Shown here: positions 1 through 64,000 of the stretch, in pieces
Layout of the letters: every line of letters starts with the position of its first letter
Numbering within the stretch: the first letter of the stretch is position 1
From: Acidibrevibacterium fodinaquatile
GTDB lineage: Bacteria; Pseudomonadota; Alphaproteobacteria; Acetobacterales; Acetobacteraceae
Assembly: GCF_003352165.1 (NCBI RefSeq)
Contig: NZ_CP029176.1
Location: 2,666,001-2,730,000 of the forward strand
Direction: 5' to 3'
Length of the DNA: 64,000 bases
Position numbers and translations under genes: made by a program
The notes under the pieces: generated by a model
Database searches by the model: none
Seen by the model: only the letters and a program-made list of their open reading frames with translations
What the model was told of the DNA's origin: nothing

Positions 1-1454
1 ATCAGCAGCAGGGGGCGCTCGACCCATTTCGGATGAGCAACGCCGATCGCCGCCGCTTCCAAGACGTCAGGATGGGCGACGGCGGCGTTTTCCAGCTCGA
101 TCGAGGAAATCCACTCGCCGCCGGATTTGATGATATCCTTCGCGCGATCGGTGAGGGTGACATAGCCATCTTCGTCCATGGTCGCGACATCGCCGGTGTT
201 GAACCAGTTGTCAGCATCGAGCACGACGCCGCCCTCGCCCTTGAAATATCCTGCCGTCACCCACGGGCCACGCACCATCAGCGCCCCGACCGAACGGCCA
301 TCGCGCGGCAATGGCCGCCCTTCGGGATCGACGACGCGGACCTCGACGCCATAGACCGGCCGCCCCTGTTTCGCCTGGATGTCATAGCGCGCCTCGCGGT
401 CGAGGCCGAGATGCTTGGGCAGAAGCCGGCCCAGCGTCGCGATCGGGCTGGTTTCGGTCATGCCCCAGGCATGCAGGAGAAAGGCGCCGAACTCCTCATC
501 GAAGCGCTTGATCAGCGCCCGCGGCGCCGCCGAGCCGCCACAGAGAACGCGATCGAGGCGGATCGTCGTGAGATCGAGGGCGGCGCGCTGGCGATCGATG
601 TAATCGAAAAATCCGAACCACACCGTTGGCACGCCGGCGGCGAAGGTACAGCGCTCGGTCTGCATGAGCGAGAACAGGCTGGCGCCATCGAGGCGTGGCC
701 CCGGCAGCACCAGCTTGGCCCCGACCATGGCGGCGGCGAATGGCAGGCCCCAGGCATTGGCATGAAAGAGCGGCACCACCAGAAGCCCGCTATCGAGACA
801 GGAGATCGCAAGACCATCCGCCGCCGCGGCGCAGAAGGAATGGAGCAGCAATGCGCGATGGCTGTAGAGCACCCCTTTGGGATTGCCGGTCGTGCCCGAC
901 GTGTAACACAGGATGGCGGCGGCGTTTTCCTCGAGGTTTGGCCAGGGATGGGCCTCGCTCTCGCCAGCCAGGAGTTCCTCGTAGCAAAGCAGGTTGGGGA
1001 TGGGAAGGCTCGGCATATGGGCGCGATCAGTGAGCGCAACGCAGCCACGGAGCGAGGGGATTTTCGGGGCGAGTTCGGCGATCAACTCGGCGAAGCTGAG
1101 ATCGAAGAAGACATAGCCGTCCTCGGCATGGCGCAGCATGTAGTCGATCTGCGGCAGGAAAAGGCGCGGATTGACGGTATGCAACACGGCACCGATGCCG
1201 GTCACCCCGAAATAGAGTTCGAGATGGCGCGACGTGTTCCAGGCGAGCGTTGCGACGCGATCGCCCTCACCGACGCCCAACCGCTTGAGTGCGCCGGCGA
1301 GCTTTCCCGCCCGCTGCGCGACCTCGCCCCAACCCGTGCGCGTGATCGGCCCTTCAACGCTTTGGCTGACGATCTCGGCACCGGCATGGTTCGCCGCCGC
1401 ATGGCTGATCAGCGACGACAAGAGCAGCGGTGTCTGCTGCATCAATCCCTGCAT
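1..1454 (-). CDS. Acyl-CoA synthetase (AMP-binding, FadD/AlkK-like), 3' end cut by window edge
   Basis: Activates a fatty acid to its CoA thioester through an acyl-adenylate. Reading from the ATG at 1454 to the left edge gives about 484 codons with no stop. The adenylate-forming signature [11 protein letters not shown] lies at residues 184-194, followed by the family's central and C-terminal motifs ([10 protein letters not shown], then [15 protein letters not shown] and the hinge [13 protein letters not shown]). The length seen fits a 540-550 residue medium- or long-chain enzyme that lacks only its last 50-60 residues. A strong purine-rich ribosome-binding site (GGAGGGGAGGG) sits just before the ATG and fixes the start. 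The substrate chain length cannot be read from sequence. It is followed upstream, same strand, by the SoxYZ-like gene after a 96-bp gap. Confidence 0.93.
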
Positions 1455-1550
1455 CGTTTCCCTCCCCTCCGACCCGGGTCGCGCCCCGGCCGCCGCATTT
1501 TTCGCGATGTTACACGAGGAGAGACACGATCGGCAGATTTTTTTAGCCGC

Positions 1551-2345
1551 TCAGCTCCGCTGCGGCGTGACCGCGAAGCTGCGCTTGAACACCGCTTTCG
1601 CCGTGTCCTCCACCGTCACCTGCAGATCTCCGGGGCCGTCAGGAATGAAGGCGAAGGTCAGCGCCGGATCCTCGCTCAGCGAGATATCGGCGTCGAAATC
1701 GAACACCAGCCGGTCATTATAGGTGACGTGGATGGTTTGGATGTAACGTGCCGGAATATAATTCCTGGTCAGTTGATCCATCTGCATGCCGTTATTGTTG
1801 GGATGGCGGATCAGGAGCTCGGCGAGTTCCGGCTGGCCGGGGACGGGATCGCCGGTGAGCGTGAGCTTCATCCGCCCGATCTCGCGGAGCGCGAGCGCCT
1901 GATCGCTGCCCGCCGGCGCCGAGCAGCCGCCGGCCGCCTTGACGAAGCGCTCGGTCACGAACAATTCGCCATCGGTCGTCTCAGCGACCGCGTGCATCAG
2001 CGTGTATTGCTCGACCCGGACACGGGTTTTGAGCAGATGGGGATCGATCGCCGGGCCGAAATGAAACGTGCCGGCGAGCGGTGACGGATTGCCATCCACC
2101 AGCAGATAAACCGCCTTGACGGGTTTGGCACCGCTCAGCGTGATCGCGACCGGCACCAGCGCCGCATCCATCGCCCGCGTCGGGGCTTCGAGCGCGATCA
2201 CACCGGTGCCGTCATGCAGCACCCGGTCGCCGAACACGACATGGCGGAGATTGTCCCAGCGCGCCGCCCGCGCTGCCTCGTCCTCGGCGGCGCGCGCCGG
2301 CAGCGCAATAAACAGGAATAGGCCGAGAGCCAGAAGATATTTCAT
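1551..2345 (-). CDS. Quinoprotein dehydrogenase-associated SoxYZ-like carrier protein
   Basis: A 264-residue exported protein. The N-terminus MKYLLALGLFLFIALPARA is a typical Sec signal peptide. The first half (about residues 30-150) resembles the SoxY sulfur-carrier fold and the C-terminal part (about 160-260, with NYIPARYIQTIHVTYND) resembles SoxZ, so it is a fused SoxYZ-type carrier. In the known family (TIGR04557-type) such proteins sit beside PQQ-dependent dehydrogenases and partner metallohydrolases of the quinoprotein relay type. Here the metallohydrolase lies directly upstream on the same strand, which supports the assignment. No quinoprotein dehydrogenase gene is inside the window. 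The C-terminus (VTPQRS) lacks the GGCGG-type carrier tail of true SoxY. The exact redox role is inferred from family context. Confidence 0.85.
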   Translation of the reverse strand: MKYLLALGLFLFIALPARAAEDEAARAARWDNLRHVVFGDRVLHDGTGVIALEAPTRAMDAALVPVAITLSGAKPVKAVYLLVDGNPSPLAGTFHFGPAIDPHLLKTRVRVEQYTLMHAVAETTDGELFVTERFVKAAGGCSAPAGSDQALALREIGRMKLTLTGDPVPGQPELAELLIRHPNNNGMQMDQLTRNYIPARYIQTIHVTYNDRLVFDFDADISLSEDPALTFAFIPDGPGDLQVTVEDTAKAVFKRSFAVTPQRS

Positions 2346-2397
2346 GACGTCGCACTCCCGATTTTCGCCTAAAAGCGCATCTGCGGGGGAAAAGTAT

Positions 2398-2419
2398 GTT
2401 CTTTTTTGAAAAAAAGAAC
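2398..2419 (-). terminator. Perfect 10-bp A/T-rich inverted repeat
   Basis: Two perfectly complementary 10-base arms (GTTCTTTTTT and its complement) are separated by 2 bases. The site lies 27-48 bases downstream of the metallohydrolase stop and 53 bases upstream of the SoxYZ-like start. It could act as a terminator between the two genes. The A/T-rich stem and missing GC clamp make this tentative. Confidence 0.4.
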
Positions 2420-2445
2420 CAAAAAACTTTTGTCCGTTCGGAGCG

Positions 2446-3399
2446 TCATTCCCATTCTAGCTCCTTATAGGCTTCGATGACGTTGCGGCCATTGTAATCA
2501 TCGAACAGGCGCCATTTGTCGCGCTCGGACCGCACCGCCATGCGGCTTGCGGCGTCGATATCAACGCCTTTGATGATAAGGGCGCGAACCTCGCGCGCAA
2601 GGGTCGCGAGATAGCGCTCCTCGTCCGCCGCCGCCGCTGGCCAGGCAACGGAAACCGGGCCATGCCCCGGCACCGCATGCGCCGCCGCCCGCGTCTTGAG
2701 CGCGGCAAGCGCCGCCTGCCAGCCCGTGAGGCTGCCATCGAGCACCGGAATACGCCCGACAAAAAGCAGGTCTCCGGCCCAAAGCGTTCCGGTCGCGGCA
2801 TCGAACAGAGTGAGATCGCAATCGGTATGGGCCGGCTCATGGGCGGTGATTTCAAGGACGCGGCCGCCGAGATCAATCACCTGCCGGTCCGCAACCACGA
2901 GCGTCGGCGCCAGCGCGTCACCTGCCGCCTCCGGGCCCAGCAGATCCGTGAGCCGCTGGCGATAAAACGCCTGCCGCGCCGCTAACGCCGCCGGCAGCCT
3001 CGTATGCCCGAGCACCACCGGGCGATCCTCAGCGAAGGCGCTCGCGCCAAAAATGTGATCGAGATGAATATGGGTTTCGATCACATAACGGATCGGCCGC
3101 TCGGTCCGGGCGCGAATGGCGGCGCGCAGACGCAGGCCGTCAACGCCGCTGCCGCCAGGATCGATCACCGCGACCGCATCATTCCCGATCACGAAGCCGA
3201 TATTGGCGATGGCATCGGCATTTGCCGCCGTCGCGTCGGCATCTTCGCCGCGGCGGACGAAAATCCCAGGCGCGACCTCGGCCATCGCGAAAGCCGGGAC
3301 TGCTGCAAAGCCAGGCGCAGCGCCGGCCGCCGCCACCAGCGCCGCACTCGCGAGCAGTCGGCGGCGGGTCAGACGGGGCGGACAACAGGGACAAAACAT
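2446..3399 (-). CDS. Quinoprotein relay system zinc metallohydrolase (MBL fold)
   Basis: A 317-residue metallo-beta-lactamase-fold protein. The zinc-binding signature THIHLDH is at residues 109-115, followed by HEPAHTDCD and the downstream GHGPVS histidine, all expected in this fold. The N-terminus has a basic run (TRRRLLASAALVAAAGAAPG), a signal sequence possibly of Tat type. The family near quinoprotein dehydrogenases is called 'quinoprotein relay system zinc metallohydrolase', and the neighbour SoxYZ-like carrier agrees with that. The substrate is unknown; it is thought to act in the periplasm with the carrier. The start at 3399 keeps the whole signal peptide. The gene is probably co-transcribed with the SoxYZ-like gene unless the inverted repeat between them stops transcription. 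Confidence 0.85.
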   Translation of the reverse strand: MFCPCCPPRLTRRRLLASAALVAAAGAAPGFAAVPAFAMAEVAPGIFVRRGEDADATAANADAIANIGFVIGNDAVAVIDPGGSGVDGLRLRAAIRARTERPIRYVIETHIHLDHIFGASAFAEDRPVVLGHTRLPAALAARQAFYRQRLTDLLGPEAAGDALAPTLVVADRQVIDLGGRVLEITAHEPAHTDCDLTLFDAATGTLWAGDLLFVGRIPVLDGSLTGWQAALAALKTRAAAHAVPGHGPVSVAWPAAAADEERYLATLAREVRALIIKGVDIDAASRMAVRSERDKWRLFDDYNGRNVIEAYKELEWE

Positions 3400-3421
3400 C
3401 GCGGAACCTTAGAGCAAGGTA

Positions 3422-3455
3422 GGTTTTGATTGAACCATCCTGTTCAATCAAAACC
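3422..3455. repeat. Perfect 14-bp inverted repeat (hairpin)
   Basis: Arms GGTTTTGATTGAAC (3422-3435) and its exact complement (3442-3455) flank a 6-base loop. It could be a bidirectional terminator, an operator or an interspersed palindromic repeat. No T-run follows on either strand. Confidence 0.7.
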
Positions 3456-3481
3456 GGCCAACTTGCTCGCCAAAATAGGGG

Positions 3482-3515
3482 TAGAGCGTGATCGACTTAA
3501 ACCGATCGCGCTCTA
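3482..3515. repeat. Imperfect 13-bp inverted repeat
   Basis: Arms TAGAGCGTGATCG (3482-3494) and CGATCGCGCTCTA (3503-3515) pair with one T/G mismatch around an 8-base loop. This looks like the interspersed palindromes found between genes in Rhodospirillales genomes. That comparison is from memory and was not searched. Confidence 0.6.
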
Positions 3516-3713
3516 GCGAGAAACGGCGACCCGTGAACGAGACAGTATCACGCCTCCCCGCCAATTCGGCCAGGGAGAAGCGACGGGCCGCGGCAAAGGT
3601 TAATTTTTCTTCGTCAATTGCGCCTCATCTGGTAAAATTTACTAGGAATTCATCATCAAACGGGGTATGTCTCTTTTTATGAGAACATTATCCGTTTTGA
3701 AACTGCAGGTTAA

Positions 3714-6299
3714 ATGACCTCTGCGTGGAACAACCTTTCGGGTGGTGTATGGGGCGTTGGGGCCAACTGGGCGCCGGCGTCCGTGCCCGGTTCCACAACC
3801 GATGCGATCATTGATCTTTCCGGTGACTATGCCGTCGCCGTGCAACAAACGGCGACGCTGGCCGATCTCACCCTTGCCGACAGCGGCGCGACCCTTCTCG
3901 TCGAACCCGTCGCACCGCTCAATGGCGTCACCCTTGATGTTACCGGCGGCCTCGATCTCGCCGCCGGCACCCTGGCGCTGGCGGGTGGCGAGACGGTGCT
4001 TTCGAGCGGCTTTGCCGCTCCCCTCCCCGGGCTTCCGGCAACCACCGTCATCACCCCGGCGGTGCTCGCTCTCGGGGGCGGCATCAACGCCGACGGCGGC
4101 GCGATCACCGCCAATTTCGCGGTGATCGAGACGACGGCGAGCCAGAGTTTCACGGGGGCCACGCTCACCCTCGGCGAGCAAACGACACTCGCGGCCGCGG
4201 CCGGCACGCTGACCCTCGACGGATCGATCACTGTCAATGGCAGCGGCGACGCCCTGAGCGGGGCGATGGTGAATGACGGCACGCTGATCTTCGCGAGCCC
4301 GGACACGGTGAGCCTCAATCCCGATGGCCGCGCGGCTTTCACCAATGACGGCACGATCGCGGTGACCGCGGGTCAGGTGGTCGGCAATTTCCAGACTTTC
4401 ACCAACGCCGGCGAGATCGATCTCGGCGGCGGTTTTACCCTCGCCGCCAGTGATGGCGTCGAGAATACCGGCAGCATCGTGATCGCGCACGGGACGACGC
4501 TGGCGCTCGGCCTCGGAGCGCCGCCGCTCGGCTTCGGTGCGATCGACAATCTCGGCGAGATGCGGATCGATGGCGCCGTCGCGCTCGCCGGCGGCACGCT
4601 GGCGCTCGCCGCCGGAAGCACCGCCGACCTCACCGGCATCATCGCCGATGGCACGATTGCCAATAACGGCGGTCTCATCGTCGCGGGCGGAACATTCGAC
4701 GGCGTCACCTATAGCGGCCCCCTCGCGCTCGCCTCGCTTGGCGCCGGCGCGCCGGTGACGCTCGCGGTCAGAGACGGGCTGGTCGTCACCGGCGGGTCGC
4801 TCGCGATCGGCGCCGATACGCTGCAACTGCTCGACAGCGAAACCCTCACCCCGTCCGCGCTCAGCCTCGCCGGCGGCACGCTCGCCGGGCCGGCGGGCGG
4901 CACGCTGACGCTTGGCGCCGGCGAGACCACGACCACGACCGAGGACAGCGCGATCACCGCCGGCCATGTCGTCAACGCCGGCACCCTCGTCGTTGCCGCC
5001 GGCACCCTCACCGTCACCGCCGACAACTTCGCCAATGCCGGCAGCATCATCGTCGATGCCGGCGCGACGCTCGATCTGGTTTTGCCCGCCGATGCGCCGG
5101 CGCCGCAACTCGGTGCGACCAGCGGCCCCGGCGCGATCGAGATCGACCCACCCGGTGTGACGCCGACCCTGTTCGTCGCCGATTCGCCGCCGCCCGCCTG
5201 TTTTCTCGCCGGCACCCGCATCGCGACCGAGACCGGCGATGTCGCCGTTGAGGCCCTCCGCCCCGGCATGCGGGTGCGCACGGCTTCGGGAGCCCTGGCG
5301 CCGATCATCTGGATCGGCCAGCGCCGCGTCGATTGCAACCGGCATCTCCGGCCCGAGCTGGTGCAGCCGGTTCGCATCCTCGCCGGTGCCTTCGCCCCCG
5401 GCATCCCCCATCGCGATCTCTGCCTTTCGCCCGACCATGCCGTCGCCATCACCGCGCCGGGGACACGGAACCGGCTTTTGGTGCCGGTGAAATGCCTGCT
5501 CAATGGCGCGACGATTGTCCAGGAGGACGCGGCGCGCGCGTGGTATTTTCATGTCGAATTGCCCCGTCACGATCTTCTCCTTGCCGAGGGGCTGACGGTG
5601 GAAAGCTATCTCGATACCGGCAATCGCGGCGGCTTCGCCAATGGTGGTGTGCTCACCACCCTTTATCCGGATTTCACCCCCCTGACCGGCTGGGAGAATG
5701 CCTGCGCGCCGCTCTGTCTCGGCGGCGAGGCGGTGACGCGGATGCGGCGGCGACTCGTCGCTCGCGCCGAAATTCTCGGCTGGCGGCGCGAGACCGACGC
5801 CGACCTCCATCTTCGCCTCGGCCGCGCGACGCTTCGCCCCGCCGCAACGCACGGCGCGCGGCATCGCTTTCTGCTGCCGGCGAGCGCCCGGGCGAGCGGG
5901 CCGGAAACCCTCGAAATCCTGTCGCGGAGCGGCGTGCCGGTCGAGCCCGAGCCGGCGCGGCTCGATTACCGGCGTCTCGGCGTCTGTCTCGGCGCCATCA
6001 TCTGTGACGGGCGGCCGCTGCCGCTCGATGGTCCGGCGATCGGAGCGGGGTTTCACGCCCTTGAGCGGGATGACACGAGGCAGTGGCGCTGGACGGGCGG
6101 CGCGGCCCGGCTCTTGCTGCCAGCGCGGCCGCGCCCTGCGGTCTTCGACCTCGTCGTGCTCGACGCCGAGCCGGGATTCCGCCCGCCGGCGTCGCGCCGT
6201 GTTCATCAGAGATTAAGCGATTCCGGTGATGATGTCGGGACAGCGCCCCAGAACGGGGCGCGGGCAAGGCCGGGCCGGGCGGTTTGGCTGCGCGGGTGA
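3714..6299 (+). CDS. Large repetitive Hint-domain protein
   Basis: An 861-residue protein. Residues 1 to about 490 are a low-complexity beta-rich region full of GTL, DLAAG and AAGTL-type repeats, similar to the passenger helix of adhesins. At Cys496 a Hint (Hedgehog/intein) domain begins: CFLAGTRIATETGDV, then LRPGMRVRT and later LSPDHAVAI, the last holding the conserved histidine. It extends to about residue 640 and is followed by about 200 residues of unassigned C-terminal sequence. Hint domains can self-cleave at the leading Cys. No classical signal peptide is seen. The long antisense frame at 3642-6206 lacks any domain and is rejected. The function is likely cell-surface related, but that is inference. 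Confidence 0.85.
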   Translation: MTSAWNNLSGGVWGVGANWAPASVPGSTTDAIIDLSGDYAVAVQQTATLADLTLADSGATLLVEPVAPLNGVTLDVTGGLDLAAGTLALAGGETVLSSGFAAPLPGLPATTVITPAVLALGGGINADGGAITANFAVIETTASQSFTGATLTLGEQTTLAAAAGTLTLDGSITVNGSGDALSGAMVNDGTLIFASPDTVSLNPDGRAAFTNDGTIAVTAGQVVGNFQTFTNAGEIDLGGGFTLAASDGVENTGSIVIAHGTTLALGLGAPPLGFGAIDNLGEMRIDGAVALAGGTLALAAGSTADLTGIIADGTIANNGGLIVAGGTFDGVTYSGPLALASLGAGAPVTLAVRDGLVVTGGSLAIGADTLQLLDSETLTPSALSLAGGTLAGPAGGTLTLGAGETTTTTEDSAITAGHVVNAGTLVVAAGTLTVTADNFANAGSIIVDAGATLDLVLPADAPAPQLGATSGPGAIEIDPPGVTPTLFVADSPPPACFLAGTRIATETGDVAVEALRPGMRVRTASGALAPIIWIGQRRVDCNRHLRPELVQPVRILAGAFAPGIPHRDLCLSPDHAVAITAPGTRNRLLVPVKCLLNGATIVQEDAARAWYFHVELPRHDLLLAEGLTVESYLDTGNRGGFANGGVLTTLYPDFTPLTGWENACAPLCLGGEAVTRMRRRLVARAEILGWRRETDADLHLRLGRATLRPAATHGARHRFLLPASARASGPETLEILSRSGVPVEPEPARLDYRRLGVCLGAIICDGRPLPLDGPAIGAGFHALERDDTRQWRWTGGAARLLLPARPRPAVFDLVVLDAEPGFRPPASRRVHQRLSDSGDDVGTAPQNGARARPGRAVWLRG

Positions 6300-6374
6300 G
6301 CGCAAAAGTGGCGGTTACCGGCGCAGATCTCCAAGCCTCCCGTCGGCGTCAATCGGGAGGCCGCAGAACGGCGC

Positions 6375-6779
6375 ATGTCGAACCTGATCCTGGAATTGCG
6401 GCAAGGCGAGATGATGATCGTCAACGGCGCCGCCATCCGATTTCGCAACAAAACCCGCATCGAACTCGCGGCACGCGCGCGCTTTTTGTTCGGCAAGCAG
6501 ATCATGGCCCCGAACGAGGCCAATTCCCCGGCGCGGCGCGTCTATTTCGCTTTGCAAACCGCTTATATCGGCACCGAGGAGGAGCGTCAGCAGGGGCTCG
6601 CCGAGGCCAAGCTGCTGATCGAGGCGTTCAAGGAGGCCACCACCTCGCAACTGGCGCGCGAAATTCTCGATCGCGCCCTCTTGGCGGCCGAGGCCGATGA
6701 TTGCTACCAGGCGCTACGGCTCGCCCGCCGCATCATCCGCCATGAGGACGCGGTGCTGGGTGCCCCCGCGCGGGAATAG
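6375..6779 (+). CDS. flbT: Flagellar biosynthesis regulator FlbT
   Basis: A 134-residue protein matching alphaproteobacterial FlbT, which in Caulobacter binds the flagellin mRNA leader and represses translation until the hook is complete. Recognisable features are the opening LILELRQGEMMIVNGA, the IRFRNKTRIEL strand, the RVYFALQTAYIG helix and a helical C-terminus. Length is typical of the family (130-150 residues). It stands apart from other flagellar genes in this window; the upstream neighbour is the Hint-domain gene, which ends 75 bp before it. The ATG at 6375 gives the family N-terminus. No frame disruption is visible. Confidence 0.88.
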   Translation: MSNLILELRQGEMMIVNGAAIRFRNKTRIELAARARFLFGKQIMAPNEANSPARRVYFALQTAYIGTEEERQQGLAEAKLLIEAFKEATTSQLAREILDRALLAAEADDCYQALRLARRIIRHEDAVLGAPARE

Positions 6780-6859
6780 TTTTTCCACGGCGCGCAAGCG
6801 CCTCTTGCCGCCGCCGCCTGGCATCCCCAGTGATAAGGCCTGGAGACAGGAGGCTTTCC

Positions 6860-7159
6860 ATGCCGTGGTTCATGCGTTTGAGTGCGGCGCTGACGATGAT
6901 CGCCGCCATGCCGGCGCTCGCCGAGGAGGGATCCACGCCGACGTCAGGGGCGACCGCCGCACCCACTCGGGCCGAGATTTTTCAGTCCGGCCACAGCCAG
7001 ACGGTGATCGATCAGGATCAGCTCAGCAAACTCGGGCCGATGGCGAGCCCGGCACAGGGGATGGTGTTTACCCCTGGCGGCCGCGCGACCTCGCCCGGGC
7101 TGATCGGCGGGCCGGGCGGGCGGGTCATGCTGGATGGTCTCGGCGCCGGCGGTCGCTGA
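6860..7159 (+). CDS. Small secreted protein of unknown function
   Basis: A 99-residue protein. The start at 6860 follows a good ribosome-binding site (GGAGACAGGAGG) and gives a signal peptide, MPWFMRLSAALTMIAAMPALA, with cleavage expected before EEGS. The mature part is rich in Gly, Pro, Ser and Thr and has no recognised domain. Its last 142 bases overlap the convergent PEP-CTERM frame on the other strand. Either the overlap is real or one of the two genes ends earlier than shown. Confidence 0.6.
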   Translation: MPWFMRLSAALTMIAAMPALAEEGSTPTSGATAAPTRAEIFQSGHSQTVIDQDQLSKLGPMASPAQGMVFTPGGRATSPGLIGGPGGRVMLDGLGAGGR

Positions 7160-7857
7160 GCCGCCGCGGCGCGGTAGCGAAGGAGGCCGAGGCCGACGAT
7201 CGCGCTTGCAAGCACGACCAGCGAGGCGGGTTCGGGAATGCCGGCTGCGTTCGTCGTCGTTGCCGGGAGGAATTGCAGCAGCGGCTCGCTGAAAATGTCG
7301 CGATGGGCGTCTTCTCCCGGCGTCGAGGTTAATTGGTCAAAATAAAATGGCGAGAGAGACGTGCCGGCCGGATTGAAGCTCACCGGCCCGCCAGTAAAAG
7401 GGGGGGCGACGACATTCATGGCGCCGAGATGAGAAAAATCGAGAAAATAGGCTTTTCCGGCGGAAAGCGTGATCGTGGAGGCAAAATCGCCGCTGACCCA
7501 GACGCCGGGGCTTTGATTGGCGGTCAGCGAGAAACTCCCGAGCAAATGGCCACCCGCCGAAGGCAGCGCGTCATAGAGCCCGACAACGACATCATGCGGC
7601 GCCGTGCCAAACACCGCGAAGCTGGTGGCGATGCCGGCGAGGTCAAAGCTCGCCGTCGGGGTGTAGAACCAGCCGCCATCGGACGGCCCCCAGATGAAAT
7701 TCGGGTCGGCGGTGAGGCCAACATTGAAACTGGTGATCGATGCCGCCCGTGGCGACACCGCCGGCGTCAAAAGCAGCGGGGCCGCGAGTGCCAGCATCAC
7801 GAGCGCGCCGCGCCCGCCTTTGGGGCTTTTGGCATCAAAAGTAGATTTATAGCTCAT
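7018..7857 (-). CDS. PEP-CTERM sorting domain protein with an extended C-terminal tail
   Basis: The start at 7857 (MSYKSTFDAKSPKGG) gives a 279-residue protein with a long-n-region signal peptide (hydrophobic ALVMLALAAPLLLTPAV) and a secreted beta-rich body. The C-terminal signal IPEPASLVVLASAIVGLGLL is followed by RYR, the standard PEP-CTERM arrangement recognised by an exosortase. Normal PEP-CTERM proteins stop within a few residues of the basic cluster. Here the frame runs 50 more Pro/Gly-rich residues and overlaps the convergent gene at 6860-7159, so a lost stop or a frameshift near 7160-7170 is possible. No exosortase gene lies in this window. A GTG at 7860 is an alternative start. Confidence 0.75.
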   Translation of the reverse strand: MSYKSTFDAKSPKGGRGALVMLALAAPLLLTPAVSPRAASITSFNVGLTADPNFIWGPSDGGWFYTPTASFDLAGIATSFAVFGTAPHDVVVGLYDALPSAGGHLLGSFSLTANQSPGVWVSGDFASTITLSAGKAYFLDFSHLGAMNVVAPPFTGGPVSFNPAGTSLSPFYFDQLTSTPGEDAHRDIFSEPLLQFLPATTTNAAGIPEPASLVVLASAIVGLGLLRYRAAAAQRPPAPRPSSMTRPPGPPISPGEVARPPGVNTIPCAGLAIGPSLLS

Positions 7858-7946
7858 CACACATGACGCTGGTTGTAAGATATAGTAAATGATAATAATT
7901 TCGGTTGCAGATTTTGCAAGATCATGCCTCTGACGATCTGTCGCCC

Positions 7947-8999
7947 ATGAGTGATAAAAATGCGGCAGGCCCGCGTAAACTCGAGGCGTGGCTGGAGCCG
8001 GTCGCTGATTTCGCGGCACTCGGGGCGCATTGGCGAAGCTTCGAGGCGGCGGCGGCGGGATCGTTTTTTCAAAGCTGGACCTGGACCGGCTGCCTCGCGG
8101 AAGCGCGGTTTGCCGATCCGTGGCGGCTCCGCGTGACGGCCGACGGACGGGAGATCGCGCTCGGCCTCTTCAATCGCCGCCGCGCCTGGTGGGGGGGCGC
8201 GCGGCTGTTCCTCGGCGAGAGCGGCGACCCGCTCTGGGACGCCCTGTTCATCGAGGAGAACGGGCTGCTGCTGGCGCGCGAGGCGATGGCCGATACGGAC
8301 GCGATCGCCGCCGGCCTTGCCGCGCTCGGTTGGCGACGCGTGGTGTTGAGCGGCGTCGATGCGGCGCATCTCACGGCTGCGGCGCGCTGCGGCGGCCGGG
8401 CGCGCGAGACGCGAGATGCGCCTTTCGTCGATCTCGTCGCGGCGCGGCAGCGCGACGGGGGGTTTCTCGCCGGGCGCAGCGCCAATACGCGCTACCAGTT
8501 GCGTCGCTCGGCGCGGAGTTACGCGGCGCGGGGCGATTTGCGCCTGCGGCGCGCCGCCGATGTCGCCGAGGCCGAGGCATTTCTCGATGCGCTCGCCGTC
8601 TTGCATCAGCGGAGTTGGATCGGGCGTGGCAAGCCCGGCGCCTTCGCCAATCCGCGTTTCCTGCGCTTTCACCGGGAATTGATCGCGCGCGGCCATCCCC
8701 GCGGCGAGATCGATCTGCTCCGCGTCGCGGCGGGCGAGGAGGTTCTCGGCTACCTTTACAATTTTGTCTGGCGCGGCGCGGTTGCCGCCTATCAGAGCGG
8801 CTTCGACTTCGCCGCCGCCGGGCCGCATGAAAAGCCGGGCCTTACCGCGCATCACCTGGCGATCGAGCATTACGCCGCCCTCGGCGCGGCGCGTTATGAT
8901 TTTCTGGCCGGCGCGGCGCGCTACAAGACCAGCCTCGCCGACGCGGCACGGCCGATGCATTGGCTGGTGATCGACGGATGGCGGTGTCGGAAAACTTAA
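7947..8999 (+). CDS. GNAT/BioF2-type acetyltransferase (CelD/BcsL-like)
   Basis: About 350 residues with the features of the CelD/BcsL, FemAB-like acyltransferase group: the N-terminal motif SFFQSWTWTGCLAEAR, a central region NTRYQLRRSARSY, and a C-terminal GNAT fold segment (YNFVWRGAVAAYQSGFD, then KPGLTAHHLAIEHYAALGAARYDFLAG; read with the break after KPGLTA). These proteins often accompany exopolysaccharide and PEP-CTERM/exosortase loci, and this gene lies between PEP-CTERM genes. A TTG at 7905 in the same frame could extend the N-terminus by 14 residues; ATG 7947 is chosen. Its stop codon lies inside the first copy of the 17-bp regulatory motif. The substrate is unknown. Confidence 0.8.
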   Translation: MSDKNAAGPRKLEAWLEPVADFAALGAHWRSFEAAAAGSFFQSWTWTGCLAEARFADPWRLRVTADGREIALGLFNRRRAWWGGARLFLGESGDPLWDALFIEENGLLLAREAMADTDAIAAGLAALGWRRVVLSGVDAAHLTAAARCGGRARETRDAPFVDLVAARQRDGGFLAGRSANTRYQLRRSARSYAARGDLRLRRAADVAEAEAFLDALAVLHQRSWIGRGKPGAFANPRFLRFHRELIARGHPRGEIDLLRVAAGEEVLGYLYNFVWRGAVAAYQSGFDFAAAGPHEKPGLTAHHLAIEHYAALGAARYDFLAGAARYKTSLADAARPMHWLVIDGWRCRKT

Positions 9000-9001
9000 C
9001 A
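8985..9001 (+). promoter_or_regulatory. 17-bp upstream motif, copy 1 (candidate enhancer-binding site)
   Basis: TGTCGGAAAACTTAACA, semi-palindromic (TGT-N11-ACA). It spans the stop codon of the acetyltransferase and ends 63 bp before the -24 GG of the sigma-54 promoter at 9063. The same motif recurs at 9997 and 10781. A sigma-54 activator of the PEP-CTERM response-regulator type (PrsR) is a reasonable candidate ligand; that is inference. Confidence 0.7.
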
Positions 9002-9062
9002 CTCCTGCGCTTTGCTGCATTTCACGCCTATCAACGATCTGAAAAGCAGGAAACTTCCACTC

Positions 9063-9079
9063 TGGCGCGATTTTTGCTT
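9063..9079 (+). promoter_or_regulatory. Sigma-54 (-24/-12) promoter for the PEP-CTERM gene at 9279
   Basis: TGGCGCGATTTTTGCTT matches the RpoN consensus TGGCACG-N4-TTGCW. GG at 9064-9065 and GC at 9076-9077 are exactly 10 bases apart. The start codon is about 200 bp downstream, so a long leader is predicted. Confidence 0.8.
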
Positions 9080-9278
9080 AATTCCGGTTCACGCGCGTGC
9101 TCGCTCAGTCTTTCTGCGTCTCTCTTGAGGCTTTACGTTTTTGTCGGTTCTGCTCGGCCTTGGGGTCCGATGTTCCGGTGGTTGCTTGTGTGCCGAGGAT
9201 GCCGCACGAGGGGCCACCCGCCGCGGCGTGCATGGCGCCAGCGCGCGAAAGTCTGGCTGCACGATCGGAGGACGTAAA

Positions 9279-10010
9279 ATGGCCTTGCGGCAAGGAGCAA
9301 AACTCGGGTGGCTCGCCGGCGCTGCGATGTTGGTTCTGGCTCAGCCCGCTTGGGCCGGCCTGACCCTGAGCTTCGGCGAAGTCGATGCCGGCGGCGGCAC
9401 CGCGACGGCCACCGATACCGTGGGCAGTGGCGGGCTGATCCCCACGGGCACACCGGACACCTATGATTTTATCTTCTTCGGCAACGATTACTTGCTCTCG
9501 GGCACGCTTTCGACCGAAACCGGCACCATCGGGCCGCAAACCGCGCTGCCGGGATTCGCGCTGACGACGAGCAGTTTTTTTGATAGTAACGGCGCCGGCA
9601 CCCTGACCATCACCGTCAGCGATACCGGGCTTTCCCTGCCCAGTTGGACCAGCCCGGTCATCGGCACGGTCGCGGGCCAAAACGGCGGCGCCGTCACCCA
9701 TGTCACAGCGACCTTCGCGACCAGCAGCGATAATGGCATAAGCTATAGCCCGATCGGCACGGCGCTCAGTTTCTCGCCGCCCGCGAGCAGCTTTGGCGGC
9801 GTCACGAACGGCAGCGGCGCTGGCCTCGATGCGCTGGAGGCCACCGTCACCATCGTGACCGCTGGCGGGTTTTCAAGCAACGATCTTTCCCTTTCCGAAA
9901 CCAACCCGGTGCCGGAACCGGCGTCGCTTGCCCTGCTTGGCGCCGGCCTCGCCGGTCTGGTTTTCGCCCGCCGCCGGCGCGTCACCGCTGTTCGATCGTC
10001 GGAAAACTGA
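9279..10010 (+). CDS. PEP-CTERM sorting domain protein
   Basis: A 243-residue secreted protein. ATG 9279 follows the ribosome-binding site CGGAGGAC and gives a signal peptide (KLGWLAGAAMLVLAQPAWA). The body is rich in Thr, Ser, Gly and Asn, as is usual for these proteins. The C-terminal sorting signal is VPEPASLALLGAGLAGLVFA followed by RRRR. An exosortase is expected to cut at this signal in the inner membrane and pass the protein to the cell surface or extracellular matrix. It is expressed from the sigma-54 promoter at 9063. The stop codon overlaps the second copy of the 17-bp motif, which serves the next gene. An in-frame upstream extension to 9141 exists but lacks a signal sequence and is not used. 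Confidence 0.9.
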   Translation: MALRQGAKLGWLAGAAMLVLAQPAWAGLTLSFGEVDAGGGTATATDTVGSGGLIPTGTPDTYDFIFFGNDYLLSGTLSTETGTIGPQTALPGFALTTSSFFDSNGAGTLTITVSDTGLSLPSWTSPVIGTVAGQNGGAVTHVTATFATSSDNGISYSPIGTALSFSPPASSFGGVTNGSGAGLDALEATVTIVTAGGFSSNDLSLSETNPVPEPASLALLGAGLAGLVFARRRRVTAVRSSEN

Positions 10011-10013
10011 ACA
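9997..10013 (+). promoter_or_regulatory. 17-bp upstream motif, copy 2
   Basis: CGTCGGAAAACTGAACA, one base off copy 3 and two off copy 1. It overlaps the stop codon of the first plus-strand PEP-CTERM gene. Its 3' end is again exactly 63 bp before the -24 GG (10076) of the next sigma-54 promoter. Confidence 0.7.
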
Positions 10014-10074
10014 CTCGCTTCCCAGCGATGCCCGATTTTAGATTAATTGATTGAATTTATTATGTTTTATTTTT

Positions 10075-10091
10075 TGGCATGGTTCCTGCTT
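10075..10091 (+). promoter_or_regulatory. Sigma-54 promoter for the PEP-CTERM gene at 10144
   Basis: TGGCATGGTTCCTGCTT has GG at 10076-10077 and GC at 10088-10089 with the canonical 10-base spacing, in an A/T-rich stretch. The -12 element lies 53 bp upstream of the ATG. Confidence 0.82.
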
Positions 10092-10143
10092 ATTACGTAG
10101 GCGCTTAAGACAGGCTTAACCTTTCGACGAAGGATCGCCACGA

Positions 10144-10779
10144 ATGAAAACCAAACTCCTCACCACCGCCGCCTTCCTCGGCCTCGCCGCGGCAGCGCTG
10201 GCCATCGCCCCCGGCAGTGCCCAGGCGGCATCATTGAACGGCACGGCAACGGTCAATACCAATGTCGTAACCTCGGTCGGCAATCCGACGCTTGCCTATG
10301 GCATCACCCTCGATACCTCTAGCGACAGCTTCGGCGGTGCCACTGGCACCTATGCTCCCATCTCTGGCGAGACCATCAGCCCTTTCAACGTCACGCTGAC
10401 GGATGGCAGCACGGTCAGCTTTACCGATAGTGAGGGCGATAGCTTCACTGGGACTGTTATATCCGTCTCCCCCACCGCCACGACGACTGGGACCGGGTCG
10501 AACAGCTATGCGCTTTCGACCTACATTGAAGGCACCTTGACGCCGAGCCCGACGGGCGCCTTGGCCAGCTATCTTCCCGTCAGCCCGGATAATGCCAGCA
10601 TTACCATGAGCTTCAACGAGACGGTTTCGAATACCGGGGGCGGCAATTCCTACGCCGGCAGCGGCACCCTCGCTTCGCCGCCGCAGTCCAACACGGTCCC
10701 CGAGCCGGCCTCGCTCGCGCTGCTGGGCAGCGGCCTTGTCGGCCTCGGCCTCGCCCGTCGCCGGCGCAACAAAGCCTGA
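10144..10779 (+). CDS. PEP-CTERM sorting domain protein
   Basis: A 211-residue secreted protein. The signal peptide is MKTKLLTTAAFLGLAAAALA with cleavage near AQA-ASLNG. The mature region is Ser/Thr/Asn/Gly-rich without an enzymatic motif. The C-terminal sorting signal is VPEPASLALLGSGLVGLGLA followed by RRRR. Its C-terminal signal is almost the same as in the preceding PEP-CTERM protein, but the bodies differ. It has its own sigma-54 promoter and upstream motif. The leader contains AAGGATCGCC before the ATG, a weak ribosome-binding site. The likely role is in the extracellular matrix or surface, inferred from the family. Confidence 0.92.
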   Translation: MKTKLLTTAAFLGLAAAALAIAPGSAQAASLNGTATVNTNVVTSVGNPTLAYGITLDTSSDSFGGATGTYAPISGETISPFNVTLTDGSTVSFTDSEGDSFTGTVISVSPTATTTGTGSNSYALSTYIEGTLTPSPTGALASYLPVSPDNASITMSFNETVSNTGGGNSYAGSGTLASPPQSNTVPEPASLALLGSGLVGLGLARRRRNKA

Positions 10780-10780
10780 G

Positions 10781-10797
10781 TGTCGGAAAACTGAACA
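10781..10797 (+). promoter_or_regulatory. 17-bp upstream motif, copy 3
   Basis: TGTCGGAAAACTGAACA begins one base after the stop codon of the second plus-strand PEP-CTERM gene. About 60 bp downstream is TTGGTGTAACATTGCC, which resembles a -24/-12 element but with 9 rather than 10 bases between GG and GC. The copy may therefore be decayed, or it may control the ureidoglycolate lyase gene. Confidence 0.5.
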
Positions 10798-10888
10798 GCC
10801 GATATCCCCGGGGGATCGATCCCTCGGGGTGACTTTCTAGCCGAGGCGCCTGGATTGGTGTAACATTGCCCTCGGAGGCGATCCGGAA

Positions 10889-10918
10889 TGGCCGGCAGGA
10901 TCTCCTGCCGGCCATTTT
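10889..10918 (+). terminator. 12-bp perfect hairpin followed by a short T-run
   Basis: Arms TGGCCGGCAGGA (10889-10900) and its complement (10903-10914) with a 2-base loop, then TTTT. This is a strong rho-independent-type structure between the PEP-CTERM gene and the ureidoglycolate lyase gene, ending about 34 bases before the latter's ATG. The T-run is short. An imperfect hairpin also lies at about 10806-10829. Confidence 0.55.
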
Positions 10919-10951
10919 CGTGATACCGCCATTTCCCGTCAGGAGACCGAG

Positions 10952-11422
10952 ATGACGCTCACCCTCCGCCCCCTCAGCCCGGAGGCCTTTGCCCCTTTCG
11001 GCACTGTGACCAGGCTCACGCCCGGCGCCGAGCCGATCCGGCTGGTCACGGAGATCGAGAATGCGCGGGCGGCGGCGCGGCTGCATGTCGATTTCACCAC
11101 CGCGGCCCCGAGCCCGCTGCCGCTCGCGGCCAAGCTGTTTGAACGCCATCCCGCCAATTCGCAGAGCTTCATCCCGCTGGCCGCGGCGCGCATGCTGGTC
11201 CTCGTCGCGCCCGCCGATGCCTCCGGCGCCCCTGATCTCGCGGCCGTGCAAGCCTTCGCCGCCGCCGGCGACCAGGCGGTCACCTATCGCCGCGGGGTCT
11301 GGCACCACCCGTTGACCGCGCTCGACGCGCCGGGATTTTTCGCGATCCTGACCTTCCGCGCCGGCGATGACGGCGACACCGTGCTCTTTCCTCTCGCCGC
11401 ACCGCTGACCCTCACCGCCTGA
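10952..11422 (+). CDS. allA: Ureidoglycolate lyase
   Basis: A 156-residue protein of the AllA family, which splits ureidoglycolate into glyoxylate and urea in purine (allantoin) degradation. Family marks visible are the N-terminal LRPLSPEAFAPFGTV, the FERHPANSQSFIPL core strand and the metal/active-site region YRRGVWHHPLTAL. Length is typical (150-170 residues). The ribosome-binding site CAGGAGACCGAG precedes the ATG. It converges on prfC with an 18-bp gap. No other allantoin genes are nearby, so its pathway context is not shown here. The glyoxylate product could feed malate synthase (26.6 kb). Confidence 0.9.
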   Translation: MTLTLRPLSPEAFAPFGTVTRLTPGAEPIRLVTEIENARAAARLHVDFTTAAPSPLPLAAKLFERHPANSQSFIPLAAARMLVLVAPADASGAPDLAAVQAFAAAGDQAVTYRRGVWHHPLTALDAPGFFAILTFRAGDDGDTVLFPLAAPLTLTA

Positions 11423-11440
11423 CACCCTCGGCTGGCCGGC

Positions 11441-12988
11441 TCAAGACACGCTGGAAGCGATCGCCTGGCGTTCGGTGTCCTTAATATCGCGGAACGAAAG
11501 ATCGGGGGCGTGCTCGGCCGTGCGGCGGAGCATGAAAGCGGAGGTCGCGAGAAACACCGGATCGCCATCGATATCTTCGGCGATCGCCCCCCGCTCGCGG
11601 GCAAGGAAGGCGGCGAGCGCGGCCGGCGGGCCACTCAGCCAGCGCGCGAGCGCAAAGGGCGAAGGATCGAAGCCGATGGCAACGCCGTATTCGGCGGCAA
11701 GCCGCGCTTGCAGCACATCGAGCTGCAACGCGCCGACGACGCCGACCAGCGGCGGCGAGCCGTCGAGCGGGCGGAACACCTGCACCACCCCCTCTTCGGC
11801 AAGCTCGGGCAGCGCCTGACGCAGCTTCTTTGCCTTCATCGCGTCATCGAGCCGCACGCGGCGGAGAATTTCCGGGGCAAACGCCGGCACCCCGAGGAAA
11901 CGCAGGGTCTCGCCCTCGGTGAGCGTGTCACCGATGCGCAAGCCGCCGTGATTGGGAATGCCGACGACATCGCCGGCATAGGCCTCCTCGGCCAGCGCCC
12001 GGTCGCGCGCGAAGAAGAATTGCGGCGCGGTGAGCGGAATGCTGCGCCCGGTGCGCACCTGGCGAAGCCGCATCCCGCGCACCAGACGCCCCGAGCAGAT
12101 CCGGGCAAAGGCGATGCGATCACGATGGTTGGGATCCATATTGGCTTGGATCTTGAAGACCAGCGCCGTCAGCGCCGGCTCTGCCGCCGCCACCACGCGG
12201 CTATCGGCGGCCTGGGCGCGCGGCGGCGGGCCGTATTGGGCGATCGTCGCGAGGAGATCGGCAACCCCAATCCCCTTGATCGCAGCGCCGAACAGCACCG
12301 GCGTCAAATGCCCCGCGCGAAAATCCGCAAGCGAAAACGCAGGAAGCCCGGCGCGCGCGAGTTCGATCTCCTCGACGAGGGCGACGCGGCGTGGGTCGTC
12401 AGCCGGGAGGGCAAGAGGATACGCCTCATCAGCGAGTGACACGGTGCCGGCAAACTGCCCGGCGCGCCCGACCGGCCAGGTGAGCGGCGCGGTATCGAGC
12501 GCGAGACCGTCGGCGATCTCCTGCAACAGCGCGAACGGATCGAGGCTCTCGCGGTCCATCTTGTTGATGAAGGTGACGATCGGAATGTCGCGCAGGCGGC
12601 AGATCTCGAATAATTTCCGTGTCCGCGCCTCGATCCCCTTGGCGGCGTCGATCACCATGACGGCACAATCGACCGCGGTCAGCGTGCGGTAGGTATCTTC
12701 GGAAAAATCCTCGTGGCCGGGCGTGTCGAGCAGGTTGAAGACGATCCCCTCATGCTCGAACGTCATCACCGAGGTGACGACGGAAATGCCCCGCGCCCGC
12801 TCGATCGCCATCCAATCCGAACGGGTGCGCCGGCGCTCGCCCTTGGCGCGCACTTGCCCGGCGAGCTGAATCGCACCACCGACTTGGAGCAACTGCTCGG
12901 TCAGCGTCGTCTTGCCGGCGTCAGGGTGGGAGATGATGGCGAAGGTGCGCCGGCGGGAGACTTCGTGCGCGAGATCGGCGCTGCTCAT
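11441..12988 (-). CDS. prfC: Peptide chain release factor 3
   Basis: A 515-residue translational GTPase that recycles release factors RF1/RF2 from the ribosome after termination. G motifs are clear: SHPDAGKTTLTEQLL (residues 20-34), DTPGHEDFSEDT (switch II) and NKMDRES (specificity). The domain II region and C-terminal domain III follow, and total length is right for RF3 (about 525). The start MSSADLAHEVSRRRTF matches family N-termini. The SDR gene lies 24 bp upstream on the same strand, so the two may be co-transcribed. Nothing is unusual in the sequence. Confidence 0.96.
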   Translation of the reverse strand: MSSADLAHEVSRRRTFAIISHPDAGKTTLTEQLLQVGGAIQLAGQVRAKGERRRTRSDWMAIERARGISVVTSVMTFEHEGIVFNLLDTPGHEDFSEDTYRTLTAVDCAVMVIDAAKGIEARTRKLFEICRLRDIPIVTFINKMDRESLDPFALLQEIADGLALDTAPLTWPVGRAGQFAGTVSLADEAYPLALPADDPRRVALVEEIELARAGLPAFSLADFRAGHLTPVLFGAAIKGIGVADLLATIAQYGPPPRAQAADSRVVAAAEPALTALVFKIQANMDPNHRDRIAFARICSGRLVRGMRLRQVRTGRSIPLTAPQFFFARDRALAEEAYAGDVVGIPNHGGLRIGDTLTEGETLRFLGVPAFAPEILRRVRLDDAMKAKKLRQALPELAEEGVVQVFRPLDGSPPLVGVVGALQLDVLQARLAAEYGVAIGFDPSPFALARWLSGPPAALAAFLARERGAIAEDIDGDPVFLATSAFMLRRTAEHAPDLSFRDIKDTERQAIASSVS

Positions 12989-13012
12989 GCTGGTCGTCGG
13001 CCCACCACGGGA

Positions 13013-13765
13013 TCAGCGCCCGCCCGAGACCGGCAAGATCGCGCCCGTGATATAAGCCGCTTGCGCGGAAAGCAGGAACTGGACGGCGTCCGCCACCTCG
13101 TCGGCGCTGCCGGCGCGCCCCAGCGGGACGCCGGGGGCAAGCCGGGCCACGCGGTCAGGCGCGCCGGCGCTGGCGTGGATGTCGGTATCGATGAGGCCCG
13201 GGGAGACGGCGTTGACGCGGATCCCCTCGTCCGCCACTTCACGCGCGAGGCCGATGGTGAACGTCTCGACCGCGCCCTTGCTCGCCGCGTAATGCACCCA
13301 CTCGCCGGCGCCACCGAGGCCGGCGGCACGCGAGGCGATGTTGACGATCGCCCCGCCTTTGCCGCCCATTTTGGTCGAAAGCCGCCGGATCGCTTCGCGT
13401 GCCGCAAGAAAGCAGCCGGTGACATTGACCGCGAGCACCCGCTCCAGGATCGCCGGGGTGATATCGGCGACGCGCGAGAGCGGGCCGGTGATGCCGGCAT
13501 TGTTGACGAGGCCACCGAGCGGGCCGAGCGCCGCTTCGGCCGCCGCAAACAGGCCGACGATGTCAGCTTCCCGCCCAATATCGCCGGGAAATGCCGCCGC
13601 CCGGCCGCCGGCCGCGAGAATGTCGGCGACCAGATGCTCGGCGGCGTCGCGGCTCGCGGCATAATTCACCGCGACCGGATGGCCCGCTTGCGCGAGCTTG
13701 CGGCAAACCGCGGCACCAATGCCCCGGCTTGCGCCCGTGACGACGATCAGCGGCTTCGCGTCCAT
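13013..13765 (-). CDS. Short-chain dehydrogenase/reductase (SDR)
   Basis: A 250-residue classical SDR. The nucleotide-binding motif TGASRGIG is at residues 10-17, NNAG in the middle, and the catalytic Ser (IVNIASRAAG) with YAASK downstream. The C-terminal ITGAILPVSGGR is the usual end for the family. The residues around the cofactor loop (NYAASRDAAEHL) favour NADP(H). The substrate cannot be assigned; FabG-like 3-oxoacyl reductases and sugar or alcohol dehydrogenases share this pattern. It lies between rpsD, with a terminator in front, and prfC, so it is probably the first gene of a two-gene unit with prfC. Confidence 0.88.
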   Translation of the reverse strand: MDAKPLIVVTGASRGIGAAVCRKLAQAGHPVAVNYAASRDAAEHLVADILAAGGRAAAFPGDIGREADIVGLFAAAEAALGPLGGLVNNAGITGPLSRVADITPAILERVLAVNVTGCFLAAREAIRRLSTKMGGKGGAIVNIASRAAGLGGAGEWVHYAASKGAVETFTIGLAREVADEGIRVNAVSPGLIDTDIHASAGAPDRVARLAPGVPLGRAGSADEVADAVQFLLSAQAAYITGAILPVSGGR

Positions 13766-13791
13766 CCTACGATCCTTTCCAGGGCACGTCG

Positions 13792-13833
13792 AAAAAAGCC
13801 GCGCCGCGCCAGCATGACGGCGGGCGCGGCGCG
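13792..13833 (-). terminator. Rho-independent terminator of rpsD
   Basis: On the minus strand, directly after the rpsD stop (13844), a GC-rich stem (arms around 13822-13833 and 13799-13810) is followed by six T residues (13797-13792). The form is classic and the position fits the end of rpsD. Confidence 0.8.
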
Positions 13834-13843
13834 AACCGGGCGA

Positions 13844-14458
13844 TCAGCGCGAATAATATTCGACGACGAGATGCGGCTCCATCTGCACCGGATAGGGCAC
13901 ATCGGCGAGTTTTGGCGCCCGCAGGAAGCGCCCGCGCATGGCGCGATGATCGACCTCGATGAACTCCGGCACGTCGCGCTCGGCGCTTTGAGAGGCATCC
14001 AGCACCACCGCGAGTTGCTTCGATTTCTCGCGCACCTCGATCACATCGCCATCACGCACGAGATAGGAGGGAATATTGACGCGCTTGCCGTTCACCATGA
14101 CATGACCATGCGAGACGAATTGCCGCGCGGCAAACGGGGTGATCGCGAATTTCATGCGGTAGATCACCGCGTCGAGCCGGCGCTCGAGCAATTCGATCAA
14201 ATTCTCGCCAGTATCGCCCTTGCGGCGCACCGCCTCGTCGTAATATTTGCGGAACTGCTTCTCGCCGATATTGCCGTAATAGCCTTTGAGCTTCTGCTTC
14301 GCCATCAGCTGGACACTGAAATCGCTCGGCTTTTTGCGGCGTTGGCCGTGCTGGCCGGGGCCGTAATCGCGCTTGCTGAGCGGCGATTTCGGCCGCCCCC
14401 AAAGATTGACGCCGAGCCGGCGATTGATCTTATACTTGCTTTCCAGGCGTTTGGTCAT
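13844..14458 (-). CDS. rpsD: 30S ribosomal protein S4
   Basis: A 204-residue primary 16S rRNA-binding protein that nucleates 30S assembly. The N-terminus [16 protein letters not shown], the [13 protein letters not shown] segment and the S4 RNA-binding domain ([20 protein letters not shown], then [20 protein letters not shown]) are unmistakable. Length is standard (about 205). It is isolated from the ribosomal-protein operons, as is usual for rpsD in many alphaproteobacteria. It ends at its own terminator. A leader of about 200 bp separates it from the divergent small membrane gene at 14662. The known E. coli S4 autoregulation was not looked for in structure. Confidence 0.98.
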
Positions 14459-14661
14459 GCGTCGTCCTTCATCTGTGGCGCGACCTCGCGCGGCCGCACC
14501 TTGTTGCGCCGGTAGGCTCTTTTCCCGCCGCGAGCCGCGCGGTCACGGGAGAAAGAGCGGGCGCGCCGGCAAGCGGCGTCCACGTTCCCAGCCATGCGGC
14601 GGGTGATAGGCGCTGCGCGCGCGGCTTGTCAAACCCGCCCGCTGATCTGTAGGGAGACGGC

Positions 14662-14868
14662 ATGATCACGCGTGGTGATATTCTCTGGCTCGGGATCGCT
14701 GCCGGCGTCTCCGGCGGGCTGATCGGCGGCATGATGCTCGGGATTGGCATGGATCTGGCGGTGAACGGCCAGCCGCTCGGGCTTCTGCTCGTCGCGCCCG
14801 GCGCCCCCGCCTCCGGCCTCATCGGCTGGGTGATGGCGCGGCGGCTGGCGCGCCAGCTCGCGCCGTGA
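14662..14868 (+). CDS. Small two-helix membrane protein, unknown
   Basis: A 68-residue protein with two hydrophobic segments (about residues 8-30, ILWLGIAAGVSGGLIGGMML, and 36-60) joined by a short loop, and a basic C-terminus (RRLARQLAP). No family is recognised. A ribosome-binding site (AGGGAGACGGC) precedes ATG 14662. Its stop overlaps the GTG start of the next gene (GTGA), so the two are translationally coupled and probably act together. Confidence 0.7.
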   Translation: MITRGDILWLGIAAGVSGGLIGGMMLGIGMDLAVNGQPLGLLLVAPGAPASGLIGWVMARRLARQLAP

Positions 14869-15635
14869 GACGCTGCCGCCGAGCCCTCGCGGCGGTGCTG
14901 GCCGGAACGCTGCTCCTCGATGCGTGTGGCGTGACCGAGACCTACACGCCGCAGCCGATCGCGATGGTCCCGCCCGGCAATGTGCCGAACGGCACCGCCG
15001 TCCCCGGCACCGCGATCGAGGTCGCGGCCTACGTGTTCAACAACCCCGACGCGCTGCACGGCGTGTTCGGCCATAACGGGCTCTGGCGCAAGCACGTTCT
15101 GGTCGTGCGCCTCGACCTGCAATCCAGCGACAAGGTAGCGACCGATGTGCTGATCGATTCGGCCTTCATCAGCGTCGACGGTGTGCAGTATCGCGCTATT
15201 TCGGCGGGCGAAGCCTATGATATCGCCTGGCAGGCGCATCAGCCCTATGCCGCCATCGCCGCGACCTTCGTCGGCATCGGCGAGTTGCTGTTCACCATCG
15301 TCACCCTCGGTCTCGGCGATATCGTCTATGCCCTGCCCTCGCCGTTTGCGCAGCCGAAACCGGGCGATGATGCGTTTGGGCGCGACCTCATCAATCAGGG
15401 CCTGCAAGGCAATATCAATCTCGTCCTCGGTTCGGTGCGGAGCGGCTATCTCTATTTCGCCCTGCCCCAGACCATGGATTTCACCAAACTCAAGAACGCG
15501 ACGCTGGTCGTGCATTTTCTCGAAAAAACCCCAACGCCGATGGCGCAGAGCGTGACCTTCACCCTCCCCCCCGCCGGTCAGGTCAGCGCGCGGCAGATCA
15601 GACCGATTCTCTACGGCTTGCTCGGCGCGATTTGA
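14865..15635 (+). CDS. Predicted exported or lipid-anchored protein, unknown
   Basis: A 256-residue protein starting at GTG 14865, overlapping the preceding stop by 3 bases. The N-terminus MRRCRRALAAVLAGTLLLDACG is a signal sequence ending in a lipobox-like LDAC, although Asp at -2 is not usual. One hydrophobic stretch lies mid-protein (AIAATFVGIGELLFTIVTLG, about residues 145-165). The rest is beta-rich, with no recognised domain. The coupling to the small membrane gene suggests one envelope-located unit. The function is not inferred. Confidence 0.7.
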   Translation: MRRCRRALAAVLAGTLLLDACGVTETYTPQPIAMVPPGNVPNGTAVPGTAIEVAAYVFNNPDALHGVFGHNGLWRKHVLVVRLDLQSSDKVATDVLIDSAFISVDGVQYRAISAGEAYDIAWQAHQPYAAIAATFVGIGELLFTIVTLGLGDIVYALPSPFAQPKPGDDAFGRDLINQGLQGNINLVLGSVRSGYLYFALPQTMDFTKLKNATLVVHFLEKTPTPMAQSVTFTLPPAGQVSARQIRPILYGLLGAI

Positions 15636-15708
15636 GGCAACCTTGCTCGGCGCTTGAAATTTCCCCGCGATTCTGATATATCAGATCGCCACACGGAGGA
15701 AATGAGCG

Positions 15709-16437
15709 ATGATGACAGCGCGGCAAGCAGCCTTCCGGGAAGCCTATCGGGCGAAAATCGCCCCGCTTTATAGTGGGGCGGTGCATGTGGCGCTGATTTA
15801 TCTCATTGGCGGCGCCGTCATCTGGCTCGCCGCGCGCCACATCGCTCACCCGAGCCTTGCGGAATGGCTGGTGGTGCCGCTCGCTTTTCTGGGCTGCAAT
15901 ATTTTCGAATGGTTTTTGCACAAGGAAGTGATGCACAAGCCGCGGCGGCTTTTCATCGGCATTTATCGCCGCCACACCCTCGCGCATCACCAATTCTTCA
16001 CCGATGGCGCGCCGCATTACGACAGTTGGCGGGACTTCCGCATCGTTTTTTTCCCGCCATACGCGCTGATCATCTTCGTTGCGATGTCGGCCGTGGGGGC
16101 GGCGGTGTTGAACGGGCTGTGGTCGGCGAATGCCGCGTGGCTGCTGATGGCGACCACCACCGGCGTCTATCTCAATTACGAATTCTTCCATCTCTGCTGT
16201 CATGTGAAGGATGACCGGCTGATCCGCCATATCCCCTTCGTCAACACCATCCGCCGCCACCACATCGCCCATCACGACATGGCGATCATGATGCAGCGCA
16301 ACATGAACCTCACCTACCCGATCGCCGATTGGCTGTTCGGCACCTCCGATCTCGATCGCGGTCTCTTGGGTCATCTTTTCAACGGCTACGACCAGCGCCG
16401 TCGCCGCCGCGACCTCACCGCCGCGGCTGGGGAGTGA
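15709..16437 (+). CDS. Sterol desaturase/fatty acid hydroxylase family protein
   Basis: A 242-residue integral membrane di-iron enzyme of the fatty acid hydroxylase superfamily. The histidine boxes are complete: HKEVMH, HTLAHH, FFHLCCH and RRHHIAHH, spaced among four or so hydrophobic helices. Members hydroxylate or desaturate lipids such as fatty acids, sterols, hopanoids or carotenoids. The substrate here is unknown. A GGAGG site 9 bases upstream supports ATG 15709 (15712 is an in-frame alternative). A 12-bp palindrome (CTGATATATCAG, 15673-15684) lies just upstream and may be an operator. The next small membrane gene begins 3 bases after the stop. Confidence 0.87.
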   Translation: MMTARQAAFREAYRAKIAPLYSGAVHVALIYLIGGAVIWLAARHIAHPSLAEWLVVPLAFLGCNIFEWFLHKEVMHKPRRLFIGIYRRHTLAHHQFFTDGAPHYDSWRDFRIVFFPPYALIIFVAMSAVGAAVLNGLWSANAAWLLMATTTGVYLNYEFFHLCCHVKDDRLIRHIPFVNTIRRHHIAHHDMAIMMQRNMNLTYPIADWLFGTSDLDRGLLGHLFNGYDQRRRRRDLTAAAGE

Positions 16438-16439
16438 GC

Positions 16440-16655
16440 ATGGCGCGGCCCGATCAGCCGCCGGCAACCGCGGCGCCACCGGAGCGGAGCCCGGCTTCGC
16501 TGGTCGGCGGCATTCTCATCGCGCCGGCCAGCTTCGTGCTCGCGCTGTTGGTTCTGCGCGAGGCACTCGGCGCCATGCCGGGATGGGGCGTAACCGGCAT
16601 CGCCCTCGGGCTCGCCGTCGCCCTCGGGATCTGGGTGAGACTCGCGGATTTGTGA
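16440..16655 (+). CDS. Small membrane protein, unknown
   Basis: A 71-residue protein starting 3 bases after the hydroxylase stop, so very likely in the same operon. It has a short Pro/Ala-rich N-terminus and two hydrophobic segments (LIAPASFVLALLVLREALG and GVTGIALGLAVALGIWVRL). No family is recognised. It may be an accessory subunit of the hydroxylase, but only position supports this. Confidence 0.65.
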   Translation: MARPDQPPATAAPPERSPASLVGGILIAPASFVLALLVLREALGAMPGWGVTGIALGLAVALGIWVRLADL

Positions 16656-16778
16656 GTTTCTCTCCGTTCGGTCTTTTTGGGGCGGCCGTCGCGCCGATCA
16701 AAGAAAACTAGCCCGTAGGGACGGGTTTGACCGGGGCGAGGCTGCCAGCAAAACCGAGATTGGCGGCGAGAAGCGGGG

Positions 16779-18611
16779 TCACCCGATCCCGCTGGTTGCG
16801 GCGAGGGCCTGGTCGAGGTCGGCGATCAGGTCGTCGGCCGATTCGAGGCCGATCGAGAGGCGGATCACGTCATCGCCGGCGCCGGCGCTTCGGCGCTGTT
16901 CCTCGCTCAACTGGCGGTGCGTCGTGGACGCCGGATGGAGGATCAGGCTTCTGGTATCGCCGATATTGGCGAGGTGGGAGAATAGCCGCACGCTCTCCAC
17001 CACCCGGATGCCAGCGGCGAAGCCGCCCTTGACGCCAAAGGTGAACACCGCGCCGGCCCCGCGCGGGAGGTATTTCTTGGCCAAAGCATGGTGCGGGCTC
17101 GCCGGCAGGCCGGCGTAGGATACCCAGGCGACGCGCGGGTGGGTGTCCAGAAACTCCGCCACTTTCTGCGCGTTGGCGACATGGCGCTCCATACGGACAT
17201 GCAGGGTTTCGGTGCCGGTGATGGTAAGGAAGGCATGCATCGGCGCCTGGGTCGGCCCGAAATCGCGCAGCGCCACCGCCCGGGCCTTGGTGGTGAAGGC
17301 GAAATCGCCGAAATTTTCGTAGAATTTCAGCCCGTGATAGGCGGGCTCGGGCTCGGTGAGCGAGGGGAAGCGGCCATTTTGCGCCCAATCGAACTTGCCC
17401 GATTCGACCAGGATGCCCCCCAAAGCCTGACCGTGGCCGGCGAGGAATTTGGTGGTGGAGTGGCAGACGATATCGGCGCCCCACTCGATCGGGCGGCAGA
17501 GATAGGGCGTTGCCATGGTGTTATCGACGATGAAGGGGATGCCGGCATCATGCGCGACCGCCGCGATCGCCTCAAGGTCGACGACGATGCCGCCGGGATT
17601 GGCGAGGCTTTCGACGAAGATCGCTTTGCAGCGCGGGGTGAGGGCGCGGCGGAAATTCTCGGGGTCGGCGGGGTCGACGAAATGGCAGGTCCAGCCGAGT
17701 TTTTTGAACGAAAGCCCGAACTGGGTCAGCGTGCCGCCGTAAAGATTGCGTGAGGCGAGGAATTCATCGCCGGGTTCGAGCAGGGTGAAGAAGGTGAGAA
17801 ACTGCGCCGCATGGCCGGAGGCGGCGGCGAGCGCCGCGCGGCCGCCTTCGAGGCTGGCGATGCGCTCCTCCAAGACCGAGACCGTCGGATTGGTCAGGCG
17901 TGAGTAGAGATAGCCGAAATTATGGAGGTTAAACAACGACGCGGCGTGATCGACATCGTCGAACACATAGGCCGCGGTTTGATAGATCGGGGTCGAACGG
18001 GCGCCGGTGGTGGGGTCGGGCGCGGCGCCGGCGTGAATCGCGCGGGTCTCGAAGCCATAGCTCGGATTGCGCTCGGGCAACGACGCCGCCTTTGCCCCGC
18101 CGGCGCCGTTCGCCGCGCCCCGCGGCGCGCTCGCCGCGCGGTTGCGAATGAGTCCGGAATTGACGCCGCTCCAGGAAAGCTCGCCACCCAAGCGGCCGAA
18201 CTCGATTTTCGGGCAACGGTTCATGATCACCGTGAGCCCCGCCGCCTCGGCGCGCGCCGCCGCCTCGTCATGACGGACACCAAGCTGCATCCAGACGACG
18301 CCGGCGCCGATCGCGATCGCGTCCTCGACGATCGGCGGCACGTCATGCGAGGCGCGGAAAATATCCACCATGTCGATGCGTTCGGGGATGTCGCGGAGGC
18401 TCGCGTAAACACGCTCGCCGAGCAGTTCCGAGCCGGCAAGGCCGGGATTGACCGGGATCACCCGATAGCCTTTGCTCTGGAGATATTTCATCACGAAATA
18501 GCTCGGCCGATTCCAGTTGGCGGATGCGCCGACCAGGGCGATCGTGCGGGTTTGCGCGAGAATGCGGCGGAGCGTCTCGTCGGGATAGGGGATGGGCGCA
18601 AGCAGGGGCAT
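16779..18611 (-). CDS. Fusion of a CoA-binding domain to O-acetylhomoserine sulfhydrylase
   Basis: A 610-residue protein with two parts. Residues 1 to about 150 are a CoA-binding (Rossmann-type, YccU-like) domain: [20 protein letters not shown], then [16 protein letters not shown] and [12 protein letters not shown]. After an Ala/Gly-rich linker (about 155-185), residues 188-610 are a complete PLP-dependent O-acetylhomoserine aminocarboxypropyltransferase (MetY type). Its marks are [25 protein letters not shown], and [10 protein letters not shown] with the PLP lysine near residue 395. The enzyme makes homocysteine (or methionine with methanethiol) from O-acetylhomoserine and sulfide. The frame is continuous and the start has a GAGGAGAA site, so the fusion is real unless misassembled. 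The CoA-binding part may sense or bind CoA; this is inferred. Confidence 0.9.
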
Positions 18612-18757
18612 CGGGTCTTCTCCTCGCCTCCTCTCTACCGCCGGCGGCGGGATCGGGCCAGCCCCGACGGCGTCATCGCGAGCGGTTATCGAAGCGTGAT
18701 GAACCGGTCTGCGATTGCCCCTTTATTTCGCCGGGCGATGCGGCGCAAAATGCCCTC

Positions 18758-19432
18758 ATGTCCGTGCGGAATTTTCGCATAACCCCCGATCTGATGCTGC
18801 GCGCTTATCAGGCCGGGCTGTTTCCCATGGCCGAGAGCCGCCAGGGTACGCATCTTTACTGGCTGGACCCTGAGCTGCGCGGCATCCTGCCGCTCGAGCG
18901 CTTTCATCTGCCGCGCCGGCTCCGCCGCACCGTGCTTTCCGGCCGTTACACGGTCACCGCCGATCGCGACTTCGCGGCCGTGATCGCCGGCTGCGCCGCG
19001 CCCTTGCCGGCGCGCGGCGACACCTGGATCAATGCCGAAATCGAACGCTTGTTCAATGCCCTCCATCGCCGGGGTTACGCCCATTCCCTGGAATGCTGGC
19101 AGGACGGGCGGCTGGTCGGCGGGCTCTATGGCGTCAGTCTCGGGGCGGCTTTTTTTGGCGAAAGCATGTTCAGCCTGGCGCGCGATGCCTCGAAAGTCGC
19201 GCTGGTGCATCTCGTCGCACGGCTGCGGCGCGGCGGCTTCCGGCTGCTCGATACCCAGTTCGTGACCCAGCACCTCGCCGGGTTCGGCGCGCTCGAATTG
19301 CCGCGTGACGTTTACAAGACCCGCCTCGCTGAGGCAGTTTCGCACACGGCCCAGTGGCTCGACGATCTTGCCCCGGCGGTGCTGCGGGCGGAGATCGACG
19401 CCCTCACGGCGGATTGCGATGCATCCATCTGA
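18758..19432 (+). CDS. aat: Leucyl/phenylalanyl-tRNA--protein transferase
   Basis: A 224-residue enzyme that adds Leu or Phe from aminoacyl-tRNA to N-terminal Arg/Lys of proteins, marking them for ClpS/ClpAP. Family motifs are present: [48 protein letters not shown] and the [13 protein letters not shown] active-site region. Length fits the family (about 215-235). ATG 18758 gives the usual short N-terminus; an in-frame extension to 18524 overlaps the divergent gene's promoter and is rejected. The region 18612-18757 carries the divergent promoters. Confidence 0.95.
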
Positions 19433-19488
19433 GGGCAATGGGCGTTGAGAGTTCATGCGGGCCGCGGCCCGAGACAAGGATGAGGATC

Positions 19489-20139
19489 ATGGCGATTTGT
19501 CTGCGGTTGATGGGGTTCGCGTTCGGTGGTGCGTTGGGATTGGCTTCTGCCCTCGCTCCGGCGATGGCGGCGGATGACCATCCCCCCTACATGCCGACCA
19601 AGGATGTCGCGGTCACCTATGCGCTGACGCGAGCGGCGCCGGGTGGGCCGACCGAGGCGCATATGTATTACCAGGCCGCGACCAATCGCATGCGCCTCGA
19701 TGCCCCCGGCCAGCGCGGCTATGTCATCATCGACCGTGGCAAGAGCCGCATGACGCTGGTGATGACCGATCAACATCTGTTCATGGAGACGCCGCTCAAT
19801 GTCGACATGGCGAGCGGGTTTCTGCTCAATGACCAGATGAAATTCCAGCGCCTCGGCCCCGATAAGGTGGCCGGCGCCAACTGCACCCGCTGGCAGGTGC
19901 AATCGAGCCGCGCCAATGGCACTGTCTGCGTCACCGATGACGGCGTGCTGCTCAAGGGCCATGGCCAGGACAAGGAGGGGGGAGCCGGCGCGCTGCAAGC
20001 GACGTCCATCTCCTATCAGCCGCAACCGGCTGATCTCTTCGTGCCACCGCCCGGCTATACCAAGGTGCCGATGCCACAAGGCGCGATGCCGGGGGCGGGC
20101 AATGGCGGTGAGGGTGGCGCTGCGCCGCAAGCGAAATGA
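19489..20139 (+). CDS. Secreted protein, paralogue of the next gene (DUF4412-like)
   Basis: A 216-residue protein. ATG 19489 is chosen because AAGGA lies 8 bases upstream (ATG 19480 is possible). The signal peptide is LRLMGFAFGGALGLASALAP with cleavage near AMA-ADDH. The mature part begins with PTKDVAVTYAL and includes RLDAPGQRGYVIIDRGKSRM, CTRWQVQ and CVTDDGVLL, a beta-rich layout like DUF4412/outer-membrane-lipoprotein-type folds. The next gene repeats the same plan (TPSRDVDITYRV, GKGYILG, CLTEDGVLL), so the two are tandem paralogues, coupled by an ATGA overlap. The role is unknown; it is likely periplasmic. Confidence 0.75.
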   Translation: MAICLRLMGFAFGGALGLASALAPAMAADDHPPYMPTKDVAVTYALTRAAPGGPTEAHMYYQAATNRMRLDAPGQRGYVIIDRGKSRMTLVMTDQHLFMETPLNVDMASGFLLNDQMKFQRLGPDKVAGANCTRWQVQSSRANGTVCVTDDGVLLKGHGQDKEGGAGALQATSISYQPQPADLFVPPPGYTKVPMPQGAMPGAGNGGEGGAAPQAK

Positions 20140-20753
20140 CCCGCGGGCCGGTTTGCTGGCCTCTGGTCGGGGTCGCGTTGCTCGCCGCGGCTGGCGCGAG
20201 CCCCGCCGCCCGGGCCGACGAAGCCCCGCGCCTGACGCCGAGCCGCGATGTCGACATCACCTATCGCGTTCTCAACGGCGATAAGCCGATGGTGGAGCGG
20301 GTGCGGTGGCTGGCGGCGGAGGATATCGAACGCATCGACCCGCACGGCAAGGGCTATATCCTCGGGCGAAGCGCCTACATGCTCATCGATCATCGCGGTA
20401 AAACCGCCGACATCATCGATCCCAAGACCCGATCCGTGACGGTGACGGTCAACCCGGTGGCTGGCGAGCTGGCCGAGATCGAAAACGCGAAACTGACCCC
20501 GCTCGGGGATGCGACAATCGCGAAGCTTCCCTGCAAGATTTGGCGGGCGGAGATCGCGGTCAAGGTCGAGCGGGAAATCTGCCTGACCGAGGATGGCGTG
20601 CTGCTGCAGGTCCGCGATGGCGAGAAAACCCTGCTCGAGGCGCAATCCGTCACGTATCATCATCTCAGTTCGAAACTTTTTAATGTCCCGCCCAATTACA
20701 AAGCCAGCGCGAATACGCAGGCGTTGCCCGGCACCGCCTATGGCGGCCCCTGA
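20136..20753 (+). CDS. Secreted protein, paralogue of the preceding gene
   Basis: A 205-residue exported protein with signal peptide CWPLVGVALLAAAGASPAARA. It shares the architecture of its upstream neighbour: an opening TPSRDVDITYRV strand, a central Gly/Asp turn segment, a conserved Cys pair (LPCKIWRAE and REICLTEDGVLL) and a C-terminal PPNYK. The start overlaps the previous stop (ATGA), and the next gene begins 4 bases after its own stop, so the three are one operon. The two conserved cysteines in both paralogues suggest a disulfide. No function is assigned. Confidence 0.75.
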   Translation: MTRGPVCWPLVGVALLAAAGASPAARADEAPRLTPSRDVDITYRVLNGDKPMVERVRWLAAEDIERIDPHGKGYILGRSAYMLIDHRGKTADIIDPKTRSVTVTVNPVAGELAEIENAKLTPLGDATIAKLPCKIWRAEIAVKVEREICLTEDGVLLQVRDGEKTLLEAQSVTYHHLSSKLFNVPPNYKASANTQALPGTAYGGP

Positions 20754-20756
20754 GCG

Positions 20757-21641
20757 ATGAGCGGCGCCCGCCCCCGCGCAACCCCGCCGCTTTGGCGCCG
20801 GATGCCGTGGTTTGACCGCGGCGGGCGGTTCTCGGCGCTGAAAACGCTTTGCCTGCTGATCCTTCTCGCGCCGGGACTGTGGCTCGCCTGGGAGAGTTTT
20901 GCCGGAGTGCTCGGGGCGCGGCCGTTGACCGCGCTCATTCACGAGAGCGGCCGCTGGGCGGTGCGCTTCCTGCTTGCGAGCCTCGCCGTGACCCCCGCCC
21001 GGGTCGTGCTCAACTGGCCGCGGGCGACCCTGCTGCGGCGCATGATCGGGGTCGCCGCCGCGGCCTACACGCTCGCTCACCTGGTGCTCTACAGCGCCGA
21101 CCAGAATTTCCGCTGGTTCGCGATCGGCGCCGAGATCGTCGCGCGGTTCTATCTCGCGGTCGGGTTTCTCTCGCTGCTTGGCCTTTCCGCCCTGGCGGCG
21201 ACGTCGACAGACGCCATGCTCGCGCGGCTCGGGCGGAACTGGAAGCGCCTCCATCGCGGCGTCCATGTCTTTACCGCGTTCGCTTTGCTGCATTTTCTCC
21301 TGTCACTCAAAGCCAATATCACCGAGCCGGTGCTGATGGCCGGGTTTTTCGTCTGGCTCGAGGCCTGGCGGCTGCTCGCCGCGCGCCACCAGGGGCAGGT
21401 GGCGGCCTTGCTCGCGCTCACCCTGCTCGCCGCACTAGCCACCGCCGCGATTGAGGCGGGGTGGTATGGGTTTGCGACCCACCTCGATTGGCATCGCGTG
21501 CTGGCCGCGAACTGGATGCCGCGTTACGGCCTGCGCCCTGCCGTGGTGGTGGCGCTCGTCGGGTTGGGCGTGATCATTGCCTCGCGTCTGCGCCGCCTGG
21601 GCGGCGATGGCCGCCGGCCGCGGCGCTTCGCCCCGGCCTGA
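20757..21641 (+). CDS. msrQ: MsrQ-like haem-binding membrane protein (ferric reductase-like)
   Basis: A 294-residue integral membrane protein with about six helices and the ferric-reductase-like core. Haem-ligand histidines are expected in AAAYTLAHLVLYSADQNF, RNWKRLHRGVHVFTAFALLH and ALLHFLLSLKAN. MsrQ (YedZ) passes quinone-derived electrons to the periplasmic methionine sulfoxide reductase MsrP. No msrP is adjacent; instead it follows two secreted paralogues in the same operon, so its partner may be different here. The C-terminus extends somewhat beyond usual MsrQ length (about 200-220 residues) with extra hydrophobic segments. Family assignment is good, symbol less certain. Confidence 0.75.
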   Translation: MSGARPRATPPLWRRMPWFDRGGRFSALKTLCLLILLAPGLWLAWESFAGVLGARPLTALIHESGRWAVRFLLASLAVTPARVVLNWPRATLLRRMIGVAAAAYTLAHLVLYSADQNFRWFAIGAEIVARFYLAVGFLSLLGLSALAATSTDAMLARLGRNWKRLHRGVHVFTAFALLHFLLSLKANITEPVLMAGFFVWLEAWRLLAARHQGQVAALLALTLLAALATAAIEAGWYGFATHLDWHRVLAANWMPRYGLRPAVVVALVGLGVIIASRLRRLGGDGRRPRRFAPA

Positions 21642-21690
21642 ACACGTGCCCGCTTGACCAGCCCCCACCGGGTGGGGTTCCTTCGGTGCC

Positions 21691-22503
21691 ATGAAACACT
21701 GGGACATTGAGGCGGTGGCGTGGCATGATTTCGAACCCGCGAAGGTCGATCGCAGCCTCGTCCCCTTGGTCAAGGCGGCGGCGATGGTCGAGCGCAACGG
21801 CGAGGATTACGCCCGCTATCTCGACAACGTCTTCCCCGACGACCCTGATTTTCGAGAAGCCGCCCATCATTGGGCGGCGGAGGAAGTGCAGCATGGCGAG
21901 GCGCTCGGGCGCTGGGCGATGCTCGCCGATCCGGGTTGGGATTTCGCCGCGGCCTTCGCCCGCTATCGCGCCGGCTATCAGATCCCGCTCGACGCCGCGG
22001 CCTCGGTGCGCGGCTCGCGCACCGGCGAGCTGATCGCCCGCTGCATGGTCGAGACCGGCACCTCGAGCTATTACACGGCGCTGGCCGATGCCAGCGCGGA
22101 GCCGGTCCTGACCGCCATCTGCCGGTTGATCGCTGCTGACGAATATCGCCATTTCAAGCTGTTTTACGACCATATGCGGCGCTATCTGGCGCGCGAACGC
22201 ATCACTCTGCCCCGCCGGCTGGCGATCGCGCTCGGGCGCATCGGCGAAAGCGAGGATGACGAACTCGCCTTCGCCTATCATTGTGGCAACGCGCCGGCGG
22301 GCGCGCGTTATGATCATCGACGCTGCACCGCGCTCTATATGGGGCGGGCGATGACATTCTACCGCTTTCGCCATGTCGAGCGTGGGGTCGGCATGATTCT
22401 CAAAACCGTCGGCTTGCCGCCGCGCGGCCGCCTCTCCGGCCTTGCCGCGCGCGGCGCCTGGTGGCTAATCCAGCGGCGACAGCGGCGATTCGCAACGATA
22501 TAA
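21691..22503 (+). CDS. Ferritin-like di-iron protein
   Basis: A 270-residue mainly helical protein. Metal-ligand motifs of a four-helix di-iron bundle are visible: VERNGEDYARYLDNV (Glu), AAEEVQHGEALG (ExxH), MVETGTSSYYTALAD (Glu) and IAADEYRHFKLFYDHM (ExxH). These match the ferritin-like/acyl-ACP-desaturase-like superfamily. The N-terminal part MKHWDIEAVAWHDFEPAKVD is typical of a group annotated only as 'ferritin-like domain-containing'. It may be an oxidase or iron-handling protein. Its position is 49 bp after the MsrQ-like gene, so co-expression is possible. Confidence 0.8.
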   Translation: MKHWDIEAVAWHDFEPAKVDRSLVPLVKAAAMVERNGEDYARYLDNVFPDDPDFREAAHHWAAEEVQHGEALGRWAMLADPGWDFAAAFARYRAGYQIPLDAAASVRGSRTGELIARCMVETGTSSYYTALADASAEPVLTAICRLIAADEYRHFKLFYDHMRRYLARERITLPRRLAIALGRIGESEDDELAFAYHCGNAPAGARYDHRRCTALYMGRAMTFYRFRHVERGVGMILKTVGLPPRGRLSGLAARGAWWLIQRRQRRFATI

Positions 22504-22536
22504 GGGCTGGTCGGCTTGGGGACGGGGGGATGTGAC

Positions 22537-22770
22537 ATGAAATCGCCGGACGCGCGGACGAAGGCCGGGAGGACGCGGCTCCGCTGGCTGCTGCTCGCCC
22601 CATTCGTCGCCATGCTCGATGTCGGATCCTATAATCGGATGACGCCGACGCTGGCCGGGATTCCCTTTTTTTACTGGTATCAGTTGCTCTGGATCCTGAT
22701 CGCCGCGGCGATCATTTTTTTGGTCCATCAGCGCGAGCGCTCGCGCGACGAAAGCGAGGGCGCGCCATGA
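22537..22770 (+). CDS. DUF3311 family small membrane protein
   Basis: A 77-residue protein with two hydrophobic helices (RWLLLAPFVAMLDVG and YWYQLLWILIAAAIIFLVHQ). It ends in a charged tail and overlaps the symporter start by 4 bases (ATGA). DUF3311 proteins regularly precede sodium:solute symporters of the MctP type and are thought to be accessory subunits. ATG 22537 (MKSPDARTK) is chosen; an in-frame ATG at 22516 adds 7 residues. Confidence 0.8.
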   Translation: MKSPDARTKAGRTRLRWLLLAPFVAMLDVGSYNRMTPTLAGIPFFYWYQLLWILIAAAIIFLVHQRERSRDESEGAP

Positions 22771-24284
22771 ACCTCGTCGCGACTCTGATTTTCGCGCTGA
22801 TTTTCGCTTTCGTGACCGTGCTCGGCTTTTTCGCCGCGCGCTGGCGGGCCGGCGATCTCACGCAACTGCATGAATGGGGGCTCGGCGGGCGGCGTTTCGG
22901 TACTTTTGTCACCTGGTTCCTGCTCGGCGGCGACCTCTATACCGCCTATACCTTCATCGCGGTGCCGGCGCTGATCTTCGGCGGCGGCGCGATCGGGTTT
23001 TTCGCCGTTCCCTACACGATTCTGGTCTATCCTATTCTCTATCTCGTGTTCCCACGGCTCTGGACCGAAGCGCGCCGGGCCGGGCATGTGACGGCGGCCG
23101 ATTTCGTCGCCGCGCGGTTCGCCAATCGCTGGCTCGGGCTTGCGATTTCGCTCACCGGGCTGCTCGCGACGATGCCCTATATCGCGCTCCAGCTCGTCGG
23201 CATGGCCGTCGTGATCGGCGCGCTCGGCTTTCAGGCGAGCGGGATCGCCGGTGACATCCCGCTGATCGTCGCTTTCATCATCCTCGCAGCATTCACCTAT
23301 ACCAGCGGTTTGCGCGCTCCGGCGATGATTGCGGTCGTCAAGGATGTGCTGATCTATGTCACCGTGTTCGCCGCCATCATCGCCGTGCCGCTCGCGCTCG
23401 GTGGCATGGGGCATGTCTTTGCCGCCGTCCCGGCGGCAAAGCTGCTGCTCGCAACCCCGCCGGCCGGCAGCCTTGGAAATTACAGCGCTTACGCGACGCT
23501 GGCGCTGGGCTCGGCGATCGCGCTTTTCCTTTACCCGCACTCGGTCACGGCGATTTTGTCGTCTTCCTCGGCGTCCGTCATCCGCCGCAACGCCGCCATT
23601 TTGCCGGCCTATTCCTTCGTGCTCGGCCTGCTTGCGTTGCTCGGCTTCATGGCGATCGCGATGGGGCTCGGGACGCGGCCGGAATTCGCCGCCGGTTTCG
23701 CTCGCTTCGGCACCAATTTCGCGGTGCCGGCACTGTTTCTTGCGGTGTTTCCATCCTGGTTCGTCGGCGTCGCGTTCGCCGCCATCGCCATCGGCGCGCT
23801 GGTGCCGGCGGCGATCATGTCGATCGCGGCAGCCAATATTTTCACCCGCAATATCTGGCGCGCCTTTCTTCACCCCGCCTGCACCGACGCCGAGGAGGCC
23901 GGGATCGCCAAACTGGTTTCGCTCGCGGTCAAGGTGGGGGCGCTGTTTTTCATCATTTTTCTGCCCCAGCAATACGCTATTCAGTTGCAGTTGCTGGGTG
24001 GCGTCTGGATCATCCAGACGGCCCCCGCGGTGATGCTCGGTCTGTTCTGGCGTTGGCTCAATGGCTGGGCGCTGCTGATCGGCTGGGCGGCGGGGATCGG
24101 CTGGGGAACGGCGATGGCGGCCTCGCTCAGCTTCAAGGCGGCGGTCTATCCGCTCACCCTGTTTGGCACCCTGGTTCCCGGCTACGCGGCGTTTTACGCC
24201 CTGGCGCTCAACCTCATGGTGTCAGTCGGGCTGTCGCTGCTGCTCCATCTCGCCGGCCGCCGCACCGCCATCGTCCGCGGCTGA
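22767..24284 (+). CDS. Sodium:solute symporter family protein (MctP-like)
   Basis: A 505-residue inner-membrane transporter with about 13 hydrophobic segments. SSS-family marks include GGRRFGTFVTWFLLGGDLYT, the helix-2/3 region PRLWTEARRAGHVTAADFVA and MSIAAANIFTRNIWRAF. It resembles MctP monocarboxylate permeases (lactate, pyruvate, acetate) of alphaproteobacteria, and the preceding DUF3311 gene fits that subgroup. The exact substrate is inferred. Its last 63 bases overlap the convergent acyltransferase gene. Confidence 0.88.
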   Translation: MNLVATLIFALIFAFVTVLGFFAARWRAGDLTQLHEWGLGGRRFGTFVTWFLLGGDLYTAYTFIAVPALIFGGGAIGFFAVPYTILVYPILYLVFPRLWTEARRAGHVTAADFVAARFANRWLGLAISLTGLLATMPYIALQLVGMAVVIGALGFQASGIAGDIPLIVAFIILAAFTYTSGLRAPAMIAVVKDVLIYVTVFAAIIAVPLALGGMGHVFAAVPAAKLLLATPPAGSLGNYSAYATLALGSAIALFLYPHSVTAILSSSSASVIRRNAAILPAYSFVLGLLALLGFMAIAMGLGTRPEFAAGFARFGTNFAVPALFLAVFPSWFVGVAFAAIAIGALVPAAIMSIAAANIFTRNIWRAFLHPACTDAEEAGIAKLVSLAVKVGALFFIIFLPQQYAIQLQLLGGVWIIQTAPAVMLGLFWRWLNGWALLIGWAAGIGWGTAMAASLSFKAAVYPLTLFGTLVPGYAAFYALALNLMVSVGLSLLLHLAGRRTAIVRG

Positions 24285-25184
24285 GGGCATGCGGCTCTGG
24301 CGCAGCGCCGCCGCCCCCTCGGCGACGATCTGCCAGAGCGCCTGGGTCAGCGCCTTGCGGTCCGGGAGGGTGCCTGGGTCGAGCGGCGGGTGGAACAGGA
24401 TCGTTGCGTGCAGGCCCGGCCATTGCGCGAGCCGCGAAAAATGTGCCCCGATCGAGGTCGCGCCATAATAGGCGAAAAGCGGGCGGACGGCGCGGCGGCA
24501 AGGCAGGGCGGCAAGCCGGTCATAGGCGATCGAGACCGGCTGGATCAGCGGCCGATCATCGCCCATCGCGACGGCGAGGAAGGCGGAGCGGAAGGGCAGC
24601 ACCCGCGAGCCATCGGAGGTCGTGCCCTCGGGAAACAAAATCAGATTGTCGCCGGCTTTGAGCCGTGCCGCGATGCTGGCATGGCCGCGCGCCGTCTCCC
24701 GCCGCTGGCGGCTGATGAACACGGTGCGGCCGAGATGCGCGACGAGATTGATCAGCGGCCAGGCGCGGACATCGTCTTTCGAAACGAAGACCGCCTCGCA
24801 TTCCGCCCCAAGCAGCGGGATATCGAGCCAGGAGCTGTGATTGGCGACGAACAGCACCGGCCGGCCGCAGGCGGCGCGGGTGAGCGGCGCACCGATCACG
24901 CGCCGCCGAAGGCCGAAGATGAGGCAGATCGTGCGCCAGAAGACGCGCGGAAACACGCGCTTGCCGCGGCCGGGCAAGAGGTTGAGAAGAGCCTGCACCG
25001 GCATCGCAACGAGCGTCCAGAGCAGCATCAGAAACCCGCGGCGAAGGGCGCGTAGCGGGCCCGCAACCCAGCCGAGAATCCCCGCCGAGAGCGGCCAGGG
25101 CACATCCGCCGGCCAGGGCGGCAGCAAATGGGGAGGACGTTTCGACGGCATTTTGCCCAATTCTGAGTGTTTGGCGGCTACCAC
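24222..25184 (-). CDS. 1-acyl-sn-glycerol-3-phosphate acyltransferase (PlsC-like)
   Basis: A 320-residue lysophospholipid acyltransferase. The catalytic HX4D motif is NHSSWLD, the acceptor-binding motif is FPEGTTSDG, with SRQRRET between. One or two hydrophobic helices lie near the N-terminus. It would add the second acyl chain to make phosphatidic acid or remodel lysolipids. The start at 25184 overlaps the stop of the upstream glycosyltransferase by 7 bases (an internal ATG at 25151 is possible). The 3' end overlaps the symporter gene on the other strand by 63 bp, and the C-terminal 20 residues are likely variable tail. Confidence 0.85.
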   Translation of the reverse strand: MVAAKHSELGKMPSKRPPHLLPPWPADVPWPLSAGILGWVAGPLRALRRGFLMLLWTLVAMPVQALLNLLPGRGKRVFPRVFWRTICLIFGLRRRVIGAPLTRAACGRPVLFVANHSSWLDIPLLGAECEAVFVSKDDVRAWPLINLVAHLGRTVFISRQRRETARGHASIAARLKAGDNLILFPEGTTSDGSRVLPFRSAFLAVAMGDDRPLIQPVSIAYDRLAALPCRRAVRPLFAYYGATSIGAHFSRLAQWPGLHATILFHPPLDPGTLPDRKALTQALWQIVAEGAAALRQSRMPSAADDGGAAAGEMEQQRQPD

Positions 25185-26230
25185 GCGCCGAGGCGGGCGC
25201 GCAGAGCAAGATTTCTCACGAAGCCGAGCCAGAGGAATTGTCCAAGCAGCGGCAGGAGGAGCAGGAACGGTTTAGCCGGCGGCGGCGCCGCGAGAAAGCC
25301 GATGGCGGCAAGCCCCCCCAGAATTGCGAATCCCCAATGGATCAGCGTCACCCCGCGCGCATCGAGGCCGGAACGCACCGCCACCTGATAGAGATGGCCG
25401 CGGTGCGGCGCCGTCACCCGCTCGCCGGCCAGCGCCCGGCGGGCGAGGGTGAAGGCGACATCGAACAACACGCCCGAGAGCAGCAACGGGACGATCAGAA
25501 ACGACATCTCGACGCGCTCGAAGCGGCTCGCCGCGATGCCGAGCACGGCAAGGACGAAGCCGCAGAACTGGCTCCCGACATCGCCCATGAAAATCCGCGC
25601 GCGCGGAAAATTGAACGGCAGGAATCCGGCGATCCCGGCGGCAAGCAAAAGAGCGGCGAAATAAACGAACCAGCCGCCCACCCTCTCGGCAATGACGCAC
25701 AGAAAAAGGCTCGCGATCAGCGCAACCCCGCCGGCGAGGCCGTCGATGCCGTCGATGAAATTCATCGCATTGGTGGTGAACAAAATCCACACCAGGCTCG
25801 CGCCGGCGCCGAGCCAGCCGAGATCGACGGCGCCGAGATAGGGCAGATGATAGACCCGCACATAGAGCCCGCTCGCGATCGCGGCGAGGGCGGCCGCGAT
25901 CTGCGCCGTGAGCTTCACCACAAACGGCCAGTCACGCAGGTCGTCGAGAAAAGCGACGATCGCGATCAACGCCGAGGCCAGGATTACACCGCGAAAATAA
26001 GGGTCGGCGAGGCGCGAAAAGAATGCGAATTCATAGAGGGTCGCAATCCCCAGCAGAAACGCCGCGACGATCCCGACCCCGCCGCTTTTCGGCGTCGGCA
26101 GGCGATGGGATTTGCGCGGATCGGGCCGATCCATGATCCCGAGATCGATCATCAACCGGACCAGCGCCGCCGAAATGCCGGCGAGCAGCAGAGCGAAAGC
26201 GATGTGGCGGGCGAAAGCGGTCAGTGCCAT
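25178..26230 (-). CDS. WecA/MraY-type undecaprenyl-phosphate glycosyl-1-phosphate transferase
   Basis: A 350-residue polytopic membrane enzyme of glycosyltransferase family 4. Conserved cytoplasmic motifs are DDLRDWP, NAMNFIDGIDGLAGG, FMGDVGSQF and HRGHLYQ. It transfers a sugar-1-phosphate (GlcNAc-P, GalNAc-P or similar) from a UDP-sugar to undecaprenyl phosphate, starting O-antigen, teichoic-type or exopolysaccharide assembly. The HRGHLYQ motif favours the WecA-like branch over MraY. It is coupled to the PlsC-like gene by a 7-bp overlap. No other polysaccharide genes lie beside it. Confidence 0.9.
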   Translation of the reverse strand: MALTAFARHIAFALLLAGISAALVRLMIDLGIMDRPDPRKSHRLPTPKSGGVGIVAAFLLGIATLYEFAFFSRLADPYFRGVILASALIAIVAFLDDLRDWPFVVKLTAQIAAALAAIASGLYVRVYHLPYLGAVDLGWLGAGASLVWILFTTNAMNFIDGIDGLAGGVALIASLFLCVIAERVGGWFVYFAALLLAAGIAGFLPFNFPRARIFMGDVGSQFCGFVLAVLGIAASRFERVEMSFLIVPLLLSGVLFDVAFTLARRALAGERVTAPHRGHLYQVAVRSGLDARGVTLIHWGFAILGGLAAIGFLAAPPPAKPFLLLLPLLGQFLWLGFVRNLALRARLGAW

Positions 26231-26622
26231 GCGGAATCCGGGGCGGGGTGGGTGTCGCCCGCACCTTGGCCGAGCCGATCGGCGCCGGCAAGGCGCGCCC
26301 AGTCACTCTCTGGATCCGGATGGCCAAACCAAGCATTCGGCGATTGTTCACAGCCCATTCCAACCGGAAATATGTCACCGAGTATTGGCTCTCCATTTTT
26401 TTCTTTATGAAAGTAAATTTTCACTCCTTTGTCCCACTAATGATATTCCTATTCGTAACAATAAATGGATAGACCCAACCGTCACGCTGATAATGGAAAA
26501 AGCATCCGCTACCTGCGCCTTGCCCAGCCGCCATCACAGTGTCAATCCGCACTGTGGTGAAGAAAAATCTCTCAGATATGCTTTTTATTTGCGCATATTT
26601 TTTGAGATTGATTTTCCCAGGT
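26231..26622. other. 392-bp intergenic region
   Basis: Between the malate synthase stop and the WecA-like start. GC-rich at 26231-26360, then distinctly A/T-rich (about 26370-26620). No credible open frame, hairpin terminator or named regulatory site was found. It must hold the promoter of the WecA-like/PlsC-like pair and the malate synthase 3' end. Confidence 0.6.
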
Positions 26623-28818
26623 TCAACCGGCGTTTTTTGCTACCCGCCGCCAATGGTGGAGCACGAATTCGGTATAGCCGTTGGGCTGCGCACGGCCTTT
26701 GAAGACGAGATCGCAAGCGGCCTTGAAGGCCGGGCCATCGAAATGCGGCGCCATCGGGCGATAGGCCGGATCGCCCGCATTCTGGCGATCGACCACTTCC
26801 GCCATGCGCTTCAACGTCGCCATCACCTGTTCTTTGCTGACGACGCCGTGATGCAGCCAGTTGGCGATGTGCTGGCTCGAGATGCGGAGCGTCGCGCGAT
26901 CCTCCATCAACCCGACATCGTGGATGTCGGGGACTTTCGAGCAGCCGACGCCCTGGTCGATCCAGCGCACGACATAGCCGAGGATACCCTGGGCGTTGTT
27001 GTCCAGCTCCTGTTGCAGATCGTCGGGCGACCAGTTGATGCCAGCGGCGAGCGGCAGCGTGAGGAGGTCGGCGAGCGGCGGGGTTGGCTTGGTCGCGAGC
27101 GCCTTTTGCCGCGCCGCGACGTCCACCTTGTGATAATGCAGCGCATGCAGCGTCGCCGCGGTGGGCGAGGGAACCCAGGCGGTGTTGGCGCCGGCCTCGG
27201 GATGGACGATCTTCTGCGCCAGCATCTCCGCCATCCGGTCCGGCGCCGCCCACATCCCCTTGCCGATCTGCGCCCGCCCGGCGAGCCCAGCGGCGAGGCC
27301 GATGGTGACGTTGCGGTCCTCATAGGCGCGGATCCAGGCGGTGTTCTTCATCTCGTTCTTGCGGATCACCGCGCCGGCTTCCATGGCGGTGTGGATTTCA
27401 TCGCCGGTGCGGTCGAGGAAGCCGGTATTGATGAACGCGACGCGGGTGCGGGCGGCGTGGATCGCGGCGGCGAGATTGGCGCTGGTCCGCCGCTCCTCGT
27501 CCATGATGCCCATTTTGATGGTGCTACGGGGAAGGCCGAGCATGTCCTCGACACGGGCGAAGAGCAGATCGGCCAGGGCCACCTCTTCCGGCCCGTGCAG
27601 CTTGGGCTTGACGATATAGATCGAGCCGGCGCGGCTGTTCTTGAGCGGCTGGCTGCCGCGGAGATCATGAAGCGCGATCAGCGCGGTGACGGCGGCGTCG
27701 AGGAAGGTTTCCGGGATCTCCCCGCCCTCGGCATCGCGCACCGCATCGGTGTACATGTGATGGCCGACATTGCGCACCAGCATCAGGCTGCGCCCGTGAA
27801 GCGTAAGCGTGCCGCCGCCGGGTTTCGTGAACACGCGATCGGGGTTGAGCTTCCGCTCCAGCGTGCGTCCGCCTTTCTCGAAGGTCGCGACCAATGTGCC
27901 GCGCATCAGCCCGAGCCAGTTGCGATAGGCCGCGATCTTGTCGGCGGCATCGACGGTCGCGACACTGTCTTCGCAATCCATGATCGTGCTGATCGCCGAT
28001 TCGATGACGATATCGGCAAGGCCCGCGGGGTCCGTCTCGCCGATCGGGTGCGCGCGGTCGAAGCGCAATTCGACATGGAGGCCATGATGGCGGAGCAGCA
28101 CCGCTTTCGGCGCCGCCGCATCCCCCGCGAAGCCGACGCACTGGGCGCCGTCGCGAAGCCGGGCGCTGCCCCCGGAATGGCTCACGACGAGAGCGCCGTC
28201 GCGGACGGCATAGCCGGTCGCCGCGGCATGGGTCGTGCCGTCGAGCGGGAAAGCCTCATCGAGGAAGCGCCGCGCCCAGGCGATGACGGCGGCGCCGCGC
28301 GTCGGATCATAGGTTTTGGTCTTGGCCGGCGGCGCGTCCGGCAGGGCGTCGGTGCCATAGAGCGCGTCATAGAGGCTGCCCCAGCGGGCATTGGCGGCGT
28401 TCAGCGCGTAGCGGCCGTTGGTGACCGGCACGACGAGCTGCGGCCCGGCGATATGGGCGATCTCGGGATCGACATTGGCCGTCGTGATGGCAAACGGCGC
28501 CGGCTCGGGCACGAGGTAGCCGATCTCGCGCAGAAAAGCCTGATAGGCGGCGGCATCGAAGCTCTCGCCGGCGCGCGCCTTGTGCCAGGCATCGATCTCG
28601 CGCTGGAGCGCGTCACGGCGCTCGAGCAGGGCGCGGTTCTTAGGCGCGAGGTCGCGCACCAGAGCGCCGAACCCATCCCAGAACGCCGCCGCGGCAACGC
28701 CAGTGCCAGGCAGTGCATCCTCAGTGACAAAGCGATGGAGCGCGCTGTCGATGCGAAGCCCGCCGGCTTCGATCATGGCTCCGGTATTCTTCACGCCCGT
28801 ATCATGAGTGTTCATCAT
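26623..28818 (-). CDS. glcB: Malate synthase G
   Basis: A 731-residue enzyme condensing glyoxylate with acetyl-CoA to malate, used in the glyoxylate cycle or glycolate use. Length and order of motifs match the G isoform: an N-terminal segment ([16 protein letters not shown]-like), [16 protein letters not shown] with the Mg2+-binding acids, [33 protein letters not shown], and the C-terminal catalytic region [23 protein letters not shown] 28818 follows GGTGGGA at a good distance (28815 is also possible). Single gene with 203 bp upstream to the SDR. It could use the glyoxylate made by ureidoglycolate lyase. Confidence 0.96.
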
Positions 28819-29039
28819 ACAATTCCCACCATCCATTCGGGATCATGGTTGATCGCTGGTCTTGATTTGTCGAGAGCCAAAGGCAATTGGCAAGCATTAT
28901 TCATTGCCGCATTGCGAATGCTCATGCACGGCGACGACGCGCCGCGTCCGGCTGTGGCTGGCCGATGGCAAAGCAGATATTTTTTAGGATGGATCGTTGC
29001 CGCTACGTCAAATCCCCTGGCGTCCACGGCGCCATCACT

Positions 29040-29783
29040 TCACGCCGCGGTGAGCCCGCCATCAACGGCCAATTCTGCTCCGGTGATGAAGGCGGCCTCA
29101 TCGGAGGCGAGATAGAGGATCGCCCCGGCGACGTCGCCGGCGCTGCCGAGGCGCCCGAGCGGGGTTGCGCGGATCAGCCCGGCGCGGAGTTTCTCGGGGT
29201 CGGACGCACGGGCGAACATGCGCTCCAGCATCGGCGTTTCGGCGAAGGACGGATGCACCGAGTTGCAGCGGATGCGATACCCGGCGCGGGCGCAATGCAG
29301 CGCGACCGATTTCGTCAGCAGCCGCACCGCGCCCTTGCTCGCGCAATAGGCGGCGAGCTTGGGATCGCCGACCAGCCCGGCGGCGGACGAGATATTGACG
29401 ATCGCGCCGCCGCCGCTCTCACGCATCGATCGCACCGCCTCGCGGCAGCCGAGAAACGTGCCCTCGGCATTGACCGCCATGGTGCGCCGCCAATCCGCGA
29501 GCGTCGCGTTCTCGATCGCGCCGCCGATCGCGATGCCGGCGGCGTTGACCAAGATATCGACCCGCCCGAATGCCGCGCGGGCTTCGACAAACGCCGCCTG
29601 CCAATCCGCCTCGCTGGTGACGTCGAGCTTGACGGCCCGCCCCGGAAGCCCGGCCAGCCCCGCTTCGTCCACATCGCTCGCCATGATCGCCGCGCCCTCG
29701 GCGGCAAACAACAACGCCGTCTCGCGGCCAATGCCGGACGCGGCGCCGGTGATCAGCGCGATTTTTCCCTGAAGTCTGGCCAT
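29040..29783 (-). CDS. Short-chain dehydrogenase/reductase (SDR)
   Basis: A 247-residue classical SDR. The motif TGAASGIG is at residues 12-19, an acidic residue follows beta-2 (ASDVDEAG, favouring NAD+), then NAAG, the catalytic Ser (IVNISSAAG) and YCASK. It ends with ITGAELAVDGGLTAA. ATG 29783 follows GGGAGGAACATC. It resembles cyclopentanol/hydroxy-acid type dehydrogenases; the substrate is unknown. It stands alone before malate synthase. Confidence 0.88.
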   Translation of the reverse strand: MARLQGKIALITGAASGIGRETALLFAAEGAAIMASDVDEAGLAGLPGRAVKLDVTSEADWQAAFVEARAAFGRVDILVNAAGIAIGGAIENATLADWRRTMAVNAEGTFLGCREAVRSMRESGGGAIVNISSAAGLVGDPKLAAYCASKGAVRLLTKSVALHCARAGYRIRCNSVHPSFAETPMLERMFARASDPEKLRAGLIRATPLGRLGSAGDVAGAILYLASDEAAFITGAELAVDGGLTAA

Positions 29784-29976
29784 GATGTTCCTCCCGAAAA
29801 GAAATGGTCTTTTTGCGCATGAGGCGGTGCCGCAGGCACTGCCCAACAAGAAGAAGTCTTTTTGCCGGTTTTATGGCGCAAACGCCACCACATCTCCGGC
29901 CATACATGCCTCACTCCGGGCGATCACGAGAGGCTGACACACGCGCCAAGCATGGCCTGCGCTCGCCCTCGGCGCC

Positions 29977-30183
29977 GTGGTGCTCGAGAACCTGATCGGC
30001 GAGGTGATGGACGATCGGCGGGACTATGGCGAGGTGGGGAGCAATCCTGGCGATTCCGCGTGCCGGTCGGCACCCTCCGCGATTGGGAGCAAGGCCGCAA
30101 GAAACCCGCTGCCGCATCGTCGCGATCCAGGAAATTCCCGGCCGGGCATTCGGCAAAATCCCTGCCGAGGTGAAGAGCGTTGA
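29977..30183 (+). pseudogene. Decayed toxin-antitoxin remnant (BrnT-like plus HTH antitoxin)
   Basis: No intact frame spans this stretch, but two recognisable pieces lie in different frames. One is VMDDRRDYGEVG (from about 30005), which resembles the middle of BrnT toxins. The other is FRVPVGTLRDWEQGRKKPAA (about 30057-30120), the second helix-turn-helix segment of antitoxins that follow such toxins in alphaproteobacteria. The surrounding 29784-30310 (527 bp) has no other supportable gene. Family recognition is by eye and tentative. Confidence 0.4.
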
Positions 30184-30310
30184 CGGGCCACACAGGGACC
30201 TCGAAGCCGTGTCAGAGCAGAAGCTCGACCTGGTGATTCGGGCGCTTGAGGCGGCGCGAGAGGCAAAGCGCGCGCAGGCGCAGGCCAGCGAGGGCGAGGC
30301 GTGATTGCCC

Positions 30311-30595
30311 CTATCTCCCAGCCTCGCCGCCGATCACCGCCGGCAAACCGCGCTCGCCCTCGCCGCTGACGCGCCCCCGATAGGCGCCGTCCGGGCCGAA
30401 GGCGTCCCATCCGTTACGGCCCCGGTCATAGCGGCCCTGGTAGCTGCCGTCCCGCCCGAACCGCTCAAGCATGCCGTCGCTGCCGCGCTCGATCCTGCCC
30501 TGGTAGCTGCCGTCCGGGCCATAGACCTCCCAACCATCGGCGAGGGCGAAGCCGGGAAGCAGGATCAGCGCGGCGGTTAGGGCGAGGCGGATCAT
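30311..30595 (-). CDS. Small secreted protein with three GxDGxYxGR repeats
   Basis: A 94-residue protein. The signal peptide MIRLALTAALILLPGFALA is clear. The mature 75 residues are built from three near-repeats, YGPDGSYQGR, FGRDGSYQGR and FGPDGAYRGR, spaced about 20 residues apart. Each may form a beta-hairpin turn like WG/MORN-type repeats. No function is known. The remnant toxin-antitoxin lies on one side and the tRNA-Lys fragment on the other, so it is the last backbone gene before the island. Confidence 0.7.
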   Translation of the reverse strand: MIRLALTAALILLPGFALADGWEVYGPDGSYQGRIERGSDGMLERFGRDGSYQGRYDRGRNGWDAFGPDGAYRGRVSGEGERGLPAVIGGEAGR

Positions 30596-30958
30596 GGCGG
30601 CACGATAGCACGCGGGCCGTTGCCGGGCGATGATCTATGATCGAGCGTCTCAGAAAAGCGAAATCATGATTCTCAGGTCCGCCGCAGGTGCGCAAAAATT
30701 CATTGCGTTTTCGGTCCCGCGATGAAATGGCCGCCAATCCATTGATTTCATTGGTGGGCGCAGTAGGACTCGAACCTACGGCCCGCTGATTAAGAGTTTG
30801 TGATCTGGGCTTCGCGCGAATGCTCAGACGAGCGATAACACACTATAAATCAATCATTTACCCCGCACGACCCAACCTCTTACCGCCATGGGTTTGCATT
30901 CCGGTGATACCTAGGCCAGCCGACAAGCAGCCCAACGGACCGGACCGGGAGGGGGACG
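30596..30958. other. Island boundary region with tRNA fragment and attachment-site flank
   Basis: 363 bp without a protein gene. It holds the promoter side of the small secreted gene (30596-30751), the tRNA-Lys 3' fragment (30752-30797, annotated separately), and a 160-bp stretch before the integrase start that should carry the integrase promoter and recombination arm sites. No distinct arm repeats were picked out by eye. Confidence 0.6.
30752..30797 (-). other. 3' fragment of tRNA-Lys(CUU), integration site (att)
   Basis: On the minus strand this reads from the anticodon loop (ACTCTTAATC, anticodon CUU) through the 3' anticodon stem and an intact T arm (GTAGG-TTCGAGT-CCTAC) to the acceptor TGCGCCC and an encoded ACCA end. 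The 5' half (D arm and acceptor 5' strand) is missing; the sequence past 30797 is unrelated. Tyrosine integrases commonly target tRNA 3' ends, and the integrase gene lies 160 bp away. This therefore marks one end of the island. Confidence 0.85.
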
Positions 30959-32185
30959 ATGCGGGGGAAGATTACGAAGCGCGCTGTAGAGGCCCTGACA
31001 CCGAGCGCCAACGGCGGCGAGACGGTACTGTGGGACCGCGACATCAAAGGATTTGGCGTTCGCGTTCAGCGCGGCGGCGTGCGGAGCTATGTCCTCCACT
31101 ACCGGGCCGGAAGCGGGCGTGGCGCACCCTTGCGCAAGCTCACGATCGGCCGCCATGGCTCCCCCTGGACGCCGGAGACAGCACGTCGCGAGGCCCGACG
31201 CCTACTCGGCGCAGTTGCGGAAGGGGTGGATCCCGCGGCAGACAGGGTTGCGCGGAGGGAAGCCCCGACCATGGCTGATCTCGCCAAACGCTTCCTCGCT
31301 GAGCACGTCGAGGCCAAGCGGAAGGCGCGCACCGCAGCGGAGTACCGTAGGTTGCTTGAAAAAGCTATCCTGCCGGTACTGGGTCCGCGAAAGGTCGCCG
31401 ACGTAGCGCGTGGCGAGATCGCCAAGCTCCACAATGCCCTTCGGGCAGCGCCTTATCAGGCCAACCGTGTCCTCGCCGTCCTGTCGAAGATGTTCAACCT
31501 CGCAGAACGCTGGGGCTTGCGGCCAGACGGGTCCAATCCCTGTCGCCACATTGAGAAATTCGGCGAGCGAAAGCGAGAGCGGATGCTGTTGGCGTCGGAG
31601 TTGGCGCGTTTGGGCGAGGCTCTTGCCAGCTATGATGGTTCGCCGTTTGTCGTTGCCGCGGTCAAGCTGCTGATCTTCACCGGCGCGCGTCTTGGGGAAA
31701 TGCTTGGGCTCAGATGGGAGTGGCTTGATCTTGAGCGCGGCGAGGCACGCCTGCCTGACAGCAAATCGGGAGCCAAGACCGTACATCTTCCCCCTCCGGC
31801 ATTGGCAGTGCTCGCGACCCTCCCGAGGATCGAAGGCAATCCGTATGTAATCGCAGGCCACAGAGATGGCGCCCCGCTGGTCAACCTTGAAAAGCCCTGG
31901 CGGGCAATCCGCGCCACAGCCGGCTTGGACGATGTCCGTCTGCACGACCTGCGGCATGCCTTTGCGAGCATCGCGGCGTCCAGTGGACTGGGATTGCCGA
32001 TCATCGGGAAGATTCTCGGCCATACTCAGCCTGCCACCACTGCGCGCTACGCGCATTTGGCGAGTGATCCCGTGAAAGCGGCAGCTGCCGCCGTGGCGGA
32101 GAAAATCGCTTCGGCAATGGTCGGCAGGACCGGTGATGCCGGAGAGGCCAAGGCAGTCGATCGGACGTCTAACTCTGGCGCGTAG
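30959..32185 (+). CDS. Tyrosine site-specific integrase (P4 type)
   Basis: A 408-residue phage/island integrase. The N-terminus (KITKRAVEALTPSANGGETV, DRDIKGFGVRVQRGGVRSYV) is the DUF4102-type arm-binding domain. A SAM-like core-binding domain follows (about 105-195). The catalytic domain has Arg in FTGARLGEMLGLRW, HDLRHAFAS and GHTQPATTARYAHL with the nucleophile Tyr. All catalytic residues are present, so it looks active. Its position beside the tRNA-Lys fragment identifies it as the island's own integrase. Confidence 0.94.
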   Translation: MRGKITKRAVEALTPSANGGETVLWDRDIKGFGVRVQRGGVRSYVLHYRAGSGRGAPLRKLTIGRHGSPWTPETARREARRLLGAVAEGVDPAADRVARREAPTMADLAKRFLAEHVEAKRKARTAAEYRRLLEKAILPVLGPRKVADVARGEIAKLHNALRAAPYQANRVLAVLSKMFNLAERWGLRPDGSNPCRHIEKFGERKRERMLLASELARLGEALASYDGSPFVVAAVKLLIFTGARLGEMLGLRWEWLDLERGEARLPDSKSGAKTVHLPPPALAVLATLPRIEGNPYVIAGHRDGAPLVNLEKPWRAIRATAGLDDVRLHDLRHAFASIAASSGLGLPIIGKILGHTQPATTARYAHLASDPVKAAAAAVAEKIASAMVGRTGDAGEAKAVDRTSNSGA

Positions 32186-32244
32186 CCTTCTCGCCGAACG
32201 GAACGAAGGCGTTTTGAACCATCGTTGCCGGCCGGGCCATCACC

Positions 32245-32952
32245 TCACGCCAGCAGACGCTCCAGCCGAGCTTTCCTGGCCTCCCAGTCAGGCAAAAGCC
32301 TTTGAAGCATTCGATAGAAGGCAGGGCCGTGATCCGCATGTGCAAGGTGGCAGAGCTCATGGATAATCACGTAGTCGATGCTGCTGATCGGCGCCTTGAT
32401 CAGGTTCCTGTTCAAGGTCAAGCGACCAGAGGGACTCATACTTCCCCACCGTCTCCGCAGCGTGCGGATCGTCAGATCAGAGTGTGACAGCCCAAGGTGT
32501 CGGACCTGGTCCTGTACCAGCGCCACCCGCTCGGGCAACCTGATCCGCGCCCGTTCCGCATACCAAGCCTCCAATGCCTCCCGGACCTGATCGGGGCGAT
32601 CGGGTTCTGGCACCGACACTACCAGGCGACCGGCGTAGAGGCGGACGTTACGATCCTCGCCCTGCTCCAGCCGCAGGCGATATTGGCGGCCGAGGTAAAG
32701 GTGGGTTTCGCCGCCGACATACTGGCGGGCTGGGGACCGCGGCATGAACTGGGCGAAATACGCCTTCTGCCGGTCGATCCAGGGCAGACGGGCGACGATC
32801 CGCTGCTCGATTTTTGATAACGGGGTGCCCTGCGGCGCCGATACCGCCACCGTGCCGTCCGGCAACACCGATATCGCGAGGGTCTTGCGGTCGGCGAAGC
32901 TCAGGCGGAAAGCAAGACTTCCGCCGCGATGGACGATCTGCTGCTGGTGCAT
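32245..32952 (-). CDS. YgjP-like M48-type metallopeptidase (DUF45)
   Basis: A 235-residue predicted zinc peptidase. The HExxH motif is in VIIHELCHLAHADHGPAFYR, preceded by RRRWGSMSPSGRLTLNRNLI, the standard YgjP/DUF45 core. The gene begins 1 base after the hsdR stop, so it is the last cistron of the type I restriction operon. YgjP-like genes are often found at the end of such operons, but their role there is not established. Length is normal. Confidence 0.88.
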   Translation of the reverse strand: MHQQQIVHRGGSLAFRLSFADRKTLAISVLPDGTVAVSAPQGTPLSKIEQRIVARLPWIDRQKAYFAQFMPRSPARQYVGGETHLYLGRQYRLRLEQGEDRNVRLYAGRLVVSVPEPDRPDQVREALEAWYAERARIRLPERVALVQDQVRHLGLSHSDLTIRTLRRRWGSMSPSGRLTLNRNLIKAPISSIDYVIIHELCHLAHADHGPAFYRMLQRLLPDWEARKARLERLLA

Positions 32953-32953
32953 G

Positions 32954-35900
32954 TCAGCGCGGGAGACGATGGCGGGCGATCTGCATAATCCGCTCGATCA
33001 AATCGTCCATGATGGCCGGCGTGAGTGGAACGCCATGCTTCCCCTTGACGACATCGAAGAGATAATCGTCGAGGTCGTTGACCATGGCCTTCTGGACGTC
33101 GAGATTTCCGATCCAGTCCACGATCCGATGCTGCTCAATGATCGTAAGCGCATTGGCCGCGAAGGCCGCAGCGATGTCGGATAGCTCGCGCTCCGTCCGG
33201 CCGCCGACCCGACGAACAACTTCCAGGGCAACACCAAAGAATGCGGTGGCTACCGGGTTGTCTTTTACCGCCTCGGGCAGATCGTCGGTCTTCCGGTTGA
33301 CCACCGCGTCACGGATCGCGGAGACGGTCCGGAGATAGTCCAGCTCATCGAGCCGTCCCTGTCGGAAGTCCTCGATTGCCTTTTGGATCAGGCGCGAGAA
33401 CGGCTCATAGAACGCCGGATCCTCCTCCAGCCGCTCGGTGATGGTGCGTTTGGTGGCACTGGCGATCAGATCGGCCTTCGCCGCCGGTGAGGCCTGGCCC
33501 TCGACCGCCTTTGCAAACGCTTCGTCATCAAAGATATTCACCAGCGGCGTGAGCGTAAGCACCTGATGCGCAAGGATATGCGTGTCCAGCAGCTTTCGGA
33601 TCCGCGGTTCGTATTCCCGGAGACTGACCTCCTCCTGGTAGCGGCGCTTGATCGCCGCGCGCAGCTTTTCGAAGCGCCGCAGATCGCTTTTGTACCCGGC
33701 AATCCGCCCCGCGTTCGATGGGTCATTCGCGTAATCGGCCGATGAGAGTGCGATGGCGAGTGTCTTCGCGAACTGGCTCAGGCGGCTGTAGAACAACTTC
33801 CGCTGCACCTCGTCGCCCAGATGCCGCTCGAATGCTTCTTCGTCGGCCTTGTTACGAATTTCCCGGAAAATGTCCCAAAGCTCGGAGTGGCGCTGAGGCA
33901 GCTTGGCGATCTCGTCGCGGATCGACAGCACCGTATCCGCGACATCTTCCTCCTCATAACCGTCCAGCGCGCTATAGGCCGTCAGGGCCTGATCGAGTTC
34001 CCCGAGCAGCCCCTGGTAGTCGATGATAAAGCCGAAATCCTTCCCCTCCTCCACCCGGTTCACCCGCGCGATCGCCTGCAGCAGCGTGTGTTCCTTCATC
34101 TTCTTGGTGATGTAGAGCACGGTGTTCTTCGGCGCGTCGAAGCCGGTGAGCAGCTTGTCCACGACGATCAGGATTTCGGGGTCCTCGCGCCGCCTGAAGC
34201 TTTCGATGATGCTCTCGTTGTAGCGCCGCTCGTCGCCGAAGCGCGTCATCATTCGCTTCCAGAACGCCACCACCTCGTCCGCTGGGCCTTCGTCGATGGT
34301 CTCGTAGCCTTCCCGGTCGTCAGGGCCGGAGATGATGACCTCGCTGGTGACGTCGCCCAACTCGTCGAGGGCGCGCTTGTAAGCCAGCGCCGCGCGCTTG
34401 GACGGCGCGACGATCTGCCCCTTGAAGCCGGTGCCCTTCCAGGTCTGGACGAAGTGCTGGCTGATATCGAAAGCGATGCAGGCGATGGTCTGGCCGGTCT
34501 GCGACAACTCCCGCGCGCGGGCGAATTTCCGCTTGAGGTCGGCCTTCTGCTCGGCGGACAAGGTCGCGCAGGTCCGCTCGAACCAGGCGTCGATCCCCTG
34601 CGCGTTCACCTGTTGCTCGACATGCCGCCCTTCATACAGCAGCGGCACGACCGCCTTGTCCTCGACAGCCTGGCGGATGGCATAGACATCGATCACGCCG
34701 CCGAACCGCTCGAACGTGCTCTTCTCGGCCTTCATCAGCGGCGTGCCGGTGAAGCCCAGATAGCAGGCGTTGGGGAACAGCTTGCGCATGCGCGGGTGCA
34801 GCGTGCCGTGCTGGGAGCGATGGCTTTCGTCCACCAGCAGGAACATTTCGGTCGAGCGATCCTCGAAGCCGCGGGCACGCAGCGCCGTGTCGAATTTGTG
34901 GATCAGCGTGGTGACGATCGCCGCGCGGTTCTTGCCCAACAGATCGAGCAGATGGCGCCCCGATTGGGCCTGCTGCGGGTCGAGGCGGCAGGCGGCGAAG
35001 GTGCGGCGGATCTGTTCGTCAAGGTCCACCCGGTCCGTGACCAGCACCACCCTGGGCAGGTTTATGTCCGGGTCCAGCGCCAGCGCGCGGGCCATCATCA
35101 CCATGGTGAGCGACTTGCCTGAGCCCTGGGTGTGCCAGATCACGCCGCCTTGCCGTCGCCCCTGGGCGTCGCGCGTCTTGACGCGGCGGAGCAGGTTGCG
35201 CACTGCGAAAAACTGCTGGTAGCGGGCGATCTTCTTCTCTCCGCCGTCGAACAGGGTGAAGCGGCGGACGAGGTCGAGCAGCCGATCGGGCCGGCAGAGC
35301 GCGAACAGAACGCGGTCCTGCTCGGTGACGCCGCGCCCGCCGCCGGCTTCGGCGGCGGCGAAGGCGGCCCGTTCCTCGGCGAAGCCGCCGGCGAAGGTGG
35401 CGCGCTGCTGAGCCTCCGTGAGCGGCGTCGCGGCGGCGGCGGCGACATCCTCCTCCCGGTCTTCGCGCTCGCGCCAGAGCGACCAGAATTTCGCCGCGGT
35501 GCCGACCGTGCCGTAGCGCGCTTCGTTCTTGTTCACCGCGAGCAGCAATTGCACGGTGCGGAACAGGCCGGGGATTTCGTCATCCTGCTGGTTGCGCAGG
35601 TGCTGGGAGACGGCTTGCGCCCAGTCTTCCGACGGCGCCTTGCATTCGATCACGGCCAGCGGAATGCCATTGACGAACAGCACGAGGTCGGGCCGGCGGG
35701 TTTCGTGGGAGCGGCTGCGCTCCACCTCGAACTCGGTGCAGAGATGAAAGACGTTATTCTCCGGCCGATCCCAGTCGATGAAGCGAAGCTGGAAACCGCG
35801 GGTTTCGCCGTCGATGGTCTGATCGAGCGAGGTGCCGAGCAGCAGCAGGTCGGTCAGGTCCTCGTTGGTCTTGAGCAGGCCCGATGCCCTGGGTTCCTTT

Positions 35901-36142
35901 AGCTTCTCGATAGCGCCGATGATGTTGCCCTCGGTGAAGGGCACCTCCCGCCCGCGAAAGCGGATGCGGTTGATGCGGCGAAGCTGGGTGGCAAGGATGT
36001 CTTCGAGAAAGACGTTGGAGAGCCGCCCTCGCCGTTCGCGTTCGGCTTCTGCTTTGGTCAGCAGCGTGTAGCCGAGCGCCTGGAGCAGGTGCATCGCCGG
36101 CACCTGTGAGAGGGATTTTTCCGAGGCGGCGAACGGGTCCAT
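32954..36142 (-). CDS. hsdR: Type I restriction enzyme R subunit
   Basis: A 1062-residue translocase/nuclease subunit. The N-terminal nuclease has RRPDLVLFVNGIPLAVIECK (PD-ExK type). The SF2 helicase core has IWHTQGSGKSLTMVMMARAL (Walker A), LLVDESHRSQHG (DEAD-like box), and the downstream motifs LGFTGTPL and the arginine-finger region (QAIARVNR). ATG 36142 is chosen because the S-subunit stop ends 1 base before it; the in-frame extension to 36280 lies inside hsdS. It works with HsdM and HsdS to cut unmodified foreign DNA at a distance from the target. No break is seen. Confidence 0.95.
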   Translation of the reverse strand: MDPFAASEKSLSQVPAMHLLQALGYTLLTKAEAERERRGRLSNVFLEDILATQLRRINRIRFRGREVPFTEGNIIGAIEKLKEPRASGLLKTNEDLTDLLLLGTSLDQTIDGETRGFQLRFIDWDRPENNVFHLCTEFEVERSRSHETRRPDLVLFVNGIPLAVIECKAPSEDWAQAVSQHLRNQQDDEIPGLFRTVQLLLAVNKNEARYGTVGTAAKFWSLWREREDREEDVAAAAATPLTEAQQRATFAGGFAEERAAFAAAEAGGGRGVTEQDRVLFALCRPDRLLDLVRRFTLFDGGEKKIARYQQFFAVRNLLRRVKTRDAQGRRQGGVIWHTQGSGKSLTMVMMARALALDPDINLPRVVLVTDRVDLDEQIRRTFAACRLDPQQAQSGRHLLDLLGKNRAAIVTTLIHKFDTALRARGFEDRSTEMFLLVDESHRSQHGTLHPRMRKLFPNACYLGFTGTPLMKAEKSTFERFGGVIDVYAIRQAVEDKAVVPLLYEGRHVEQQVNAQGIDAWFERTCATLSAEQKADLKRKFARARELSQTGQTIACIAFDISQHFVQTWKGTGFKGQIVAPSKRAALAYKRALDELGDVTSEVIISGPDDREGYETIDEGPADEVVAFWKRMMTRFGDERRYNESIIESFRRREDPEILIVVDKLLTGFDAPKNTVLYITKKMKEHTLLQAIARVNRVEEGKDFGFIIDYQGLLGELDQALTAYSALDGYEEEDVADTVLSIRDEIAKLPQRHSELWDIFREIRNKADEEAFERHLGDEVQRKLFYSRLSQFAKTLAIALSSADYANDPSNAGRIAGYKSDLRRFEKLRAAIKRRYQEEVSLREYEPRIRKLLDTHILAHQVLTLTPLVNIFDDEAFAKAVEGQASPAAKADLIASATKRTITERLEEDPAFYEPFSRLIQKAIEDFRQGRLDELDYLRTVSAIRDAVVNRKTDDLPEAVKDNPVATAFFGVALEVVRRVGGRTERELSDIAAAFAANALTIIEQHRIVDWIGNLDVQKAMVNDLDDYLFDVVKGKHGVPLTPAIMDDLIERIMQIARHRLPR

Positions 36143-36143
36143 G

Positions 36144-37358
36144 TCAGTCCGCCGCCGGGCTGAGATCGGCGACCGCCTCCGGCACGCGGATTTTTCCCGT
36201 GAGGAGTTTTTGCATGAGGCCGTGCTTTTGCACTTTAATACGCGAAGCAAAATCGCGCATTCTGTTCGAATAGGCGGCAACGTCTCGCAGAACTTTCCGG
36301 ATTACCCTTTGGGTAGAAAGATCAGGAAGTGGAAACGGCTCTTCGCTGACGACGTTCCAGTCAGCACGCGGCATGCGTGATCCTGTCGCCTTGTTGGCCG
36401 CCGCAATAAACTGAGAAGATTGTATAATTTCAAATAAATATCCTGGATCACAAAGAGACTTTTTCGGCCTTAGTACCCAAATTTCTGAAGAGCATATTCC
36501 ATTAAAGTCCGGTAGTGCGTACTTCTTCAAATAAGGGCGGAGTTTCCCAAATAGGATATCGCCTTTGTGAAACACCCGCCGGGTGCTGCTGTCGGATGAC
36601 GCGTGCGCATGGCCAAGGATGATTCCGTTCGCGCTATCAAGATGTTGAAGCTCGACGCAGGGAATACCGCGAAGATCTTGTGTTCGTGGATCTACCAAAT
36701 CCGGCACGAGATCAGCAAACTCAGCGAGTTCACGACGCGGATAGTTCATTTGGAAAATCAACCGCTGACGACAAGCCGTGAGGCGGTGAGCATTGGCATC
36801 AACCAACCGCTCCGCCTTCTCGATCGCCGCGTCCCAGGTGCCGAGGATGGCGGCGATGCGGCGCTGCTCGGGAAGGGGTGGGATCGCTACCGGCAGGGCT
36901 AGAAAGGCTTCCTGCGAGATGTTTTTCATCGATGCGCTTGTGCCGGTGGCGGCAGAAGCCAGCTTCGGCCGAAACGCCGGATCGGCGACGACGTGACTTA
37001 GCCAGCGAACATCGACGTTCTTGCCTGGTTTGAGCTGCCAGAGCTTATCCGGGAGGAAAAGATCGGAAACTGATTGCGGGACGTACGCACTCGCCCCCAC
37101 CAATTCGGCTGTATTGGCCCGACTGACGAGGATCGTACCGCCTGTCACGGGCGCGGCCACCCGCGCACGGTCAGCCGAAATCACCGTTTTGTAGTGTGTC
37201 GGGTCGAATCGCCCACGGAGCACGCAGCTGATTTTCAGGACGCCGACCTCGCCAGGGCCGCGAGGTCGATCTTCACCGTTTACACTGACCCCAGTGGTGA
37301 TGCCGGCTACAACGTCTTGCAGCGTGCCGTGCTGCCAGCCCGCTGGTAGGTTCGTCAT
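36144..37358 (-). CDS. hsdS: Type I restriction-modification specificity subunit
   Basis: A 404-residue S subunit. There are two target-recognition domains (about 1-160 and 205-370), each followed by a helical conserved region: PLPEQRRIAAILGTWDAAIE and LPDLSTQRVIRKVLRDVAAY. It sets the bipartite DNA target. ATG 37358 (MTNLPAGWQ) is the family N-terminus. Recognition sequences cannot be read by eye. hsdR starts directly after it, and fic lies 73 bp upstream. Confidence 0.93.
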   Translation of the reverse strand: MTNLPAGWQHGTLQDVVAGITTGVSVNGEDRPRGPGEVGVLKISCVLRGRFDPTHYKTVISADRARVAAPVTGGTILVSRANTAELVGASAYVPQSVSDLFLPDKLWQLKPGKNVDVRWLSHVVADPAFRPKLASAATGTSASMKNISQEAFLALPVAIPPLPEQRRIAAILGTWDAAIEKAERLVDANAHRLTACRQRLIFQMNYPRRELAEFADLVPDLVDPRTQDLRGIPCVELQHLDSANGIILGHAHASSDSSTRRVFHKGDILFGKLRPYLKKYALPDFNGICSSEIWVLRPKKSLCDPGYLFEIIQSSQFIAAANKATGSRMPRADWNVVSEEPFPLPDLSTQRVIRKVLRDVAAYSNRMRDFASRIKVQKHGLMQKLLTGKIRVPEAVADLSPAAD

Positions 37359-37431
37359 GCGCTTGCACTCGACGCCGACGCGCATTCTGAAAAGGGGTAA
37401 TACCTCCGAAAAGAGGGCATCAGAGCGCCCA

Positions 37432-38532
37432 TCATTGCCCCCTTTCCTCCCCCTTGCCGGAATTCTCATCGTCCGGTCTTCCGGCGACCCGCCGCCACCG
37501 CGCCCCACGGCCTCGCCCCGTGGCCTCCAGCCGGCCGGCATCCCGCTCCTGCCGGACCACATGGCGCAGCATGTCCCAGCCCACGCTGGGGCAGCGCTGG
37601 TGCAGCTCCGAGATCGAGAAGTCGCCGAGCATCTGGCCGATGGCCTGCCGGACAAGCTCGGTCTTCGCCCCTCGCCCATCCCGCAGTGACCCCGCATCGC
37701 GGGCGAATTCGTCATAGGCGGCCTTCACCACGCCCAGGAAATACGCCACCCACGGCATCGGGTCATGCGCCGCCTCGTGCCAGCCCTGCGAGGCGCGATG
37801 GAGCGTTTCGTAATAACTCGCCTTGGTCCGCTCGATCAGGCGTTCCAGCGAGATATACCGGGCCACCTCATAGTCCTCGCGATAGAGCAGCAGCACCGTC
37901 AGCAACCGCGCCATGCGGCCGTTGCCGTCCGCGAAGGGGTGAATGCACAGGAAGTCGAGCACGTAGAGCGCGAGCAGGATCAGCCCATCCACCTCGGAAT
38001 CGGCGGCCTGCGCGAAGCGTGCATGCAGCTCGTCCATCGCCGCCGGCGTGCGCCAGGCCGGAACCGGCGTGAAGCGAACCACCGTCGTGCCATCCGGCGC
38101 GCGCTCAGTGATCAGATTGTTGGAGGGCTTCCAGCGCCCCGCCGTGCCGATGCCGGTGAAGGTGAACAGGTCGCGGTGAAGCTGCAGCACCAGGTTGGGC
38201 GAAAAATCCATGTGCTCGTGCTGCTCGTGAATGAGGGTGAGCACGTTGCGGTAGCCCGCGATCTCGCCTTCCGAGCGGTTTTCGGGGCGCGGTGGCTCGT
38301 TGCGCCGGACCAGCCGCTCGATCGCGGTGCGCGGCAGGGTGATGCCTTCCAGCCGGTTCGAGGACTCGGTGCTCTCGATGATCGCGACCTGGCGGAGGTT
38401 TTCCAGGATTTCGGGCGCGCGCTCCTTGAACAGGTCCTGCTTGCCCTTGCCCTCGCCAATGGCGCGGACCAGGGCGACGACATCATGCGTCAGCCGCAGC
38501 CCTTCCAGGACCTGGGGAAGGAAGGAGTTCAC
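37432..38532 (-). CDS. Fic family protein in the type I R-M operon
   Basis: A 366-residue protein with the Fic AMP-transferase motif HPFADGNGRMAR complete (His catalytic, Asp/Asn phosphate and metal binding). Upstream, STESSNRLEGITL holds the class-II inhibitory helix ([ST]xxxE[GN], SNRLEG), so activity is likely autoinhibited. The C-terminal third is a winged-helix-like domain (ISELHQRCPSVGWDMLRHVV). Fic genes between hsdM and hsdS occur in several type I operons. The target is unknown; it may modify the restriction enzyme or act as a backup toxin, which is inference. Confidence 0.9.
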   Translation of the reverse strand: MNSFLPQVLEGLRLTHDVVALVRAIGEGKGKQDLFKERAPEILENLRQVAIIESTESSNRLEGITLPRTAIERLVRRNEPPRPENRSEGEIAGYRNVLTLIHEQHEHMDFSPNLVLQLHRDLFTFTGIGTAGRWKPSNNLITERAPDGTTVVRFTPVPAWRTPAAMDELHARFAQAADSEVDGLILLALYVLDFLCIHPFADGNGRMARLLTVLLLYREDYEVARYISLERLIERTKASYYETLHRASQGWHEAAHDPMPWVAYFLGVVKAAYDEFARDAGSLRDGRGAKTELVRQAIGQMLGDFSISELHQRCPSVGWDMLRHVVRQERDAGRLEATGRGRGARWRRVAGRPDDENSGKGEERGQ

Positions 38533-38549
38533 GCCACACCTGCCGTGCG

Positions 38550-38574
38550 AACCTGTAAGCGATGCTTACAGGTT
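38550..38574. repeat. 11-bp perfect inverted repeat between hsdM and fic
   Basis: AACCTGTAAGC and its complement around a GAT loop. It lies in the 63-bp gap between the hsdM stop and the fic start (minus strand), 18 bases upstream of fic. It has no T-run and would hide or delay fic translation, or bind a regulator. Confidence 0.6.
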
Positions 38575-38595
38575 GGGCGGGCGATGCCCCTGCCG

Positions 38596-40116
38596 TCAGC
38601 CATGGAGGCCGAGCTCCTTGAGGTGCGCCTTCATCTTGCCGCGCAGTTCCGCAAGCTCGCCCTCCAGGGTTTCGATCTCCCGCTCGACCGCTTCGATGTC
38701 GATCTCGGCCTCGGCTTCGGCCGTGTCGATATAGCGCGGAATGTTCAGGTTGAAGTCGTTCGCGGTGATCTCGGCGACGGGCACCGGCCGCGCGTAGCGC
38801 TCCACCGTGGCGCGGGTGCGGGTGGTCTCGACGATGCGGGTGACATGTGCGTCTTCCAGCGCGTTCTGCCGCTTGCCTTCGCGGTAGTCGCGGCTGGCGT
38901 CGATCACCATCACGTCGCGCCGGCCTTCATGCGCGCCGCCCGCCTCCCGTGCACGGTCGAAGACCAGGATGGCGACGGGAATGCCGGTGGTGGGAAACAG
39001 ATTGGGCGGCAGGCCGATCACGGCATCGAGTAGGTTCTCCTCGATCAATGCTTGGCGGATGCGCCCCTCCGCCCCGCCGCGAAACAGGACGCCATGGGGC
39101 ACGACGACGCCGACGCGCCCTTCCCGGGTCTTGGCCGCCTCGACCATGTGCGAGATGAAGGCGTAGTCCGCCTTCGATTTCGGCGGCACGCCGCGCCAGA
39201 AGCGGGCAAAGCGGTCGTTGCCGGCGTTCTCCGCCCCCCATTTGTCGAGCGAGAAGGGCGGATTGGCGACCACCACGTCGAACTTCATCAGCGCATCGCG
39301 CTCGATCAGTTTCGGGTCATTCAGCGTGTCGCCCCAGACGATGGTGGCGCCGTCCTTGCCGTGCAGGAACATGTTCATGCGCGCGAAACCGTAGGTGGCG
39401 CTGTTTACCTCCTGGCCGAACAGCGCGTAGTCGCGCGATTTGTAGGTTTCCTCGATGTATTCCCCGGCGCGCAGCAGCATGGAGGCCGAGCCGCAGGCCG
39501 GGTCGCAGATGCGGTCCCCGGGCTTCGGGGCAACGAGACGCGCCATCAGCCGCGAGACCTGCGGCGGGGTGTAGAATTCACCCGCCTTTTTCCCGGCGCC
39601 GGCGGCAAAACGCTCGATCAGGTAGATGTAGGTCTCGCCGATGATGTCCTCGTCCACCACCGACGGGCGCAGATTGAGGCCGGCGAATCCTTCGATCAGG
39701 TTCTTGAGGCGGCGATTGCGATCCCGCGTCGGGCCGAGCTTCGTCTCGCTGTTGAAGTCCACGTTGAACACGTCGGCGAGCTTGGCCTTATTGGCTTCCT
39801 CGATCGCGTCCAACGCCTCGTTGATCAGTTCGCCCAGATTGTCGGCGTCGCGGCGGGCATAGAGGTCGCAGAACGAGGCGCCTTTGGGCAGGACGAAGCG
39901 CTCGCGCGCCATGCGCCGGCGGATGCGCTCCTCGTCCTCGCCATAGGCCTTGCGGGCTTCCTCGTAGTGCTCGGCCCAAACGTCGCTGATGTATTTCAGG
40001 AACAGGAAATCGAGGATGTAATCCTTGTATTCGGTGGCATCGACGACGCCCCGGAAGGTGTCGCAGGCCGACCAGGCGACTTTCTTGACTTCTTCGAGCT
40101 TGTTCGGGTCGATCAT
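38596..40116 (-). CDS. hsdM: Type I restriction-modification DNA methyltransferase
   Basis: A 506-residue N6-adenine methyltransferase. The N-terminal helical domain (HsdM_N, YKDYILDFLFLKYISDVW) is followed by the SAM motif CDPACGSASMLL and the catalytic NPPF (VVANPPFSLDKWG). FYTPPQVSRLMARL is also typical. The C-terminus is a coiled-coil-like Glu-rich helix (EAEAEIDIEAVEREIETLEG) that would contact HsdS. Length is standard. It is the first core gene of the operon; the ATG at 40116 matches the family (MIDPNKLEEVKKVAWSACDT). Confidence 0.96.
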   Translation of the reverse strand: MIDPNKLEEVKKVAWSACDTFRGVVDATEYKDYILDFLFLKYISDVWAEHYEEARKAYGEDEERIRRRMARERFVLPKGASFCDLYARRDADNLGELINEALDAIEEANKAKLADVFNVDFNSETKLGPTRDRNRRLKNLIEGFAGLNLRPSVVDEDIIGETYIYLIERFAAGAGKKAGEFYTPPQVSRLMARLVAPKPGDRICDPACGSASMLLRAGEYIEETYKSRDYALFGQEVNSATYGFARMNMFLHGKDGATIVWGDTLNDPKLIERDALMKFDVVVANPPFSLDKWGAENAGNDRFARFWRGVPPKSKADYAFISHMVEAAKTREGRVGVVVPHGVLFRGGAEGRIRQALIEENLLDAVIGLPPNLFPTTGIPVAILVFDRAREAGGAHEGRRDVMVIDASRDYREGKRQNALEDAHVTRIVETTRTRATVERYARPVPVAEITANDFNLNIPRYIDTAEAEAEIDIEAVEREIETLEGELAELRGKMKAHLKELGLHG

Positions 40117-40185
40117 GGTGTTTCCCCAAAGTGGGGCGGCGTCGCCGCCGCCCTGACCTGATTTGGTTCCCTGTATGCCGCTGGG

Positions 40186-40521
40186 TCAGACCTGATCAAG
40201 TTGCCCGACCGGCTTCGGAGTAGCTTGCACGGAGCTGAAGAGGTCATGGCAATGTTCGACCATGCTCTCGATGAAACGGCCGTGGAACACGCCGTAGATA
40301 GGCCATGTCACACTTGCGCCGTTCGGCTTCACGATACCCAGCGCGAGTTGGCCCTGGAGGAGCCGAGGACGTAGCCAAGCCTTCTTGGCCCACTGGGCGG
40401 GGGTGTGGGTAAAGTCACCATTGGCGTCATATGACCAGGTGACGATATGCCCCTGCTGGATTTTGTCTTTGAAATCCGTGAGAAGCTTGCGCGGATCAGG
40501 TGTCGTGAGATAGATAGCCAT
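40186..40521 (-). CDS. Small protein upstream of hsdM, unknown
   Basis: A 111-residue soluble protein (MAIYLTTPDPRKLLTDFKDK...) rich in aromatic residues: WSYDANGDFTHTPAQWAKKA and VTWPIYGVFHGRFIESMVEH. No family is recognised. It starts 5 bases after the S-like gene and lies 69 bp before hsdM, so it belongs to the operon. It could be a regulator or inhibitor of the R-M enzyme, with only position as support. Confidence 0.7.
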   Translation of the reverse strand: MAIYLTTPDPRKLLTDFKDKIQQGHIVTWSYDANGDFTHTPAQWAKKAWLRPRLLQGQLALGIVKPNGASVTWPIYGVFHGRFIESMVEHCHDLFSSVQATPKPVGQLDQV

Positions 40522-40526
40522 CCGGC

Positions 40527-41186
40527 TTATCCTTTCGCGGGAGAGGTTGGACCAAAAGCTGCGGGCGTTGGTGCGCCTGCCGCTCGACGTTCGCCCGGGG
40601 GCGTTGGTGCGCCTCCGGGCGCTTTCGCTGACCGTTCGATCAAGCCGAACAGCAGCGAATCCTGGGCCGCGCTAAGGCGCTGATACAGCTCCCGTTCGCG
40701 ACGCATCATTTGCCCCATCGCCGCAATTTCTCTCTGACGCACCAGAGGGGGCAGAGGAATCTCGATGTTGGCGATCGCCTCCCGCGTCAGCTCGGGCACG
40801 TGGGTGCCAGCAGCCTGTGCGCGGAGCCGCAGCTGGGTCCGGGGGTGGGCCAGGAACAGGGCCAGAAAGGCGCCGTCGAGTTGGGTGCTGTCCGGGCGGA
40901 TGAGGCACAGAGGGGAAACCGGAACCGCGCCGCTCGCATCTTCCGTGGCAAGGCCCACCGGGTAGCTGACCCCACGCGACTGCAGCAGGACATCGCCCGG
41001 GCGTAGCCGGGGAGCGGTTTCCCCAAACCGATCCATGATTCGGGTCAGCCGGTCAGTGTCGATATCGCAATCGGGACCAAGGTCTTTGGCGTGGACAACC
41101 CGCTCGCCACCGGCCGCAACAGCCTCCAGGCGCCCCCTGAGAGAGGCGCCGACACGGATCTCGGACAGGTCGGCCAAAATCGGCAT
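40527..41186 (-). CDS. S-subunit-like protein with one target-recognition domain
   Basis: A 219-residue protein from ATG 41186 (GTG 41198 is an alternative). It has one type I S-like recognition domain (about 1-150: LSEIRVGASLRGRLEAVAAG, RLRPGDVLLQSRGVSYPVG) and the conserved helix EIPLPPLVRQREIAAMGQMM. It ends in a low-complexity Pro/Ala/Gly tail encoded by a short direct repeat (GGCGTTGGTGCGCCT, on the plus strand near 40567 and 40600). A full HsdS has two such domains. It may be a half-S that dimerises, an alternative specificity subunit or a degenerate copy. It is the first gene of the operon. Confidence 0.75.
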   Translation of the reverse strand: MPILADLSEIRVGASLRGRLEAVAAGGERVVHAKDLGPDCDIDTDRLTRIMDRFGETAPRLRPGDVLLQSRGVSYPVGLATEDASGAVPVSPLCLIRPDSTQLDGAFLALFLAHPRTQLRLRAQAAGTHVPELTREAIANIEIPLPPLVRQREIAAMGQMMRRERELYQRLSAAQDSLLFGLIERSAKAPGGAPTPPGERRAAGAPTPAAFGPTSPAKG

Positions 41187-41213
41187 TTTCGGATACACCC
41201 AAGCGATGGGGTC

Positions 41214-41242
41214 AAAGTAGTGTCAGGAGTCGTCTCTGTCAA
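41214..41242 (-). promoter_or_regulatory. Candidate sigma-70 promoter of the R-M operon
   Basis: A perfect TTGACA (41242-41237), 17-base spacer, then TACTTT (41219-41214), about 28 bases before ATG 41186. The -10 element is weak. Confidence 0.45.
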
Positions 41243-41276
41243 ACAAAAAATCTAAGCCCACAACGCTTGTGGGCCT
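41243..41276 (-). terminator. Rho-independent terminator upstream of the R-M operon
   Basis: An 8-bp perfect stem (GCCCACAA, 41256-41263, paired with 41267-41274, loop CGC) is followed on the minus strand by TTAGATTTTTTG. It isolates the R-M operon from transcription of the insertion-sequence remnant upstream. Confidence 0.7.
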
Positions 41277-41529
41277 ATTAAATACATGCATGCGGTGCTG
41301 GACGCGGTGGGATCGCTCAGGCGTACCCCTCCGGCGTAACACGCCTTGCGGAAATTGAGGTGAGCGCGATGCTGCGTAGGTAGTCGTCCGTGAATTATGC
41401 GATCTGATGCCTCTTTGGGACGGAGGGTGGTGAGTTGGCGGCGGCTGTGAGACGGGCCAGCAGGGCGCAAAGAAGCCCGATCAGCCATCTGCGGAGGAGG
41501 CGGAGGTTTGTGAGACACTGGGTTGAAGC

Positions 41530-42165
41530 CTACGCCGCGAGCGCGGCGGATTGAAGCTGGGTTTGGCGGGCAGCAGCCGGCGTGATGAAGCCGTGCCGTT
41601 CGATCAGCCATGTGGTGTTGTAGGTTTCGCGGAACGCGAGCAGCGCGAGGCGGAGTTCCTCGACGGTTTCGAATGTTCTCAGCCACAGCAGGTTCCCCTT
41701 GAGCGTTCGGATGAAGCGTTCAGCGCAGCCATTGCCTTCGGGCGCGCGCACGAATGCGGGCGAGCTTTCGATGCCGAGAAAGCGCAACTCGCCCTGGAAC
41801 GCGTCGGACATGTATTGCGAGCCGTGATCGCGGCGTAGGCTCAGGCCACGTGCGATGTCCTCGACGAAGTCGCCGAAATACTGCCGCACGCCCTGGCGGA
41901 TCGGCTCCAATGCCTCAAAGCGGGTAGCCCGTCGGGCGGCGTGGATGCCGATGCACTCAGTGGTGCAGTGGTCGATGGCGATGAACACGGCTGCTTGGCC
42001 CTCGCCGGTGATCGTCGTCGTCAGGTCGGTGCCCGACATCGTGTCGATCGTCGCGGGGATGATGGTGCCGTCATGGCTGCGCGGCCCCCGCGGCGCGCCG
42101 ACGCGCGAGGGGGCGAGCACATCATGCTCCGGGACCAATGCCATTACCTGGGGCGGTCGGCACCG
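41530..42165 (-). pseudogene. IS3-type transposase, C-terminal fragment
   Basis: About 205 residues of an integrase-core (DDE) transposase. Visible are MSGTDLTTTITGEGQAAVFI (first Asp region), ARGLSLRRDHGSQYMSDAF (second Asp) and SPAFVRAPEGNGCAERFIRT (Glu). The frame starts mid-protein near 42165, where it abuts the 3' end of mcrC, and the N-terminal half is missing. It differs in sequence from the complete IS3 element at 47953-49342. It is a truncated, inactive remnant. Confidence 0.8.
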
Positions 42166-43019
42166 GCAGACCAACAAGAACCACCGGCAAGTCGAAATCG
42201 CAGATGTGGGAGTGCAAAATGTGATTTTCCCCTGTGAGTGCCGCTTGCAGGGCGCTGCCCGCCTCGCTTAGGGCATCCGTCGACGCCCGCGCAGGATAAC
42301 AGAGGACTATGGCCGACGGCTCGTTAGGCGGCTCCGGCGAGAACGTCCTCTTCACGGCCCGGTGCCGAGAATAGGCGAGCGTCTGATAAACATCCCACCG
42401 CAGAGGGTTGTCGTCGTCTGCCCCACCGGGGCGCTGGGTCGAAAGGTTCTTGTACTTGGCGTCCACGATGACGCGACGATCACCCTGCCATGCGAGGAAG
42501 TCGGGGCGGACCATAAAAGACTTGCCCTTCTCGACAAGATTTTGGTCGTGATAGCCGGCCCAGATTTTCCAGCCCGCGATCCGGCGAAGGCAAAGCTCAA
42601 CATAGCGCTCGAACAATTCAGGGGTCGCCAGGCGGAATGGGACAAGGCGGGCGGCCGCCTGCGGGACCGGTTGATATGGGTCGAAGCCCGTGCGCGTCAG
42701 AACCGCGCGGGCAAGCGCGAGCGGGCGGGCGTAGTGCCGATAGGCGCCGGCCTTGCGTGCGACGTGAAAATCGCGCGGTGTGATCCGCGCGATCGCCGCC
42801 CCCGCGAGCGCCGCATCCGCCTGCCGTGACCAGATGCGCCAAGCCGCCTCTGGGCCGCCGAGGCCCTGTCCCGCTGCTCCGTCGAGCAGCTGGCGGGCGC
42901 ACGTCAAGGCGGTGCGCAGGATGCGGTTCTCCAGCGTGTCCTGCTCGAGTGCCTGGAAGCGGCAGGGGACGATCTCGGGATGGCCGCGTGCGAGGCTCCG
43001 TGCGGCGTAGCGACCGAAC
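42122..43019 (-). pseudogene. mcrC: mcrC, 3' part (cut off by the Tn3-family transposon)
   Basis: About 298 residues continuing the McrC protein that begins at 47293. Reading directly into the transposon end makes the frame look longer (to 43372), but the true sequence starts at 43019 (FGRYAARSLARGHPEIVPCR). McrC features follow: FQALEQDTLENRILRTALTC and the PD-(D/E)xK nuclease RPDFLAWQGDRRVIVDAKYK. WDVYQTLAYSRH is also typical. McrC is the nuclease partner of the McrB GTPase in restriction of modified DNA. The last residues run into the IS3 remnant, so the natural C-terminus may be altered. Confidence 0.85.
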
Positions 43020-43052
43020 GGGGTCATCGTGGATTCTGTTCCAAATCCTACG

Positions 43053-46028
43053 CTAAGCCGCGTCGAGGAACTCGGCCCGAGGGTATCGTAGCGGCCGAAA
43101 TGCGTTGGGGAGGGGCTCTGTGGGCCAGACGTAGTCGCCATTGAAAGCGACGTGTTCCCAGCCGAGCGGCGCGACATGCGTGAGAAGATCATCCGCGATA
43201 ATTTCGCCGCGCGCGCGCAATTCGTCGACGGCGCGGCCGAGATAAACCGTGTTCCAGAGGATGATTGCGGCGACGGCGAGGTTGAGGCCGGATGCGCGAT
43301 AGCCCTGATTTTCGAAGGTGCGGTCGCGGATTTCGCCGAGGCGGTGGAAGAAGACCGCCCGCTTGAGGGCATGGTGTGCCTCGCCCTTGTTGAGGCCGGC
43401 GTTCGCTCGCCGGCGTAAAACGGGGTCGCCGATCCAGTCGAGCGTGAACAAGGTGCGTTCCATGCGGCCGATTTCCTTGAGCGCCTTGGCGAGCGTGTTC
43501 TGTCGCGGATAGGCGGCGAGACGGCGCAGGATCGCCGAGGGCGCGACGGTTCCGGCCTTGATCGACGCCGCTAAGCGCAGGATTTCGTCCCAGTTTTCGG
43601 CGATGACGCGCAGGTCGACCGTGCCGCCGACCAGAGGTTCGAGCGACTTGTGGGTCGAGCGCGCGCCGACGATGTAGAGTCTTCGGTCAGCAAGGTCGCG
43701 AATGCGTGGCGCGAAGCGAAACCCCAGCAATTGGCAGAAGCCGAACACGTGATCGATGGCGCCGGCGGTGTCGGTATAATGCTCGCGAATGTCGAGGGAG
43801 CTTTCGTGGTGCATGAGGCCGTCGAGGACATGCGCCGCCTCACTCGCGTTCGCGGCGATGACCTTGGAATGGAACGGCGCGTAGCGATCCGAAACATGGG
43901 TGTAGAATTTCACGCCCGGATCGGAGCCGTATTTGGCGTTGTAGTCTGCGCGCGCCTGGCCGTGGCCGCCGGCGCGGAAGAATTGGCCATCCGACGACGA
44001 CGTGTCGCCGTCGCCCCAGAGTCTCGTGAGCGGCTGCGCATGGATGGCGTCGGAAATGCAGGCGAGCGCGGCCTGATAAGTTTCCTCGCGCACATGCCAT
44101 TCGGCGACCCATAACAGCCGGGAATGGCTGAAAGCTCCGACGCTGCGCGCCATGCGCGTCAGGCCGAGATTGGTGGCGTCGGCGAGCACGGCGGTCATCA
44201 ACGCACGCGCGTCGTCCGGCGGCACGCCAGTGCGCAAATGGGCGAAGCGGTCGGCGAATCCCGTCCAGCCATGAACTTCCGCGAATAATTCCGTGACGCG
44301 CAGGCGTGGCAACATGGCGTAGAGACGGCGCACGAGCGCGTCGGCGGCCTCGTTCTCCGAGCCGCGAATTGCGCTGATAGACAGCCCCTCTTGCGTGAGC
44401 GAGGCTTCGGGCAATTCGCCGGCGGCGGCGAGCGCGTCGATCTCGCCGAGGCGCATTTCCAGAAGTCTTGTTTTCGTATCGCGCCAGGCCTCGAAACTAT
44501 CGGGAACGGCGAGATCCAATTCGCCGGCTGAGCGCCGATTTTTGAAAGCGTCACGCGGGAGCAGGAAATCGTCGAAAGCGCGAAAAGCACGGCTACCTTC
44601 GACCCAAACGTCGCCGGATCGCAATCGGTCGCGCAAACTCATCATGGCCGCGACTTCGTAGGCGCGGCGATTGAGCCCAGCCTCGGCCTTGACGACCTTA
44701 CGCCATGCTGGCCGCAGAAAACCTGTCGGGGTTCGTGGCGGAAGCTTATTCGCGCCGCTGGCGTGGAGTTCACGCACGACATCGAGCGCGGCGAGTAGCG
44801 GATCGTTCTCCTTCCATGACCGGAAGGCGAACGCGCCGAGTACAACCGGCGACATGCGTCGGATGCTCACATAGCGCTCGACAACTTCGCCGAGGTTGTC
44901 GGGCCTGGCGTCGATGACGACCGTTTCCGTCGCGGCGACGAGCGCCTTCAGGCGTTCCCAGCCGAGAGCCCGCTCGACGGCCGCGACCTGGTCTTGGTTC
45001 TTCGCCTTGGCTTCAAGCATGGCCTTGGCCATGCCGAGCAGGGCGCGTGCGGAGGCGTCGAGCGACTTGGCGCGGTCGATCAGTTTGTCCTTGTGAGCGC
45101 GGTCGGCGCGACGGAAGACTGCACCAAGCATCTTGTCGAACATGGCGAGTGCGGCGTCGGTGAGAGCGGCCTCCATCTCACGGGCAAAAACGATCAGCGT
45201 CGCCAAACGGCGCGGAGCGTCGAAGCGCGTGATGTCGCGGGGAACGAAAATGGAGATTTCCTTGGCGATCGTTGCGTAGCGGGCGCGATGAATGCGCTTC
45301 TCCCGATCTGGTCCGACACCGAGTTTGCGCACGGCTTCAAGCCGCTCGACGACAGCGAGAAGGTTTTTCTGGCGCGGCGCTTCGGGCCAGTCCCGCAGCC
45401 AGGCGAACGACGTGCGCTCTTCACCTCTGGCGACGACGAGAAGAGATTCCAATCCCGCGATAGATTCCGGCGAGAGACCTTCGCCAAGGTTCTTATAGGC
45501 GCGCTTACGAGCCAGCGCGCGCGCCGCGAGAGCGACCTTCTCCAAAGTGACGGCGGCAGGAAGCAGGATGCGCCGCTCACGCAGGTATTCCACCATCGGC
45601 GCGACAATGACGTCGCCGCGATCCGAGCCTGTCGCGTACTCGATCGCAATTTGCGCAACGGCGCGTTTGTCGTCGCGCCGAAATGGGCGAACATTGAGGT
45701 AGGCTTCGAGTTCGCCAAGGTGTTCCCACCGGGTTTCTTCGCGCTTTGCGTAGCTTTCGAACTCGATCACTTCGCTTTCGGTCTGAGTGGCGATGTAGGC
45801 GAGCATTTCGGCCGGCGGCGTCTCGTCAGATCGCAGTACGCGGCCGGGAAACTTGAGATAGGCGAGATTTACGGCGAACCCGAGCCGATTGACGGCGCGC
45901 CTCCGGCGGCGGATCAGCCCGATGTCCTCAGGCGAGAAAGTGTAGTGCCTTACTATCGCTGCGGGCTCTGTCGGTGGGTCAAAAAGCGCGGCGCGCGACT
46001 GCAACGACAAAATGTGGCGACGAGGCAT
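43053..46028 (-). CDS. tnpA: Tn3-family transposase
   Basis: A 991-residue transposase from ATG 46028 (MPRRHILSLQSRAALFDPPT); ATG 46058 in the same frame adds 10 residues. The N-terminal part has the DUF4158 layout, and the C-terminal DDE domain includes TNLGLTRMARSVGAFSHSRL, SSDGQFFRAGGHGQARADYN and HYTDTAGAIDHVFGFCQLLG. Length is right for Tn3 transposases (about 960-1010). The stop codon (43053-43055) lies inside the left terminal repeat. No disruption is seen, so it is probably active. Confidence 0.94.
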   Translation of the reverse strand: MPRRHILSLQSRAALFDPPTEPAAIVRHYTFSPEDIGLIRRRRRAVNRLGFAVNLAYLKFPGRVLRSDETPPAEMLAYIATQTESEVIEFESYAKREETRWEHLGELEAYLNVRPFRRDDKRAVAQIAIEYATGSDRGDVIVAPMVEYLRERRILLPAAVTLEKVALAARALARKRAYKNLGEGLSPESIAGLESLLVVARGEERTSFAWLRDWPEAPRQKNLLAVVERLEAVRKLGVGPDREKRIHRARYATIAKEISIFVPRDITRFDAPRRLATLIVFAREMEAALTDAALAMFDKMLGAVFRRADRAHKDKLIDRAKSLDASARALLGMAKAMLEAKAKNQDQVAAVERALGWERLKALVAATETVVIDARPDNLGEVVERYVSIRRMSPVVLGAFAFRSWKENDPLLAALDVVRELHASGANKLPPRTPTGFLRPAWRKVVKAEAGLNRRAYEVAAMMSLRDRLRSGDVWVEGSRAFRAFDDFLLPRDAFKNRRSAGELDLAVPDSFEAWRDTKTRLLEMRLGEIDALAAAGELPEASLTQEGLSISAIRGSENEAADALVRRLYAMLPRLRVTELFAEVHGWTGFADRFAHLRTGVPPDDARALMTAVLADATNLGLTRMARSVGAFSHSRLLWVAEWHVREETYQAALACISDAIHAQPLTRLWGDGDTSSSDGQFFRAGGHGQARADYNAKYGSDPGVKFYTHVSDRYAPFHSKVIAANASEAAHVLDGLMHHESSLDIREHYTDTAGAIDHVFGFCQLLGFRFAPRIRDLADRRLYIVGARSTHKSLEPLVGGTVDLRVIAENWDEILRLAASIKAGTVAPSAILRRLAAYPRQNTLAKALKEIGRMERTLFTLDWIGDPVLRRRANAGLNKGEAHHALKRAVFFHRLGEIRDRTFENQGYRASGLNLAVAAIILWNTVYLGRAVDELRARGEIIADDLLTHVAPLGWEHVAFNGDYVWPTEPLPNAFRPLRYPRAEFLDAA

Positions 46029-46144
46029 GGCGCGTTTTCGCTTTACGGATATGGCCATAAACTATAGTTTCTGGCCATAGCGCAATAGCGCACATCGATC
46101 TCAGCAAATGCAGGGGTCTGCACGGCTCCAATTCGGAGGGGTTT
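46029..46144. promoter_or_regulatory. tnpA-tnpR divergent control region (expected res site)
   Basis: 116 bp between divergently transcribed transposase and resolvase genes. In Tn3-family elements this position holds both promoters and the resolution site. An A/T-rich centre with a dyad (TGGCCATAAACTATAGTTTC, then TGGCCATAG) is visible at about 46050-46079. Subsite boundaries cannot be given. Confidence 0.55.
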
Positions 46145-46735
46145 TTGGCCAGGGTCGAAGCCGAGCGAGTCGCCCTCTACGCCAGAGTGTCGACGCATGA
46201 CCAACAGACGCTGCCCATGCAGCTCGAAACCATGCGCGCTTACGCCGAACGCAGAGGGTGGAGCATCGCGTCGACGATCGAAGAAGTCGGCTCCGGGGCC
46301 AAGACCCGCCCGCGTCGCGAGGAATTGTTGCGCGCTGCCCGTCGAAGAGAAATCGACGTCATCGTCGTTTGGCGGCTCGATCGCTGGGGCCGCTCACTTG
46401 TCGATCTCGTCTCCACTCTACAAGAGGTGACCGCGCTGAACGTGGGCTTCGTGTCCCTGAGCGAGGCGCTCGATCTGACAACGCCCGCCGGCCGGGCTTT
46501 CGCCGGCATGTTGGCCGTATTCGCGGAGTTTGAGCGCGACATCCTGCGTGATCGGGTCAAGGCGGGGATTGCTCAAGCTCGCAAGGATGGCCGTCCGCAT
46601 GGCCGTCCGGCAAAAATCGCCGGAAAAGCAACGCAAATCCGTGAACTCGCCCAAAATGGCTTGAGCAAATCGGCCATCGCTAAGCAGCTTAAGATCGGAC
46701 GCACGTCTGTAAGACGTTCACTCGCCAATCCTTAG
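46145..46735 (+). CDS. tnpR: Serine recombinase (resolvase)
   Basis: A 196-residue resolvase. The catalytic serine is in ALYARVSTHDQQTLPMQ, followed by VWRLDRWGRSLVDLV, the E-helix region AFAGMLAVFAEFERDILRDR and a C-terminal helix-turn-helix (AQNGLSKSAIAKQLKIGRTS). It resolves transposon cointegrates at res. The start is TTG 46145, preceded by CGGAGGGG. Its stop falls inside the right terminal repeat. Confidence 0.93.
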   Translation: MARVEAERVALYARVSTHDQQTLPMQLETMRAYAERRGWSIASTIEEVGSGAKTRPRREELLRAARRREIDVIVVWRLDRWGRSLVDLVSTLQEVTALNVGFVSLSEALDLTTPAGRAFAGMLAVFAEFERDILRDRVKAGIAQARKDGRPHGRPAKIAGKATQIRELAQNGLSKSAIAKQLKIGRTSVRRSLANP

Positions 46736-46768
46736 CGTAGGATTTGGTACAGAATCCACGATGACCCC

Positions 46769-47293
46769 GAACGCAACCTGCCCGCGGATTCGGTCGCGGA
46801 GATCTTCCTCACGGCTGATGAAGCCACGGCGAAGATAGCGCTGGACGAGCTCGTGCACAGCCTTGAGATAAGCCAGCGCGATCAACGGCGACCAGACACC
46901 TTCATCTGGCGCGTCAATCGGCGCTTCATCGGAGTAGACGGAAAGACACTGGTCGAGATGGCTCGACACCTCCGGGTCGACGGCGCACGCAGCATAGAGA
47001 GCAAGATAGTCGATGCAGAACTCAGCACCGTTGCCACCGAATTCGCGCGGCCCGACACGGAGAACACGCGCGGGCGCTTCCGAGAGGCGCCCGATCCCGA
47101 CGAAGAAGCCGAGTCGTCCCTCGGCGGACTGATCGGAGTAAGGGGTCAGGCCAAAATAGCGGGCAGATTCATTCTGATCCCCGAGGGCTGCCGAAGCCGC
47201 GTTGCGCAAGAGGCACACCGCATCATCGTCGACGAGATCGGCAAGCCGAACCGGGCAACCCTCGGTGCGCATCGCCGTGGCCCGATCAAGCAC
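46769..47293 (-). pseudogene. mcrC: mcrC, 5' part
   Basis: About 175 residues from a GTG at 47293 (TTG 47302 also possible), overlapping the end of mcrB. It includes LRVGPREFGGNGAEFCIDYL and HELVQRYLRRGFISREEDLR and ends at DRIRGQVAF, where the transposon begins. Joined to 43019 downstream it gives a McrC of about 475 residues. The two halves have no other lesions seen, so function was lost through the transposon. Confidence 0.82.
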
Positions 47294-47952
47294 CCCCTTC
47301 AATCTCTCCGATTCTTTGGATTGCCTCTGTTTTCAACACCCCGTCGGCGACGTATTCGCGAAGAAGAGGGCCGACCTGATACTTCATCCGCCGATTGAGA
47401 TCGTCCTCGTCATTAACAAGAAAATACGAATGGCCGGGTTGCACATCTTCTGCACGGTAATCGGCGCTAAGAAGGGCTTGTTCGCCCTTGAAGAGCGCAG
47501 CGACGGCGCTGAACTTGGAAAGCGCGGCATTGCGAAGCGCGGCATCCTGGTGGAATGCTTCCACAACGTGCCGCTCGGGATGGAGCGGGATGAAGGCGAA
47601 GCGGCGGCGGACGGCATAGTCGATATGGCCGATCGAGCGGTCGGCCGTGTTCATGGTTCCGATGATGTAGAGGTTTTCAGGCAGCCGCGCCGTCGCGCCA
47701 CCGTCGCCATATTGCAACGCGACCGGTTGCCCGCGATATTCCAGCGCGTAGATCATCTCCCCAAGCACAGCGGCGACATTGGCACGATTGATCTCGTCGA
47801 TGATCAGAATGAATTTCTGATCCCGCCTGTCCGCAGCTGTTTTCGCCATTCGCAGGAGAGGGCCATTCTCGACGGTATAGTTGGTCTGCCCCTCATTGGT
47901 CCGGATTCGGATGCCGCGGACGAAGTCATCGTAGTTGTAGGAGGGGTGGAAC
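47286..47952 (-). pseudogene. mcrB: mcrB, 3' part (AAA domain C-terminal half)
   Basis: Continuation of mcrB after the IS3 element. From the junction it reads FHPSYNYDDFVRGIR and VENGPLLRMAKTAADRR. The McrB GTPase signatures follow: FILIIDEINRANVAAVLGEM (Walker B) and IIGTMNTADRSIGHIDYAVR (the NTAD motif). It ends at 47286, overlapping the mcrC start. Only the IS breaks it. Confidence 0.9.
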
Positions 47953-48024
47953 TGAGCTGGACCCGGAAAATGGGACCGGGGGCATAGTTGGAAGAGTGCC
48001 GTTCTGTCGTGATAGACGGAGCGG

Positions 48025-48318
48025 ATGATGACGACGAAGACGAGACGGAAGATTGATGCGGCGCTGAAGGCGAAGATCGCCTTGGAGGCGCTGCGCGAGC
48101 AGGCGACGGTCGCCGATCTGGCGGCGCGGTATCAGGTTCACCCGAACCAGATCTATGCCTGGAAGAAGCAGCTGCAGGACCACGCGGCGCGCGCCTTTGA
48201 CCCGAAAGTGGGTCAGGATGCCGAGGTTGCGGCGCGACGAGAGATCGAGAAGCTGCATGCGAAGATCGGGCAGCTGACGATCGAGAATGATTTTTTTGCC
48301 GTGAGGTTCGGAAAGTGA
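48025..48318 (+). CDS. IS3-family transposase OrfA
   Basis: A 97-residue protein with a helix-turn-helix ([36 protein letters not shown]) and a leucine-zipper-like C-terminus ([17 protein letters not shown]). It binds the element ends. A run of seven T residues (about 48292-48298) precedes the stop and could permit frameshifting into OrfB. Confidence 0.9.
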
Positions 48319-49265
48319 GCGCCCCGGACCGCCGAGCGAAGCTCGACCGAGATCATCCGACCCTGTCGCTCCGGCGGCAATGCGCGCTGCTGGGAGTGGC
48401 ACGGTCTGGCGTGTATCGGCGTCGCCGGCCGGCGAACGACGATGATCTCGCGCTGATGCGGCGGATCGACGAGTTGTTCCTGCGCTGGCCATTCCTGGGG
48501 TCGCGCCGGATGGTGGCGATGCTCGCGGCCGAGGGCATCCGGGTCGGCCGCAAACGGGTGCGGCGGCTGATGCGGCTGATGGGGATCGTGCCTCTGGGCC
48601 CGAAGCCACGGACGAGCAAGCCCGGGGCCGGGCACAAGATCTATCCCTATTTGCTACGGGGTCTGGTGATCGACCGGCCGAACCAGGTCTGGTGCGCCGA
48701 TATCACCTATCTGCCGATCGGCCGGGGCTTTCTGTATCTGGTGGCGATCATGGACTGGCACAGCCGAGCGGTGCTGGCGTGGCGGGTATCGAATACGATG
48801 GACACCAGGTTCTGCGTCTCGGCGCTCGAGGCGGCGTTGGCGCGGTTCGGCAGGCCGGAGATCTTCAACACCGACCAGGGGTCGCAATTCACTTCGACGG
48901 AATTCACCGGCGCTCTGGCGCAGGCGGGGATCAAGATCTCGATGGACGGCAAGGGCCGGTGGATGGACAATGTCTTCATCGAGCGGCTCTGGCGGTCGCT
49001 GAAATACGAGGACGTCTATATCAAGGGCTACGTTGACGGCACCGAACTGCGCGCCGGCCTGGCCGAATGGATGGGTTTTTACAACAACCATCGCCCGCAT
49101 CAGGCGCTGGGGAACCGTGCGCCGATGGCGATCTGGCGCGAAGCGATGATCGGCGCGCTGCCGCCGATGGCTGTGGATATGACGCTCGCCGTGGCGGCGA
49201 GCTTGGACGACGCTACCGCGTCGACCACATCTCCACAGCCACAACAGCAGCAAAAAGCAGCTTGA
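48315..49265 (+). CDS. IS3-family transposase OrfB (DDE integrase core)
   Basis: A 316-residue catalytic protein. Motifs are an HTH_21-type N-terminus ([20 protein letters not shown]), the first Asp in [20 protein letters not shown], the second Asp in [14 protein letters not shown] and Glu in [20 protein letters not shown]. It starts with GTG 48315, overlapping the OrfA stop by 4 bases, and may also be made as an OrfAB fusion. The C-terminus is Gln-rich. It looks intact. Confidence 0.93.
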
Positions 49266-49342
49266 TTTTCATGGAGGTCAGAACGGCGCTACTTCCAACT
49301 TAATTTCCCAGGTCCATGGTCCTCATCACAGGGACCAGCTCA

Positions 49343-50062
49343 GAACTGCACAATATCCCAGGCTCCCGGCTGATCTTCCTGGAATGGCATTCGCAACTTC
49401 GCTAGCACCTGATCGACCTCACCAATCTCCGGCACGGCATTGGTCAGCATGAAAGCGGCAAGCTGCTTGGCCAGAAGTGTCTTTCCGGTTCCAGGAGGGC
49501 CGGTGAAGATGATCTGTTTCTGCGCGCGCAGAAGTGCTGCCCAGTTCTGCATTGCTCGCTCTGCATCCCGTTTTTGGATGTACCGGTGGTATATTCTTGA
49601 AATCTCTGCACCATCCTGTCGCGCATTGGCGATAGCCAAAACGCCTTGCGCAGGAGGTTGAGGCGTCCAGTTGGGCGAGACATCATTCCAGTCTACCCAT
49701 TCTACGGGACCGAATTGATGTGCATATTCGATTTCAACGCAAAAATTGTATCGGAACCCTTGGTCTAGGCTGCACACGCCGCGTACATTCACACCCTCAA
49801 TGGCAACGAGAATGTCATCGGTCTGGAGTTGGAAGAAATAGGCGTATAGCCGGCCAGGAAGGGTTTCCTGAAATCCTGGGAAATTGTTATGCAACATATC
49901 CGATATATCCTGCTCCACCGGCTGCCTTTCCTGGTTCCGGTTTTCCTCAATGAACTGTTTCATATCACCAAGATCTCGCCAGCCTTGAGCAACCACATTT
50001 CTCTGTTTTAGATCTGCGTAACTTGCATATTGCGTATCAATTGCCATCCAACGAACAGTCAT
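49343..50062 (-). pseudogene. mcrB: mcrB, 5' part (N-terminal domain and Walker A)
   Basis: About 240 residues from ATG 50062, which overlaps the stop of the WYL gene (ATGA). It has an N-terminal target-binding-like region (RLYAYFFQLQTDDILVAIEG) and the Walker A motif FTGPPGTGKTLLAKQLAAF near residue 190. The frame is cut by the IS after DIVQF, where a TGA formed by the IS end stops translation. Rejoined with 47286-47952 it gives a McrB of about 460 residues. Confidence 0.9.
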
Positions 50063-51135
50063 GGCTTGTCTCTCATCTCGTCTACGTTAGCCAGATTGTC
50101 TGACTTGCTTGGTCGTTCGTGATGTGCCGCCACGGATGCAGTGATCTCCGCTATCTGATCGCGTAGCACCTTCGGATCGACCACGGTCACAGCCTCCCCC
50201 CACGTGAACAGATGCCAGCACATCTCCCGCATCCCGCCAGCCCGGAACCGCACGATCAGCCCCCCATCCCCGTCCCGTTCCATCGTCTGCGACGGATGAA
50301 ACACCCACCCGGCTGCGTCCTCAGCCGCCTCCGGTGTGAACCGCAGCACCACATCCACGGGCTCTTCCTGGAACACCCCGAAGGACTGCGCCGCATAGTC
50401 CGACAACGAGAAATCCCCCCGCCGCGCAAACCCGCGATCCAGCAAATCGGCCGAGGCGATCCGATCCAGCCGCCACAGCCGCATCTCCGGCAACCCCTCG
50501 ACATGCGCGACCAGCCAGCCGCGCCCGCCATACAATATCCCGTAGGGACAGAGGATGCGCGTTGCCGGCTCTTCCGCGCCCGGCCCGGCGTAGCGCACCA
50601 CCACCAGCTGCATCCCTAGGATCGCCCGCCGCAATGTTGCCAGTACACCCGCCGCGAGGACCGGCCGCGGCCCCGGCCGCATCGCAATCCCCTCCGCCTC
50701 CATCAGCGCCGCAATGTCCGGCTCCGCGCGGCGCAGCGCGTCGGGGCGCATCAGCGCGCGCAAGGTCGCCGCCGTCTCGCGCAGCAGCCCGGCCCGCTCG
50801 GTCTCGCCCCGCCCGGCGCATTCGCGCGCCGCGGTCTCGATTGCCGCCACCGCCTCGGGCCGCGGTTCGACCAGGCCGAACAGCGCCGTCGCCGGCAGCC
50901 GCCAGCGCCGCACGCGTTCCTCGTCGTCCCAGCTTTCCATCTGCGGAAACACCGCAAGCAGCGAGTCGCGCAGGCGCTCCGCCGTCCGCCGCCCCACCGC
51001 GAGTTCGGACGCCATCTCGTCCAACGTCAGGCCCGTGCGCGTACCCGCCAGATGGCGAGCCAGGCGCAGCAGGCGTTCGGCCGGGGCGTAGCGCATGGCG
51101 CGATGCTGCCCGCCCCGCGTCGGACTGGCAATCAT
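50059..51135 (-). CDS. WYL-domain transcriptional regulator
   Basis: A 358-residue regulator. The N-terminal winged helix-turn-helix (AERLLRLARHLAGTRTGLTL, ELAVGRRTAERLRDSL) is followed by a WYL ligand-sensing domain (about 195-270: LCPYGILYGGRGWLVAHVEG, RLWRLDRIASADLLD) and the C-terminal WCX extension. ATG 51135 overlaps the ATPase stop (ATGA), and its own stop overlaps the mcrB start, so it is translationally coupled on both sides. WYL proteins often repress defence operons until nucleic-acid signals appear; a similar role here is inferred. Confidence 0.9.
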   Translation of the reverse strand: MIASPTRGGQHRAMRYAPAERLLRLARHLAGTRTGLTLDEMASELAVGRRTAERLRDSLLAVFPQMESWDDEERVRRWRLPATALFGLVEPRPEAVAAIETAARECAGRGETERAGLLRETAATLRALMRPDALRRAEPDIAALMEAEGIAMRPGPRPVLAAGVLATLRRAILGMQLVVVRYAGPGAEEPATRILCPYGILYGGRGWLVAHVEGLPEMRLWRLDRIASADLLDRGFARRGDFSLSDYAAQSFGVFQEEPVDVVLRFTPEAAEDAAGWVFHPSQTMERDGDGGLIVRFRAGGMREMCWHLFTWGEAVTVVDPKVLRDQIAEITASVAAHHERPSKSDNLANVDEMRDKP

Positions 51136-53231
51136 GGCGCCGCCGATCCGGCAAAGCCGAGCGGCCCGCGCCCGCCGGCCCGACCCACGCTCTCCGCCGC
51201 CAGCAGCCGCAGCAGCGCCGCCGGATCGCTCGCCGCCCCGCCCAGCGCCGCCCGCCGCGCAACGAGGGCGAAATCCGCCGGCGTCAGGCATCGCAGCCCG
51301 TCCAACCCCGCCGGCGCCGCCATCCCGAAGAAGCGCCGGAATGCCATTCGCGCCTGCGCCTCGGTCAGCCAGCCGAACCGCAGCTTGACCAGGAACCGCC
51401 GCAGGCTTGCCCGGTCCAGCCGCTCGGCGAGGTTGGTGGTGCAGGCAAAAGGCAGCTTATGGGCCTCCATCCAGGTCAGCATTTCGTTGACCTGGCTGAT
51501 CTCCCAGCTGCGCACAGCGTCGCCGCGCTCGAGCAGCAGGCTGTCGGCTTCGTCGAACACCAGGAAGGCCTGCGCCTCCCGCGCCTCGGCGAACGCCCTG
51601 GCGATGTTCTGCTCGGTGCCACCGACATAAGGGTCGAGCAGATCGGACGCCCGCTTCTGCAGCACCGGCAGCCCCATCAGCGCAGCGAGATGCCGCACCC
51701 AGGCGCTCTTGCCCGCGCCGGACGGCCCGGACAACAGGAAGGAGATGGCGCGCGGCGCATCCGGGCGCGACAGTTCCGCAGTCAGCGCCGCCAGATCGGT
51801 GTCGGCGTTGATCAAGCCGGGGTCATAGAGCGCGGCCGGCTCAGGCTCGGGGGCAGGCAGTGCCCCGCCGTGCACCGCGCGCGCCATCCCTGCGACGATC
51901 AGCCGCGCCGTTTCCGCCCCGCCGCCGGCAAGCCGCGCACCACGCAGCGCGGTGGCGGCGACGGCGGGCGCGGCCGGCACCAGGCGGGCGAGCCGCGCCG
52001 CCTCGGGCTCGGCCAGCACCACGCCCTCAGCTTCGCCCATGCGCCGCCACAGCCGCGTGCGGATGGCGAGGTTCGGCACCTTCATCTCCACGCACATCGT
52101 CATGCGCCGCACCACCGCCGAGCCGAGCACGCCGATGTCGTTGGCGGTCCAGATCACCGGCACCGGCATGTTCTCCAGCAGCCGGTGCATGAACACACGC
52201 GAGCTGGTGCGTGGCTCGTTGAGCATGGTGCGGCGTGGCGCGAACAGATCCTCCGCCTCGTCGAGCAGCAAAACCGTGTCGCCGCGCGGGGCGATCTGCC
52301 CGGCCCAGCGAAGCCCGGCGAGACGTTCCTCGCGATCAGGCTCGCCGTCATCGTCATCCGCCTCGGTGACCGGGCGCAGCCTGACGCCGAGATGGATCGC
52401 GAGCGCCATGGCGAAGCTCGTCTTGCCGGTACCAGGCGGACCGTAGAGCAGGATGTGGACCCCGCTCTCGCGGCCGGTGAGCGCCGCTTGTAGCAGGCTT
52501 GCGGCGATGTCCGCCTCGCGGCCAAGATGGGCGAATGCTTCCCACGGCGGCGGCGTGCCCGCCGCGGTGCCGAGCAACTGGTCGTAAAAATCCGTGGCCG
52601 GCTTCGTGCCGGCGCGGCTCAGCAAAACCAGCGGGCTGGGCACGTGGAGACCGCCATCGCGGCCGAGATAGAGGAGGCCACTCGCCGGCAGGCGCGCCCG
52701 GGCAGTGAGTCGGGACGCAATCTTGGCGGGATCTTCGCCCAACAGCATGCCGATCAGCGCCGGGTCGCGGTGGAAACGGGTCGGGCCGCTGCGGGCGGCG
52801 CTGAGCCGATCAAACAGGTTCTCCGCCAGCGGATCGAGGCGATATTGCAGCGCCAGAACGAAGATGGCAGCCTCGATCGGATCGAGAGCCAGCCTGCGCG
52901 CAATCGCCGCACCCCAGAGATCGGCCACGGTGTCGGCGCGGGCAGGCAGGCCGGCCAATGCCGCGGCGATCGCGGCACCGACGCCGCGCCACTCGGGCGC
53001 GGACAAGACGCGGCGACGGCCAAGGAATATATTCTCTTCCGGCAGATCGGCCTCGGCCAGGGCCAGGCTCGCGGCGTTCTCGTTGAGCCAGGCGACCAGC
53101 GCCGATGCTTCGGACATGCGGCGATCGATGGCAGCGTGGGCGCGTGCGGCAAGCTGCAGCGCAAAGCGCGTCCGGCCGCGCGCGGTGCTGAAACACGAAG
53201 CCGGGACGCGCCGGGGGGTGGAAAGGGGCAT
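51132..53231 (-). CDS. Tandem AAA+ ATPase of a defence-type cassette
   Basis: A 699-residue protein with two AAA modules. The first has Walker A ILLYGPPGTGKTSFAMALAI (near residue 265) and Walker B VLLLDEAEDLFAPR. The second has FLLSGPSGAGKSAWVRHLAA (near 530) and AFLVFDEADSLLLERGD, followed by NEMLTWMEAHKLPFACTTNL. The N-terminal 230 residues are helical without a known domain. ATG 53231 follows GAGGAGATCGTTCC. It may act as a remodeller or sensor for the McrBC module; that idea rests on the coupling of the genes only. Confidence 0.88.
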   Translation of the reverse strand: MPLSTPRRVPASCFSTARGRTRFALQLAARAHAAIDRRMSEASALVAWLNENAASLALAEADLPEENIFLGRRRVLSAPEWRGVGAAIAAALAGLPARADTVADLWGAAIARRLALDPIEAAIFVLALQYRLDPLAENLFDRLSAARSGPTRFHRDPALIGMLLGEDPAKIASRLTARARLPASGLLYLGRDGGLHVPSPLVLLSRAGTKPATDFYDQLLGTAAGTPPPWEAFAHLGREADIAASLLQAALTGRESGVHILLYGPPGTGKTSFAMALAIHLGVRLRPVTEADDDDGEPDREERLAGLRWAGQIAPRGDTVLLLDEAEDLFAPRRTMLNEPRTSSRVFMHRLLENMPVPVIWTANDIGVLGSAVVRRMTMCVEMKVPNLAIRTRLWRRMGEAEGVVLAEPEAARLARLVPAAPAVAATALRGARLAGGGAETARLIVAGMARAVHGGALPAPEPEPAALYDPGLINADTDLAALTAELSRPDAPRAISFLLSGPSGAGKSAWVRHLAALMGLPVLQKRASDLLDPYVGGTEQNIARAFAEAREAQAFLVFDEADSLLLERGDAVRSWEISQVNEMLTWMEAHKLPFACTTNLAERLDRASLRRFLVKLRFGWLTEAQARMAFRRFFGMAAPAGLDGLRCLTPADFALVARRAALGGAASDPAALLRLLAAESVGRAGGRGPLGFAGSAAP

Positions 53232-53336
53232 GGAACGATCTCCTCGGGATCGAATGACGCAGGAATGGGGCGGCGGAACGTCAGAACCGGACGCAGCGGC
53301 GAGACGGGGACGGCGATGCCATCCCCGTCGCCGGGA

Positions 53337-53660
53337 TCAGCAGAGGTAAGACGCCAGCGTGTGCCTGCGCCGCGCCCGGGCTTCGGCGTGGCGGAGCTGC
53401 GCCGCCGGGATGACCCGCGCGGCCTGCCGCGGGTCACCGAGGCCGAGTTCGATCACGATGAACCCGTCGTTGCGCAGGCGCGAGCTGACGGCGAGCGTCA
53501 CGCCCGCGAAAACGATCTGGAAATGCGCCATCTCCAGCCCCTGGCCGAGGCCGGCGAGCGCGCGCCAAGCGGCACGCCCAACGGCGCGCTGCTGGGCGCC
53601 GAGGGCCGCACGGGCCTCGGTGGCGAAGATGACGACGACGGGAGCCTGAACGCGAAACAT
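53337..53660 (-). CDS. Small protein heading the AAA-WYL-McrBC cassette, unknown
   Basis: A 107-residue protein starting at ATG 53660 after an excellent site (GAGGAGGTCATC). It begins MFRVQAPVVVIFATEARAAL and has a hydrophobic beta strand mid-way (HFQIVFAGVTLAVSSRLRND) and a basic C-terminus (RHAEARARRRHTLASYLC). No family is recognised. It lies 105 bp before the ATPase gene in the same direction. Confidence 0.6.
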   Translation of the reverse strand: MFRVQAPVVVIFATEARAALGAQQRAVGRAAWRALAGLGQGLEMAHFQIVFAGVTLAVSSRLRNDGFIVIELGLGDPRQAARVIPAAQLRHAEARARRRHTLASYLC

Positions 53661-53924
53661 GATGACCTCCTCGAAGAGCGAACACGGGCCAGACCGACCG
53701 GACAGAGTCCGGGCGCGGGCTATTACCAATGTTCAAGGAGGTCATGTGCTCATCGCATGGACCGAGACATAGCCTCCTGATTGGCGTTTGTCATCCTGCC
53801 GCGCGACAAAAATGCGCCGCTGCGACGACGGAACTGGACGGGGTCGCGCGCCGGGCCCGGATTGTTCCGTTGCGCAGGCCGCGGACGGATCCCACTCTTC
53901 GGGTATCTGCTCTGAGGGACCATC

Positions 53925-55424
53925 ATGGCCACGCCGCACCTCACCAAGTCCCGCTACCTGGCCGGCCTCCAGTGCCTCCGTCGCCTGTGGCTCCAGGTCC
54001 ATGAGCCGCAGGGCTACGAGGAGCCGGCGCCCGGCTCCCCGATCGATGTCGGTCTGGAGATCGGCCGCAAGGCGCAGCTGCTGTTCCCCGGCGGCGTGCG
54101 GGTCGAGGAGGCCCCTTGGCAGCATGCCGATGCCGTCGCGCGCACGGCCGCGCTGATGCAGGACCCATCCATTCCGGCGATCTTCGAGGCGGCTTTCGCA
54201 CATCACGATGTCCGTCTGCGCGTCGATGTGCTCGAACGCCGCCCCGACGGGTGGGGACTGCTGGAGGTCAAAAGCAGCGGCGGGGTCAAGGACCACCATC
54301 TCGATGACATCGCCTTGCAGGCCCATGTCCTCGAAGCGGCGGGGGTACTACTCAGCGCCATCGAGGTGCTGCACGTCAACACGGCCTATGTGCGCGGGCC
54401 GGGCGCGATTGATTGGCCCGCGTTCTTCGCCCGGGTGGACGTATCCGATGACCTGGCCGCTCGGATGTCTGAGGTGCCACACCGTCTGGCCGCCATGCGT
54501 GACAGCCTGGGCCGCGAGACACTCCCGCACGCCGAACCAGGCAAGCAGTGCAGCAATCCCTATGCGTGCCAGTTCTGGGACCGCTGCACGGCCGATAAGC
54601 CGACCGACTGGGTCCGTTACATGCCGCGTCTGACCGCGGCGCAAGCGGATCGGCTGGACGCGCTCGGCGTCACCGCGATCTCCGACATCCCGTCCGACTT
54701 TCCGCTGGCGGGCAAGCAGGCAATCATTCGCGACGCCATCGCCAGCGGCCAGCCCTATGTGGCGCCCGATCTGGCGCGCCTCCTGCATCGGTTCGGACCA
54801 CCTGCCTGCTACCTGGATTTCGAGGCGATGATGCCGCCGATCCCGCTCTACGAGGGCACGCGGCCGTATCAGACCCTGCCGTTTCAATGGTCGCTGCATG
54901 TCCTGGCGGCGGACGGAACTCTGAGCCACCAGGCATTCCTGGCGGGCACCGATGGAGACCCAAGGCGGGCGTTCGCGGAGACCCTGATCGCTGCGTTGGA
55001 CGGATCGGACCTGCCAATCGTCGTCTATTCCGCTTACGAGCGGACACAACTGAAGGCGCTGGCAGCGCAATTTCCGGATCTGGCCGGGCCGATCACCGCG
55101 ATCATCAATCGTCTGGCCGACCTCCTGCCCGTGGTGCGCGGCGCGGTGTATTTTCCCGATTTCAGTTTCAGCAACTCGATCAAGGCCGTCGCCCCTGCTC
55201 TCAGCCCGGGATTTGGGTACGATGACCTTGCAGACATCGCGGACGGAGTGGCGGCTTCAGCAGCGTTCGCGCAAATGGCGTCGGGCGCGATTGTCGATCC
55301 GGCGGAGGTCGCGCGGCTGCGTGGAGCGCTGTTGGCCTATTGCCAGCGCGACACATTGGCGATGGTCGAAGTGCACCGCGCGCTGGTGCAATTGCTCCAA
55401 TCATGGCCAAGCGGTTCACCCTGA
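53925..55424 (+). CDS. DUF2779 nuclease-like protein
   Basis: A 499-residue protein of the DUF2779 family. The N-terminal half looks like a Cas4/RecB-type PD-(D/E)xK nuclease (LTKSRYLAGLQCLRRLWLQV, WGLLEVKSSGGVKDHHLDDI), with conserved cysteines in CSNPYACQFWDRC that could hold an iron-sulfur cluster. The C-terminal half is a DEDD/RNase H-like exonuclease domain (PACYLDFEAMMPPIPLYEGT, YCQRDTLAMVEVHRALV). It is transcribed away from the AAA-WYL-McrBC cassette with a 264-bp shared promoter region. Role in the island: probably DNA or RNA processing in defence or mobile DNA, not established. Confidence 0.85.
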   Translation: MATPHLTKSRYLAGLQCLRRLWLQVHEPQGYEEPAPGSPIDVGLEIGRKAQLLFPGGVRVEEAPWQHADAVARTAALMQDPSIPAIFEAAFAHHDVRLRVDVLERRPDGWGLLEVKSSGGVKDHHLDDIALQAHVLEAAGVLLSAIEVLHVNTAYVRGPGAIDWPAFFARVDVSDDLAARMSEVPHRLAAMRDSLGRETLPHAEPGKQCSNPYACQFWDRCTADKPTDWVRYMPRLTAAQADRLDALGVTAISDIPSDFPLAGKQAIIRDAIASGQPYVAPDLARLLHRFGPPACYLDFEAMMPPIPLYEGTRPYQTLPFQWSLHVLAADGTLSHQAFLAGTDGDPRRAFAETLIAALDGSDLPIVVYSAYERTQLKALAAQFPDLAGPITAIINRLADLLPVVRGAVYFPDFSFSNSIKAVAPALSPGFGYDDLADIADGVAASAAFAQMASGAIVDPAEVARLRGALLAYCQRDTLAMVEVHRALVQLLQSWPSGSP

Positions 55425-55457
55425 CAGCATCAACCAGGGAACGACGGTCACCTGCGT

Positions 55458-55988
55458 TCAGGGCCGACGGTCGGCCTTGGCGGTCCTCAGCGAGGCAGCG
55501 ATGTCAGCGATGGACCGGAACAGCACCAGTGCGTCGTCCTTGGACGGCAGGAACCCGCGTCGGCGCCAGAACGCGGCCGCCCCGTCATCGACGGCGTTGA
55601 CCACCAAGGCGCGCCCGCCGATCAGCGCGGCGCCACTGACGCTCCGGGCGAGCGCGTGGTTGAACAACCCGGTGCCAATCCCTCGCCCGACCCAGGCCAG
55701 ATCGGTGGCAAGCTGGCCGAGCAGAATGCACGGCACCGGGTTCGGCGGCTGGCCGGTGCGGATCGGGCGCGGCAGGGCGGCGGGAACGATGGCGGTTGGC
55801 GCTAGGCCGTAATAGCCGACCACTCGGCCCGCCATGTGGACGACCATGACCACGGTGAACCCCTTCTGCTGATTGGCGAGCGCCCGGGTCTTCAGCCAAT
55901 GATCGAGCGAGGGCTTGCCGCAGGAGAACTGGGCGACATCGTGGCCGGGATTCAGCAGTTCGGGGGCGGAGAGCGGCGGCTCCACCAT
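55458..55988 (-). CDS. GNAT-type toxin (TacT-like)
   Basis: A 176-residue GNAT acetyltransferase starting at ATG 55988, which shares its A with the antitoxin stop (TGATG). Motifs are FSCGKPSLDHWLKTRALANQ, VVMVVHMAGRVVGYYGLAP and LLGQLATDLAWVGRGIGTGL. TacT-type toxins acetylate the amino group of charged tRNAs and stop translation. The catalytic Tyr region (DDGAAAFWRRRGF) has Phe at a position often Tyr, so activity is uncertain. Confidence 0.88.
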   Translation of the reverse strand: MVEPPLSAPELLNPGHDVAQFSCGKPSLDHWLKTRALANQQKGFTVVMVVHMAGRVVGYYGLAPTAIVPAALPRPIRTGQPPNPVPCILLGQLATDLAWVGRGIGTGLFNHALARSVSGAALIGGRALVVNAVDDGAAAFWRRRGFLPSKDDALVLFRSIADIAASLRTAKADRRP

Positions 55989-56284
55989 CAGCGCTTCGCC
56001 GTGCCCTTCTCCCACGGCGCTTTGCGGCGGAGGGATGCCACCATTTCGGGCACCGGGGCGGCAGGCGCGGAGACGGCTTGGACGAACGCCTCAAAGCCCT
56101 CCGGGGTCATGCGGAGCAGCGCGCTTTCCATGAGCACTTCCTCGGCGGCCCGGACCGCCGCCTCCCGCACGAAGTCGGTCCGCGACCGGCCGCGTAGGTC
56201 GGCGGCACGATCGATGATGGCGATGTCGCCCTCCGGGAGGCGCATCGAGAGCGGGTGGTCTTTGCGTTTGGCCGCGCCGGTCAT
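55988..56284 (-). CDS. DUF1778 antitoxin (TacA-like)
   Basis: A 98-residue ribbon-helix-helix protein (HPLSMRLPEGDIAIIDRAAD, GRSRTDFVREAAVRAAEEVL), the usual partner of GNAT toxins. It neutralises the toxin and represses the operon. The C-terminal half (MTPEGFEAFVQAVSAPAAPV) is the toxin-binding tail. The upstream region ends at the IS21 remnant, 90 bp away. Confidence 0.9.
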   Translation of the reverse strand: MTGAAKRKDHPLSMRLPEGDIAIIDRAADLRGRSRTDFVREAAVRAAEEVLMESALLRMTPEGFEAFVQAVSAPAAPVPEMVASLRRKAPWEKGTAKR

Positions 56285-56459
56285 GGTGGTCCCTTTCGTC
56301 GTGGCGCGAATGTAGGAGACCGTAGCGCGTTTTGCAATACGAGGCGCATTGCCGCGCGCTCCCAGCAGCGGTCATGTTGATTTGCGCTGAGATCTGACCC
56401 GGGATTTTCATCGAGATTTGACCCGGGTGAAGTTTATGTTCCGCGTTGGATGGGGCGGG

Positions 56460-57239
56460 TCAAGTGGCTGATTTTTCCTTTCGTGGTTTTGGTTTTGCGT
56501 TGCTGTCTTTGAAGCGGAAGCTGTCGTTGCCTGTCTCGAGGATGTGGCAATGATGGGTGAGGCGATCCAGCAAGGCGGTGGTCATCTTGGCATCACCGAA
56601 GACGCCTGCCCATTCGCTGAAGCTGAGGTTGGTGGTGATGATGACGCTGGTGCGCTCGTAAAGCTTGCTGAGCAGGTGGAAGAGCAGCGCGCCGCCTGAC
56701 GGGCTGAACGGCAGATAGCCGAGCTCATCGAGGATGACGAGGTCGAGGCGCAGCAAGCGCTCGGCCAATTGGCCGGCCCTATTCAGGGCCTTTTCCTGTT
56801 CGAGCGCGTTAACCAGGTCGACGGTTGAGAAGAACCGGGCCTTCTTGCGGTGATGCTCGACCGCCTGCACACCGAGCGCGGTGGCGATATGGCTTTTGCC
56901 CGTTCCCGGCCCACCGATCAGCACGATGTTGTCGGCATTGCCCATAAAGTCACCGCGGTGCAGTTGCCGGACCAGGGCTTCGTTTACCTCGCTGGCGGTG
57001 AAGTCGAAGCCGGCGAGGTCCTTGTAGGCCGGGAAGCGGGCCGCCTTGATCTGGTAGGAGATTGACCGGACCTCGCGCTCGGCCACCTCCGCCTTGAGCA
57101 ACTGGGAGAGGATGGGCACTGCGGCATCGAAGGCAGGAGCGCCCTGTTCGATCAAGTCGCTCGCGGCCTGGGCCATACCGTACATCTTGAGGCCGCGCAG
57201 CATCACCACGACGGCAGCACTGGCGGGATCATGACGCAT
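56460..57239 (-). CDS. istB: IS21 helper ATPase IstB
   Basis: A 259-residue AAA ATPase starting at ATG 57239. Walker A is in [20 protein letters not shown] and Walker B in [20 protein letters not shown]. It is followed by sensor motifs ([20 protein letters not shown]). It is intact, but its partner istA is broken. Confidence 0.92.
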
Positions 57240-58509
57240 GGCGCCGCTCCCGGTCACGCAGGGCGTCGTAACGCTCGACATTGGCCATTGGCTCCCGCGT
57301 CAGGCGCAGAGCCTGGGGCGCGTCGATCGGCGCTGCCGGCGGCGCTTTACCGTCGGTCAGCCGGTGCAGAACGTTGATGACATGGGTCTTGGTCGCAAGG
57401 CCCGCCTCGAGCGCCAGTTCCACAGCGCAGAGCACGGCCTGCTCGTCATGCTGGAGCACCAGGGCCAGGATCTCGACCATCTCCCTGTCGCCGCCAGGGC
57501 GGCGCAGGAGCTGACTTTGCCGCTGCCTGAAGGCTTCGGGCAGCTCGGCGAAGGGCGCGCCGTTGCGCAAAGCGCCAGGCTTGCGCTGAATGACGGCGAG
57601 ATAGTGCCGTCAGTCATAGACCGTCCGGCCGGGCAGGTGATGGGAGCGATCAATGACCCGGGCGTGTTCACATAAAATCTGCCCCTCAGCGGCGATGACG
57701 ATCCGCTCGGGGTAGGCCCGCAGGCTGACCGGCCGGTTGGCAAACGAGGCTGGTACGCTGTAGCGGTTGCGCTCGAAGTGCACGAGGCAGGTGGGCGACA
57801 CCCGCTTGGTATGCTCGACGAAGCCGTTGAAGGGCCGCCCGAGCGGCATCAGGCTGGCCATCTCGGCAGCATGTACATCGGCGATGGTGCCAGGCAGAGC
57901 CCCGTGTTGAATTTGCCCCCATTGCTCACGGCAACGTTCCTCAAGCCAGGCATTCAGGGCGTCGATGTGGGAAGCTGGGGACCAGCTGCCATAACCGGCG
58001 CCGGGCGTCCTGGACGTTCTTCTCAACTTGGCCCTTCTCCCAACCCGAAGCCGGGTTGCAGAAATCCGTCTCAAACAAATAATGGCTGGCCATGGCGGCA
58101 AAGCGGGCATTGACCTGTCGGGCCTTGCCCGTGCCAATGCGATCAACCGCGGTCTTCATGTTATCAAAAATCCCGCGCTGCGGCACCCCGCCCAATACCC
58201 GGAACGCCTGGGCCAGCGCGTCGAACAGCATCTCGTGGGTCTGCAGCGGGTAGGCCCGGACGATGAATGCCCGGCTATGCGACAGCTTCGTATGGGCGAC
58301 CTGCAGCTTGATCCGTTCGCCAGCGATCACCGCCCAGTCCTCGCTCCAGTCGAACTGGAACGCCTCGCCGGCCGCGAAAACCAGCGGCACGAACGTCCTG
58401 CGGCCACTGGTTTGCTGTTCCCATTGCCGCTCAGCCTTCCAGCGTCGCACAAACGCGGCGACCCGGGCATACGAACCTTCATAGCCCAGGGCACTCAGAT
58501 CAGCATGTA
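57229..58509 (-). pseudogene. istA: IS21 transposase IstA, truncated and frameshifted
   Basis: IstA sequence is recognisable in three stretches. From 58509 down it reads [20 protein letters not shown] and the DDE region [21 protein letters not shown] one-base shift near 57966-57972 moves it into a second frame (HIDALNAWLEERCREQWGQI). A TGA at 57612-57610 then interrupts where Trp is expected (GRTVYD-stop-RHYLAVIQRK). The N-terminal DNA-binding part is lost at the IS630 junction. It is inactive. Confidence 0.88.
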
Positions 58510-59680
58510 ATACCAACCTGCCTATCTAATGACCGCTTTGATCCAGTCTTGTTGGGTGATCGAAGCGATTTGTTCTGGCATTTGCATGAACTTGTTCCAG
58601 GCGTTTCGGCAGGCGGCAAGGATTTCGTCGTAGCTGTTCCAGACCTGATGGTTTAGGAAGTTGCTGCGCAGAAATTGCCAGATGTTTTCGACTGGGTTGA
58701 GCTCTGGCGAATAGGGCGGCAGCGATAGCAGGCTGATGTTGTCGGGCACCGGCAAACGTTCGCCGGCTTGATGCCAGCCGGCGCCATCGAGCACCAGCAC
58801 GGCGTGCGCACCGGGCGCGACCTGCGTGCTGATTTCGCGAAGATGCTCGGCCATCGCCTCGCTGTTGACCGCCGGCATGATGATGGCGGCACCAAGACAG
58901 CGTGCTGGGCAGACGGCACCAAACAGATAGGCGGAGTCATGGCGATTGTCGCGCACCGCCAGTGGTCGGGAACCCCGCTCTGCCCAGACATAGCTCAGGG
59001 TTCCCTTCTGACCGACACGGGCTTCATCGGCGAACCACACCTCGATCGGCTTACGGGCCGCCGTGGCCGGGATCGCCGCCGCTACCAGGCCAGCGAAGTC
59101 TTTTTAAAAATGTCCTGTGCCGCAGCGTCCTTCTTCGGATGATACGGACGCGGCTGGACCCGCGTGAACTTGAGCCGCCGCAACAATCGGCTGATCGACG
59201 TCTCGTGCAGGGTAACCGCAAACTCGGTCTCGATCCGTCGCTGCAGGTCAACACAGCGCCACCGCACCACGCCGTCACGCTCCAGGTCCGGGCCCTGCCT
59301 GACCCATGCCGCGATCTGCGCCTGCTGCGAAGCCGACAATCGGGGCGGCGGGCCGTTGCGGCGCGGCGCATCGCCCAGTCCGTCAGGTCCCAATGCATTG
59401 TAACGGTGCACCCAGTCGCGCAGCGTCTGGCGGTCCATGGCACAAGCCTCGGCCGCATCGCGCCGAGACCAGCCTTCAAGAACAAGAGCAATCGCCAAAA
59501 GGCGCCTCGAAACTTTCGCATCCGTCGCACGAGCCGCCCGCTCGCGCAGCGCCATAGCCGACAAGTCCAAACGCGTTATCGCTACCGTCATCGCAAGCCT
59601 CCTCCGGGGAAGCTCAGCGAATCATACCCGCCCGAGCCGCACCAACTCACATTCGAGTCAACGGAACCTCAGGTTGGTAT
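58510..59680. mobile_element. IS630-family element
   Basis: 1171 bp with 11-bp perfect terminal repeats (ATACCAACCTG at 58510 and its complement ending at 59680), flanked by TA duplications (58508-58509 and 59681-59682), the IS630 target. It sits in the istA remnant and carries one transposase in two frames. Confidence 0.9.
58522..59591 (-). CDS. IS630-family transposase, two frames joined by a -1 shift
   Basis: The 5' frame (59591-59082, 169 residues) has helix-turn-helix motifs (LEGWSRRDAAEACAMDRQTL, WVHRYNALGPDGLGDAPRRN) and ends at DIFKKTSLAW. The catalytic frame (from about 59095 to 58522) reads FAGLVAAAIPATAARKPIEV, then VWFADEARVGQKGTLSYVWA and YSPELNPVENIWQFLR (DDE motifs). The switch is at TTTTTAAAAAG (about 59100-59110); slipping back one base joins them. 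This may be programmed frameshifting or a lesion. Confidence 0.85.
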
Positions 59681-59682
59681 TA

Positions 59683-60035
59683 CCCACAGCTCCTACACCA
59701 CTCGGCGGGACACAGCCCCTTGCCCCGGCTTCGGAGACACCGGCGCGAGAGAAACGCGATCGCACTTTCCCTAATGCAGAAATTCGCGGAAACTGTGTCC
59801 AACGTCGGATTCGCTGTGCAGAAACCATCGAAGTGTCGGAACCGAACCGGATGCTTGACAAAAATCTGCGCCATCCCGAAAATATGATTGCGGCGCGGTG
59901 GCGTGATAATTTGAGGGCTGTTTATCCATCGTGGGTGTCAACGCTAGGCGTCCAATTGCAAAACCAATTGCGTTTCGCTTAGTGCGCGAAGAAAATGGTT
60001 GAGAAAGCCGGCCTTTAGGGAGACTTCCGTCCGAG
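59683..60035. other. 353-bp intergenic region at the right side of the insertion-sequence cluster
   Basis: Lies between the IS630 end and the first ABC permease gene. No coding frame is convincing, and istA N-terminal sequence was looked for and not found. The part near 59980-60035 becomes purine-rich before the permease ATG (GGGAGACTTCC) and should carry its promoter or leader. Confidence 0.5.
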
Positions 60036-61067
60036 ATGCAGAAGCAAGTCATGCGACTCCGTGGCGATAAGCCTTCTAATAGGTGGTACGCCGCTGCCGT
60101 CTGGTTCCGACCGAGTCAGCAAAACATTGTCTTCGCCCTATTTGCCATTTTATTCGTGCTCTTTGCTTTTTTTCTGCATGGATTCCTGACCACCGGTAAC
60201 ATGCTGACTCTGCTTCAGAATGTTGCAGTGCTCGGCATCCTCGGGCTTGGCATGGCGGTGGCGGTGGTCGGCCGCGGCATCGACATTTCGCTGGTCGCGT
60301 CCCTCGCGGTGCCGCCGGGGCTGGTTTTGCAGATGGTGCAGAACGGCCATTCTTTGGCCTACGCGCTGCTCACCGCCTTCGCCCTTAGCCTCGTCTTTGG
60401 TCTCCTGAACGGTTGGCTGATTGCCTATGCTGAAGTGCCGTCGTTGTTTGCGACACTGGCGACAGGACTATTCCTCGCCGGGCTGGGCCAGGTCGCGCTG
60501 TTCAAGCTTGATGTCGTGCAGTGGAGCCCGGGCATGAATGGCCTCACCGTGATCGGCCAAGGTACGATCGCAGGCATTCCCGTGCCGATCATCATGTTTG
60601 GCATCGCCACCATCGCCGTCGCACTATTCCTCCGATTGACACGGATCGGCGCCTTTATCTACGCGATCGGGGACAACCCCAATGCTGCGCGCATCACTGG
60701 CATTCCGACCCGGCCGGTGATCGTCCTGCAATACGTGCTTGCAGCCTTGATCGGCGCTTTCGCTGGCCTGGTCTTGGCTGCCTCGGTCAATAGCATGCCG
60801 ACGCGCATCTATAACTCAACTCTGATCTACGATGTTATTTTGGTCGTCGTGCTGGGCGGCATCGGCCTCTCCGGCGGGCGCGGGGGGGTTCTCAACGTCA
60901 TCATCGGTACGCTGCTGATTGGCACGATGCTGAATGCAATGACCATCATGGACATTTCCTATTCTGGCCAGAATTTGATCAAGGGGCTGGTGCTGCTGGC
61001 CGCGATTCTCGCCGACTCCTTTCTCAACCCACGTAACGAGGAAACGGCGCAGCAAGGCGATATCTGA
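60036..61067 (+). CDS. Sugar-type ABC transporter permease (RbsC-like)
   Basis: A 343-residue inner-membrane permease of the BPD_transp_2 family with about nine helices. Family marks are FLTTGNMLTLLQNVAVLGIL, GMAVAVVGRGIDISLVASLA and the conserved loop FIYAIGDNPNAARITGIPTR, followed by VVLGGIGLSGGRGG. It would form the channel for a sugar or polyol. It is followed 40 bp later by the binding protein. The ATPase gene that should accompany it is not in this window. Confidence 0.9.
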   Translation: MQKQVMRLRGDKPSNRWYAAAVWFRPSQQNIVFALFAILFVLFAFFLHGFLTTGNMLTLLQNVAVLGILGLGMAVAVVGRGIDISLVASLAVPPGLVLQMVQNGHSLAYALLTAFALSLVFGLLNGWLIAYAEVPSLFATLATGLFLAGLGQVALFKLDVVQWSPGMNGLTVIGQGTIAGIPVPIIMFGIATIAVALFLRLTRIGAFIYAIGDNPNAARITGIPTRPVIVLQYVLAALIGAFAGLVLAASVNSMPTRIYNSTLIYDVILVVVLGGIGLSGGRGGVLNVIIGTLLIGTMLNAMTIMDISYSGQNLIKGLVLLAAILADSFLNPRNEETAQQGDI

Positions 61068-61107
61068 CGCCGGAGGAATTTTCGTCGCCGAAGCAAGGGA
61101 GGTTACG

Positions 61108-62136
61108 ATGGATTACTTAATGCGATGGACGATGCCGGTACTCGCGGGACTTGGCATGCTGACACTGACAGCGGAGATTCCGGCACACGCGCAACAAGGG
61201 CTCGAAGAGCCTTTTCAAGCGCAGTTTAACAAGGCGCTTGAAGGCAAAGTTGTTGCCTTTGTCCCGGTCGCGATGAATTTTGACCTCACCGAAGGCTGGT
61301 ACGCCGGCGTGAAAAACGAACTCGCCCCATATGGGGTCAAGGTCGAGGTGCGCGATCCAAATTGGAGCACCAATGCCGGCGCGCAAGCCGTGACCACGTT
61401 GATCTCAGAAAAGCCGGCGGTGATCATCGCCCATAATCCCGATGTGCAAACCTACGCGAAGCTGCTGCAGCGTGCCGAGAAGGAAGGCATCTACGTTATC
61501 CAGATCAATATGGGTTCAGCCTATCACAGCACAGCCTTCGTTGGCGCCAACTGGGTCGAGATCGGCGAGCGGGACACCTCGGCGGTCGTCGACGCGTGCA
61601 AGGGCAAGTCCAACAAGATCGCCATCATCCAAGGTGCTCTATCGGCGGCGGCCAGCGCCTACACATTGAAGGGTGTCGAGAATGTGCTGGCGAAACACCC
61701 CGAAGTCCAGGTCGTCTCTAGCCAGGCCGCCGATTGGGACGCGGCGAAGGCCAAGGCCATCACGCAGACCGTGCTGAAACAACATCCCGATATCTGCGGC
61801 ATCGTCGGATTCTGGGACGGTATGGATATCGGTACTGCGGCGGCCGTTAAGGAAAGTGGGCTCACTGGCAAAGTGTTCGTCGCGACCTCCGGTGGCGGCG
61901 AGACCCGCGGGGCATGCGACCAGGTGAAGTCCGGCGCATTTGATCTTGATGTCAGCTACGATGTGCCGACGCAAGCGGCCGATATGGCGGCGATGATCAA
62001 ATGGCTATTGGCATCGGGGATGAAGGCGGGCGAGACGAGAAGCTCCATCTACACCACACTCATCCCGATCACGAAGGCGAACGCGGACGCACCCGGAACC
62101 TGCTGGAGTCTCGCGGCCATGCAGCACAAATCCTAG
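61108..62136 (+). CDS. Sugar ABC transporter periplasmic binding protein
   Basis: A 342-residue type-I periplasmic binding protein (RbsB/LsrB-like). The signal peptide is MRWTMPVLAGLGMLTLTAEI with cleavage near AHA-QQG. It has the two-lobe Rossmann pattern (VVAFVPVAMNFDLTEGWYAG, VIIAHNPDVQTYAKLLQRAE, KIAIIQGALSAAASAYTLKG, GIVGFWDGMDIGTAAAVKES). ATG 61108 follows AAGGGAGGTTACG. The ligand is not predictable. The downstream SMP-30 domain hints at sugar lactone metabolism. Confidence 0.92.
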   Translation: MDYLMRWTMPVLAGLGMLTLTAEIPAHAQQGLEEPFQAQFNKALEGKVVAFVPVAMNFDLTEGWYAGVKNELAPYGVKVEVRDPNWSTNAGAQAVTTLISEKPAVIIAHNPDVQTYAKLLQRAEKEGIYVIQINMGSAYHSTAFVGANWVEIGERDTSAVVDACKGKSNKIAIIQGALSAAASAYTLKGVENVLAKHPEVQVVSSQAADWDAAKAKAITQTVLKQHPDICGIVGFWDGMDIGTAAAVKESGLTGKVFVATSGGGETRGACDQVKSGAFDLDVSYDVPTQAADMAAMIKWLLASGMKAGETRSSIYTTLIPITKANADAPGTCWSLAAMQHKS

Positions 62137-62303
62137 ACGGCGCCCCTGCGTCACCATTCCGGTATGGGAAGGCTCCTTCATTCTTCCCGAAAAATCATCA
62201 AGCCGAGTTGATCCGATCGTGCTCTGATGCTCTCTCGGCGGCGCAGGCCATGAGGCTGGCACCGCCGCCTACCGCTCTCCGCGACGCCACCACGGGAAAC
62301 GCC

Positions 62304-64000
62304 ATGAACGAACGTCTCGTCAGCCTGCGCTATCGGTATTGGCCAGATCATCTGGTAGGCGAAATTCTCTCGAAACGATGGACTGAAACCGCGATTCCCG
62401 CCGTCGTCTTGGTGATCGTGGCTGCCGTGTTCAGCGAGGCGATCCCGGGCTTTCTCTCCGCCGCGGGGCTTGCCGACACAGCGCGCCAAGCCTGCGAGAT
62501 CGGGTTCTGTGTGCTCGGCATGTCGCTGGTGATCATCGTCGGAGGCATTGATCTTTCAATTGGTTCGATGTTCGCGCTGACCGATTTCTGCGCGCTGTTT
62601 TGCCTCGACGTACTTGGCTGGCCGGTCTGGGCGGTAATCCCGACGACGCTGTTCGCGGGCACGCTGCTCGGCGCGGTCAATGGCATCCTCATCGGATTTT
62701 TCAGGCTTCGCGCCTTCATCACCACGCTGATCACGCTCATCGTCTATCGCGCTGCTTATGATCTGTTGATATTTGGCCATTCCAACCAGATCGCCGCCGC
62801 TTTTCCGGACATCCCGCTCTGGAACTTCATCGGCGGCGGCACCCTTCTCGGCGTCCCGAGTATCGTTCTGGTCTACGCCGCCATTGCGATTTTCGGCCAT
62901 GTCTTCCTAACTCGGCTCCGCCCCGGATGGCACGTAGTCGCCATCGGAGGATCAAGACGTTCGGCGTTCAACTCGGGTATTCCGGTTCGCCGTACCATCG
63001 CGCAATGCTATGTCGGGAGCGGATTCCTCACTGCCATGGCTGCGCTATTTTTTGCGGCGCGCCTGGGCACGGTGGGCGGCGATATCGGCGTAGGGCTGGA
63101 AATAACCGTTCTCACCGCGGCGATTCTCGGCGGCATCAGCCTCGGCGGCGGCAAAGGGTCGGTCGCCAAAGCCCTCACTGGCACGCTGATCGTGCTGCTG
63201 ATCACCAATGGCCTGACGACACTCTCCGCTCCGGGCGGCGTCAACCGCATGGTTCTGGCATCGATCCTTCTCATCGCTGCAATGATCGACATACGCTGGG
63301 TAAAGAACCGCACCCGCATCATTAGCAAGGTCTATGTCAGCCCGACCTATCATGCGATGCCGCCGATCCCCGAAACCGATGCCGCAAGCGGTACCCCCTT
63401 CGCATTGAATGATCGACTGCGCGACGTGACCGAAATCGGCGTCGGTCGCATTGAGGCGCCGGAAGACATCATCCTCGATAGCGAGGATAATCTCTACGCG
63501 GGCTCGCGCCATGGCGACATCATCCGCTTCTTCCCACCGGATTACGAGCGCATGGAGGTCTATGCGCATATCGGCGGCCAACCCCTCGGGATGGCATTCG
63601 ACCGGAACCGCTCGCTTTATGTTTGCGTTGGCGGGATGGGTCTTTATCGTATCACCCGCAACCGCCAGGTCGAGAAGGCGACCGACGAGACCAATCGCAG
63701 CCTGCGCTCGGTAAACGATGACAGCCGCCTGCGGCTCGCGGATGATCTCGACATCGCTGATGACGGGCGCGTATTCTTCTCCGAAGCGACGGTGCGCTAT
63801 GAGATGCATGAATGGCCGGTGGACGGGCTAGAGGCGCGCGGCAACGGGCGCATCATCTGTTATGATCCCAATACGGAGACGACGCGCACCGTTCTTCGTG
63901 GCCTTAAATTCCCAAATGGCATCTGCATCGCAAGCGACAGGCAATCGATTCTGTTTGCTGAGACATGGGGCTGTACCGTCAAGCGTTATTGGTTTGACGG
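62304..64000 (+). CDS. ABC permease fused to an SMP-30/strictosidine-synthase-like domain, 3' end cut by window edge
   Basis: Open from ATG 62304 (ATG 62250 also in frame) to the window end, about 565 codons. Residues 1-335 are a second RbsC-type permease: VLGMSLVIIVGGIDLSIGSM, NGILIGFFRLRAFITTLITL and TAAILGGISLGGGKGSVAKA. Residues 335 to about 385 link to a six-bladed propeller of the SMP-30/gluconolactonase/strictosidine-synthase type: APEDIILDSEDNLYAGSRHG, ADDLDIADDGRVFFSEATVR and FPNGICIASDRQSILFAETW. The stop lies beyond 64000. The propeller could hydrolyse the transported substrate's lactone, inferred. No frame break is seen across the joint. Confidence 0.88.
   Translation, partial: MNERLVSLRYRYWPDHLVGEILSKRWTETAIPAVVLVIVAAVFSEAIPGFLSAAGLADTARQACEIGFCVLGMSLVIIVGGIDLSIGSMFALTDFCALFCLDVLGWPVWAVIPTTLFAGTLLGAVNGILIGFFRLRAFITTLITLIVYRAAYDLLIFGHSNQIAAAFPDIPLWNFIGGGTLLGVPSIVLVYAAIAIFGHVFLTRLRPGWHVVAIGGSRRSAFNSGIPVRRTIAQCYVGSGFLTAMAALFFAARLGTVGGDIGVGLEITVLTAAILGGISLGGGKGSVAKALTGTLIVLLITNGLTTLSAPGGVNRMVLASILLIAAMIDIRWVKNRTRIISKVYVSPTYHAMPPIPETDAASGTPFALNDRLRDVTEIGVGRIEAPEDIILDSEDNLYAGSRHGDIIRFFPPDYERMEVYAHIGGQPLGMAFDRNRSLYVCVGGMGLYRITRNRQVEKATDETNRSLRSVNDDSRLRLADDLDIADDGRVFFSEATVRYEMHEWPVDGLEARGNGRIICYDPNTETTRTVLRGLKFPNGICIASDRQSILFAETWGCTVKRYWFD

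Follow-up and report, generated by a model that had tools for sequence, protein, structure and literature searches.

In the genome of Acidibrevibacterium fodinaquatile the third of five genes of an ABC transporter operon, all on one strand, encodes a ribose-type (RbsC-type) permease that is continued in frame by a strictosidine-synthase-like β-propeller. Because this fusion is real and conserved, because its propeller is predicted to be cytoplasmic and because the metal-site residues of N6P hydrolases are kept in it, a tethered enzyme appears to be the best reading. With a probability of about 0.6 we propose an importer that carries a metal-dependent cytoplasmic hydrolase for an ester or lactone and is accompanied by a second, non-catalytic propeller. 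The five-gene set occurs in many proteobacteria and has apparently never been described as a system. Positions given here refer to the window, i.e., the whole analyzed stretch of 64,000 nucleotides that corresponds to positions 2666001-2730000 of the 4.04 Mb genome.

The fusion gene and its operon

The fusion gene lies on the forward strand and starts at 62304. As read from the window, its frame is free of stops up to the last nucleotide at 64000, and in the genome the gene closes at 2730421, equivalent to window position 64421, which gives a protein of 705 residues (P0001). Its permease part (residues 1-340; 62304..63323) was delimited by Pfam, an AlphaFold model and a charge count, its propeller (residues 364-705; about 60% inside the window at 63393..64000) by Pfam and a fold match. 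Both halves belong to known families. BPD_transp_2 covers residues 57-325 with 104.6 bits (curated cut-off 26.8), and in the second half SSL_N (residues 365-409; 44.2 bits, cut-off 18.9), SGL (419-601; 51.4 bits, cut-off 26.3) and Str_synth (480-565; 71 bits, cut-off 25) are recognized. The original prediction of an RbsC-type permease running in frame into a propeller is borne out by the open frame and by these domains, and a stop at about 63300-63430, which would separate the two halves, is excluded by the window sequence as well as by the relatives. The ribose permease model reaches 138.5 bits with the fused permease, far under its own cut-off of 398, and none of the NCBIfam transporter equivalogs attains its cut-off with this part. 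In public records the fusion is visible under two unrelated names, ‘SMP-30/gluconolactonase’ in some and ‘ABC permease’ in others; an annotation that names one protein after either half depending on the record can now be corrected.

All partner genes of an RbsC-type importer, i.e., a substrate-binding protein, a second permease and an ATPase with two nucleotide-binding domains, are present in the same operon. Gene 1 encodes the second, unfused RbsC-type permease of 343 aa (P0004; 60036..61067, forward strand; BPD_transp_2 with 92.2 bits) and is followed in conserved order by a sugar-type periplasmic substrate-binding protein of 342 aa (P0005; 61108..62136, forward strand; Peripla_BP_4 with 132.5 bits). 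Downstream of the fusion, and overlapping it by 4 bp, gene 4 codes for a protein of 363 aa here called propeller 2 (64418-65509, forward strand); it lies past the window end, out of sight of the original prediction. The double-domain ATPase with two ABC_tran stretches in Pfam (P0003; forward strand, from the ORF start at 65467 to 67002) closes the series; an alternative in-frame ATG at 65506 would overlap the propeller 2 gene by 4 bp.

The order permease 2, binding protein, fused permease with propeller 1, propeller 2 and ATPase was recovered by tblastn in 107/107 loci (L002 and L041-L146; L055 and L067 are one contig region and were counted separately), contig-end cuts aside, and no deviating order was seen among them. 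The whole cassette is present in 90 loci (L045 twice), and the remaining 17 show a partial cassette of unchanged order on short or cut stretches. Among nine annotated plasmid loci, eight have a 4-bp overlap between fusion and propeller 2 gene and the ninth has one of 8 bp.

Two direct copies of 1177 bp, 98.8% identical, flank the cassette at 58514-59690 and at L002:10961-12136 (window equivalent 68960-70135). From the encoded proteins we take them to be IS630-like, and with about 9 kb between them they resemble a composite transposon.

Distribution of the fusion

A search for the same fusion elsewhere, suggested along with the original prediction, found it in genomes of the genus, the class and the phylum and on plasmids. 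Within the genus it is full-length in four of six genomes, own genome included, with 90-100% identity (90-95% in the three others), and absent from two. Among the matches listed for the other 54 of the 60 relatives searched (own genome in the 60) there was no full-length fusion. At class level 16 propellers of the fused type were detected in 10 of 385 genomes (own included), all 16 in long frames of 559-823 aa, the one of 559 aa hitting a contig end; most of the matches ranking next are stand-alone proteins, about 360-420 aa long. A comparable picture emerges for the phylum, where 11 of 398 genomes (own included) contain 17 such propellers, all of them fused (frames of 707-840 aa), and where a clear gap separates the fused sequences with at least 583 bits from the next match, a stand-alone protein with 294 bits. 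The plasmid search yielded 16 records, including Shinella, Rhizobium, Salipiger, Paraburkholderia and Pantoea. In the genome collection at least 543 relatives of the fusion were obtained from 595 pattern stretches, and the best 80 of these 543, among them Bradyrhizobium, Rhodopseudomonas, Enhydrobacter, Reyranella and Comamonadaceae, contributed 80 of the loci, so the locus sample leans to close relatives.

One genome (G375) possesses five paralogous cassettes (L045, L046, L047, L048), of which three are clustered in about 25 kb on a single contig. A cassette with 80% identity was further found on a contig titled Mycobacteriaceae (L091), which is probably misbinned or else represents a transfer. 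A set of 22 loci whose propellers stand alone or are weakly similar contained none of the permease, binding-protein and ATPase seeds within flanks of up to 1.5 kb on each side, so no half-way stage of the fusion was found there.

Topology and the two propellers

The layout of an RbsC-type permease with ten membrane segments and both ends inside is matched by prediction, from model helices and a positive-inside count. An AlphaFold model is provided by the protein of locus L067, which is 94% identical to the fusion (pLDDT 76.8, pTM 0.60). Its helices are consistent with ten membrane segments, after which the propeller follows. The confidence of this model is moderate; with a pTM of 0.60 and a linker (residues 336-348, approximately) of pLDDT below 50 it does not fix the position of the propeller relative to the channel exit. 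Foldseek and VIA searches with the full model had only propellers among the matches listed and hardly probe the membrane part, and a search of PDB sequences with profile A2 gave no permease structure at E 0.01. Lysine and arginine in the loops together average 15.2 per protein on the side of both termini versus 0.9 on the opposite one (50 fusions, 705 aa). Because positive charge is concentrated on the side of both termini and the model helices fit ten segments, the fused propeller is predicted to lie in the cytoplasm, and the positive-inside rule answers in this sense the earlier question of which side it faces.

Propeller 1 has the six-bladed fold in its model, which superimposes best on rice TGW6 (8kg3; Z 32.1, rmsd 2.5, 276 aligned). 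TGW6 is also the nearest solved sequence (E 7e-34). Strictosidine synthases follow with Z 30-32, the lactonase RPA3624 and DFPase with Z of about 29, Drp35 with 27.9 and SMP-30 with about 27. Strictosidine-synthase-like proteins and strictosidine synthases (SSL/STR) thus rank over SMP-30 in sequence and fold matches, a ranking that by itself does not exclude SMP-30 membership. The assignment to the gluconolactonase/strictosidine-synthase group made from the window was correct, with the refinement that, by these matches, the propeller appears nearer to the strictosidine-synthase-like branch (TGW6, STR) than to SMP-30 proper.

The SGL domain and the four metal-ligand positions of the hydrolases SMP-30, Drp35 and DFPase are both present in the fusion. 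The available text of PMC3551927 gives four protein ligands of DFPase, Drp35 and PON that match Glu18, Asn154, Asp204 and Asn103 of SMP-30. In the fusion the predicted ligands, all encoded on the forward strand, are Glu387 (63462..63464; Glu in 94/94 fused propellers), Asp480 (63741..63743; Asp in 91 and Asn in 3 of 94), Asn538 (63915..63917; Asn in 94/94) and the pair Asp584/Asn585 (64053-64058, past the window; Asp and Asn in 94/94). The first three align with Glu-59, Asn-167 and Asn-226 of TGW6, and Asn-272 of TGW6 aligns with Asn585; Asp480 and Asp584 are further acidic residues at the predicted site of the fusion. Among 17 stand-alone relatives the same positions show E in 17, D in 13 and N in 4, N in 15 and D in 2, D in 17, and N in 14 and G in 3. 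In the available part of its description (PMC10958001) the TGW6 site consists of Glu-59, Asn-167, Asn-226 and Asn-272, and calcium was not detected in the crystal, so metal binding by the fusion, likely as it may be from its residues, is not to be taken for granted. In sequence alignments the residues of plant strictosidine synthases opposite Glu387, Asn538 and Asp584 are Asn, Gly and Gly. This pattern of replaced ligand positions, typical of strictosidine synthases proper, is absent from the fusion.

Propeller 2 of the window has no Pfam or NCBIfam match. Its model (pLDDT 85.3, pTM 0.86) is again a strictosidine-synthase-like propeller (Z 29.9). In positions of alignment A1, Asp occurs at 244 in 0/101 propeller 2 sequences and Asn at 198 in 7/101, and Arg occupies 245 in 98/101; propeller 2 thus has the predicted fold of propeller 1 but, judging from these residues, has lost the metal site. 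In a tree of 45 rows propeller 1 and propeller 2 form separate clades (support 100/99 and 100/100), and all fused-type propellers fall in one clade with support 100/99. The parts of the cassette also differ in conservation. Of 102 loci entered 7 lacked coverage, which left 95 loci in which propeller 1 has less than 89% identity and the three parts are all well covered. In these, the identity of propeller 1 to the window's copy exceeds that of its own permease in 95/95, and propeller 2, the least conserved part, stays below the fused permease in 95/95. Propeller 1 and ATPase are close to each other in identity (77.8 versus 77.3% in close loci, 59.7 versus 62.1% in distant ones).

Proposed function and comparison with known systems

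We suggest that the five genes together specify a single ABC importer of the ribose (RbsABC) type that depends on a binding protein. The binding protein would hand an ester- or lactone-containing small molecule to a channel formed as a heterodimer of plain and fused permease and powered by the double-domain ATPase. Inside the cell, the tethered propeller would hydrolyze the emerging ester or lactone with the help of a metal ion held by Glu387, Asp480, Asn538 and Asp584/Asn585, and the product would be trapped as a hydroxy-acid or alcohol of higher polarity, on which the next enzyme, frequently an acyl-CoA ligase, would act. Propeller 2 may serve as structural or regulatory partner of the fused propeller or of the plain permease. 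Of the original prediction, that a transporter subunit with a covalently attached hydrolase links uptake to the first catabolic step, the conserved fusion, the predicted cytoplasmic location and the retained metal residues stand; that hydrolysis would be the first catabolic step we infer. A bolder version, possible but doubtful, is an enzyme-coupled importer in which the ligand would be cleaved at the channel exit (vectorial catalysis), the catalytic and the obligatory dead propeller would form a closed chamber over this exit, and the module, copied up to five times in one genome, would have been adapted to different esters and lactones.

The neighborhood provides some substrate leads. A gene of the AMP-binding acyl-CoA ligase family is found in 26/107 loci, and in 18/107 it shares the strand of the cassette at a distance of no more than 400 bp (16 upstream, 2 downstream), both raw counts. 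In L043:11530-14187 and L044:1825-4476, directly downstream of the cassette, proteins of 885 and 883 aa consist of the ligase fused to a domain of the enoyl-CoA hydratase family, and in L123:4568-6844 a frame of 758 aa directly upstream combines a TetR regulator (TetR_N, TetR_C_24) with an AMP-binding acyl-CoA ligase as a possible fusion. Glycerol kinase is the next gene upstream in 4/107 loci (L041, L069, L070, L118), with an NCBIfam score above cut-off in L041. A keto-gulonate route considered for L041 from its kinase and OMPdecase-family neighbors was dropped since NCBIfam identifies a glycerol kinase and pyrF, a housekeeping gene. In Shinella sp. HZN7 a degradative HMG-CoA reductase (L059:6573-7898) overlaps the cassette start by one base, an adjacency that would fit mevalonate or its lactone as substrate. 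CoA-transferase III, aldehyde dehydrogenase and SDR genes are recurrent neighbors, and the copy in the window is flanked by IS elements on either side, with no recognized catabolic gene alongside. The neighboring genes differ between loci and do not point to a single substrate; from acyl-CoA ligases, glycerol kinase and degradative HMG-CoA reductase it seems that each operon may have a substrate of its own. Acyl-CoA ligases use acids and glycerol kinase uses a polyol, and both kinds of compound are released when an ester or lactone is hydrolyzed. Our guess is therefore that the two contexts could be accommodated by importers that hydrolyze different esters or lactones.

Regulatory domains are attached to some other ABC importers, and the main rival explanation, which we regard as unlikely, is that the propeller is no enzyme but a sensor, gating the importer (trans-inhibition) when it has bound the imported ligand or the product of that ligand. 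Such a role would agree with a propeller that is fused without exception and always accompanied by a pseudo-propeller, with a cassette that adjoins no single catabolic pathway and, as far as the available part of PMC10958001 goes, with the calcium-free crystal of TGW6 and its similar ligand set. Chemistry is nevertheless favored over ligand sensing, because the E/D/N/D/N set is invariant or nearly so in 94 rows while permease and binding protein diverge, as chemistry predicts; moreover, the pseudo-propeller shows the fate of the site when it is dispensable. That the propeller performs other chemistry of its superfamily, namely the formation of C-N or C-C bonds as in strictosidine synthase or the formation of lactones, is quite improbable. 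Strictosidine synthases do rank near the top of the solved structures by sequence and by fold, but they differ at the ligand positions, where the fusion fits the metal-dependent hydrolase pattern, and there is little sense in equipping an importer with a biosynthetic enzyme. Still less credit can be given to a mere scaffold that would keep soluble catabolic enzymes, or else propeller 2, close to the membrane: it would be in line with propeller 2 being always co-encoded on long enough stretches and with the usual 4-bp overlap, but gives no reason why the metal site of propeller 1 is invariant. Chance, frameshift or assembly artefact can be dismissed, as the identical architecture recurs across at least three proteobacterial classes, in genomes and plasmids that are independent of one another.

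If the propeller of the proposed hydrolase-bearing importer is active, the cassette would represent a widespread importer that traps its cargo chemically on arrival. Trapping of cargo on arrival is known from the PTS and from vectorial acylation, and we know of no ABC importer that achieves chemical trapping by a covalently attached hydrolase. The ever-present pair of a putatively active and a dead propeller offers a clean test system for the roles of pseudo-enzymes. No title or abstract in the searched literature, which mostly lies outside subscription papers, describes the permease-propeller architecture.

With sugar importers of the RbsABC/AraFGH type (BPD_transp_2, CUT2) the cassette shares a binding protein, two permeases and a double-NBD ATPase; in contrast with them, one permease is extended at its C-terminus by a propeller, and the operon also includes the gene for propeller 2. 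A covalently attached hydrolase that processes cargo is known from peptidase-containing ABC exporters, but these combine an exporter with a protease and cleave before export, whereas the cassette is an importer. TGW6, an IAA-glucose hydrolase (8kg3), agrees with the fusion in one Glu and two Asn of the metal site and differs by Asn-167 in place of Asp480 and by being a soluble protein not found on a transporter. The metal-dependent lactonases and phosphotriesterases SMP-30, Drp35, DFPase and RPA3624 share the fold (Z 27-29) and, following the available text of PMC3551927, the ligand pattern Glu, Asn/Asp, Asn, Asp; they have only about 13-18% identity to propeller 1 and are stand-alone enzymes. 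A natural fusion too is the Cu/Zn superoxide dismutase with a propeller lactonase from Deinococcus, reported in the available part of PMC12362111 as a calcium-dependent lactonase, but there the partner of the propeller is a superoxide dismutase and the fusion is restricted to one genus.
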